Of a DNA stretch of 32,365 nucleotides, positions 1 through 32,365 are shown one piece after another. Made by a program: the position numbers and the translations under genes. Source of the DNA: a virus; the IMG/VR virus record IMGVR_UViG_3300024432_000042, positions 1-32,365 of that record; one strand, given 5' to 3'. The notes beneath the pieces were generated by a model. It was not told the origin of the DNA. It made no database searches and saw only the letters and a list, made by a program, of their open reading frames with translations. How positions within the stretch are numbered: position 1 is the stretch's first letter; each line of letters starts with the position of its first letter.

Positions 1-522
1 GACAACGGTGGCGCAGAAGCGATATATGGCTATCTTCTAACACGTGATCTCGCGCACTTTAACCCGAAGGGTATGGCCCCCATGACAGGAGCTAAACAAG
101 ACATGATTGAACTGACGCACACCACACTAGATCTCTGGGTTCAGCAGTTAATAAGTGACCCAGAGTCAGTGCTGGTCGCAGGGCATAGCGAAGTTGATGG
201 TATGGTCGCCACCGCAAAAGAGCTCTTGTGGTTATATAAGGAAGGTCATGTGCGGCTGTGCGACTTAGATAGAGCTGAAGTAAATGGAATGAATAGAGCA
301 TTAAAGAATGCTCGGGTTGAACTCGCTAACAATGGGAATAAGATTAAGGTGGCTGGCTACCCGGCTCGTTATTTCATTATCCGGCCCACGCCACCGAATG
401 TCCTTAACTGGACCGCTCTAGCGAACGATAGGGTCTTTTGGCAACGATTAGTAGCCAGCGAGCAAGGAAATAGTAGCCAGAGCGATGGTGCTGGCTACCC
501 CGATAAGAATACGAAGTATTAG
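1..522 (+). CDS. C-terminal part of phage primase/helicase (DUF5906/D5-like), 5' truncated by window edge
   Basis: The reading frame is open from the first base, so this is the last 173 residues of a larger protein rather than a 149-residue protein starting at 73. The stretch encoded at about 25-90 (YGYLLTRDL, then FNPKGMAPMT) resembles the segment after the SF3/D5-type helicase domain in phage and plasmid primase-helicases of the DUF5906 group. Those proteins unwind DNA at the replication origin. The ATPase motifs would lie upstream, outside the window, so catalytic residues cannot be checked. The 3' end of the gene carries four copies of GTAGCCAG or its complement (353, 451, 473, 491), which run on into the array downstream. 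That link between a replication gene and repeats suggests a nearby origin. The family call rests on a short tail of sequence and is moderate. Confidence 0.6.
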   Translation, partial: DNGGAEAIYGYLLTRDLAHFNPKGMAPMTGAKQDMIELTHTTLDLWVQQLISDPESVLVAGHSEVDGMVATAKELLWLYKEGHVRLCDLDRAEVNGMNRALKNARVELANNGNKIKVAGYPARYFIIRPTPPNVLNWTALANDRVFWQRLVASEQGNSSQSDGAGYPDKNTKY

Positions 523-547
523 GCCAGCCGTGGCCTGACGCTATTCA

Positions 548-664
548 GGTAGCCAGAGTAGCCAGAGTAGCCAGGAATATACTATCCCCATACACACGCA
601 CATAGATTCTAATATGATATACTGCCCCGTTATGTCGGCTGGCTACTCTGGCTACTTGGCTACC
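548..664. repeat. GTAGCCAG 9-nt tandem array with facing inverted copy
   Basis: Positions 548-574 hold three head-to-tail copies of a 9-nt unit (GTAGCCAG plus A). Positions 639-664 hold three copies in the opposite orientation (CTGGCTAC), the last with one base missing. The arms are nearly perfect reverse complements separated by about 64 nt, so they could form a long hairpin or serve as paired binding sites. More copies lie inside the upstream helicase gene (353-360, 451-458, 473-480, 491-498). Iteron-like spacing next to a replication helicase suggests initiator binding or an origin; that function is inferred. Confidence 0.8.
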
Positions 665-845
665 TAGGTCATTCTGTCCCCTGTAAGGGAATCTACACGA
701 CCAAACACAGAAGCGGAAGCGCCTCGCTCCCCATCCGATCGGGGGAACCGATTTCCCGCATGTCAAAAATCGCTTAGGAGTCTGCGATATCCACGATTTC
801 GTTGATTTCAAGGAGAAGCGAAGTCAAAATCTGGGGATTTCTGTA
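665..845. other. Non-coding stretch between the two repeat systems
   Basis: I see no convincing gene here. The leftward open frame across 545-811 ends in a Leu-Ala-Thr repeat that is simply the translated GTAGCCAG array, so it is treated as spurious. The region has several short imperfect inverted repeats (for example around 735-760) but no clear promoter, terminator or RNA gene. It may be part of an origin or control region. Confidence 0.4.
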
Positions 846-1009
846 TTTACATAATAAAAATTATGTAAAATTAACATAATGCCCGTATTATGTAAAATTT
901 ACATAATATGGCTGGTTTTACATAATTTATTATGTAAAATGGCACACTTGTTGCCACGGCAAAAACCATGCCATTTTACATAATAATTATTTTGCGTATT
1001 ATGTAAAAA
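846..1009. repeat. ATTATGTAAAA repeat block 1 (nine copies, palindromic)
   Basis: Nine copies of ATTATGTAAAA or its complement occur here. Forward copies start at 860, 887, 929 and 998. Reverse copies lie at 846-855, 871-880, 898-907, 916-926 and 974-984. Some pair as perfect palindromes: 887-907 has two 10-nt arms around one base, and 916-939 has two 11-nt arms around TT. A 17-bp inverted repeat (928-944 with 969-985) encloses a smaller hairpin (TTGCC with GGCAA, about 951-962). Palindromic sites suggest binding by a dimeric protein; AT-richness also fits an unwinding element. The block ends just upstream of the small gene at 1090. Confidence 0.9.
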
Positions 1010-1035
1010 CGGCCACACTTGGCTTACCAAAGTTA

Positions 1036-1041
1036 TATAAT
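1036..1041 (+). promoter_or_regulatory. Possible -10 box upstream of the small gene at 1090
   Basis: A perfect TATAAT sits 49 nt before the ATG at 1090. No good -35 hexamer is seen at 16-18 nt spacing; TTGGCT at 1019 is too close. If real, this promoter may depend on a regulator bound to the adjacent repeat block. Confidence 0.35.
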
Positions 1042-1089
1042 AGCCCCACGCTGTACTAATGCAGCGCAACTAGCTAAAGGTAAAGTAAC

Positions 1090-1350
1090 ATGGCTAAAAC
1101 AGCAGTAATAGCGGTTAACCCTAAGTTTAAGGGTAATTACCGTGGCGCACGTGCCGCGTGGCAAGGCACAATGGCCGGGTTTGTTGGTAAGCCCGTTGCC
1201 GCATTTGCGGCCCATGTAACGGCTAACCCGCCCAGTATGCCCACTAAAGGCAAGCTGGCAGGCAAGCCAGAACCGGTAGCCGGGTGGGTTAGCTTTTTAA
1301 CCCAGCCCAGCACCAAAAACGGCCAAACCCCTGCGTTTATACTAAAGTAG
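1090..1350 (+). CDS. Small RGAR-motif protein, paralog of the gene at 29313-29633
   Basis: This is an 86-residue basic protein of unknown function. A plausible ribosome site (AAAGGTAAAG) lies just upstream of the ATG. Its core is RGARAAW at residues 18-24, then GKPV at 33-36, a Pro/Lys-rich linker at 46-60, and GW at 65-66 followed by F. The same order, with identical 15-residue spacing from RGAR to GK, occurs in the leftward 106-residue protein near 29.5 kb, so the two are divergent paralogs. The gene stands alone between two blocks of ATTATGTWAAA repeats and has its own terminator, unlike the tightly packed operons around it. Small size, basic charge and location suggest DNA binding, perhaps to the flanking repeats; that is inference. 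It could also be a mobile cargo gene. Confidence 0.75.
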   Translation: MAKTAVIAVNPKFKGNYRGARAAWQGTMAGFVGKPVAAFAAHVTANPPSMPTKGKLAGKPEPVAGWVSFLTQPSTKNGQTPAFILK

Positions 1351-1363
1351 GGTAAAGCAAAGT

Positions 1364-1398
1364 AACCCCGGCTTACCTTAATGGGCCGGGGTTATTTT
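1364..1398 (+). terminator. Rho-independent terminator after the small RGAR-motif gene
   Basis: AACCCCGGC (1364-1372) pairs perfectly with GCCGGGGTT (1385-1393) around a 12-nt loop, followed by ATTTT. It lies 14 nt after the stop codon and makes 1090-1350 a single-gene transcription unit. The T-run merges into the first copy of repeat block 2. Confidence 0.85.
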
Positions 1399-1562
1399 AC
1401 ATAAGATAATTTAACATAATATAGCGATATCTATTTAACATAATAACAAGATATCTATTTAACATAATGCGGGCTGCATTATGTAAAACGATTACATTAT
1501 GTTAAACGATTACATTATGTTAAATGACCTGGGTTATGTTAAATGACGATATATTATGTAAC
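1395..1562. repeat. ATTATGTWAAA repeat block 2 (nine copies, two opposed runs)
   Basis: Four copies in reverse orientation (1395-1404, 1410-1420, 1434-1444, 1458-1468) are followed by five in forward orientation (starting 1478, 1496, 1514, 1534, 1553). Within the reverse run, GATATCTATTTAACATAAT is repeated exactly at 1426-1444 and 1450-1468. Within the forward run an 18-nt unit, ATTATGTWAAACGATTAC, occurs at 1478-1495 and 1496-1513. The organised switch of orientation and the nearly regular 18-24 nt spacing resemble an iteron or operator array rather than random AT-rich DNA. It forms the right half of a repeat-gene-repeat cassette with block 1. Confidence 0.9.
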
Positions 1563-1649
1563 ACCCCCCGATGACTTACCCCAACATCTACCCATACATC
1601 TACTCCTGCCACAGCCAGAAAATGACTATGTGAGCTCCTCACGGAGGGC
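1563..1649. other. Intergenic DNA between repeat block 2 and the late promoter
   Basis: No gene is supported here. A small hairpin (GTGAG at 1630-1634 with CTCAC at 1638-1642) and a repeated CATCTAC (about 1585-1603) are the only structures seen. Being just upstream of the terminase genes, it is a possible place for a packaging start site, but nothing in the sequence proves it. Confidence 0.3.
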
Positions 1650-1679
1650 TTGCAATTCGGTACCCAGAGGGCGTATAAT
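1650..1679 (+). promoter_or_regulatory. Sigma70-like promoter for the packaging/head operon
   Basis: TTGCAA at 1650-1655 and TATAAT at 1674-1679 are separated by 18 nt. Transcription would begin near 1686, almost at the ATG at 1688, which has no Shine-Dalgarno sequence. The transcript could therefore be leaderless or nearly so for its first gene. Confidence 0.6.
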
Positions 1680-1687
1680 TCTGACCT

Positions 1688-2089
1688 ATGAGTAAAGAAC
1701 AAACGGTTCAACAGTTCATTCCTGCTGAAGATTACAAGGACACCGAGCAGGAAGAGACCCAGCGCGTCTACGAGGATCCTAAGCCTTACAGTGACGTTGC
1801 TGAAGACTGCAAGGAGTTGACCAAGCTTGCGACCAGTGGTAATGGTGTCAGTAGGATATCCGTACCGCGCGAGCTGCAAAGAAAAAGAGTAGTCAACGCC
1901 TTCCAGGATGCCTTTGAGCTTATAGGCGGCGTCCCCCGTCTGGCACACTGGGCTGACCAATCTCCGTCGGCCTTTTATAAGCTCTACGCACGGTTACTCC
2001 CCACAACCGCTCAACAGCAGCTTGAGCATAGTGGGGAGATAATCGTTAAACATGTCTTACCGAGGGGTCCCCTCGATGAGCAAGAGTAA
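1688..2089 (+). CDS. Putative terminase small subunit-like protein
   Basis: This 133-residue protein has an acidic N-terminal half and a conserved-looking C-terminal helical part (about residues 68-133). That part contains [26 protein letters not shown] and a final HVLP..PLDE segment. This pattern (a helix with a GGV turn, a Trp-Ala helix and a Tyr-lysine-LLP helix) is seen in short phage proteins at the start of packaging operons that are usually annotated as small-terminase-like or hypothetical. A small terminase would recognise phage DNA and load TerL. The function call rests on position and general resemblance and no catalytic motif is expected. It has no ribosome site and follows a promoter by only a few bases. 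Its TAA overlaps the next ATG (TAATG). Confidence 0.5.
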
Positions 2090-2361
2090 TGCCTGCTAAG
2101 ACAGAGAAACAGAGGCGAGCGATGGCCGCAGCAGCCTCAGGAAATTCAACGCTGGGCATCCCAGCTAGTGTCGGGAGAGAGTTCATGGGATACGGAAACA
2201 AGCCAAAGAAATCAACGGGTGGAACGGTCAGCGGGGCTGTCGGTTCTAACACAGAGTACCGGCACGACAAGGTTAAGAAAAAGCGCAACCCGACTACTCG
2301 TGGGGCCAAGCAGAAAGCTCTTACCAAAGGTCTCCGTCGCAACGGAGATATGAGGTACTGA
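2089..2361 (+). CDS. Small basic phage protein of unknown function
   Basis: A 90-residue, strongly basic protein. Its N-terminus ([12 protein letters not shown], then LGIP..VGREFMG at residues 22-34) matches a pattern I have seen in many small phage proteins encoded near terminase genes, with no assigned role. The C-terminal half is rich in Lys and Arg (for example VKKKRN and KALTKGLRR), which fits binding to DNA or to an acidic partner; the next gene encodes an acidic protein. The start overlaps the upstream stop as TAATG, so translation is probably coupled. Confidence 0.7.
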
Positions 2362-2362
2362 C

Positions 2363-2701
2363 ATGGCAGAAGAAGAGGAAAAAGGTTGGTTCGCAGAAAT
2401 TATATCTGCCTTCGGGGACGATGGGGATGAGGCGAGCCCGAGAGAGCGGGAAATGGTCGTTGCCCCGATTCCTAAGCCTCCAGTATTTACGCAGGGAGAA
2501 GATGAATCCAATATGGATTTCGCGTTGCGTAAGAAAAGGGAGAAACGAGCTTACGACAAACTCCTGCGGGATATGGAGGCCTCCCCCGAGAATTACATGG
2601 TTCCAGCAGCGGCGGCTGAGGCTGAGGCTACTGAGGAGATCTCCCGGTATAATCGTAAGCAACAGTTGGACTTGCTGGAGAAGGAACAAGGTTCACAGTA
2701 A
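2363..2701 (+). CDS. Small acidic protein of unknown function
   Basis: A 112-residue acidic protein that I do not recognise. It starts MAEEEEKGWF, has a Pro-rich middle (PIPKPPVF at about residues 36-43), a charged helical stretch (about 53-75) and a final Glu/Ala-rich helix. GAGG about 9 nt before the ATG is a plausible ribosome site. The TAA overlaps the next ATG. Its position between two small packaging-region genes and a fibre-like gene suggests a head-assembly accessory protein, but nothing in the sequence identifies the role. Confidence 0.6.
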   Translation: MAEEEEKGWFAEIISAFGDDGDEASPREREMVVAPIPKPPVFTQGEDESNMDFALRKKREKRAYDKLLRDMEASPENYMVPAAAAEAEATEEISRYNRKQQLDLLEKEQGSQ

Positions 2702-3507
2702 TGGCGGATGCGTTCCAAAAAGGGCTCCCGTTAGATAATGTCTACGTCATAAAGACAGCAGATGATTTGCCCCAGGAACTGAGCCAGTGGACGCTCTATC
2801 ATTTACTGTACGATCCTGGCGCTGGAGTCGGGCTTTATTATTCTCCTGATGGCCTTGCTCTTACGAGGTTAGCTTCAGGTGGAGGTGGCGGAGGGGTTAC
2901 CTCTTTTGAAGGTAGGGTGGGAATAGTCACAGCGATTGCTGCGGACTATGCGGGGTTCTACGTAGACTCCTTTAATGGGCGCACAGGAGCTGTTGTTCCA
3001 CTAGTTGCTGACTACGCTGGGTTCTATATGGATTCTTTTAATAGTAGGACAGGAGCAGTTCTTCCAATCATCGATGACTACGAGGCTTTCTTTCTACAAT
3101 TAGCTGCTCCATTGGGGCCTCCTCTTTTTGGTGCTCAAAGTGTTGCAACAGAGGTGACATTTACTGAGCAATGTGAGTTTACTAGTGGTGACGGACTTAA
3201 ACTTGGGCCGAGTTGTGAGTTAGAATTACGGAATGCCGCGGATGATACTACATTCTTTATACAGCATACGAATTTCTTTTGTAACTGGGGACTGGCTGGT
3301 GTCAACTTCCAAGATATATTCTTTGATTTCACCAATAGCTTTACTCATTTCCGGTTTGGTGCTCCACTTTTCTTACGAGAGTTATCAGCAGGAGTAAGTA
3401 ACCCCTCTACTTATGGTCAACTTTGGGTTAAAGATGATGACCCAAACAAATTAAGATACACTGACGGTAATGGCGACGAATGGACTGTTGATCTTACCCC
3501 AGTATAG
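2701..3507 (+). CDS. Tail appendage/fibre-like protein with GRTGAV repeats
   Basis: A 268-residue protein with a fibre-like build. A Gly-rich linker (about residues 60-66) is followed by three imperfect units of about 22 residues (about 69-130), of the type DSFNGRTGAVVPLVADYAGF. This SFNGRTGAV...DY repeat is common in phage tail fibre and appendage proteins. The C-terminus (GQLWVKDDDPNKLRYTDGNG) matches a short motif often seen near the end of phage spike or fibre proteins. It is probably a virion surface protein or adaptor. Its location upstream of the large terminase is unusual, since the other fibre genes lie at 10.7 and 21.5 kb. The receptor-binding role is inferred. Confidence 0.65.
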   Translation: MADAFQKGLPLDNVYVIKTADDLPQELSQWTLYHLLYDPGAGVGLYYSPDGLALTRLASGGGGGGVTSFEGRVGIVTAIAADYAGFYVDSFNGRTGAVVPLVADYAGFYMDSFNSRTGAVLPIIDDYEAFFLQLAAPLGPPLFGAQSVATEVTFTEQCEFTSGDGLKLGPSCELELRNAADDTTFFIQHTNFFCNWGLAGVNFQDIFFDFTNSFTHFRFGAPLFLRELSAGVSNPSTYGQLWVKDDDPNKLRYTDGNGDEWTVDLTPV

Positions 3508-3516
3508 GAGAAAATA

Positions 3517-3738
3517 ATGGCCCGCAAGACCCCGAAAGAGAAAAAAGTTAAGAATGGCAAGATTGAGGTCACTGGGGAGCCAGAAGTATTTGATAGATTC
3601 TTTGCAGAAAAGCGTCGAGACAAACTTCAGGACCGGTTGGTACGAATTACGGCGCAGAAGGCAGAATTTGAGGATGAAATCCTTAATGTGACAGATGATA
3701 TCGCTAGTTGGGATGCGGTAATCGCACAACTGCCATGA
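3517..3738 (+). CDS. Small coiled-coil protein before TerL
   Basis: A 73-residue protein with a Lys-rich N-terminus and a predicted coiled coil across about residues 26-68 (heptad-like Leu, Ile and Val spacing). A clear ribosome site (AGGAG) lies 7-8 nt before the ATG. The stop overlaps the TerL start as ATGA, so the two are probably translationally coupled. Small coiled-coil proteins beside TerL may help packaging, but I do not recognise this family. Confidence 0.65.
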   Translation: MARKTPKEKKVKNGKIEVTGEPEVFDRFFAEKRRDKLQDRLVRITAQKAEFEDEILNVTDDIASWDAVIAQLP

Positions 3739-5117
3739 GTAAACAGATTGAGGTATATTATGAACCACGGCCAGCCTTCTTGCCCTTCCACGCACGTCAA
3801 GAACGATGGGCGTGTATCGTCTTTCACAGACGAGGAGGAAAGACGGTTGGTTGCATCAATGATATACACACACGAGCGCTCTATACTGCTAAAAAGAATG
3901 CGAGGTACGCTTACATCGCACCGTTCTACCGACAGGCTAAGGACGTTGCGTGGATGTACCTTAAAGATGCCACACAAGATTCGGCGGTCAAGGTAAAAGA
4001 AAGTGAGTTGTCAGTTGAATTGTTCAATGGGGCCAAGATCACCTTGTATGGTGCAGACAACCCCGACGCGCTACGTGGCCTCTACCTTGATGGGGTTATC
4101 CTGGATGAGTTCGGTGACTGCCGACCGAGCCTGTGGGGGGAGGTTGTGCTCCCCACGCTTGCTGATAGAAAAGGATGGGCTGTCTTTATTGGGACTCCGA
4201 AAGGCAAGAATCATTTTTGGCAAGTGCGAGAGAGGGCAAAGAAAGAAAAGAATTGGTTCTACCTTGAAGTTAAGGCCAGCGATCCGGGGTGTGTCCTCCC
4301 CGAGGAAGAGCTTGCTGAAATGCGAGCCCAGATGTCCGAGGCACAGTATGAACAGGAGCTTGAGTGCTCCTTTGAGGCAGCAGTACTAGGAACATACTAT
4401 GCTAAACAGATATCGCTTATGGAGTCTGGCCGCATTGATGGCAAAGCGGGAGAACCTCAAATTGGAATTTACAAGCACGATATCGACTTTCCAGTTTCAG
4501 TTGCTCAAGACATCGGGTACAGTGATTCAAATGCAATTTGGTTCTGGCAACACAGACCCGACGGTATTGCGGTTATTGACTATGAAGAGCATCACGGAGA
4601 GGCCCTGCCCTTCTACTTTGAACTTTTAAGGAATAAACCATATGACTACGAAACTATCTGGTTACCTCACGACGCTAAGGCAAAAAGTCTTCAAACTGGC
4701 CGCACCACTGTTGAACAGTACCTTGCTCAAGAAGATGACGACGGAAACGGAGAGTTCCCGATTCGTATTGCTCCTCGTGTTGACGTACAGCACGGTATTG
4801 ACGCTGTTCGCTTTATACTGCCTCATTGTTACATAGACCAAGCGAACTGTGGTGAAGGAATTGAGGCATTACGAGCATATAGGAGGCGCTACGATGAGAT
4901 AACTAAAGCCTTCAGCGCCAAACCACTCCATGATTGGAGTTCAAATGGGGCTGATGCCTTTAGATATTTTGCTCTAGTAGCTAAAGAGAAGATTGAAACC
5001 CGTTCTGTACATCAAATTGTGCAAGATACTATCTACAAACCTCCGGGAATTACTCTGGAGGCCCTATTTCAGGACCGGGCAATGCGAAAACCCCGATTTA
5101 ATAGGCAACGAGTATGA
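3735..5117 (+). CDS. terL: Terminase large subunit (packaging ATPase and nuclease)
   Basis: The 460-residue protein is the motor that pumps DNA into the prohead and cuts it into genome units. The ATPase has Walker A HRRGGKT (31-37), Walker B with catalytic Glu VILDEFGD (121-128) and the coupling motif GTPKGKN (153-159). The C-terminal RNase H-like nuclease shows acidic positions in QDIGYSD (258-264), PHDAKAKS (311-318) and NGADAFRY (404-411). I chose the ATG at 3735, which overlaps the previous stop as ATGA, instead of an in-frame ATG at 3708 that would add nine residues unlike the family. The stop overlaps the portal start as ATGA. The length is normal for phage terminases. Confidence 0.97.
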   Translation: MSKQIEVYYEPRPAFLPFHARQERWACIVFHRRGGKTVGCINDIHTRALYTAKKNARYAYIAPFYRQAKDVAWMYLKDATQDSAVKVKESELSVELFNGAKITLYGADNPDALRGLYLDGVILDEFGDCRPSLWGEVVLPTLADRKGWAVFIGTPKGKNHFWQVRERAKKEKNWFYLEVKASDPGCVLPEEELAEMRAQMSEAQYEQELECSFEAAVLGTYYAKQISLMESGRIDGKAGEPQIGIYKHDIDFPVSVAQDIGYSDSNAIWFWQHRPDGIAVIDYEEHHGEALPFYFELLRNKPYDYETIWLPHDAKAKSLQTGRTTVEQYLAQEDDDGNGEFPIRIAPRVDVQHGIDAVRFILPHCYIDQANCGEGIEALRAYRRRYDEITKAFSAKPLHDWSSNGADAFRYFALVAKEKIETRSVHQIVQDTIYKPPGITLEALFQDRAMRKPRFNRQRV

Positions 5118-7267
5118 CTACTAATGAACAGCAAGCCCCGCTAGGGACTGGAATATCCTCAATTAAAACCAGCAGGGAGTTTAAGAACACTCCGACGGGT
5201 TGGTACAAGAGGTGGGACGCTGAAATGGTCGCTGCCAACAAGCGAATTCGCAAATGGCATAAGCAAGGCGACAAAATACAGGCTCGTTATGCCGATCGAA
5301 GAGGTATGCAGGGGAGCCGAGGGTACGCTACAGACGAGGTTGGGGCCGGTGGAAATATGTTTCGGGTCAACCTTTTCAATGCAAATGTCAACACCCAACG
5401 CTCAATGCTCTATGGTTCCACGCCAAAAGTTGATGTTACCCGACGATTTGCAGATGCAGATGACGACGCGGCGCGGGTGGGTTCACTTATCCTCAATCGT
5501 TTACTGAACACTAGTATTGAGGCTAGTGGTGACGATTACAAATCGTGCCTTCAGTATAGCTTAGATGACCGTCTCCTCCCCGGCCTCGGCATTGCGCGTG
5601 TCCGCTATGAAGTGGATATGAAGAAAATAGAGCACGAGGAGATTATTGGGGATGATAACGTGGTGCAGGCCGAGGCTTACACTGAGGAGATAATTGAAAA
5701 TGAGTCCGCCCCGGTTGACTACGTGCATTGGGATGATTTCCGGTGGGGATGGGCGCGTACATGGAGTGAAGTACCGTGGATCTCCTTCCGTTCGTTCCTG
5801 ACTAAAGATCAGGCTACAGTAAGATTTGGTGCAGAGTTCGCTAAGCAGCTTCAATATAAGAATAAGAGTATTGGGGAACTAGTTGAAAAACGCCTAACTT
5901 CTGAAGAAACAGCAGATGCGTGGGACAGGGCCGAAGTATGGGAGATATGGGATAAGAAAACTAAGTGTGTCTTCTGGTGGTCCAAAGGATTTGAGCGCAT
6001 CCTGGATAAAAAGAAAGACCCTCTGAAATTATACGGGTTCTGGCCTGTGCCAGAGCCTATGCTCGCTAACTGCGTCTCGAATCTGCTCTTGCCGCAGCCG
6101 GACTTTGCCATCGCCCAGGATCTCTACAATGAAATTGACGAATTGGAGACACGGATTGGCATCATAACGACTGCGGTGAGGGTAGTTGGAGTTTACGACG
6201 AAGCCAACGATGGCGTCAAGCGTATGCTGGAGGAGGGCTTTGAGAATGACTTGATTCCAATGAAGAATTGGGCGCAATTCGCTGAAAAGGGCGGTATGGA
6301 CGGGCAGGTTGATTGGCTCCCCATTCAGGATATCGTACAAGCCCTTGAAAAACTGGTTCAGCAGCGCTCCGATGCAATGGCCCTCCTGTATGAGGTCACA
6401 GGGATGTCCGATATTATCCGTGGAGCATCAGGACCAGCTAGAGAATCAGCTACTGCTGCTGAGGGTAAGAAAACCTTCGCTTCTATACGCATACAGGCTC
6501 TACAAGAGGACTTCGCACGGTTTGCCAGTGATCTTATGACACTGAAAGCTGAGATTATCTGTAAGCATTTTGAACCTAAAACTATCTTAAAGGACTCTAA
6601 TATACAGCGCACACCTGATGGACAGGATCAGGAATTAGTTCAGTCAGCTATGGCACTTTTGAAGGAGCCAGAAGAGGCTGCATGGCGCATTGAGGTCCGA
6701 CCAGAGTCAGTGGCTATGGTGGATTATGATAAGATGCGACAGGAGAGGGGTGAATTTATTACTTCTGTTTCTACTTTTATGCAATCAGCCGCACCTCTGG
6801 TACAGATGGATCCCAATGCTACTCCCACACTTGTTGAGCTACTCAAATGGGCAGTCGCAGGGTTCAAGGGTAGCCGTGAGATTGAGGGTACACTTGACAG
6901 GGCTATTGAGGCTATGCAGAAAGCTCAAGAACAGGAGCAAGCACAGCCAGATGATGAGCCTAGTGAGGCTGAACTGGAGATGCAGCGGTCCCAGCAGGAG
7001 CACCAGCAGGATATGGAGCTTCAAGCTTCCAAGCATCAGCAGTCCATGCAAGAGCTACAGGCCAAGCATCAGGCAGATATGCGGGAAGCGCAGGCAGAAT
7101 TCCGACAAGAAATGAAGAAGATACAGGCCGAAATGCTGGCGGCGATACAAGAGGAGATAGCTCAGTCGCAGGCAGCAATGGTGCAGGACGATCGCGAGAC
7201 AGAGAATACCCTGAAAATAAAGAAGACACCGCAAGCACCGACTCCAGGATCATCCAATGGGGCGTAG
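5114..7267 (+). CDS. Portal protein with long coiled-coil C-terminal extension
   Basis: This 717-residue protein directly follows TerL and has the size and composition of podovirus portals. The portal is the dodecameric ring through which DNA enters and leaves the capsid and to which the tail is attached. The N-terminal half contains motifs typical of these portals, such as PVDYVHWDDFRWG (around residues 199-211) and a stretch around 420-460 (LYEVTGMSDIIRGAS, then ESATAAEGK). The last roughly 110 residues (from about 604) are Gln/Glu/Ala-rich and strongly helical. They could form a coiled-coil barrel as in P22 portal; that comparison is inference. It overlaps both neighbours. Confidence 0.93.
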   Translation: MTTNEQQAPLGTGISSIKTSREFKNTPTGWYKRWDAEMVAANKRIRKWHKQGDKIQARYADRRGMQGSRGYATDEVGAGGNMFRVNLFNANVNTQRSMLYGSTPKVDVTRRFADADDDAARVGSLILNRLLNTSIEASGDDYKSCLQYSLDDRLLPGLGIARVRYEVDMKKIEHEEIIGDDNVVQAEAYTEEIIENESAPVDYVHWDDFRWGWARTWSEVPWISFRSFLTKDQATVRFGAEFAKQLQYKNKSIGELVEKRLTSEETADAWDRAEVWEIWDKKTKCVFWWSKGFERILDKKKDPLKLYGFWPVPEPMLANCVSNLLLPQPDFAIAQDLYNEIDELETRIGIITTAVRVVGVYDEANDGVKRMLEEGFENDLIPMKNWAQFAEKGGMDGQVDWLPIQDIVQALEKLVQQRSDAMALLYEVTGMSDIIRGASGPARESATAAEGKKTFASIRIQALQEDFARFASDLMTLKAEIICKHFEPKTILKDSNIQRTPDGQDQELVQSAMALLKEPEEAAWRIEVRPESVAMVDYDKMRQERGEFITSVSTFMQSAAPLVQMDPNATPTLVELLKWAVAGFKGSREIEGTLDRAIEAMQKAQEQEQAQPDDEPSEAELEMQRSQQEHQQDMELQASKHQQSMQELQAKHQADMREAQAEFRQEMKKIQAEMLAAIQEEIAQSQAAMVQDDRETENTLKIKKTPQAPTPGSSNGA

Positions 7268-7568
7268 GACATGGCGGTGGATTCACGGCGTTAAGACAGA
7301 GGTTACTCCGTCTAATAACCCCCTCGGGGATGACTTGCGGTTTGAGTCGCCTTTCGTTAGCCCTGTTGATGGTACTTTAATTCGTAGTAAGCAGGATTTG
7401 CACGACCATAACCGTCGGAATAATGTTGAACAAACATCTGACGGACACATGCAGGACTGGCAGAGCAAAGCAAAGGAGCGTGAAAACTTCTTGGGTGGCA
7501 GGACTGGAAAAGAAGAACGAGTAGAGGCTATAAGAGAGACCCTCTATAAATTAGGAGAAAGACCATGA
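7257..7568 (+). CDS. Small conserved head protein between portal and scaffold
   Basis: A 103-residue protein of a type often found between portal and scaffold genes. The centre (about residues 32-56: SPVDGTLIRSKQDLHDHNRRN) resembles the short motif of phage proteins that carry an SPVDG...I.SR..L..H..R segment, some of them annotated as FmdB-like regulators. No zinc-binding Cys pairs are present, so that annotation would not fit well. AGGA lies 7 nt before the ATG at 7257, and the first 11 nt overlap the portal gene. The stop overlaps the scaffold start as ATGA. A role in head assembly is inferred from position only. Confidence 0.65.
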   Translation: MGRRTWRWIHGVKTEVTPSNNPLGDDLRFESPFVSPVDGTLIRSKQDLHDHNRRNNVEQTSDGHMQDWQSKAKERENFLGGRTGKEERVEAIRETLYKLGERP

Positions 7569-8650
7569 CCGGTGATACAATGCGTGAGGCTATGGAGGCT
7601 GCATTTGATGAGGCTAACAATGAAGAAGAGCAAGAAGAAGCAGGGGGATCCCCACCGGAGCCCGAGGAGTCCGTGGGGGTTGCCGAAACCGGCGAAGAAG
7701 CCGAAGCCGAAGCAGTTGTCGAAGACGAACTCGGACCAGTTGTTGAACCAGAAGGTGAGGGAGCGGAACCGCTTCCTGTTGAAGCCGCTCCCGAAGGGGA
7801 TGCTCAGCCTCTTGGAGGAGATACGACAGCGCCCGTTTCCTGGACTCCGGCAGCGCGGGAGCATTGGGCAGGGATCCCTTCAGAAGCCCAAGCTGAGATC
7901 GTTAAACGGGAACAAGATATTGCACGAGGACTTCAGCAGGCTTCCGGGCATAAACGAGTCGCTGATGAATACTACAAGACGGTAGCTCCGTTTCAGCAGT
8001 ATATTCAGGCGGCTAATTCAACTCCGGCTCAGGCCATTACTGAGCTTATGACAACTGCCGCGCAGTTGACGATGGGCTCCCCCACTAAGAAAGCAGAGGT
8101 AGTCAAAAATATCATTGCTGAGTATGGGGTTGACATCACTATGCTGGATACTATGTTGGCTGGTGAACCAGTAGCAGAGGATCCTAATGCTCCATTACTC
8201 GCTTCTATTGATGAGCGTTTAGCGCCGATCAATGATTTTATGGGGACAGTACAGCAAGGACGCCAGGAGCAGGCTCAGGAAGTAAATCAAGATGCAGCTA
8301 CTGAGCTAGGGACTTTCCAGCAGAACCATTCTGAGTTCTACGAAGATTTACGAGAGGATATGGCCGATCTTATGGAAATGGCTACTAATCGGGGGCGTGA
8401 GATGAGTTTAGAACAGGCATATGAACATGCAGCTAACGCTCACCCTGAAATTGGGCCTATCCTAAAACAACGAGCAGCGGCTGAGGCTGGCAAGTTAGAC
8501 CCAGCGACAGCAGCAGCGAAGAGGGCCGCAGCATCTAGTATTCGTGGATCGGCAAATAGCGGAGGAGAATTGCAGGCTGATCCGGGCGATATGAGAGCTA
8601 CAATGACTGAATTGTGGGATGATGCAGCAGGTGATGTAGGTCACGGATAG
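7565..8650 (+). CDS. Scaffolding protein
   Basis: A 361-residue, strongly acidic protein just before the major capsid gene, the usual place and composition for a phage scaffold. Residues about 8-80 are rich in Glu, Pro, Gly and Val. A segment near residues 94-118 (WTPAAREHWAGIPSEAQAEIVKRE) is a motif seen in many podovirus scaffolds. Gln-rich helical stretches follow, and the C-terminus is helical (AEAGKLDPATAAAKRAAASS, about 306-325) and may bind coat protein. Scaffolds guide coat assembly and are lost on maturation. No protease domain is seen. Confidence 0.85.
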   Translation: MTGDTMREAMEAAFDEANNEEEQEEAGGSPPEPEESVGVAETGEEAEAEAVVEDELGPVVEPEGEGAEPLPVEAAPEGDAQPLGGDTTAPVSWTPAAREHWAGIPSEAQAEIVKREQDIARGLQQASGHKRVADEYYKTVAPFQQYIQAANSTPAQAITELMTTAAQLTMGSPTKKAEVVKNIIAEYGVDITMLDTMLAGEPVAEDPNAPLLASIDERLAPINDFMGTVQQGRQEQAQEVNQDAATELGTFQQNHSEFYEDLREDMADLMEMATNRGREMSLEQAYEHAANAHPEIGPILKQRAAAEAGKLDPATAAAKRAAASSIRGSANSGGELQADPGDMRATMTELWDDAAGDVGHG

Positions 8651-8771
8651 CTTGCATTTCACACCTTGTATATGTTACCCTAGCTGGGAACTAGGAACTC
8701 CCAGCCTCAGCGCAGATTCCCCAAGTTGGCAGAAAATATTCTTTTCACATCAAGCCATGGAGGAATCATAA
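8651..8771 (+). promoter_or_regulatory. Intergenic leader of the major capsid gene
   Basis: This 121-nt gap is the largest inside the head operon. It has a 7-bp hairpin (GCTGGGA 8683-8689 with TCCCAGC 8699-8705) and a strong ribosome site (GGAGGAATCATA) before the ATG at 8772. TTGCAT at 8652 is a possible -35 box but no good -10 box follows at proper spacing. The leader probably supports very high capsid translation, perhaps with RNA processing or stabilisation at the hairpin. Confidence 0.45.
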
Positions 8772-9731
8772 ATGGCATTCCCAAATGTTAGCGATATTAT
8801 TGCTACTACGATTGAGAGTCGTACGCGCAAGATTGCTGACAACGTAACCGCGAACAACGCCCTGCTGAGTAAGCTCAGTATGAAGGGCAAGATCAAGCCG
8901 GCTTCCGGCGGTACAAAGATCTTGCAGGAGCTCAGTTTTGCTGAGAACTCCAATCAGGGCTGGTACAGTGGCTACGACCTTCTGCCTGTGGGTGTCTCGG
9001 ACGTACTCAGTGCTGCTGAGTACGATTGGAAACAGGCAGCGGTCCCCGTTGTCATCTCGGGCCTGGAGATGTTGCAAAACTCCGGCCGGGAGCGCATGAT
9101 TGACCTTATGGAAGGTCGGTTAGGCGTAGCAGAATCAACCATTGCAAATCTCATCAGTGACGGTCTGTATTCAGACGGTACTGGCTCAGCGGGCAAGGAA
9201 ATAACCGGCCTTGACGCAGCAGTACCGGTTGACCCTACAACCGGAACTTACGGCGGCATTGACCGCGCTACATGGACCTTCTGGCGCTCGCAAGTGCAGA
9301 CGGTCACCATCACAGCGGCAAACGTCCAAACCACAATGAACACCCTCTGGTCATCCCAGGTCCGTGGATCAGATCGTCCAGACTTACTCCTGATGGATAA
9401 CCTCTTCTGGGGAATCTATGTTGCCAGCCTTCAAGCACAACAGCGATTCAACTCCCCCGATGTAGGCAACCTCGGGTTCCCTACCCTGAAGTTCATGGAC
9501 GCTGATGTAGTCCTGGACGGCGGAATTGGCGGTTTCGTACCGGCAAGCACGATGTTCTCGCTTAACTGCGATTATATCTTCTACCGCCCACACAGCGACC
9601 GGAACATGGTCCCGCTCTCCCCGAACCGTCGGTACAGCACGAACCAAGACGCAGAAGTGCAGATCTTGGCATGGGCTGGCAACCTGACGACCAGTGGCGC
9701 TCGGTATCAGGGTCGTATCAACGGCGCGTAA
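8772..9731 (+). CDS. Major capsid protein
   Basis: The 319-residue protein lies between scaffold and accessory head genes, has a strong ribosome site, and is followed by a strong terminator, as expected for the most abundant virion protein. The sequence has the features of podovirus HK97-fold coat proteins: an N-terminal helix (SDIIATTIESRTRKIADNVT), a central E-loop-like Gly-rich region around residues 40-70 (GGTKILQELSFAENSNQGWYSGYDLL), and a C-terminal segment (about 282-305) with PLSPNRRYSTNQDAEVQIL. The length is usual for the fold. No head-protease motif is found nearby, so scaffold-directed assembly without coat cleavage is likely. Confidence 0.93.
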   Translation: MAFPNVSDIIATTIESRTRKIADNVTANNALLSKLSMKGKIKPASGGTKILQELSFAENSNQGWYSGYDLLPVGVSDVLSAAEYDWKQAAVPVVISGLEMLQNSGRERMIDLMEGRLGVAESTIANLISDGLYSDGTGSAGKEITGLDAAVPVDPTTGTYGGIDRATWTFWRSQVQTVTITAANVQTTMNTLWSSQVRGSDRPDLLLMDNLFWGIYVASLQAQQRFNSPDVGNLGFPTLKFMDADVVLDGGIGGFVPASTMFSLNCDYIFYRPHSDRNMVPLSPNRRYSTNQDAEVQILAWAGNLTTSGARYQGRINGA

Positions 9732-9745
9732 GGGCTAACGCTTCA

Positions 9746-9771
9746 GTCGGGGCTTCGGCCCCGGCCTTTTT
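9746..9771 (+). terminator. Strong terminator with UUCG loop after the capsid gene
   Basis: GTCGGGGC (9746-9753) pairs with GCCCCGGC (9758-9765, one G-T pair) around a TTCG tetraloop, followed by CTTTTT. It sits 15 nt after the capsid stop. It should reduce transcription into the downstream genes and stabilise capsid mRNA. Confidence 0.88.
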
Positions 9772-9785
9772 CAGGAGATTGAAGT

Positions 9786-10190
9786 ATGAATCGCCCACTT
9801 TCAGACATTGTTGTTCCTGCAAACCCCAATGTGGAGGGAGTAGGCTCTGGTATGGAAGGTGGAAGTTGTCAGGTCCCCATTGGTTATGCGACTAACGTCC
9901 CAGATCCAAAGGTCACTGATTTTCCACAGATCACTGTTGATCCCATCCAGATGCAATACCTCGGTTGGGGTGGCGACAGTGTTGAGCCGGGTCAGGAAAC
10001 TGCCGATATTGTTGATGCCTTCTTGGTGGATTATGAAGGTGCTGACTTTAACGACACTCCTGTCGTCTTTACGGTAGCGGATCAAATCGCAGCCCCAGGA
10101 GCAGTATTTGATACTGTTTCAGGCGCGATCAATGATTCGGAGTTTACCGTACAAGTCGGCGAATGGCTCACTGGCGCTGTTCCAGTATAA
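9786..10190 (+). CDS. Unidentified virion-type protein after the capsid
   Basis: A 134-residue acidic protein with ribosome site AGGAG before the ATG at 9786. I do not recognise it. It is rich in Asp, Val, Gly and Pro with beta-type segments (for example DTPVVFTVADQ and SEFTVQVGEW). Position immediately after the capsid fits a decoration or minor head protein; that is inference from gene order only. Confidence 0.55.
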   Translation: MNRPLSDIVVPANPNVEGVGSGMEGGSCQVPIGYATNVPDPKVTDFPQITVDPIQMQYLGWGGDSVEPGQETADIVDAFLVDYEGADFNDTPVVFTVADQIAAPGAVFDTVSGAINDSEFTVQVGEWLTGAVPV

Positions 10191-10226
10191 GGAGTTGGGA
10201 GGGGATGGTTTCCCCTCCCCATTCTT
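10191..10226 (+). promoter_or_regulatory. Split ribosome binding site bridged by a 9-bp hairpin
   Basis: GGAG at 10191-10194 is followed by a perfect 9-bp hairpin (GGGAGGGGA 10197-10205 with TCCCCTCCC 10211-10219, loop TGGTT) and then seven bases before the ATG at 10227. In linear form GGAG is too far from the ATG and nothing nearer resembles a Shine-Dalgarno. With the hairpin folded the effective spacing is about nine bases. Phage T4 genes 25 and 38 are known to use such a hairpin to bring the two elements together. It could alternatively act as a weak terminator, but only ATTCTT follows. Confidence 0.55.
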
Positions 10227-10682
10227 ATGCCGCATATCAACGGTACGCTAGTCAATGACTTTGGCGAGGTTCAGAATAACCTCGTTGCTGCGACTTTCAA
10301 TCCACTTCCGACTAATGTTAACATCAATGGAACTTTACACGATGTTGATGGGCGTATGTACACGACCACTGACCCGAACCAAGGTTCCACTGATGTGCTC
10401 ATTAACGGCATAAGACACACCAATTCTGGTATTAGATATCTTGATCAGGTTGGTCCTTTTATATCATGGCCTGAAGGCTTTAGCGTCACAGTTGATGGGC
10501 GTCAAAGTGCTGTTTCGGGCCCACAAGTGAATGTTATTCGTGGAATTGCTGTCACAGGTGGGGGAGGTATGTCAGTTGAGAATCTTCCTGGTGGTCCTGG
10601 TGTGAGTAATTGGCAATTAGAAGGATCAACTGACTCTTGGGCCACTGAAAGTGGCGGAGTTTGGTTAACGGAGGCTCCATAG
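10227..10682 (+). CDS. Unidentified virion-type beta protein
   Basis: A 151-residue protein that I do not recognise. It looks beta-rich with two similar N-terminal segments: INGTLVNDFGEV (residues 4-15) and INGTLHDVDGRMYTT (33-47), followed by a third, LINGIRHTNSGIRY (58-71). This suggests a repeated beta-hairpin module of about 28 residues. The C-terminal part has GGGGMSVENLPGGPG and a Trp-rich end. It may be a small adaptor or cement protein for the neighbouring fibre. Its start has no adjacent Shine-Dalgarno and is preceded by the hairpin at 10197-10219. The final WLTEAP end overlaps the ribosome site (GGAGG) for the large fibre gene. Confidence 0.6.
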   Translation: MPHINGTLVNDFGEVQNNLVAATFNPLPTNVNINGTLHDVDGRMYTTTDPNQGSTDVLINGIRHTNSGIRYLDQVGPFISWPEGFSVTVDGRQSAVSGPQVNVIRGIAVTGGGGMSVENLPGGPGVSNWQLEGSTDSWATESGGVWLTEAP

Positions 10683-10684
10683 TT

Positions 10685-13186
10685 ATGGCCGATCTTAAAA
10701 TTTCAGCAGCGACCCCTAATCCAGCTCCAGCGGGGACCGATAATTTTGCAACGGACAAATCCGGAGCTGATTTCAGAACCTCGCTAGCTCAGGTCAATGC
10801 TTTCATTCTTGCTAGTGCAGGCGATGTATTCAAGGTTGGTACTCCTGCTAATACCGAAGTAGGTGTATGGACTGGCGATGGCACGATTAAAGGTGACCCT
10901 AACCTTGAATGGAACGGTGCTACCTTACTCAATGCAGCCGGGGGTGGCGAGATCGGTGGTTCACTCGCAGCAGCAGGCCGAGTTGTAAACGGAACAGCAA
11001 GTTCTACATTTGCTACCTTGAGGCCTCGTGCAACTGACACCAACACAGGAATTGGTTCATCTGCTTTGGATGTGATGAACTTTATTACTGGAGGTGTAAA
11101 TAGAGCTTTCGTTAATGCTAGTGGATTTAGCGTAGCCACTGGACAACTATTCCTCCCCGGCTATTCGTTCCCCAGTGCTGATGGTTCAGCAGATCAAATT
11201 CTGAGCACTGACGGCGCAGGTGTCTTATCCTTTAAGGACCAAGCCCCCGGAGGCGGGTTGCTCAGCGTTAAGTATCTATTTGATACAGCGACGGCTGCGG
11301 CTGATCCTGGCCCCGGAAATATCCGGTTTAACAATGCGACTCCTTCACTTGTCACAGCTATATACATTGATGCTATTGATGAGAATGCTTTGGATGTTTC
11401 TAATATCCTTAACCTCATTACTACGAATGATCGGCTGTATATCCAAAGTAAGGAGGATGCAACTGATTTTCTAGTATTCAATGTAACTGCGCCCATCACG
11501 GACAATACGGGCTGGTTCACTATCACTGGTACGGTTGAAGCGAGTGGGAATCTCCCAACTAACGGGGAAGAGCAGCTAGTTGTTCTGCAAATTGGTGGAG
11601 CAGCAAGTGGCGGAGGTGACGTATTCAAGGTAGGTACTCCAGTCAATGATCAACTTCCTGTATGGACAGGGGATGGTACGATTGAAGGTAGTGCAAACTT
11701 CAATGTGATTGGGGCGTCCCTAGAGGCGGTCAACGCCAATGGTCCTGCTCTTAAGAATGTAGCAGTATCGTTTTCTGTTCCAACTGTGCTAGTTGATAGA
11801 GCTGATGCCAATACTGGTCTTGGTGGTAGCCCCGGCGATACGAATTTACTTTCGCTAATTGTAAACGGAAATGAAGCTGGACGAGGATCGCATATCAGTG
11901 GTGTTCCGCAGTTTTCAGTTGGGGATGGTACAGTAACTAGACCGGGATTAAGTTTCATAAGTGATACTCTTAGCGGACTAGCGAGGCTAGCTAGTAGTGA
12001 AGTTTCCATAGTTGCTGCTTCAACAGAAATAGCTAGGTTCGGGGCGCTAGGTATGGATACTCGCGGCCTTAACATTTTCAATGGGGACACCACTACCCTC
12101 CCCCTCAGTATCACGGCTGGTTCTGACGGGACGGGAATTGGTGGTACTCTTACATTACGCGCAGGCGCGAGTGGTGCTAGTGGAGCGAAAGGCGGTAGTG
12201 TCTTAATTGAAGCAACCAACGGAGCTGGAGGTGGCGCGGAAGGTGGCGATGTTACCCTCAATTGCGGCAATGCGAGTGGCTCAGGTGACGATGGTGGTGA
12301 TTTCCTTGCGATGGCTGGTGCTGGTATCGGCGGCGGTGGCACTGGAGGCAATGCTACTGTAGAAGCAGGTACTCACAATGGTGGAGGTATCGGCGGTATA
12401 GCTTCGCTGATAGGTGGCGAGGGGAATAATGGTACTGGCATCGGTGGAGCAGCCAAAGTCATTGGTGGCCTCGGTGGGACTAATGGTGGTGATGGTGCTA
12501 ATGCAGAAGTCACGGGCGGTGCTGGTGTCAGTGCTGCTTCCGATGGCGACGGTGGTGATGCTGTAATCACAGGTGGTGCAGGAGCAGGCACAGGCGCAGA
12601 TGGCGAGGTTATACTCGCAGTAGTAGGGGCTACGAATATTGTATTCGATCCTACTTCGGGCCGTTTAGAACAAGGGGCTGAAACCTTCGCATACCTGTCA
12701 GAACGTCGCGTAGTAAATGATGCAGCACAGGCTCGCCGCACGACTGTATATGCGCTGACCACAGCATTCGTTGATATTACCATGGACACGACAGACATTG
12801 AAACAGATGCTGCCGTGATTGATCACGATCTTGTAACTAACACTGATAACATTATCTTTGGAGAAGCAGGAACTTACGAAATAACGTATGACATGGAGGT
12901 CATCTGTACTGCGGTGTCCGGTGATCCGGTCATTGATATGGGCTGTCGTGTTAGGCTAAACGATTTGGGAACTGGCATTGCCGGATCACATGCAAATCCG
13001 TACTCATACCGTGATGGGTCAGTTGGTGGTGATGATGGTAATATCCAGAAGCACATCAGTAATACATTCCTTGTTACTGTCGCAGCTACAGACTTTATAA
13101 CGCTCCAGCTTGACAAGACAGAGATCACTGGGTCAGCAACATTCAATGTTAGTAAGATTTGCATGAAAGCTAGGAGGTTGACATAA
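10685..13186 (+). CDS. Large glycine-rich tail fibre/adhesin with C1q-like C-terminus
   Basis: An 833-residue fibre-type protein. The start is ATG 10685 (GGAGG about 9 nt upstream); the earlier in-frame ATG at 10661 lies inside the previous gene. Two copies of a 28-30 residue motif (DVFKVGTP...VWTGDGTI) occur near residues 47-75 and 312-340. Residues about 478-645 form a low-complexity region with repeating GG.A...GG.G units, suggesting collagen-like or polyglycine-II packing as known for some phage adhesins. The last roughly 160 residues (from about 672) are beta-rich and resemble a C1q/TNF-like trimeric head (DITMDTTDIETDAAV..., ending MKARRLT). Host binding is the likely role. The fold assignments are inferred from pattern. 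Confidence 0.75.
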   Translation: MADLKISAATPNPAPAGTDNFATDKSGADFRTSLAQVNAFILASAGDVFKVGTPANTEVGVWTGDGTIKGDPNLEWNGATLLNAAGGGEIGGSLAAAGRVVNGTASSTFATLRPRATDTNTGIGSSALDVMNFITGGVNRAFVNASGFSVATGQLFLPGYSFPSADGSADQILSTDGAGVLSFKDQAPGGGLLSVKYLFDTATAAADPGPGNIRFNNATPSLVTAIYIDAIDENALDVSNILNLITTNDRLYIQSKEDATDFLVFNVTAPITDNTGWFTITGTVEASGNLPTNGEEQLVVLQIGGAASGGGDVFKVGTPVNDQLPVWTGDGTIEGSANFNVIGASLEAVNANGPALKNVAVSFSVPTVLVDRADANTGLGGSPGDTNLLSLIVNGNEAGRGSHISGVPQFSVGDGTVTRPGLSFISDTLSGLARLASSEVSIVAASTEIARFGALGMDTRGLNIFNGDTTTLPLSITAGSDGTGIGGTLTLRAGASGASGAKGGSVLIEATNGAGGGAEGGDVTLNCGNASGSGDDGGDFLAMAGAGIGGGGTGGNATVEAGTHNGGGIGGIASLIGGEGNNGTGIGGAAKVIGGLGGTNGGDGANAEVTGGAGVSAASDGDGGDAVITGGAGAGTGADGEVILAVVGATNIVFDPTSGRLEQGAETFAYLSERRVVNDAAQARRTTVYALTTAFVDITMDTTDIETDAAVIDHDLVTNTDNIIFGEAGTYEITYDMEVICTAVSGDPVIDMGCRVRLNDLGTGIAGSHANPYSYRDGSVGGDDGNIQKHISNTFLVTVAATDFITLQLDKTEITGSATFNVSKICMKARRLT

Positions 13187-13560
13187 TGGCAACGACAGTA
13201 GTAACAGCACTGGAAGACTGGCGTAAGATTTCTGAGTTGTCAGGTGGAGACCCGAGTCTCATCATGCATGATGGTGTTGATACTTTGGAATGTCCAGATG
13301 TTACACAGACTGCTCTGGATGCTGGTCATATCGCATACACGGCAGATCAGGTGAATATTGATGCTGCGACAGCAGCGGCGAAGCTTACTGCAACGAAGGA
13401 TGCCGCCAAGAGTAACATTGATGTTGAACGAGTTGTGAGGGCGTTGGTTGATCTGCTCCCCAGCGAATTCAATATTCTTCGTACCCTACATTCACTTCCT
13501 GACCGTACTCCGGCTCAGGTGAATGCGGCTTTGAAAGCCAATATAGACGCTCAATCATAA
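13186..13560 (+). CDS. Small fibre-associated protein
   Basis: A 124-residue protein directly after the large fibre, starting in a TAATG overlap with ribosome site AGGAGG. The C-terminal 45 residues (VVRALVDLLPSEFNILRTLHSLPDRTPAQVNAAL, split by helix breaks) resemble the helical end of XkdW-like and other small phage tail proteins, where a leucine-rich helix pair is followed by a PDRT motif. It may be a chaperone or connector for the fibre. I am fairly sure it is a real gene and unsure of the role. Confidence 0.65.
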   Translation: MATTVVTALEDWRKISELSGGDPSLIMHDGVDTLECPDVTQTALDAGHIAYTADQVNIDAATAAAKLTATKDAAKSNIDVERVVRALVDLLPSEFNILRTLHSLPDRTPAQVNAALKANIDAQS

Positions 13561-13573
13561 TAAGGAGAACATA

Positions 13574-14188
13574 ATGCTACAAGAAGCTGATTACGACATC
13601 ACTGAAGCAGCGATGCTAGGTGCTGAACAGAATGCCCGGTTTGCGGGAGACGACAAATTGTTTGTCGTATTCTTTAACCACCCTCGTAAGGATGATGAGG
13701 GTACGCTGGCGGAAGGCCGTCCGATATTCAAGGATGAAGCCTATGTTCGCATCATGGTTCCTGGTGACAAGGATAGCATCATTGTCCGGCCTGCCCGTGA
13801 TATGGACAAACAACGGTTCGCCAAGCAATTCGCTGCTTTCCAAGCTGGCGAAGGCGAACTGCATGAGGGTACTCCCCTCAAGGCGTGGCCTATGGTCACA
13901 CGAGCACAGGTGGAGGAGCTCAAGTTTTTTGGCGTCTACACTGTTGAACAACTGGCTGAGCTTGCCGATGTGCATGTTCAGAAGTTCATGGGCGTGGGCG
14001 CACTGAAAACTAGAGCGCAGGAATTCATTCAAGCGGCTAAAGAGTCTGCCCCGATGGTACAGCTCAATGCAGCCATTGACCAAAAGGACAGCGAAATTGC
14101 TGCACTGAACCAAGCTGTGGAAGATCTCATGGCAAAGGTTGAGTCTTTGGAGAAGCCAGCTAAGAAGCCCAAGCCTAAGAAGGATTAA
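13574..14188 (+). CDS. Conserved phage structural-region protein with coiled-coil tail
   Basis: A 204-residue protein with ribosome site AAGGAG before the ATG. The N-terminal half has an FFNHPRKDDEG segment and a PARDMDKQRFAKQFAAFQAGE segment (about 73-93). The middle has GTPLKAWPMVTRAQVEELKFFGVYTVEQLAELADVHVQKFMG (about 99-140), a pattern known from many phage proteins of unknown role located before the tail-tube adaptor. It reads like a small helix-hairpin-helix region. The C-terminus is a coiled coil (about 160-193) ending in a Lys/Pro-rich tail. It may bind DNA or help head completion; that is inference. Confidence 0.65.
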   Translation: MLQEADYDITEAAMLGAEQNARFAGDDKLFVVFFNHPRKDDEGTLAEGRPIFKDEAYVRIMVPGDKDSIIVRPARDMDKQRFAKQFAAFQAGEGELHEGTPLKAWPMVTRAQVEELKFFGVYTVEQLAELADVHVQKFMGVGALKTRAQEFIQAAKESAPMVQLNAAIDQKDSEIAALNQAVEDLMAKVESLEKPAKKPKPKKD

Positions 14189-14192
14189 GTAA

Positions 14193-14936
14193 ATGCCGAT
14201 CAGTAGGTATATCCCAGCAGCAGATATAATCAATCGTGCAGCAATTGAGTGCGGCCTTGAACCTTCTGCTGATGTATTTGCTGACACCAATCCTTCATTT
14301 ATCCAGCTTCGTAATTTAATTACGACCTGTGGGCAGGATCTTGTTGAAGCATATCCGTGGGAGATTCTTCGGCGGGAGCACGCTATTGCGACGGTGGTTC
14401 CCCCGGATACTGGAGTCTATGACTTACCAACGGACTTTGGCTACATGATCCCACAGACCGGTTGGGAACGTGCAGAAAATGTCCCTCTGGGGGGACCACT
14501 GTCACCTCAACAATGGGCTTACCTCTTTGGCCGTGATCTGGTTAGCTTTACGATTTACGCCAGCTTCCGGATCATGGAGAATAAGTTCCAAATATTCCCA
14601 CAGCCTCCTCCGAATGGGCTTGACATACATTTTGAGTATATCAGTCGGGGATGGGTGGAGGATACTGCTGGGTCTGACACTTATTCTGACACTGTCACTA
14701 CGAATGATAACCTCGTACTGTTCAAGCCAGTAATGATGGTACAGTATCTGCGGTTTAAGTTCCTGGACGCTAAGGGGTTCAATTCAGCTTCGGCTGCTGC
14801 TGCATTTGCGAAAGCATTTGAAGATGCTACAGGCGGAAATAAGAGCGCACCTATGTTGAACGCAGGTGCTCGTGCTGCTGGCATCCACTACCTTGACTTT
14901 AGGAACATACCTAATACGAATTACGGCGGACCATAA
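14193..14936 (+). CDS. Head-tail connector / tail tubular protein A-like
   Basis: A 247-residue protein of the podovirus adaptor type (like T7 gp11 or P22 gp4), which binds under the portal. The N-terminal helical segment (IINRAAIECGL, QLRNLITTCGQDLVEAYPWEILRREH) and the beta segment around residues 70-125 (YDLPTDFGYMIPQTGW, then PLSPQQWAYLFGR) match this family's usual layout. A Gly-Pro-rich segment then leads to a C-terminal helix. It immediately precedes the nozzle gene (TAATG overlap), as in T7-like and P22-like phages. The fold assignment is by pattern and order. Confidence 0.85.
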   Translation: MPISRYIPAADIINRAAIECGLEPSADVFADTNPSFIQLRNLITTCGQDLVEAYPWEILRREHAIATVVPPDTGVYDLPTDFGYMIPQTGWERAENVPLGGPLSPQQWAYLFGRDLVSFTIYASFRIMENKFQIFPQPPPNGLDIHFEYISRGWVEDTAGSDTYSDTVTTNDNLVLFKPVMMVQYLRFKFLDAKGFNSASAAAAFAKAFEDATGGNKSAPMLNAGARAAGIHYLDFRNIPNTNYGGP

Positions 14937-16528
14937 TGTTCGGCATTGCCCCACAAGAGCAGATAACTAAACCGGCGACATTCCCTGCGCCGACTGCTGG
15001 GATCAATTCTATATCGAACCTCTATGGTATGGAGCCTCGGGATAGTATCGTAACCATTAACATTGACGCTACGACTGTGGGGTTGAAAGTACGCCCCGGA
15101 TACCAAGAGTACGCTAATGGATTTATCGGTGGGGGCATCCAAACTATTCTACCCTACACAGGGAGTATGGACGATAGCAGTAACGATAGACTATTCGTGG
15201 CTAACAGTGATGGTATTTACGATGTAAGTGCTAGCACGACTACTCCTTCAAAGGTAGTAAATTGGGGGATAAAATCTAGCCCCGCAGGTCGGTGCAGTTT
15301 CGCACAGTTTACGAATGATGGTGGCGCACACTTCATGCTGGTGGCTGATGAAGAAAATGGCCTTCAGCTATACACTGAGTCAACTGACACATGGTCGGTT
15401 CCTGCTATTGTAGGCCCGACAGGAGGCGCAGCAGATATTGCCTTTGTCATGACTTGGAAAAACAGGATGTGGTACATTGAAAAGAACAGTACAAGTTCCT
15501 GGTACAGTGACGTTGGGGTTTTCGGAGGAACTCTCACCGAGTTTAACTTTGGCTCTAGATTCCGTTATGGTGGCATTCTTGCAGTCCTTGCCGATTGGAC
15601 ACTTGACAGCGGTGAAGGTCCAGACGATTACCTTGTTGCGGTCTCGTCTGCGGGGGACGTTATTGTCTACGCTGGCACAGATCCAAGCAGCTCCGCGACC
15701 TTCGGAATTATCGGACTCTGGTTCGTTGGAGCAGTCCCTTTCGGACGAAGAATTACTGGTCTTTATGGAGGAGATATGCTCCTCCTTTCCACCTATGGAC
15801 TTATCAGTATGGGAGCCCTCCTGCAAGGAAAAGACCCCTTCAGCTTAGAGGCTAGTCTGACGTGGAAGATACAGGCATTTATCAACCAAGCGATGACCCG
15901 TAGTAGATCTCAATTTGGGTGGGAAATAAGGATTCACCCTAGTATATCGCGGCTGGTTATTTCCTCCCCCAAAGAGGTGAACATACCGCATACTCAGTAT
16001 GTGTATGACCTTAACCTCAAGGCTTGGTCTATTTGGCATGACGTACCTATTCTCACATCGGAACAGTACCAGTCAGAGTTCTACTTTGGCGCACCTACGA
16101 TTAATGTGTGGAAGCTCCAAGGTACGCTTGACAATATTGAACTAGCATCGCCGAATCCTATACAAATTGATTGGCAGTTACTCACTAGCTACCAAGATGT
16201 GGATACACCTGAGCAATTCAAACGTATGCAATTTCTCAGGCCTATCTTCATAGCACAGTCATTCCCATCGTATACTGTGAAAGCTTTGTATGATTATGAT
16301 TTATCACAGCTACCTATACCTCCTAATGCTAGTGCCTTCGGCGTCGGTATTTGGGATTCAGGTTTGTGGGATATAGATATCTGGGGCGGCGGGTCTACAG
16401 ATTTCCAGCCAGCGCGTGGAGCTTGGGGCATAGGTAGGACAATGGCTGTTTCTTTACGAGGTAAGTCACAAGTGGAAACTACATTGATCGCTATTGGATT
16501 TATGTGGGACGAAGGTGGTTTACTGTGA
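14936..16528 (+). CDS. Tail nozzle / tail tubular protein B-like
   Basis: This 530-residue beta-rich protein follows the adaptor gene, as T7 gp12 and P22 gp10 do. The N-terminus (PAPTAGINSISNLYGMEPRDSIVTINI) and the next segment (VGLKVRPGYQEYANG) are characteristic of podovirus nozzle proteins. Several blade-like segments of 40-60 residues follow (for example RLFVANSDGIYDV, HFMLVADEENGLQLYT, LLSTYGLISMG). These suggest the beta-propeller platform of the family. The protein forms the hexameric lower part of the tail. The stop overlaps the next ATG as TGATG. Confidence 0.88.
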   Translation: MFGIAPQEQITKPATFPAPTAGINSISNLYGMEPRDSIVTINIDATTVGLKVRPGYQEYANGFIGGGIQTILPYTGSMDDSSNDRLFVANSDGIYDVSASTTTPSKVVNWGIKSSPAGRCSFAQFTNDGGAHFMLVADEENGLQLYTESTDTWSVPAIVGPTGGAADIAFVMTWKNRMWYIEKNSTSSWYSDVGVFGGTLTEFNFGSRFRYGGILAVLADWTLDSGEGPDDYLVAVSSAGDVIVYAGTDPSSSATFGIIGLWFVGAVPFGRRITGLYGGDMLLLSTYGLISMGALLQGKDPFSLEASLTWKIQAFINQAMTRSRSQFGWEIRIHPSISRLVISSPKEVNIPHTQYVYDLNLKAWSIWHDVPILTSEQYQSEFYFGAPTINVWKLQGTLDNIELASPNPIQIDWQLLTSYQDVDTPEQFKRMQFLRPIFIAQSFPSYTVKALYDYDLSQLPIPPNASAFGVGIWDSGLWDIDIWGGGSTDFQPARGAWGIGRTMAVSLRGKSQVETTLIAIGFMWDEGGLL

Positions 16529-16968
16529 TGGACTTCCTTCCCATGTCACGCAGGGAAGAGTGGGAGTGGATCCACGCTAGGGCTGAATGTGTTCAGTGTG
16601 CAGATACGAAGGGCATTGTCGCCTATAAGAATGGGAAAATTGTGGGGATGGTAGCTTTTGATACATGGGCTCACAATAGTGTCCATATCCACATTGCTTT
16701 TGAAGACTTGTTTATATTCAAACATGGCTGGCCTGAGGCCGTCTTTGGGTACGCCTTCAACACTTGTGATAAGGGCGTAATCATAGGCGTTACTCCAGCT
16801 TGTAACAAGAAGGCTCTACGTTTTAACGAGCATATTGGTTTCGAAGAAATCTTCAGAGTTAAAGATGGCTTTGAAGTAGGTATTGATTTTGTAGTGACAG
16901 AGTACCGTAAAGAGAACTGCAAATACATAAGGAAGGAAGATGGGCAAATCTACACCCGCGCCGCCTGA
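16528..16968 (+). CDS. GNAT-like protein at the T7 gp13 position
   Basis: A 146-residue protein starting at ATG 16528 (TGATG overlap with the nozzle gene). It has the layout of a GNAT acetyltransferase: a first strand and helix, GIVAYKNGKIVGMVAFDTW (about residues 30-48), a beta segment SVHIHIAFED, and a C-terminal part with AFNTCDKGVIIGVTPACNKKALRFNEHIGFEEIFR (about 79-113). The AxxFNExxGFE element is typical of the family's acceptor half, but the usual R/Q-x-x-G-x-G/A acetyl-CoA loop is not clear. T7 gp13, needed for internal core assembly, lies in the same position and has a reported GNAT-like fold. It may therefore act in assembly rather than as an enzyme. It overlaps the next gene by 29 nt. 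Confidence 0.7.
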   Translation: MDFLPMSRREEWEWIHARAECVQCADTKGIVAYKNGKIVGMVAFDTWAHNSVHIHIAFEDLFIFKHGWPEAVFGYAFNTCDKGVIIGVTPACNKKALRFNEHIGFEEIFRVKDGFEVGIDFVVTEYRKENCKYIRKEDGQIYTRAA

Positions 16969-17977
16969 TTACGAGGCAGCGGCTGAACAGACTGCGGCTG
17001 GCAATCTTGAAATGCTGGAGATGCAGACTCGGGCTAATCGTCCGGATCAATTTACTCCGTGGGGATCTTCTACATGGGAAGAAGGCGCTGCTGGAGATTG
17101 GACCCAGAATATTACCCTCAGCCCTGAACAGCAGCAAGCTCTAGATGATCAGTTAGCACTACAAGCCTCTAGAAGTGGTCTTGCTGGCGGTATGATGGAA
17201 CGGGTTACCGATGAATTTGGGCAGCCGATGGATTGGACCCAATTTGAAGAAGGTGGTGGCCGGGTTGAAGGTGGCGACTACTATGGTGATAGAGCAGGCG
17301 AGGCTATGTATGGCCGAGCTACTTCCCGCCTTGACCCACAGTGGGAACAACGTGCTGAGCAGCAAGAGTCTGCTCTACGAAATCAAGGCTTACGTCCAGG
17401 TGACGAAGCTTACGACAATGCTATGCAGACTATGGAGCAACAGCGGACTGATGCTTATCAGCAGGCTGGGTTCCAAGCTGACATGGCAGCGGCTCAAGAA
17501 GGTGCTCGTATGCAGGGTATGGATATCGGTGCTGGAGGGTACAATACTCAGCTCCGTCAGCAGCAAATTGCTGAAGCCATGCAGCAACGAGGATTTAGCC
17601 TCAACGAGATCAATGCTATACTGCATGGTCAACAGGTAGGAATGCCGAGTATGCCGGGGTTCAATACTGCTGGAGTTGTAGAGGGCGCTGACTATAGTGG
17701 TGCAGCTCAGGCTGGCTATGATGCTAGTATGGATCAGTTCAGTGCAGATCAAGCAGGCTGGCAGAGTGTCATGAATGCAGGTGCAGGCATGATGTCATTC
17801 AGTGATGTACGTTTGAAGCGTAGTGTTGAGTACGTCGGACGCTGGGCTAATCGTAAGTTCTACAAGTGGACATACATCTGGGGCGAAAAAGGCTTCGGGG
17901 TACTGGCACATGAGAATCCAGATATGGTCGTAGCTGCTCCGGCTGGCTACGCGATAGTTGATTACGGGAGATTATGA
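16940..17977 (+). CDS. Internal virion-type protein with C-terminal S74-like segment
   Basis: A 345-residue protein starting with ribosome site AAGGAAGGAAG. The body is Gln, Ala, Glu and Met-rich with long helices (for example QWEQRAEQQESALRNQGL and the run to about residue 230). This is a pattern of podovirus internal or ejection proteins. The last 59 residues (from 287: FSDVRLKRSVEYVG, then GFGVLAHENPDMV, VDYGRL) match the SDxRLK...Y.Y...GV.A.E pattern of the Peptidase_S74/intramolecular chaperone domain found at the end of phage spikes. The segment is shorter than a usual S74 domain (about 100 residues). It may trimerise or self-process, but no Ser-Lys dyad can be assigned with confidence. 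Confidence 0.7.
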   Translation: MGKSTPAPPDYEAAAEQTAAGNLEMLEMQTRANRPDQFTPWGSSTWEEGAAGDWTQNITLSPEQQQALDDQLALQASRSGLAGGMMERVTDEFGQPMDWTQFEEGGGRVEGGDYYGDRAGEAMYGRATSRLDPQWEQRAEQQESALRNQGLRPGDEAYDNAMQTMEQQRTDAYQQAGFQADMAAAQEGARMQGMDIGAGGYNTQLRQQQIAEAMQQRGFSLNEINAILHGQQVGMPSMPGFNTAGVVEGADYSGAAQAGYDASMDQFSADQAGWQSVMNAGAGMMSFSDVRLKRSVEYVGRWANRKFYKWTYIWGEKGFGVLAHENPDMVVAAPAGYAIVDYGRL

Positions 17978-18360
17978 TGGGCATGAACAGAGGCGGTGGT
18001 GGTGGAGGCATAGCTCAGGCTATTGGTAGAGGCCAACCTCAAGGAACAGGAGGTTTAGCTGATCGTTTCCAACAGCAAATCGCTGCCAGACGCGCCCCAC
18101 GAACAGGTGGAGTAGTTGGACCTCAAGTTGACCCTAGAGGGTCTCGTATGCAGGTGATGAATCAACGAGTAGCTGATCGCCGAGCAGAACTAGGGAGAGG
18201 AGCTCCTCCTCCGGGTAGAACTGGCGGAGTGGTTGCTCCACAAATGCAGAGGCAACAGATGATGGCTCAGCAATTACGAGGTAGAAGGCCTCCTAACCCA
18301 ATGGGTAGTCGTATGCCTATGCGGGGAGGCCGCATGGGTCGTGGAGGAGGTAGGTACTGA
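17974..18360 (+). CDS. Arg/Gly-rich small virion protein
   Basis: A 128-residue, highly basic low-complexity protein, rich in Arg, Gly, Met, Gln and Pro. RGG-type segments and a repeated RTGGVV motif (at about residues 43 and 82, followed by GPQV or APQM) show an internal duplication of roughly 40 residues. Its ATG overlaps the previous stop as ATGA and its stop overlaps the next gene as TGATG. An alternative start is the next codon, also ATG. The charge suggests contact with DNA inside the virion; position among internal proteins supports this, but I do not recognise a family. Confidence 0.65.
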   Translation: MMGMNRGGGGGGIAQAIGRGQPQGTGGLADRFQQQIAARRAPRTGGVVGPQVDPRGSRMQVMNQRVADRRAELGRGAPPPGRTGGVVAPQMQRQQMMAQQLRGRRPPNPMGSRMPMRGGRMGRGGGRY

Positions 18361-18920
18361 TGGCTAGTTCACAGGCAGCGATGCAAAGGCTCCTCGCTTC
18401 AGGTTGGAAGCAGGGCGATCCAATTCCTGATTGGTTCATAGCAGCTGATCCTAGTGCTTCAGTTGGGCCAGCTCCCGGCCCAGCTCAACCCGGTACTATG
18501 GACAATCCTCTACAACTTGATACTATGATGGTCCAAGGGGACGCTAGTCCTATGGGGCCTCCTGCTCCCCAAGCTGGCGCAGGGACAGCAGCGAGCACAG
18601 GGGTCTTTGCTGGCATGAGTGATGAAGATGCTCAGAAGTATGCTGGCATGGGCGAACTACGGTTGCAGAAGGAACGTGCTGAAGAGCTGAGGGATACAGA
18701 AGATGCTGCGGGACGCTACTTAAATCAAGGGCGAACCTTTGTCGCTGCTAACCCTCTTGAGCATCTGTCTGTTGGGCTGCGCCGGATGGAAGGTAAGAAA
18801 CGCTCTAGGGCTATTGGTGAAAAACAGACAGAAGGGCGTAGGAGTATCATTGATCTTTTACGCAACAAGAAAGATCTAACTAAAGAAGACCTAGAAGATA
18901 TAGGATACGGAAATGCCTAA
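18360..18920 (+). CDS. Unidentified internal virion-type protein
   Basis: A 186-residue protein in the internal-protein cluster. The N-terminal half is Pro/Ala/Gly-rich with little predicted structure (residues about 30-75). The C-terminal half is helical and charged (LQKERAEELRDTEDAAGRYL at about 101-120, then EGKKRSRAIGEKQTEGRRSIIDLLRNKKDL at about 144-173). I do not recognise the family. Coupling by overlaps on both sides (TGATG at the start, 8 nt at the end) suggests it is made in fixed ratio with its neighbours. Confidence 0.6.
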   Translation: MASSQAAMQRLLASGWKQGDPIPDWFIAADPSASVGPAPGPAQPGTMDNPLQLDTMMVQGDASPMGPPAPQAGAGTAASTGVFAGMSDEDAQKYAGMGELRLQKERAEELRDTEDAAGRYLNQGRTFVAANPLEHLSVGLRRMEGKKRSRAIGEKQTEGRRSIIDLLRNKKDLTKEDLEDIGYGNA

Positions 18921-19830
18921 CCCTATTGAACTAATGCTTACGGAAGATCGGGACCCTACTATGCAGAGGGCTCTGGCACAAGGTCTACGGCGTCAGTCAG
19001 AAATAGGTACACTTGCTCAACTAACGGGGGATGTAGTCCTCCAGCCGTTTGGTCAAGGACTTAGTGCTCGTACTGATCGTAGGGTGCTGACTGAGGCAGC
19101 GAACTTACAAAAGAAACAACAACGTCAGTTAACGAAAGACTACTACGACCAAATGGCGGAAACTAATCGGCTTACGATGGCTATGAATAAGCGTAAGCAG
19201 AGTGAAGTTGAGCGCCACCACCTTGAAATGGAAAGGATCGCAGCTTTACGAGCTGAGACAGCTCTAACTGGCGCAGGGTTCAAAGCCCCTAGTGTTTCTG
19301 CGCAGAAAATGACACAAGAAGCTAAAGAATCCTACGACGGTATAGCTAGAGTACTCAAAGCTTATAAGCCTGAGTATGCTACGCAATGGGGAGCCGTTGG
19401 TGAGGGGACTATTACAAACTTCCTTGGCAAGAAAGTTGGAAGCCAAGGGATGAAGGATCAGGCTAGGTGGTGGGCTGATTACGATCTCCTGTACACGCTA
19501 GGTCGCAGGAACCAACTGTTCGGTTCAGCGTTGACAGACTCTGAAATTAGAGCTTGGGAGGGTGCTAACATCAGCCCCAACTCCCCGCCTGATGTTATTG
19601 AGCGAGGCTTGAGGACGTTGTCTGAAATTGCTTCCAAGAAATTGGAAGAGCAGTATAAGAATGATGCTCCCCTCTATAAACCTGAGTGGGTTGAAAGTAT
19701 GTATTCAGGTATTGCTCCAATGCCTACGTTTGGGGCTGATAAGATAGAGGTAGAGGCAGAAGATTATGAAAGTAGCCTCTTGGAACCACAAGTGAACCCC
19801 GCGACTGGCAACACGATTCAGGATTGGTGA
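18913..19830 (+). CDS. Internal virion / DNA ejection protein (middle)
   Basis: A 305-residue mostly helical protein with AGGA about 8 nt before the ATG. The N-terminal part has long charged helices (about residues 58-115). The centre has WWADYDLLYTLGRRNQLFGSALTDSEIRAWEGANISPN (about 184-221). Similar WW/W..Y....RN.LFG.ALT..E..AW segments occur in many phage internal proteins. It is likely to be packaged in the capsid and to help form the channel that moves DNA into the cell, as T7 gp14-gp16 do. No enzymatic motif is visible. Assignment is by pattern and gene order. Confidence 0.65.
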   Translation: MPNPIELMLTEDRDPTMQRALAQGLRRQSEIGTLAQLTGDVVLQPFGQGLSARTDRRVLTEAANLQKKQQRQLTKDYYDQMAETNRLTMAMNKRKQSEVERHHLEMERIAALRAETALTGAGFKAPSVSAQKMTQEAKESYDGIARVLKAYKPEYATQWGAVGEGTITNFLGKKVGSQGMKDQARWWADYDLLYTLGRRNQLFGSALTDSEIRAWEGANISPNSPPDVIERGLRTLSEIASKKLEEQYKNDAPLYKPEWVESMYSGIAPMPTFGADKIEVEAEDYESSLLEPQVNPATGNTIQDW

Positions 19831-19834
19831 TGCT

Positions 19835-21541
19835 ATGCCTATAGATGTCCGACTACCTAACGGAAACGTTCTAAAGAATGTGCCCGACGATGTGGCTGAT
19901 AAGAAGCACATGGTCGCAATGGAAGCTATCAAACGGGGCATGGCAACTAACGAAGACTTTGGTTATGAAACTGCTAAGGATTACCAAGGTGAATTCGGTG
20001 CTGCTGGGGAAACTAAGGGTGGACGATTCCTAGAAGGTATGGGTCGGGGCTTTGTCAATACAGGTCGTCAGGTTGGGAATATGTTCAACCTAATAAGCGA
20101 CGAGGAAATGGCCGAAGCTGCACAACTAGATAAAGATTTGATGTCTACGGGCATGGGCATCACAGGGGACATAGCTGGAAGCCTCTTAGCGACTGGTGGG
20201 CCGATTGGTGGTGCGGTGGGTGGCGCGGCTAAGGGTTTACAAGCCGCTGGGACGGCCTCGAGGGCCGCCAGAGGCGCGTCGGCACTAGGGCGCACCCTTG
20301 CACACCCGGCAGGCCGTGGAGCCGTCGAGGGGGCAGCGTATGGCGCTCTGTACGCAGGTCCAGGAAAGCGTGGGGAGGGTGCTGCATGGGGAGCAGGACT
20401 TGGTCTGGGTATGGGCGGACTTGTTAGAGGTCTAGGCAATGCCTGGAAGAATGCTAAGGTCGGTGTGATGGATGAGGCAAAGGAAGCAGCTGAAGAATTG
20501 AAAGCATTCATTCCTATATCACAAGCTGGCCTAGAGGATGGCCTCCCCCGCATGATTTACAATGCTATCCTTTCTAACCTACCGGGATCGGCTGGTAAAG
20601 TTCGTGGACAGTATAAGGAAGCAGTGAATACTCTACGCCAGTGGGCAGGAACACAAGCCCATCCTGATGACTTTGCCGCAGCGATTAATATCCTGCCTGA
20701 GGATGGCATCCATGCAATCTTTACTAAGTTGGATGATTTTTGGAAGGGCAACAAAGCGAAAGGACTTCCGGGGGCGTATGATGATATTGGAAATACTGTT
20801 ATAGATGCCAGCAAGGTCAAAGTTAATCCAGTTACTCGTTCTTTAGTGGAAGCTGAAGCTGCACGACTGAACGTGCCATACCGAATTCCTCAGGGCATAC
20901 AATCTAAGACTCAGAATATGCTCAACTTTAGAAATGCTGTGTCTGAAATTAAAATGAAGTTAGAACCGGGGCAGATGACTAAAACCCTACGAGCTAACCT
21001 TGACGATACTTTGAAAAAGATTGACGACCAGTTAGAAAAGCAATTAGACCCGGAAGTCTTTGCCCATTATTCTAACCTTGGACCTTCGTATAAGAACTAC
21101 CAAGTGTTGAAGGCCGCAGTAGATAAAGCTAAGACAACAGGGCAAGAATTTACACCCCCTCAATTACTTGTCGCCGCAGCAGAAAAAGCAGGAGCAATGG
21201 CTCGCTCTGGTGGGGGTTCTTTCCAGCAAACTGCGGCGAAGGCTGCTAAGGCATTGCAAGACTTTCCATCTAAGGCTGGCGTCTATCAAATGGTGGCAGC
21301 TCTTGGGCTTAGCTCAGGTCTTATGGGCGCGTTCGTAGGTACAGCGATGCCAGCGTTGACGGCTGGAGCTATCTACACAATAGCGAGGGGCGTTGGGACA
21401 AAGAAATTTCAGCAATTCTTAATGGGAGGCTACCGAGGGAAGGCTGCTTTGGAGCATCCTCAAATGCAAATGTTACTTAGAGCTCTTGGTATGCCTGCAC
21501 GACTTGGGATTACTAAGGCCGCAGTAGAGGGAGAACAGTAA
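19835..21541 (+). CDS. Large internal virion protein with membrane-active Gly/Ala helices
   Basis: A 568-residue protein. The N-terminus (VRLPNGNVLKNVPDDVADK) has the short I/V.LP.G....VP.dv motif commonly found in phage internal virion proteins. Residues about 101-208 are very Gly/Ala-rich with GxxxG spacing (GGPIGGAVGGAAKG, GLGLGMGGLVRGLG), and another hydrophobic stretch occurs at about 478-522 (MVAALGLSSGLMGAFVG). These can insert in membranes, as expected for an ejection channel. The middle (220-460) is helical. The C-terminus is short and charged. No lytic transglycosylase domain like that in T7 gp16 is present, so wall penetration must come from elsewhere. Confidence 0.75.
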   Translation: MPIDVRLPNGNVLKNVPDDVADKKHMVAMEAIKRGMATNEDFGYETAKDYQGEFGAAGETKGGRFLEGMGRGFVNTGRQVGNMFNLISDEEMAEAAQLDKDLMSTGMGITGDIAGSLLATGGPIGGAVGGAAKGLQAAGTASRAARGASALGRTLAHPAGRGAVEGAAYGALYAGPGKRGEGAAWGAGLGLGMGGLVRGLGNAWKNAKVGVMDEAKEAAEELKAFIPISQAGLEDGLPRMIYNAILSNLPGSAGKVRGQYKEAVNTLRQWAGTQAHPDDFAAAINILPEDGIHAIFTKLDDFWKGNKAKGLPGAYDDIGNTVIDASKVKVNPVTRSLVEAEAARLNVPYRIPQGIQSKTQNMLNFRNAVSEIKMKLEPGQMTKTLRANLDDTLKKIDDQLEKQLDPEVFAHYSNLGPSYKNYQVLKAAVDKAKTTGQEFTPPQLLVAAAEKAGAMARSGGGSFQQTAAKAAKALQDFPSKAGVYQMVAALGLSSGLMGAFVGTAMPALTAGAIYTIARGVGTKKFQQFLMGGYRGKAALEHPQMQMLLRALGMPARLGITKAAVEGEQ

Positions 21542-22986
21542 TGCCACGTGACGGCGGAGGGACTTATACACTTCCAGCAGGAAACCCGGTAATTCCGGGT
21601 ACGATTATTGAAACAACGTGGGCGAACCCCACGATGAATGACATCGCTGCCGCGCTTACCGATTCCCTCTCCCGTACAGGGTCGGGCGGTATGCTCGTAC
21701 CATTCCTCAATGCAGATGGAACGGTAGGCCTCCCCGGTATTTCATGGGCTAACCAGCAGAACATGGGTATCTATCGTCCAGGTTTGGACGAGATGCGTAT
21801 CAGTGTGGCGGGAGTAGACAAGTCTCGCTGGACTAGTGATGCTAACAACCCGATGGATATCTGGGTATCTAGTTCATGGCAAGCTGTCATGCACGAAGGT
21901 GGTGATTATAGTCCTACTGGTAATTGGGATTTCTCAGGTGCTGCTTCATTTATCCTCGGTCCAACACCGGTCGTACCTATAAATGAAACAGGAGCAACTG
22001 CGGACGAAGGCAATTGGAATTTCCGAGCTACTGGGGATGAATTAGTTCTTGCGACTGCAACGGATGCTGCTCCTACAGTTGATGTAGAAAATGCTTTCTG
22101 GGTTACTCGTACTGCGACAGCGGTTGATTATACTCAATTTCTCAATGAAATACGAGTGGGGGGAAGTACATCAGCTTATGGTGTGATGCGCCACGGGATA
22201 ACTGGGCCTACAGAAATTGATAGTCAAAATACAAACCAACTTCACTTCATGCCTACCAGTGAAAACTCTGGTTTGGCTAGGTTTGGTCCTGGAAATACAG
22301 CTTTAGTTCCATTTAGTCTAAGTGTTGCAGGGCAAAATCAATCTGTACAAGTAACTTCACAAACATCTGGAGATCAAGTAGGCTGGACAGTTTATTGTAA
22401 TGATGGGATTCGGAATTGGGCATCCTTTTTTGGCATACATGATAATGATGCTTGGGGGTTATCCTGCAATGTCATCGGGTCTGGCACTCCTACCTTTATA
22501 GTAGAATGCGAAGGGGAATCATTATTCCGAGCCGTTCTTAATGGCGCATCTTCTATGTATCACAATAATACAGTAGCGATTAGGACTCGTAGTGGTACAG
22601 GGGATAATACGAGAGGCGAAGTCCTCCATGCTGATGGAGCTTACCATGATATAGGCTTGGCTGTCATGCCTATACTTGAGCAGGACTCTAATGTAACCCT
22701 TGGAACATCTCAAAATCAGAAGCTTCTGCATAAAGATTCTGGTGGAACCGTCACCTATACACTGGATAATAACTCAGCTATCCAACATGGAACTGTTTAC
22801 ACAATCGTTAATGAAGATACAGAAGTACTCAATATTAATCAGGGAGGGGGTGTGACCCTTCGTTGGTTTGACGGAACAACTTCTGGCGGGCTGCTAGGAA
22901 ATCGTGACTTAGCTTCTGGTGGTGCTGCGACTGTTGTCAAATACATTGATACTGAATACTTTATCTGGGGCGTTGGTTTGTCATGA
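21541..22986 (+). CDS. Tail fibre protein
   Basis: The 481-residue protein starts with MPRDGGGTYTLPAGNPVIPG and TIIETTWANPTMNDIAAALTDS, a very common N-terminal attachment segment of phage tail fibres. The following part (about residues 57-120) has GLPGISWANQQNMGIYRPGLDEMRISV, also typical of fibres that attach to the tail. A beta-rich shaft with Thr/Val/Gly segments follows to residue 400, and the C-terminus (VYTIVNEDTEVLNINQGGGVTLRWFDGTTSG) looks like a small receptor-binding or trimerisation domain. It probably binds the host surface. TAATG coupling links it to the internal protein gene. Confidence 0.85.
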   Translation: MPRDGGGTYTLPAGNPVIPGTIIETTWANPTMNDIAAALTDSLSRTGSGGMLVPFLNADGTVGLPGISWANQQNMGIYRPGLDEMRISVAGVDKSRWTSDANNPMDIWVSSSWQAVMHEGGDYSPTGNWDFSGAASFILGPTPVVPINETGATADEGNWNFRATGDELVLATATDAAPTVDVENAFWVTRTATAVDYTQFLNEIRVGGSTSAYGVMRHGITGPTEIDSQNTNQLHFMPTSENSGLARFGPGNTALVPFSLSVAGQNQSVQVTSQTSGDQVGWTVYCNDGIRNWASFFGIHDNDAWGLSCNVIGSGTPTFIVECEGESLFRAVLNGASSMYHNNTVAIRTRSGTGDNTRGEVLHADGAYHDIGLAVMPILEQDSNVTLGTSQNQKLLHKDSGGTVTYTLDNNSAIQHGTVYTIVNEDTEVLNINQGGGVTLRWFDGTTSGGLLGNRDLASGGAATVVKYIDTEYFIWGVGLS

Positions 22987-23402
22987 CAGGTTTCCAACAT
23001 GGAGTTTCCGCAGCGATGGCTGCGGCAGACATCCCTATAGTTCTTGAAAATTTTGTTCAACCGGGTGGCAGTCGCCAAGTCAGTTGTCAAAATGCAGGGG
23101 GATGTACTGCGACATGGTCTTTGTTTCAGAACGGGGTTTGTTCAGCCTGTCCTCGTTGGTATAATCCAACACAAGCTCCCCAACGAACATGGCATTTTAG
23201 GTGGAGGTTAAGTGGATGCACACAAGGTCAAGGAGTTCCTATGAATGTGTGGACTCTTATGACTCAGACATATGGTTTTAGTGAAAGTTGCAGCAATCCT
23301 CAGATCAGCAACTGTGGTGTTACGATTGATCTTAGTCACGATGGTGGTTCTACGGTGGCTGGTACTTTCACAGCCTCTGCTTTCTGTGATGCGAGTCCAT
23401 AG
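22983..23402 (+). CDS. Cys-rich protein after tail fibre
   Basis: A 139-residue protein whose ATG overlaps the fibre stop as ATGA. It has eight cysteines, all after residue 33, including CQNAGGC, CSACPRW and CSNPQISNC, plus four Trp in the middle, and a beta-rich C-terminus (GGSTVAGTFTASAFCDASP). Such Cys density is unusual for a phage cytoplasmic protein and suggests disulfides or metal binding in a virion surface protein. I do not recognise the family. It may be a fibre tip, a fibre chaperone, or a superinfection factor; no evidence separates these. Confidence 0.55.
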   Translation: MTGFQHGVSAAMAAADIPIVLENFVQPGGSRQVSCQNAGGCTATWSLFQNGVCSACPRWYNPTQAPQRTWHFRWRLSGCTQGQGVPMNVWTLMTQTYGFSESCSNPQISNCGVTIDLSHDGGSTVAGTFTASAFCDASP

Positions 23403-23890
23403 TGACCCCTGAATTATTAAAAGATTGGTTGTCAATGACTGTACCTCATCCGACTCAAGGTATCCACATATCTCTCGGCAACCTAAAAGAGCACCCTTAC
23501 TTTGAACCTTTGGTAAGGAGAATAGAAGATGCGTATGGGGTAGTGACTCGCTTGCGCGTACTCGTTATGGAACCGGGATGTGAAGCTCTAAAGCCTCATA
23601 CTCACAAAGCAGACTCAATAGTGTACTACCCGTATGACCATAGGATAGGAGTATCTTCTGGACAGGTTAGCAGAGCAGGGGTCAAAGCTGGTTCACACGT
23701 ACGAATCGCTTCTAAATTAGAGCACTATGTTGGAGCTAACATTACAGAGGAACCACGAATTAGTGTGGTGATGGAAATTAACGACCCTTACTTCACAATT
23801 AAGGACGGAGAGTGTGCCACTTGTAGGAAGTGGAGGGACAGGATGCCTGCGGCGATAAGAGATTACATGGATAAGAGGTGGCCCCTATGA
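23402..23890 (+). CDS. Putative 2OG-Fe(II) oxygenase/cupin-like protein
   Basis: A 162-residue protein starting at GTG 23402, one base overlapping the previous stop, with no clear ribosome site. It has double-stranded beta-helix features: PHTHKADSIVYYP (residues 65-77, with H66 and H68), a Gly-rich middle, and LEHYVGANITEEPRISVVMEI (106-126, with H108 and R119). The H.H...H...R arrangement resembles phage 2-oxoglutarate/Fe(II) oxygenases (PF13759-like), where the two His bind iron and the Arg binds 2-oxoglutarate, and also resembles simple cupins. A CxxC pair (138, 141) near the C-terminus is extra. Substrate is unknown. Its place between fibre and lysis genes gives little hint. Confidence 0.5.
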   Translation: MTPELLKDWLSMTVPHPTQGIHISLGNLKEHPYFEPLVRRIEDAYGVVTRLRVLVMEPGCEALKPHTHKADSIVYYPYDHRIGVSSGQVSRAGVKAGSHVRIASKLEHYVGANITEEPRISVVMEINDPYFTIKDGECATCRKWRDRMPAAIRDYMDKRWPL

Positions 23891-24231
23891 GCACAGCTAA
23901 AGAACAAGGAATTCGTATAGGTATCAATCAATTGATTACCTACGTTACTCTTATCCCTGTATTCTGGTTTATTCTACAGCCGCTGATCCTTAATTCAATG
24001 GCTGAGGATATAAAACAAATCGTAGCCGAAGAAGCAGAGCCAATCAACAATGCTTTCGTTGCTTTGCTACAGCGTGACATCAACGCTACAAGGAAAGAGA
24101 TTGCTGCGTTGAAATTCCGACAAAGGAATGATGAAGAGTGGGATGAGGAAGACGCGTTGTACTTGGCTGACTTAGAAATAGAGTTGGCTGCATTAGAAGA
24201 AGCGAAATTAGCATTGCAAGCGACGAGTTAA
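23887..24231 (+). CDS. Single-pass membrane protein with coiled coil (spanin-like or holin-like)
   Basis: A 114-residue protein. I choose ATG 23887, which overlaps the previous stop as ATGA, over the in-frame ATG at 23878. A hydrophobic segment at about residues 15-36 (LITYVTLIPVFWFILQPLIL) is followed by a charged helical stretch to the end (about 40-112), predicted to be coiled coil. One membrane helix followed by a soluble helical domain fits an inner-membrane spanin (Rz-like) topologically. No matching outer-membrane lipoprotein (with lipobox Cys) was found in the window, so this is only a possibility. Confidence 0.6.
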   Translation: MSTAKEQGIRIGINQLITYVTLIPVFWFILQPLILNSMAEDIKQIVAEEAEPINNAFVALLQRDINATRKEIAALKFRQRNDEEWDEEDALYLADLEIELAALEEAKLALQATS

Positions 24232-24232
24232 C

Positions 24233-24547
24233 ATGGTACAATTGAATAAGGTAGCACAGGCTGTGAACTCAGCCATTCATAATAAGGAGAAAGAAGTGTC
24301 TGAACCACAACCGCAACCAGATGGTCACCAAAAGATAGCTCTTGGTATTTTCCAAATCTTTAACGAAGGAGTGCCTGTATCCTCAGCTCAATCTGAACAG
24401 GTGTCAGAAATGAAGCTATGGCTCGCGGCCATTGCCAATGGTCAACTTAAGATTGTTGACACAGCAGTTGTCCCCCCGGCTGATCCTCCCCCGGCCGACC
24501 CACCAGCAGGAAGTAATGGCGATGGAGCTGAAACTCCTCAGGATTAG
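24233..24547 (+). CDS. Small Pro-rich protein with possible second start at 24296
   Basis: A 104-residue protein that I do not recognise. It has an N-terminal charged segment, a helical centre (about 34-78), and a C-terminus of repeated VPPADPPPADPPAG units. The ATG at 24233 has no convincing ribosome site. A GTG in frame at 24296 is preceded by AAGGAGAAAGAA, a strong site, and would give 83 residues. Both products may be made, or 24296 may be the real start. The gene overlaps the DUF5675 gene by 26 nt and lies in the lysis region. Confidence 0.55.
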   Translation: MVQLNKVAQAVNSAIHNKEKEVSEPQPQPDGHQKIALGIFQIFNEGVPVSSAQSEQVSEMKLWLAAIANGQLKIVDTAVVPPADPPPADPPAGSNGDGAETPQD

Positions 24548-24983
24548 TTCTGGCGATGAAGCAAGCCTCGGTATACTATTTGAAGTAATAGGTACTGATG
24601 ATCTTAGCTTCCGCTGCTACACGTTGGAAGATCAATTTAGTGTAGAAAAGATATCCGGGGAGACTCGTATTCCTGCGGGGCGATACCAAATCAAATTGCG
24701 TACCGAAGGTGGGATGATTAAGCGTTACAAGAAAAGATTCTCATGGCACAACGGGATGCTGTGGTTGCAAGACGTACCTAACTTCCAGTATATCTATATT
24801 CATGTTGGCAACAAAGACGACGATTCAGATGGTTGCATCCTTGTTGGTGACGGGCAGGTGTCAAATGTAGTTGAACGTGGGCAGGTCACTAGTAGTGTCG
24901 CCGCGTACAGGCGTCTGTATGAAATACTCCTCGCAGCTATAAGAGAGGAAGAAGTTTGGATAACGATAGAGGACGTAGCATGA
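24522..24983 (+). CDS. DUF5675 family protein, candidate lysis enzyme
   Basis: Starting at ATG 24522 (AGGAAG 8 nt upstream), the product is 153 residues and matches DUF5675 along its length: an SLGILFE strand (15-21), YTLED (33-37), GETRIPAGRY (46-55), NGMLWLQDVPNFQYIYIHVGN (77-97) and GCILVGD (104-110), then a Ser/Ala-Tyr helix. H94 and C105 with nearby Gly residues recall the His...Cys pattern of YkuD-type L,D-transpeptidases, so DUF5675 may act on peptidoglycan; that is a hypothesis. It lies between a membrane protein and holins, where an endolysin is expected and none of the classical types is visible. An upstream in-frame ATG at 24516 has poorer spacing. Confidence 0.75.
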   Translation: MELKLLRISSGDEASLGILFEVIGTDDLSFRCYTLEDQFSVEKISGETRIPAGRYQIKLRTEGGMIKRYKKRFSWHNGMLWLQDVPNFQYIYIHVGNKDDDSDGCILVGDGQVSNVVERGQVTSSVAAYRRLYEILLAAIREEEVWITIEDVA

Positions 24984-25372
24984 AACGATTACTGCAAGGC
25001 TTCATAGCATTTCTACTCTTTGGGTCTATCACATTTGCTCAATCAAACTATCCTCGTGATGTAACTCTGTGTTGGACTCACCCTACCCTGTACGAAGATG
25101 GTACAACCATTGAAGATGGTGACCTAAGAGGGACTTTCATACATGGGGAGCGCCAGAACCTCCTCGTAATTTTGGATGAAGAGGTTCCTATAACAGGAGT
25201 CCCGGGCAGTATGCAATGTCAAACATTTGTCGGGGCTATACCTCAGCCAGGAACATATACATTCACAGCTTTCGCTGTTACGGTGGACGACATAAGTTCG
25301 GATGCCAGCAATGCAGCGATCAAGAAGTACACGGGGAAGCCACTCCCCCCGGAAGGTCTGGGTGTTCAATAG
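24980..25372 (+). CDS. Secreted Fn3-like beta protein in the lysis region
   Basis: A 130-residue protein whose ATG overlaps the previous stop as ATGA; GAGG is upstream. The N-terminus (MKRLLQGFIAFLLFGSITFAQ) is a clear signal peptide with likely cleavage near residue 20-21 and no lipobox Cys. The mature part (about 22-130) is beta-rich, with RDVTLCWTHPTLYEDG and a closing PGTYTFTAFAVTVDDISSDASNAAI segment typical of fibronectin type III-like or other Ig-like folds, and two Cys (31 and 75) that could form a disulfide. It would be exported to the periplasm or beyond. Its role could be in lysis or cell-surface change. Confidence 0.6.
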   Translation: MKRLLQGFIAFLLFGSITFAQSNYPRDVTLCWTHPTLYEDGTTIEDGDLRGTFIHGERQNLLVILDEEVPITGVPGSMQCQTFVGAIPQPGTYTFTAFAVTVDDISSDASNAAIKKYTGKPLPPEGLGVQ

Positions 25373-25381
25373 GGGGATAAC

Positions 25382-25594
25382 ATGAACAAACCATCAAGTA
25401 CTATCACGGCTGCTGGAATTGCTGGATTTATAGCAGCGACTATTCTGCTTATCATTAAGATTGTTTGGCCTGAAATCCATGAGCAGATACCAGCAGATTA
25501 TCATGGCTACCTAGTCGTGGGAATCATGGTTACATTCGGCTACTTCAAGAAGGAGAATGTCCTTGGGAATTCTAAGCAATCTACTTGGGGGTGA
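25382..25594 (+). CDS. Two-helix holin-like protein
   Basis: A 70-residue membrane protein with ribosome site GGGGGAT before the ATG. Hydrophobic segments lie at about residues 7-29 (ITAAGIAGFIAATILLIIKIVW) and 41-53 (YHGYLVVGIMVTFGYF), joined by a short polar loop; the C-terminus is polar and positively charged. Size, two helices and position among lysis genes fit a class II holin. Holins form holes in the inner membrane to trigger lysis. It overlaps the next gene, also a holin-type protein, by 38 nt. Confidence 0.7.
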   Translation: MNKPSSTITAAGIAGFIAATILLIIKIVWPEIHEQIPADYHGYLVVGIMVTFGYFKKENVLGNSKQSTWG

Positions 25595-25964
25595 CACCGC
25601 AGTCGCAGGCGTCACTGCTGTCGGCAATGTGCTGGACAATTTGTTCACCAGTAAGGACGAAAAGCTGACGCATGAAGAAATCCGTATACGGCTCGCAATG
25701 CAGCCTGACATGGCGCAGACTGAAATCAATAAGATTGAAGCGCAAAGTCGTCACTGGTTCGCTGCAACGTGGAGGCCGTTTATCGGCTGGGTCTGTGGTG
25801 TCGGGGTACTCAACATGGTGTTGATTAATCCCTGGATACAATGGATTTCGGGGCAAATCGGACCGGAGCTTCCTCACCAAACCATCATGCAGTTAACTCT
25901 GGGCATGCTCGGACTTCTAGGTACGATGCGTACCGTTGAAAAGGTTAAGGGCAAAGCGAAGTAG
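25557..25964 (+). CDS. Holin of the 3-TM type (WRPFIGW motif)
   Basis: A 135-residue protein with the family signature WRPFIGWVC (72-80) that starts the first membrane helix of phage holins known as Holin_3TMs (DUF3154). Hydrophobic parts occur at about 76-92 and 110-123 with a polar amphipathic segment between them, and an N-terminal amphipathic region precedes the motif. AAGGAGA is immediately upstream of the ATG (spacing rather short); a TTG two codons later has better spacing and may be the true start. It probably works with the two-helix protein before it. It is the last rightward gene. Confidence 0.8.
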   Translation: MSLGILSNLLGGDTAVAGVTAVGNVLDNLFTSKDEKLTHEEIRIRLAMQPDMAQTEINKIEAQSRHWFAATWRPFIGWVCGVGVLNMVLINPWIQWISGQIGPELPHQTIMQLTLGMLGLLGTMRTVEKVKGKAK

Positions 25965-26054
25965 TGCGGTGGTGGCTGACTCCGGCCGCACCCAGAGCTA
26001 ACTAGTACCCATCGGCCACCTCGGGCGGACATTCTGAAACAGGTCTGTCTGAGT
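25965..26054. other. Gap between convergent operons, with a possible stem-loop
   Basis: No gene is seen. GGTGGCTGA (25971-25979) can pair with TCGGCCACC (26012-26020, one G-T pair) to form a 9-bp stem with a 32-nt loop. There is no T-run on either strand, so it is not a canonical terminator. It may stop polymerases in some other way. Confidence 0.35.
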
Positions 26055-26402
26055 TCAGGTTCTGTCCTGGTCTACATATTCTGGACCCGGCTCCCCACTA
26101 GCGTCTAACTTCAACGCTGCCATGTTCTCATCGGGGGCGTACCCGGCAGCAATATCTTCTTCCTGCTGCGTAACTTCAATATACTTTTCGCAGGCATGTT
26201 TAATCTTTTCAAGGTCGCTGAGGAGATGACGACCCTCCGGACCCTTCTTCCTGAATATCCACTTTGATATAATATACTGGAAGCAATTAAAACGGAAGGC
26301 CCAAGCAATATCCCAATGCTCAAGAAAATTATGGCAATGGGGACACCTAGCCTTCCCTTTGTAGTGGTCACCTGCAACCTGTCTTTCATTTGCGCTTACC
26401 AT
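26055..26402 (-). CDS. DUF3310 family protein
   Basis: A 115-residue protein from ATG 26402. VAGDHYKG (residues 9-16) is the DUF3310 start motif, followed by RCPHCHNFLEHWDIAW (19-34) and a long helix FRFNCFQYIISKWIFRKKGPEGRHLLSDLEKIKHACEKYIEV (about 36-77). This pattern of H-Y, F..KY..R and DL.K....E is the family core. DUF3310 proteins are small phage-encoded proteins associated with nucleotide metabolism operons and of unknown activity. Here the CxxC pair (C20, C23) in the middle is an extra feature. The C-terminus is acidic. The start overlaps the previous stop by 7 nt, so they are translated together. Confidence 0.7.
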   Translation of the reverse strand: MVSANERQVAGDHYKGKARCPHCHNFLEHWDIAWAFRFNCFQYIISKWIFRKKGPEGRHLLSDLEKIKHACEKYIEVTQQEEDIAAGYAPDENMAALKLDASGEPGPEYVDQDRT

Positions 26403-26545
26403 AACACGAACTTGGCTAGCTCTAATGCTACGAGCAACCAAATCCCCGTCCTTATGTGGTTCACGCCACGGTAAACATCGCCCAGGAACTCGCCCATTTC
26501 CATCTCATCCGTGTACCCTTTCACTGCTGTTTCCTTTTGGTTCAT
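26396..26545 (-). CDS. Small C-terminal-anchored membrane protein
   Basis: A 49-residue protein. The ATG at 26545 has ribosome site AAAAGGAA at good spacing, while an upstream in-frame ATG at 26587 lies in the promoter area. The N-terminal 33 residues are polar and acidic (DEMEMGEFLGDVYRGVNHIRTG), followed by a hydrophobic helix to the end (GIWLLVALELAKFVLW). It may be anchored to the inner membrane. I do not recognise the family. It overlaps the DUF3310 gene and could be an inhibitor or anchor; that is speculation. Confidence 0.5.
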   Translation of the reverse strand: MNQKETAVKGYTDEMEMGEFLGDVYRGVNHIRTGIWLLVALELAKFVLW

Positions 26546-26570
26546 TACAATATTCCTTTTAGCTAGTACA

Positions 26571-26576
26571 ATTATA
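26571..26576 (-). promoter_or_regulatory. Possible leftward -10 box before the small membrane protein
   Basis: TATAAT on the minus strand, in a fully palindromic ATTATATAAT (26571-26580), lies 26 nt before the ATG at 26545. No good -35 is seen. The same 12-nt sequence TTATATAATAGC occurs before the gene at 1090. A palindrome could serve both strands. Confidence 0.35.
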
Positions 26577-26601
26577 TAATAGCACAAGGACGTTTCCCGA
26601 C

Positions 26602-27570
26602 CTAATTCAATTTTTTCCTTTCAATCCTTCTTGTTTCCCAATCCCAGCAAGTACGATGCCAATCTGAAGCTACTATCTCTTCAATATAATCGTACCTGTT
26701 GTTTCGGTCTAGGTATGCCATCTTAATAGGCCACGCGACATGCTGTATCCATGGACAGCGGAAGGTATTTTCCCCATCAAGAAAGCGAACACAGTCTTCC
26801 ATAAATTCAACATGGGTGCATTGTTCAAGTAGAGGCATGTGGCCTCCAACCATATCCTTCCCCTTATACATGTCTACGTCCAGGGTTGTTTTGATAATAT
26901 CCTCGTACCGGGGGACACTGGTGTAGATATGGCAGTTGTTACTGAATACATGATACATCCCCAGTTTGAACCCGGCAGCGGAAGCTATGAGTTCTTGTAG
27001 CATAGTCATGTGTACTATATTCGCCCCCAGCATCCCCCAAATAAAATCATTTGACCTATTGCATACAGTCATATTTAAGCTATCGGTTTCGTCGACTCTA
27101 AAGTAAATGTGAGTATTACATGGTCGGTCACTGGTTCGTGCATTAGGTCCATCATATACGACATCCCACATGGACAAGACAGCTTGGCGACTGCCGGGAA
27201 TTTTGTGTAGCAAGTCAATGAGTTGGGGGATTTGGAATACCGGATTGGCCCATCGCCACCCGTATGCTCCACGGAGAATTCCATCATCAGCGTACTCCTT
27301 CATTTGTTTGTTAAATTTAGATATCCACTCAGCATCGTTGCTGCCCGCCATCATCCAAATAAATTCCATACAGTGGAAAAACGGGTTAACCCTTCTAACA
27401 GGGCAATTGAGTAGACGCTCCTCAGGAAATTGTATGGTTAGAAACGTCGGGGCGGGCATTACCATCGCTGGTCCGTTCCTGGTCTGCTCCATTAGAGCAC
27501 AAGTACGGAATAATTGTAGCCCTTCTACGTATGCTTGAGGCGCATTTCGCCCTGTGATCTCTATAATCAT
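26602..27570 (-). CDS. Thymidylate synthase family enzyme (possible dUMP hydroxymethylase)
   Basis: This 322-residue protein has the ThyA family core: RRVNPFFHCMEFIWMMAG (59-76), GAYGWRW (101-107), catalytic Cys151 in DRPCNTHIYFRV, phosphate-binding RSND (172-175), an N-I-V-H segment with Asn184, and the nucleotide-binding HIY (214-216). The enzyme adds a one-carbon unit at C5 of dUMP (methyl in thymidylate synthase, hydroxymethyl in phage hydroxymethylases) using methylene-tetrahydrofolate. The WGMLGAN arrangement is the form seen in phage homologs rather than in bacterial ThyA. Asn184 aligns with the Asn that selects dUMP, whereas dCMP hydroxymethylases usually have Asp there, so dUMP is the likely substrate. 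Adjacent genes for base elaboration favour hydroxymethylation, but plain thymidylate synthesis is not excluded. Confidence 0.85.
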   Translation of the reverse strand: MIIEITGRNAPQAYVEGLQLFRTCALMEQTRNGPAMVMPAPTFLTIQFPEERLLNCPVRRVNPFFHCMEFIWMMAGSNDAEWISKFNKQMKEYADDGILRGAYGWRWANPVFQIPQLIDLLHKIPGSRQAVLSMWDVVYDGPNARTSDRPCNTHIYFRVDETDSLNMTVCNRSNDFIWGMLGANIVHMTMLQELIASAAGFKLGMYHVFSNNCHIYTSVPRYEDIIKTTLDVDMYKGKDMVGGHMPLLEQCTHVEFMEDCVRFLDGENTFRCPWIQHVAWPIKMAYLDRNNRYDYIEEIVASDWHRTCWDWETRRIERKKLN

Positions 27571-27699
27571 GCGCGTAACCCTTTGTTTTATATAGCATTA
27601 TATTGTAAGCCCGTCTACTAGCAGAGTTTTTAGGCAATAGCTAGGCAAGGGCCACCCTTAGATTTAGCGTCGAGCGGCGTCTGGTAAAGCCATTTTAGC
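27571..27699 (-). promoter_or_regulatory. Intergenic region with leftward -10 box before the ThyA-family gene
   Basis: On the minus strand TATAAT occurs at 27602-27597, 27 nt before the ATG at 27570. A weak AAGGG lies about 10 nt before the ATG. No good -35 is seen. A short AAGGG/CCCTT inverted repeat (27647-27659) is also present. No gene fits in the gap. Confidence 0.35.
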
Positions 27700-28545
27700 T
27701 CAATAGGCCGCATAACCCCGCTTACTCCGGCCAGTGCCGGTCAGAACGCGACAATACTTATCAAATTCGCATAGGCAGTTTTGGAAGTCTTGCATACAGT
27801 CTTTCCAGTCTAGCATTTCCGCAGCATCCCGTATAGAATGCTCAAAGCTAGATTCTGTTACCTTGCGTTCCCAAAACCATGACAGCCCTCGAAGCGACCC
27901 TGGTCCCGGCGCACAGAATTCAAACCAGTCTGTAGAGGCTTGTAGGGGATGCCCCGTAGTATTCTTTAAATCTGCTACGATTTGGGCAGAAAGGAAGCTA
28001 CCTATCCCGTCAATACGTTTGAACCAATGCCAATAGTCTAAACAGTTAGGTTCACAAGATGCAGGGGTAATGTCTATTGCTTTTTGGAGTACCTCTACAC
28101 AGTAGTCCACTTTATCCATCTTGCGGCCATGCGTTGTAATGAGGTATGCCCCACTCCACACTTTGTCCCCAGCAGCCTGACGGTCTTTTAAGACCTGCCA
28201 TAGCTTCGTATGGGGGGAAGGTACTATGCTGAACTTTATTGCTTCAAGCGTTTCGGGCCAGTTAAAAAGACGCGCCGCGACAATAGCAACTTCATAGTAC
28301 TCTCCGAAGATATCCGGAGTATAGTTTTCCCTGATCCATCGCGTAACACGATCGTCTTCCCTGTGAACGTTGCAGAAATACGTCCACTGGAATACTTGAT
28401 CGTCGCTCCATGGTCGTGGATCACCATTTTCCTTTTTAGCACGGATGCTCTCCCGTTCAGATATCCAATAGGCCAGCAGCTCCGGCCTTGTATAAGCCTT
28501 TCCATTGACCTCTAAAATCGACTCGCTTGCCTCCCAACCATCCAT
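27700..28545 (-). CDS. Thymine hypermodification pyrophosphorylase-like protein (aGPT-PPlase family)
   Basis: The 281-residue protein resembles the helical family described as alpha-glutamyl/putrescinyl thymine pyrophosphorylases, related to the helical domain of 5-hmdU DNA kinases. Matching features are RESIRAKKENGDPRPWSDD (31-49), FCNVHREDDRVTRW (57-70), a helix-hairpin-helix-like segment FKRIDGIGSFLSAQIVADL (175-193) and GPGSLRGL (214-221). In phages such as SP10 and phiW-14, enzymes of this group replace an activated pyrophosphate on 5-hydroxymethyl-dU in DNA with an amino acid or polyamine. Ribosome site AAGGAG is 8 nt upstream. The gene overlaps the 3' end of the glycosyltransferase gene by 89 nt, so the two are tightly coupled. 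No separate DNA kinase is seen here. The assignment comes from motif memory, not from alignment. Confidence 0.65.
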   Translation of the reverse strand: MDGWEASESILEVNGKAYTRPELLAYWISERESIRAKKENGDPRPWSDDQVFQWTYFCNVHREDDRVTRWIRENYTPDIFGEYYEVAIVAARLFNWPETLEAIKFSIVPSPHTKLWQVLKDRQAAGDKVWSGAYLITTHGRKMDKVDYCVEVLQKAIDITPASCEPNCLDYWHWFKRIDGIGSFLSAQIVADLKNTTGHPLQASTDWFEFCAPGPGSLRGLSWFWERKVTESSFEHSIRDAAEMLDWKDCMQDFQNCLCEFDKYCRVLTGTGRSKRGYAAY

Positions 28546-29254
28546 CTTTTGACTCCTTCTCTACCGCTTTGATGTACGGGCCGAAGCGTTCTTCTAGCCA
28601 GTAACAGGCTTCAGCTTGCATTTCAGGTGTTCGGTATAGACTGCACCCTCCGGGCGCATTACAACTCCCCCAATCTTGGAAGTAGGTGGTCATAATCTTA
28701 TTGCCCTGTCCCCTCGCTAATAGGGTGGCATTGAGTACCACATCAGAAAGGATAGGATACTTAGCAAGATCAGGAATTGTACCAACCATTCTACGATTGA
28801 TTCCCTGGATACATATGACCTTGCCATTTTCATTAAATGGTGGCTTCTGTACATGACCCATTTGACGGGGGTGGACTCCCACCAGTGCTGTATCTTCAAG
28901 TAATACCTCCATATACCCCCAGAGCATTAGCAATCGCTCACACTCACTCCCCTTTATTGTTTCTAAGCCAATTCGGGTATTGTTGTCTTTAAGGACTTGG
29001 CGGCTGAACACAAGGTCATCATCTAATATGACACAGCATTCGTTACCGTCCTCCATCCCATCTTGGATAATCCATTCCATTTTCCTACTGTAATTATCTA
29101 CATGGGGCGGGACAGGAATGGTTGGGATTTTATCATGCTGCTCATGTTCTTCTTCCGGTACTACAAGGAAGCATTTATCCCGCCAGGAATAGGGTATGCT
29201 TTCGTAGGTTCTTTGTTCCCCTATGCGCCCTCGGGTCATTATGTATAAGTTCAT
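28457..29254 (-). CDS. GT-A type glycosyltransferase, probable DNA base modifier
   Basis: A 265-residue protein with a GT-A-like layout: MNLYIMTRGR start (residues 1-10), W-R-C-FLVVPEEEHEQH (24-40, a nucleotide-sugar-binding-like strand and helix), and ILDDDLVF (76-83) with the DxD metal-binding acids (78-80). A segment with SRKMEWIIQDGMEDGNECC precedes it. The R...VVP.EE...K..WI......ILDDD pattern resembles the TET-associated glycosyltransferases of phages, which attach sugars to hydroxymethylated bases. A substrate of 5-hydroxymethyl-dU made through the neighbouring ThyA-family gene is an inference. GGGGAAAG lies before the ATG at 29254. Alternative: a glycosyltransferase acting on host envelope, but the absence of membrane helices and the neighbours argue against it. 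Confidence 0.6.
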   Translation of the reverse strand: MNLYIMTRGRIGEQRTYESIPYSWRDKCFLVVPEEEHEQHDKIPTIPVPPHVDNYSRKMEWIIQDGMEDGNECCVILDDDLVFSRQVLKDNNTRIGLETIKGSECERLLMLWGYMEVLLEDTALVGVHPRQMGHVQKPPFNENGKVICIQGINRRMVGTIPDLAKYPILSDVVLNATLLARGQGNKIMTTYFQDWGSCNAPGGCSLYRTPEMQAEACYWLEERFGPYIKAVEKESKDGWLGGKRVDFRGQWKGLYKAGAAGLLDI

Positions 29255-29267
29255 AATCTTTCCCCAT

Positions 29268-29306
29268 AAACAAAACGAGCTCCGATCACAAGTGTAACCG
29301 GAGCTC
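29268..29306 (-). terminator. Rho-independent terminator of the leftward small RGAR-motif gene
   Basis: On the minus strand GAGCTCCG (29306-29299) pairs with CGGAGCTC (29284-29277) around a 14-nt loop and is followed by GTTTTGTTT. It lies 6 nt after the stop codon of the gene at 29313-29633. It separates this gene from the downstream modification genes. Confidence 0.85.
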
Positions 29307-29312
29307 TAGGGC

Positions 29313-29633
29313 TTACGCTTCAGCCGGAGCAGTCAGTGTGCAGGCTTCAACTTCAACAAAGAAGCGGAGCCAGCCACGAGGCTGCTCTTTCTCTTCGGCC
29401 TTTTCCGCAAGTTTCGCAAAGTGTTCAACGGTCTTGCCGTCAGACTTTTGCAGATACTCGTACCAGCGAGCACGAGCGCCACGGAACTTTTGTTCACCAT
29501 CGGTTAGAGCAATGGTGGCTCCTTTGGCGTACCCGTAGTCTTTCCTGGGGGCGCGGGGCTTCTTATCGCCGGAAGCTTCTTTTTTGTCAGCTTTGGCTTT
29601 TCCGGTCGGCGGCGTAACATTGGACTTGCCCAT
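29313..29633 (-). CDS. Small basic RGAR-motif protein, paralog of 1090-1350
   Basis: A 106-residue protein with ribosome site GAAGGAG before the ATG. The N-terminal 40 residues are Lys/Pro/Ala-rich and probably disordered. The core is RGARARW (51-57), GKTV (66-69), a charged helix (71-84) and GWLRFF (87-92), matching the same elements in the protein at 1090-1350. It is absent from the packed leftward operon in the sense that it has its own promoter-like and terminator signals. Basic disordered tails often bind nucleic acid. A DNA-binding or nucleoid-like role is plausible but not shown. Confidence 0.75.
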   Translation of the reverse strand: MGKSNVTPPTGKAKADKKEASGDKKPRAPRKDYGYAKGATIALTDGEQKFRGARARWYEYLQKSDGKTVEHFAKLAEKAEEKEQPRGWLRFFVEVEACTLTAPAEA

Positions 29634-29672
29634 CTTCGTTCTCCTTCTTTGGGGTTATATGGGTGCATTGTG

Positions 29673-29701
29673 AGTGTACCACAAAGAGCGTCTTCATGCA
29701 A
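29673..29701 (-). promoter_or_regulatory. Leftward promoter for the small RGAR-motif gene
   Basis: On the minus strand TTGCAT (29701-29696) and TACACT (29678-29673) have a 17-nt spacer; each matches the sigma70 consensus at four of six positions. The start would lie about 30 nt before the ATG at 29633. The promoter abuts the stop of the helicase gene. Confidence 0.5.
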
Positions 29702-31063
29702 CTATCTAGTACTTAAACTCGCAAACAATTTTTTCTGGGTGTGATCCTTTTGTGCTAGAGTATCCATTACTACGTCATCCAACGTATCAGTAGCCAGTAT
29801 GTGATAAAGAAATACAGGGAATTTCTGACCTTGCCTATTCACACGCGCATTGGCTTGGTCGTAGTATTCAAGGTTCCATGTGATGCCATACCAGATCACA
29901 TGGTGGCAAGACTCTTGTAAATTAAGTCCATGCGCCATAGAAGCTGGATGGCATACCATCAACGGGTGCTTCCCTTCATTGAATTCCTGTATGTACTGAT
30001 TAGACCGTCCAGCCGACGTACCTCCTCCAAGAACAGGGATTGAACTGCCAAAGCGTCCGAGTATTCGCTCTCTGTCGTGATTGAATTCATACATAACAAG
30101 TGCAGGAGCCCCTCCAAGTTGATCAATAAGGTCCCCCAACGCTTCAAGCTTCGCGTTGTGTATTGCGGTCCAGTCACGATCTTTTGAAGTATATAACGCT
30201 CCATTACAAATTTGTCTACATTTACCTCCAGCGACAGCGGCATTTGCCGCGACCACAACTCCTTCTTCGAGTTGTGTGATAAATTCTTGTTCGATGTCAT
30301 CGTATTTCTCCCGAGCCTCTTCAGGCAGGTCCACGTAAATGCGCTCCTGTAGAACAGCAGGCATGTCCAAATAATCGTTTGCAGCTAACCGAAGTACCAG
30401 AGGGTCTATCCTCCCCATTATAGCTTCCCATGCGCCTTCATTGGGGTAGAATTTGTAGGGTTCCCAAGCATTACTGTGGAAAAACTTATTTCGGTAATGG
30501 GTGACGTATCGGCCCAATGCGTTTCCTTCGTCCATTATGAATACTTGGCCGAATAAATCCTCTAGCCCGTTGGGGATCGGTGTCCCGGTCAGAATCCACC
30601 TGCGATCGAACCGGGGGAAGTGGGGCCTCATTAGTTTGAATCTTTTCGTTGTTGAGTTTTTGAACTTGGTGCTTTCGTCTACGCATACAACAGTCCACTC
30701 CTTGCGGTGCGAAGCAGTAGGGGCGAATAACCATGCCAGCCCCTCGGGGTTAATGATGTGTATGTCTACGTCTAAACGTAGCATCGCAGCTTTATCTGCC
30801 CCATGTATGACGGCATAAGTAAGTTCATTAAACTCTATCCACTTTTCTATTTCGTCAGGCCAGACATTGTAGCATGGTCGCAGGGGAGCGATGACAAGCA
30901 TCCCTTTAGGAGCTAGACCTTTAGCACGGAGAATCTTGTATGCCGCGAGGCACACAGCAGTCTTGCCCAAGCCAGGATCCAAGAACAGACCCCCGCTCCC
31001 CTGCGATAATAGAAGCTTCATAGCACGAAGCTGGTATTCGTGTGGATGCCAATGCTCACTCAT
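29702..31063 (-). CDS. SNF2/SF2 helicase (DEAD/DEAH-like)
   Basis: A 453-residue helicase with the classical motifs: HEYQLRAM (8-15, motif Q-like), Walker A DPGLGKT (29-35), APLRPC (59-64, motif Ia), VDES (128-131, Walker B), LTGTP (158-162, motif III), then the second RecA domain with a GLNLQ segment (about 380-390) and QANARVNRQGQ (403-413, motif VI). It fits the short SNF2-type helicases of phages, which remodel or unwind DNA during replication and recombination. It starts at ATG 31063, overlapping the nuclease stop as ATGA. Association with VRR-NUC and a PD-(D/E)XK nuclease is common in phage recombination modules. Confidence 0.92.
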   Translation of the reverse strand: MSEHWHPHEYQLRAMKLLLSQGSGGLFLDPGLGKTAVCLAAYKILRAKGLAPKGMLVIAPLRPCYNVWPDEIEKWIEFNELTYAVIHGADKAAMLRLDVDIHIINPEGLAWLFAPTASHRKEWTVVCVDESTKFKNSTTKRFKLMRPHFPRFDRRWILTGTPIPNGLEDLFGQVFIMDEGNALGRYVTHYRNKFFHSNAWEPYKFYPNEGAWEAIMGRIDPLVLRLAANDYLDMPAVLQERIYVDLPEEAREKYDDIEQEFITQLEEGVVVAANAAVAGGKCRQICNGALYTSKDRDWTAIHNAKLEALGDLIDQLGGAPALVMYEFNHDRERILGRFGSSIPVLGGGTSAGRSNQYIQEFNEGKHPLMVCHPASMAHGLNLQESCHHVIWYGITWNLEYYDQANARVNRQGQKFPVFLYHILATDTLDDVVMDTLAQKDHTQKKLFASLSTR

Positions 31064-31353
31064 TTATTTTCTTCCAAAGCGCCGTCTAATATTCCACAAG
31101 CGTCTTCGTAATTGTCCGTGTAACTCGCCTCAGTATTGTGGTCCCAAAGCTGGTGGAGTCGGTAATCTTGTATCTTACTAGGCTTTTTCCCGAGCTTCTT
31201 AAATTCAATCCATACGTGATACCCGTAAGGATTAATGAATAGGTGGTCTGGCCATCCTCGTTGCCCAATGACATTGATCTTAAGTGATATGTAACCGATG
31301 CTGAGAGCATAATCTGAAGTTTTTCTTTCTAAAGCACTTTCTAGAATTGGCAT
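31060..31353 (-). CDS. VRR-NUC domain nuclease
   Basis: A 97-residue single-domain nuclease. The VRR-NUC family's PD-(D/E)XK core is seen as GWPD (33-36), IEFKKLGKKPS (49-59) and IQDYRLHQL (61-69): Asp36, Glu50 and Lys52 are the probable metal and catalytic residues and Gln62 is the conserved family Gln. Stand-alone phage VRR-NUC proteins cut branched DNA such as Holliday junctions or flaps. It overlaps the upstream gene by 13 nt and the helicase gene by 4 nt, which suggests a helicase-nuclease pair. Confidence 0.92.
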   Translation of the reverse strand: MPILESALERKTSDYALSIGYISLKINVIGQRGWPDHLFINPYGYHVWIEFKKLGKKPSKIQDYRLHQLWDHNTEASYTDNYEDACGILDGALEENK

Positions 31354-32009
31354 GGGCCTCCATTAGCCGTGCTAAATTGACACCACTTGCAAGTCCACTG
31401 AGGCTTAGGTATGAATTCTTCCAGTGGTGTGTCCTCAATCGTTTGGATCTCCTTCATCAACATAGGCTTATACTCACCCATCATTGAAGCAGGGTAGTGG
31501 ATCTTTTTATTCTGCTTTTGGTCAAGGTAGACCGCCGTAACATCTGCCCCTTCTTTGAGGGGGTGTTGAAGCAAACTTACGACACCATAAATCCATTGCT
31601 GGTGAGTATGCTCAGGGTAGATTTTACCTGTCTTATACTCAAATATCTGTATGTAGTCATCCGGCGGTACAAACTTGAGATCCATAAAGCCCCGGAGCAT
31701 AACGCCAGAGTGGTCATAATCACAAGGGAGCATTTCCTCATCTATCCCCCATTTATGCTCAGGCTGGCAATCGTAAGTTTCCCGCAGGCTAAAGAAGAAC
31801 TGTCCGTAGTGTTCATGAATATCTGGGTGAAGCATTTCGCTATGCCCATTGACGAAAGCTTCTAACGAGTTGTGGATTTCAGTACCTCGTTCCATAGCTG
31901 GGGACACGATAAATTCTACTTCCACTTTGTCTATGTAATTGAATTTGAATTTAGCCGGGCATTTCGCAAATGTAGCCAGCCGTGAATAAGAGTAGGGGCC
32001 ATACTTCAT
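31341..32009 (-). CDS. PD-(D/E)XK nuclease, Cas4/RecB-like with probable Fe-S cluster
   Basis: A 222-residue nuclease with the RecB/Cas4-type arrangement: SYSRLATFAKCPAKFKF (7-23, first Cys17), RGTEIHNSLE (41-50, His46), GFMDLKFV (107-114, Asp110), FEYKTGKI (123-130, Glu124 and Lys126), QQWIYGVV (137-144) and the C-terminal WTCKWCQFSTANGGPCQF (205-222, C207, C210, C220). The four cysteines can hold a 4Fe-4S cluster as in Cas4 and AddB. Such proteins are exonucleases in phage replication and recombination. No CRISPR array or other cas gene is present, so a CRISPR role is not suggested. Confidence 0.92.
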   Translation of the reverse strand: MKYGPYSYSRLATFAKCPAKFKFNYIDKVEVEFIVSPAMERGTEIHNSLEAFVNGHSEMLHPDIHEHYGQFFFSLRETYDCQPEHKWGIDEEMLPCDYDHSGVMLRGFMDLKFVPPDDYIQIFEYKTGKIYPEHTHQQWIYGVVSLLQHPLKEGADVTAVYLDQKQNKKIHYPASMMGEYKPMLMKEIQTIEDTPLEEFIPKPQWTCKWCQFSTANGGPCQF

Positions 32010-32263
32010 TGTATAATGCTCCCCGGTGGGTCAGGGTTTTTGAGTTGTTTGATTTCTAGTATCTCTTCTATCAACTCTACCCTATTAAGGAGATTCTCAC
32101 ACATAAACAGAAGGCACAGAATTGGCCTGTCCATGAGCTTACCATCCGCCAGGTCTAGTTCGAATCGCCTTGCCAGTGCTTCAGCTATTGCCCGTATCAT
32201 AGCAGCTTCTTCTTCTGCTCCCATATTGGGGTCATTAGCTGGTCCACCTATTTCACCTACCAT
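32006..32263 (-). CDS. Unidentified small helical protein
   Basis: An 85-residue protein. AAGGGAAGAAG precedes the ATG at 32263. It begins with a polar Gly/Pro segment, then a helix of acidic and alanine residues (about 15-36), then an amphipathic stretch around 50-73 (CLLFMCENLLNRVELIEEILEIKQL) that may dimerise. The stop overlaps the start of the Cas4-like gene by 4 nt. I do not recognise the family. It is probably co-expressed with the nuclease genes. Confidence 0.55.
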   Translation of the reverse strand: MVGEIGGPANDPNMGAEEEAAMIRAIAEALARRFELDLADGKLMDRPILCLLFMCENLLNRVELIEEILEIKQLKNPDPPGSIIQ

Positions 32264-32365
32264 AATCTTCTTCCCTTGTCATTTTAGTGAGCGAACCCCA
32301 ATTAGGTCCGTGAAAGCCTTCGCTCCGCATGGGTACGTCAAACAGAGGCGCATCCATAGCTTCTT
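32253..32365 (-). CDS. C-terminal end of a leftward gene cut by the window edge
   Basis: On the minus strand, one frame is open from the window edge to a TGA at 32255-32253. It encodes a tail of 36 residues that includes PLFDVPMRSEGFHGPNWG. It overlaps the start of the next gene by 11 nt, as is usual in this operon. A second frame is also open for 28 codons, so the choice rests on composition and overlap style. No function can be given. Confidence 0.4.
   Translation of the reverse strand, partial: EAMDAPLFDVPMRSEGFHGPNWGSLTKMTREEDYGR

Follow-up and report, generated by a model that had tools for sequence, protein, structure and literature searches.

In GT-type phages, a glycosyltransferase (GT) takes the place of the 5-hmdU DNA kinase beside the helical protein HMUDK_hel. 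The cassette in which this exchange is seen encodes a ThyA homolog, HMUDK_hel, and the GT; it is conserved and is carried by dozens of phages other than the source of the window (the whole 32,365-bp IMG/VR record analyzed here). We consider it rather probable that this cassette leads to a sugar-bearing thymine resembling base J, with the ThyA homolog making hmdU, the GT glycosylating hmdU in DNA, and HMUDK_hel acting as the shared DNA-side subunit.

Layout of the cassette

The three genes run leftward in a row (Table 1), as had been stated in a preliminary description made from the sequence alone. The features that it had picked out (Cys151 and WGMLGAN in the ThyA homolog, FCNVHREDDRVTRW and GPGSLRGL in HMUDK_hel, and ILDDD in the GT) are all present, and the profile matches of the three proteins show that they are not due to chance. 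HMUDK_hel and the GT gene do share exactly 89 nt, and the overlap looks genuine because a good AAGGAG site precedes the HMUDK_hel ATG within the GT gene; this arrangement suggests translational coupling. The gene order is kept in relatives of up to 85% identity. The record is linear and no end repeats were found in it, so it probably lacks part of the genome, and absences within the window alone therefore prove little. In a close relative, a family A DNA polymerase is encoded in the region past the window's edge.

Table 1. Features of the cassette in the window
Feature	Position	Strand	Support
GT-A-fold glycosyltransferase (predicted), distant TAGT relative, 265 aa	28457..29254	-	phrog_842 E 5e-19; PF20691 only E 0.11
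HMUDK_hel / aGPT-PPlase1 helical protein, 281 aa	27700..28545	-	PF18723 E 4.9e-34
ThyA-family enzyme, predicted dUMP hydroxymethylase, 322 aa	26602..27570	-	PF00303 E 2.8e-19; phrog_5131 E 2.5e-77
Overlap of GT and HMUDK_hel genes, exactly 89 nt	28457..28545	-	ORF coordinates
AAGGAG Shine-Dalgarno-like site of HMUDK_hel, within GT gene	28553..28558	-	sequence
HMUDK_hel motif FCNVHREDDRVTRW, residues 57-70, invariant core F-N-R-D-T	28336..28377	-	alignment
HMUDK_hel motif GPGSLRGL, residues 214-221	27883..27906	-	G-P-G..R-G kept 0.98-1.00 in GT- and kinase-partnered sets
HMUDK_hel motif CEFDKY, residues 259-264	27754..27771	-	C-E and K kept 0.98-1.00 in both partner sets

Distribution of GT and kinase genes beside HMUDK_hel

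IMG/VR was scanned three times, the queries being the GT, the HMUDK_hel of the window, and M6-type HMUDK_hel; together with profile searches of all ORFs and clustering of the HMUDK_hel loci at 90% identity, this gave 146 clusters. A GT-A gene was present in 85 clusters, a kinase gene in 43, and both in none (Fisher P value = 7e-23, uncorrected for relatedness, which inflates raw Fisher P values). One of the 85 GT labels (L138) is weak, scoring 36 bits at first and not matching the final GT model, and 84 is therefore the safer count. The HMUDK_hel-based scans taken alone gave 49 loci with a GT, 41 with a kinase, 17 with neither, and none with both. ADDT (amino acid:DNA transferase) was found in 27 of the 43 kinase loci and in none of the 85 GT loci.

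Among the 18 remaining HMUDK_hel loci, 12 have a longer enzyme (~290 to 440 aa), GT-B-like or unclassified, at or near the partner's place. Eight of these enzymes make up a single family supported by Glycos_transf_1 (PF00534), a further two connect to this family in hhalign comparisons (E 1e-10), and the other two are unclassified, with no PHROGs match found for the latter. The group GTB2 (L131 and L164) was also considered as a GT, which could not be shown.

In 59 placements the GT gene precedes HMUDK_hel, and in 30 it follows. Where it is directly upstream (n = 59), the gap is within 150 nt in 52 cases and the genes overlap by >20 nt in 31. Fusions of GT and HMUDK_hel, which would be direct proof of contact, were sought across the surveyed placements, and none were found.

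Partner exchange on the HMUDK_hel tree

On a quickly built HMUDK_hel tree, many inner branches of which are weak, the GT or kinase label changes at least 10 times, or 7 times when four long-branch rows are left out; without these rows, 9 changes are counted for any glyco partner versus the kinase. With the tree allowed for, all six supported independent pairs of glyco and kinase loci were opposite (sign test, P value = 0.03), while the same test lacks power for GT-A alone (median P value = 0.25). The partner has thus been exchanged at least 7 to 10 times, with the conserved residues of HMUDK_hel unchanged. The same conserved residues occur in the GT- and kinase-partnered sets, which together with the repeated label changes indicates that HMUDK_hel persists while the adjoining enzyme is swapped.

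The helical protein HMUDK_hel

The 281-residue protein scores 118.4 bits against PF18723 (Pfam cut-off, 25 bits), which places it in this family and not in an unrelated one. It had been called pyrophosphorylase-like, a term that does not hold as an activity, since Pfam now names the family "5-hmdU DNA kinase, helical domain." Eighteen residues are invariant in an alignment of 54 sequences, and the window protein has the family-wide F57, N59, R62, D65, T68, G214-P215-G216, R219, G220, C259, E260, and K263. About 20 residues, including R62, D65, R92, D192, D206, R219, E260, and K263, are nearly invariant with either partner.

An AF2 model of the protein reached a pLDDT of 92.9. No PDB homologue was found by sequence, and a PDB fold search with the model returned nothing at E < 0.001. 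The top-ranked fold matches (E > 0.2, TM ≤ 0.4) include AlkA, MutY, EndoIII, AGOG, and the queuine salvage enzyme DUF2419, a hint that the modeled fold may be DNA-glycosylase-like and base handling, with a weak resemblance to HhH glycosylases.

Genome searches found HMUDK_hel in M6, ViI, and phiW-14 but not in SPO1, SP-15, or YerA41. The first three phages carry amino-acid- or amine-derived thymine modifications (putrescinyl-thymine in phiW-14), and plain hmdU has been reported for SPO1 DNA. HMUDK_hel is therefore not required for making hmdU, and we rejected a role as a mere hmdU supplier. As it is kept while the enzyme partner changes, it also probably takes no part in the chemistry of the kinase; this constancy gives a clue to what HMUDK_hel/aGPT-PPlase1 does.

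The role of HMUDK_hel could be enzymatic. The product would still be a sugar on hmdU, but HMUDK_hel, instead of presenting the base, would catalyze a reaction itself, for example a step that follows the GT or one on the hydroxymethyl group. The nearly invariant residues, charged ones included, also fit a catalytic site, and the fold has no clear solved relative. Such a reaction, however, would have to be common to phosphorylation and glycosylation yet dispensable for hmdU, as SPO1 lacks the gene, and a partner role more readily explains why HMUDK_hel sits right next to the enzyme that adds the first decoration. We therefore regard an enzymatic HMUDK_hel as unlikely and favor the DNA-side subunit.

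Absence of the kinase and ADDT

PF18748, a 15-member kinase model, and ADDT (PF18724) were searched for in 52 whole GT-type records, the window included, and gave no match in any of them. Among these records are two reference genomes that are complete and six contigs that carry end repeats. In the same whole-record searches, strong scores were obtained for eight of the nine kinase-type controls, and the reverse search for the GT in the nine kinase-type records found none. The end repeats, of 50 or 127 bp, were present in 6 of the 10 GT-type contigs checked, and these six are probably complete, since such repeats are expected for complete circular assemblies; completeness was judged from end repeats only, and the 127-bp repeats may reflect the assembler k-mer on a circular molecule. 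The preliminary description had seen no hmdU kinase in the window, and the kinase is indeed missing from whole genomes of relatives too. It had also proposed a "sugar- or amine-decorated" thymine, of which the sugar is retained, as the GT likely acts on thymine, and the amine is not, given the absence of ADDT from the 52 records.

A full amino-acid pathway could nevertheless exist if the kinase and ADDT were too divergent to be recognized or lay in genome sequence that the window lacks, with the GT adding something else. The window is incomplete, and kinases can escape the Pfam model, as in phiW-14, which has HMUDK_hel and no PF18748 match. Yet the broader kinase model and ADDT found nothing in the 52 records, and GT and kinase never co-occur in the 146 loci, making a hidden pathway of this kind quite improbable.

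The ThyA homolog and the modified base

Alignment with E. coli ThyA, T4 gp42, and the M6 enzyme gives the window ThyA a Cys151 nucleophile and Asn184 for uracil. At the position that selects dUMP or dCMP, where we take Asn or Asp to decide the substrate, all 137 homologs checked, from GT and kinase types, have Asn, and none retains the residue corresponding to Trp80 of E. coli ThyA, which presumably shields the methylene intermediate from water. The closest characterized relatives are the M6-type enzymes. Of the 85 GT loci, 84 encode ThyA. The homolog is thus predicted to be a dUMP hydroxymethylase, although sequence alone may fail to settle whether a ThyA product is hydroxymethylated or methylated (PMC5977210). 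We rejected a dCMP-type ThyA on the Asn column, and the predicted dUMP type supports thymine, not cytosine, as the hypermodified base, in line with the earlier proposal of thymine hypermodification.

We accordingly think it very unlikely that the enzyme is an ordinary thymidylate synthase or a dCMP hydroxymethylase and that the target of the GT is hydroxymethylcytosine, as in T6. The names of phrog_842 and the TAGT family point that way, coming from the T6 enzyme that adds glucose to glucosyl-hmC (PMC13216743), but so uniform an Asn and the M6-type relatives speak against it, as does the presence of HMUDK_hel, which elsewhere belongs to hmdU systems.

The GT-A glycosyltransferase

The window GT scores 12.8 bits against PF20691 (TAGT), under the Pfam cut-off of 27.5 bits, while in its own alignment 41 of the 53 sequences match this family (best E 3.5e-27). 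Judged from these profiles, it is a distant TAGT relative and not a threshold member of PF20691. An LDDD motif (metal/nucleotide-sugar) lies at residues 77 to 80, with D78-D79-D80 invariant and L81 nearly so. The AF2 model (pLDDT 94.7) matches GT-A structures in the PDB, e.g., COLGALT1 and KfiA, at E values of 2e-4 to 5e-3, clearly pointing to a GT-A fold.

Among 137 GT-bearing loci found regardless of HMUDK_hel, only 4 lack HMUDK_hel, namely, two Manatee phage records and two fragments whose GT lies at the edge of the contig. A GT directed at surface glycans of the host rather than at DNA, and standing here incidentally, is the least credible reading, since seroconversion GTs are frequent in phages but this one is a small single-domain protein inside a replication-gene block, is strictly exchanged with a DNA kinase, and is so rarely found apart from HMUDK_hel.

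Proposed mechanism

With hmdU as the common acceptor and HMUDK_hel as the common subunit, the most economical account runs as follows. The ThyA homolog would convert dUMP to 5-hydroxymethyl-dUMP, and the phage polymerase would place hmdU into DNA, replacing some or all of the T. After replication, HMUDK_hel would bind the DNA and offer hmdU to the adjoining GT-A enzyme, which would move a sugar from a nucleotide sugar onto the hydroxymethyl oxygen. The same HMUDK_hel would work with the P-loop kinase in M6-type phages, after which an amino acid displaces the phosphate; in the window type, this kinase/ADDT branch would be swapped for a one-step sugar transfer. The partner enzyme would then decide the chemistry, the kinase leading to a phosphate and then an amino acid and the GT to a sugar. 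We infer all of this chemistry, i.e., every catalytic step, the sugar identity, and the DNA-presenting role of HMUDK_hel.

A broader proposal, which we offer only tentatively, is that HMUDK_hel is a general "hmdU-presenting" DNA subunit repeatedly replugged to P-loop kinases, GT-A enzymes, and GT-B enzymes (some with a PIG-L-like de-N-acetylase, making an amino sugar possible), that many solitary phage TAGTs are hmdU glycosyltransferases, and that sugar-T DNA is common in environmental phages.

Comparison with known systems

The thymidine hypermodification cassettes of M6, ViI, and phiW-14 are said to have been described by Lee et al. in 2018 and 2022. In M6, HMUDK_hel (gp055) adjoins the kinase gp054 (PF18748), with the ADDT gp051 (PF18724) nearby. 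The kinase is directly upstream of HMUDK_hel in M6, SN1 (for which a thymidine hypermodification cassette is listed in PMC9476957), and Ab18, the last two being laid out like M6, whereas the window has the GT there. In ViI, HMUDK_hel and the kinase are ~49 kb apart, so adjacency is not universal even among the kinase type. The window type shares with M6, ViI, and phiW-14 a dUMP-type ThyA, HMUDK_hel, often an HD/YfbR-like phosphohydrolase, and a location near a DNA polymerase; it differs in lacking the 5-hmdU DNA kinase and ADDT and in having the GT in the kinase's place. In the isolate Brevibacterium phage LuckyBarnes (complete, 50.8 kb), ThyA (gp41), two TAGT-family GTs (gp40 and gp39), and HMUDK_hel (gp38) are encoded consecutively, and no kinase was found. 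The complete genome of Manatee Spring phage MW202897 encodes ThyA and the GT but no HMUDK_hel, and the GT may therefore function without HMUDK_hel.

The gene combination, which the preliminary description had not recognized from characterized systems, has already been noted as ThyA, aGPT-PPlase1, and TAGT in uncultivated pelagiphages (PMC9599517). HTVC023P-type pelagiphage cassettes encode TS, aGPT-PPlase1, a 5'-deoxynucleotidase, and a putative beta-glucosyl-HMC-alpha-glucosyltransferase near the DNA polymerase, and these cassettes are most probably the same system as that of the window. The parts of that report available to us give the co-location and propose a "broader functionality," with kinase replacement, mutual exclusion, and partner exchange absent from them. 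The partner exchange and the link to "solitary TAGTs" appear to be new, though Iyer et al. 2013 or Lee et al. 2022 may list the gene combination.

The T6 TAGT and the window GT are alike in sequence family and, as predicted, in GT-A fold; the window GT differs in its predicted first acceptor, hmdU in DNA and not glucosylated hmC, and in having HMUDK_hel as a partner. Solitary TAGT homologs of unexplained role occur in 288 of 753 phage genomes (PMC13216743, 2026), and our reading gives such GTs a testable substrate, hmdU in DNA, and a partner. If true, it would establish a DNA glycosyltransferase family for thymine rather than cytosine.

Phage DNAs with a sugar on T or a T-derived base, like the predicted product, include those of YerA41 (a ~1-kDa oligosaccharide-like substituent on thymidine; PMC9023294) and SP-15 (glucosylated dihydroxypentyluracil; PMC5977210), and no glucosylated hmdU had been reported from a phage as of 2019 (PMC6449724). 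Neither HMUDK_hel nor the window-type GT was found in the YerA41 and SP-15 genomes; their chemistry is therefore built by other enzymes, and we rejected both phages as users of the window system.

In kinetoplastids, base J arises when JBP makes hmdU and JGT glucosylates it. Base J and the predicted product of the window would both be an O-glycosylated hydroxymethyluracil in DNA. In the window type, hmdU would come from ThyA at the nucleotide level and not from a TET/JBP oxygenase acting on DNA, the GT is a different one, and HMUDK_hel is added. If our reading is true, a ThyA-derived, base J-like modification would join those of phage DNA.

Genomic setting and candidate sugar-modifying genes

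The window's cassette is located in the replication block: helicase, nuclease-like and exonuclease genes lie upstream of it on the same strand. In four HMUDK_hel/GT loci, a gene for a PIG-L-like de-N-acetylase adjoins the GT gene, and this enzyme could generate an amino sugar from a base-borne GlcNAc. The Brevibacterium phage LuckyBarnes has two GTs in tandem, which could build a disaccharide, and its ThyA has a long C-terminal extension.

Locations of features in the window, in surveyed loci (L numbers) and in ViI
Feature	Location	Remarks
SNF2/DEAD-type helicase	window, within 29702-32263	cassette's strand, upstream
Small nuclease-like protein	window, within 29702-32263	cassette's strand, upstream; matches phrog_93 endonuclease
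PD-(D/E)XK exonuclease	window, within 29702-32263	cassette's strand, upstream
PIG-L-like de-N-acetylase	L175:2080-2898	E 5e-6, under Pfam cut-off
PIG-L-like de-N-acetylase	L182:4923-5507	E 3e-4, under Pfam cut-off
PIG-L-like de-N-acetylase	L199:596-1144	assigned by similarity
PIG-L-like de-N-acetylase	L198:7617-8279	assigned by similarity
LuckyBarnes ThyA	L003:6436-7989	517 aa in total
HMUDK_hel/ThyA region	L271:3814-7883	Hyphomicrobium-type contig
HMUDK_hel/ThyA region	L273:3790-7931	Hyphomicrobium-type contig
Tet_JBP oxygenase, then HMUDK_hel	L280:1316-2392	Sulfotelmatobacter MAG; oxygenase E 6.5e-10
5-hmdU kinase	38239-38826	ViI (Vi01, NC_015296.1)
HMUDK_hel	87558-88565	ViI (Vi01, NC_015296.1)

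HMUDK_hel in other gene contexts

Long contigs of Hyphomicrobium-type genomes carry RecA and a uracil-DNA-glycosylase-superfamily gene, followed by HMUDK_hel and ThyA, and neither the kinase nor a GT was found with this pair in L271 and L273. The pair possibly has a cellular use, perhaps a defensive one; among the proteins that DefensePredictor (PMC13092281) validated in defence, one is a 5-hmU kinase and another a thymidylate synthase. In the Sulfotelmatobacter MAG, HMUDK_hel comes after a Tet_JBP oxygenase gene, which suggests that hmU is formed there on DNA and not via ThyA.

ThyA, kinase and GT genes were not found near HMUDK_hel in a four-member clade (L201, L204, L206, and L217), where neighbouring genes include those for DUF5131, DUF4326, and a C5 cytosine methylase. 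In ViI, ~49 kb separates the kinase gene from the HMUDK_hel gene, and the helical family is therefore more than a kinase-fused domain.
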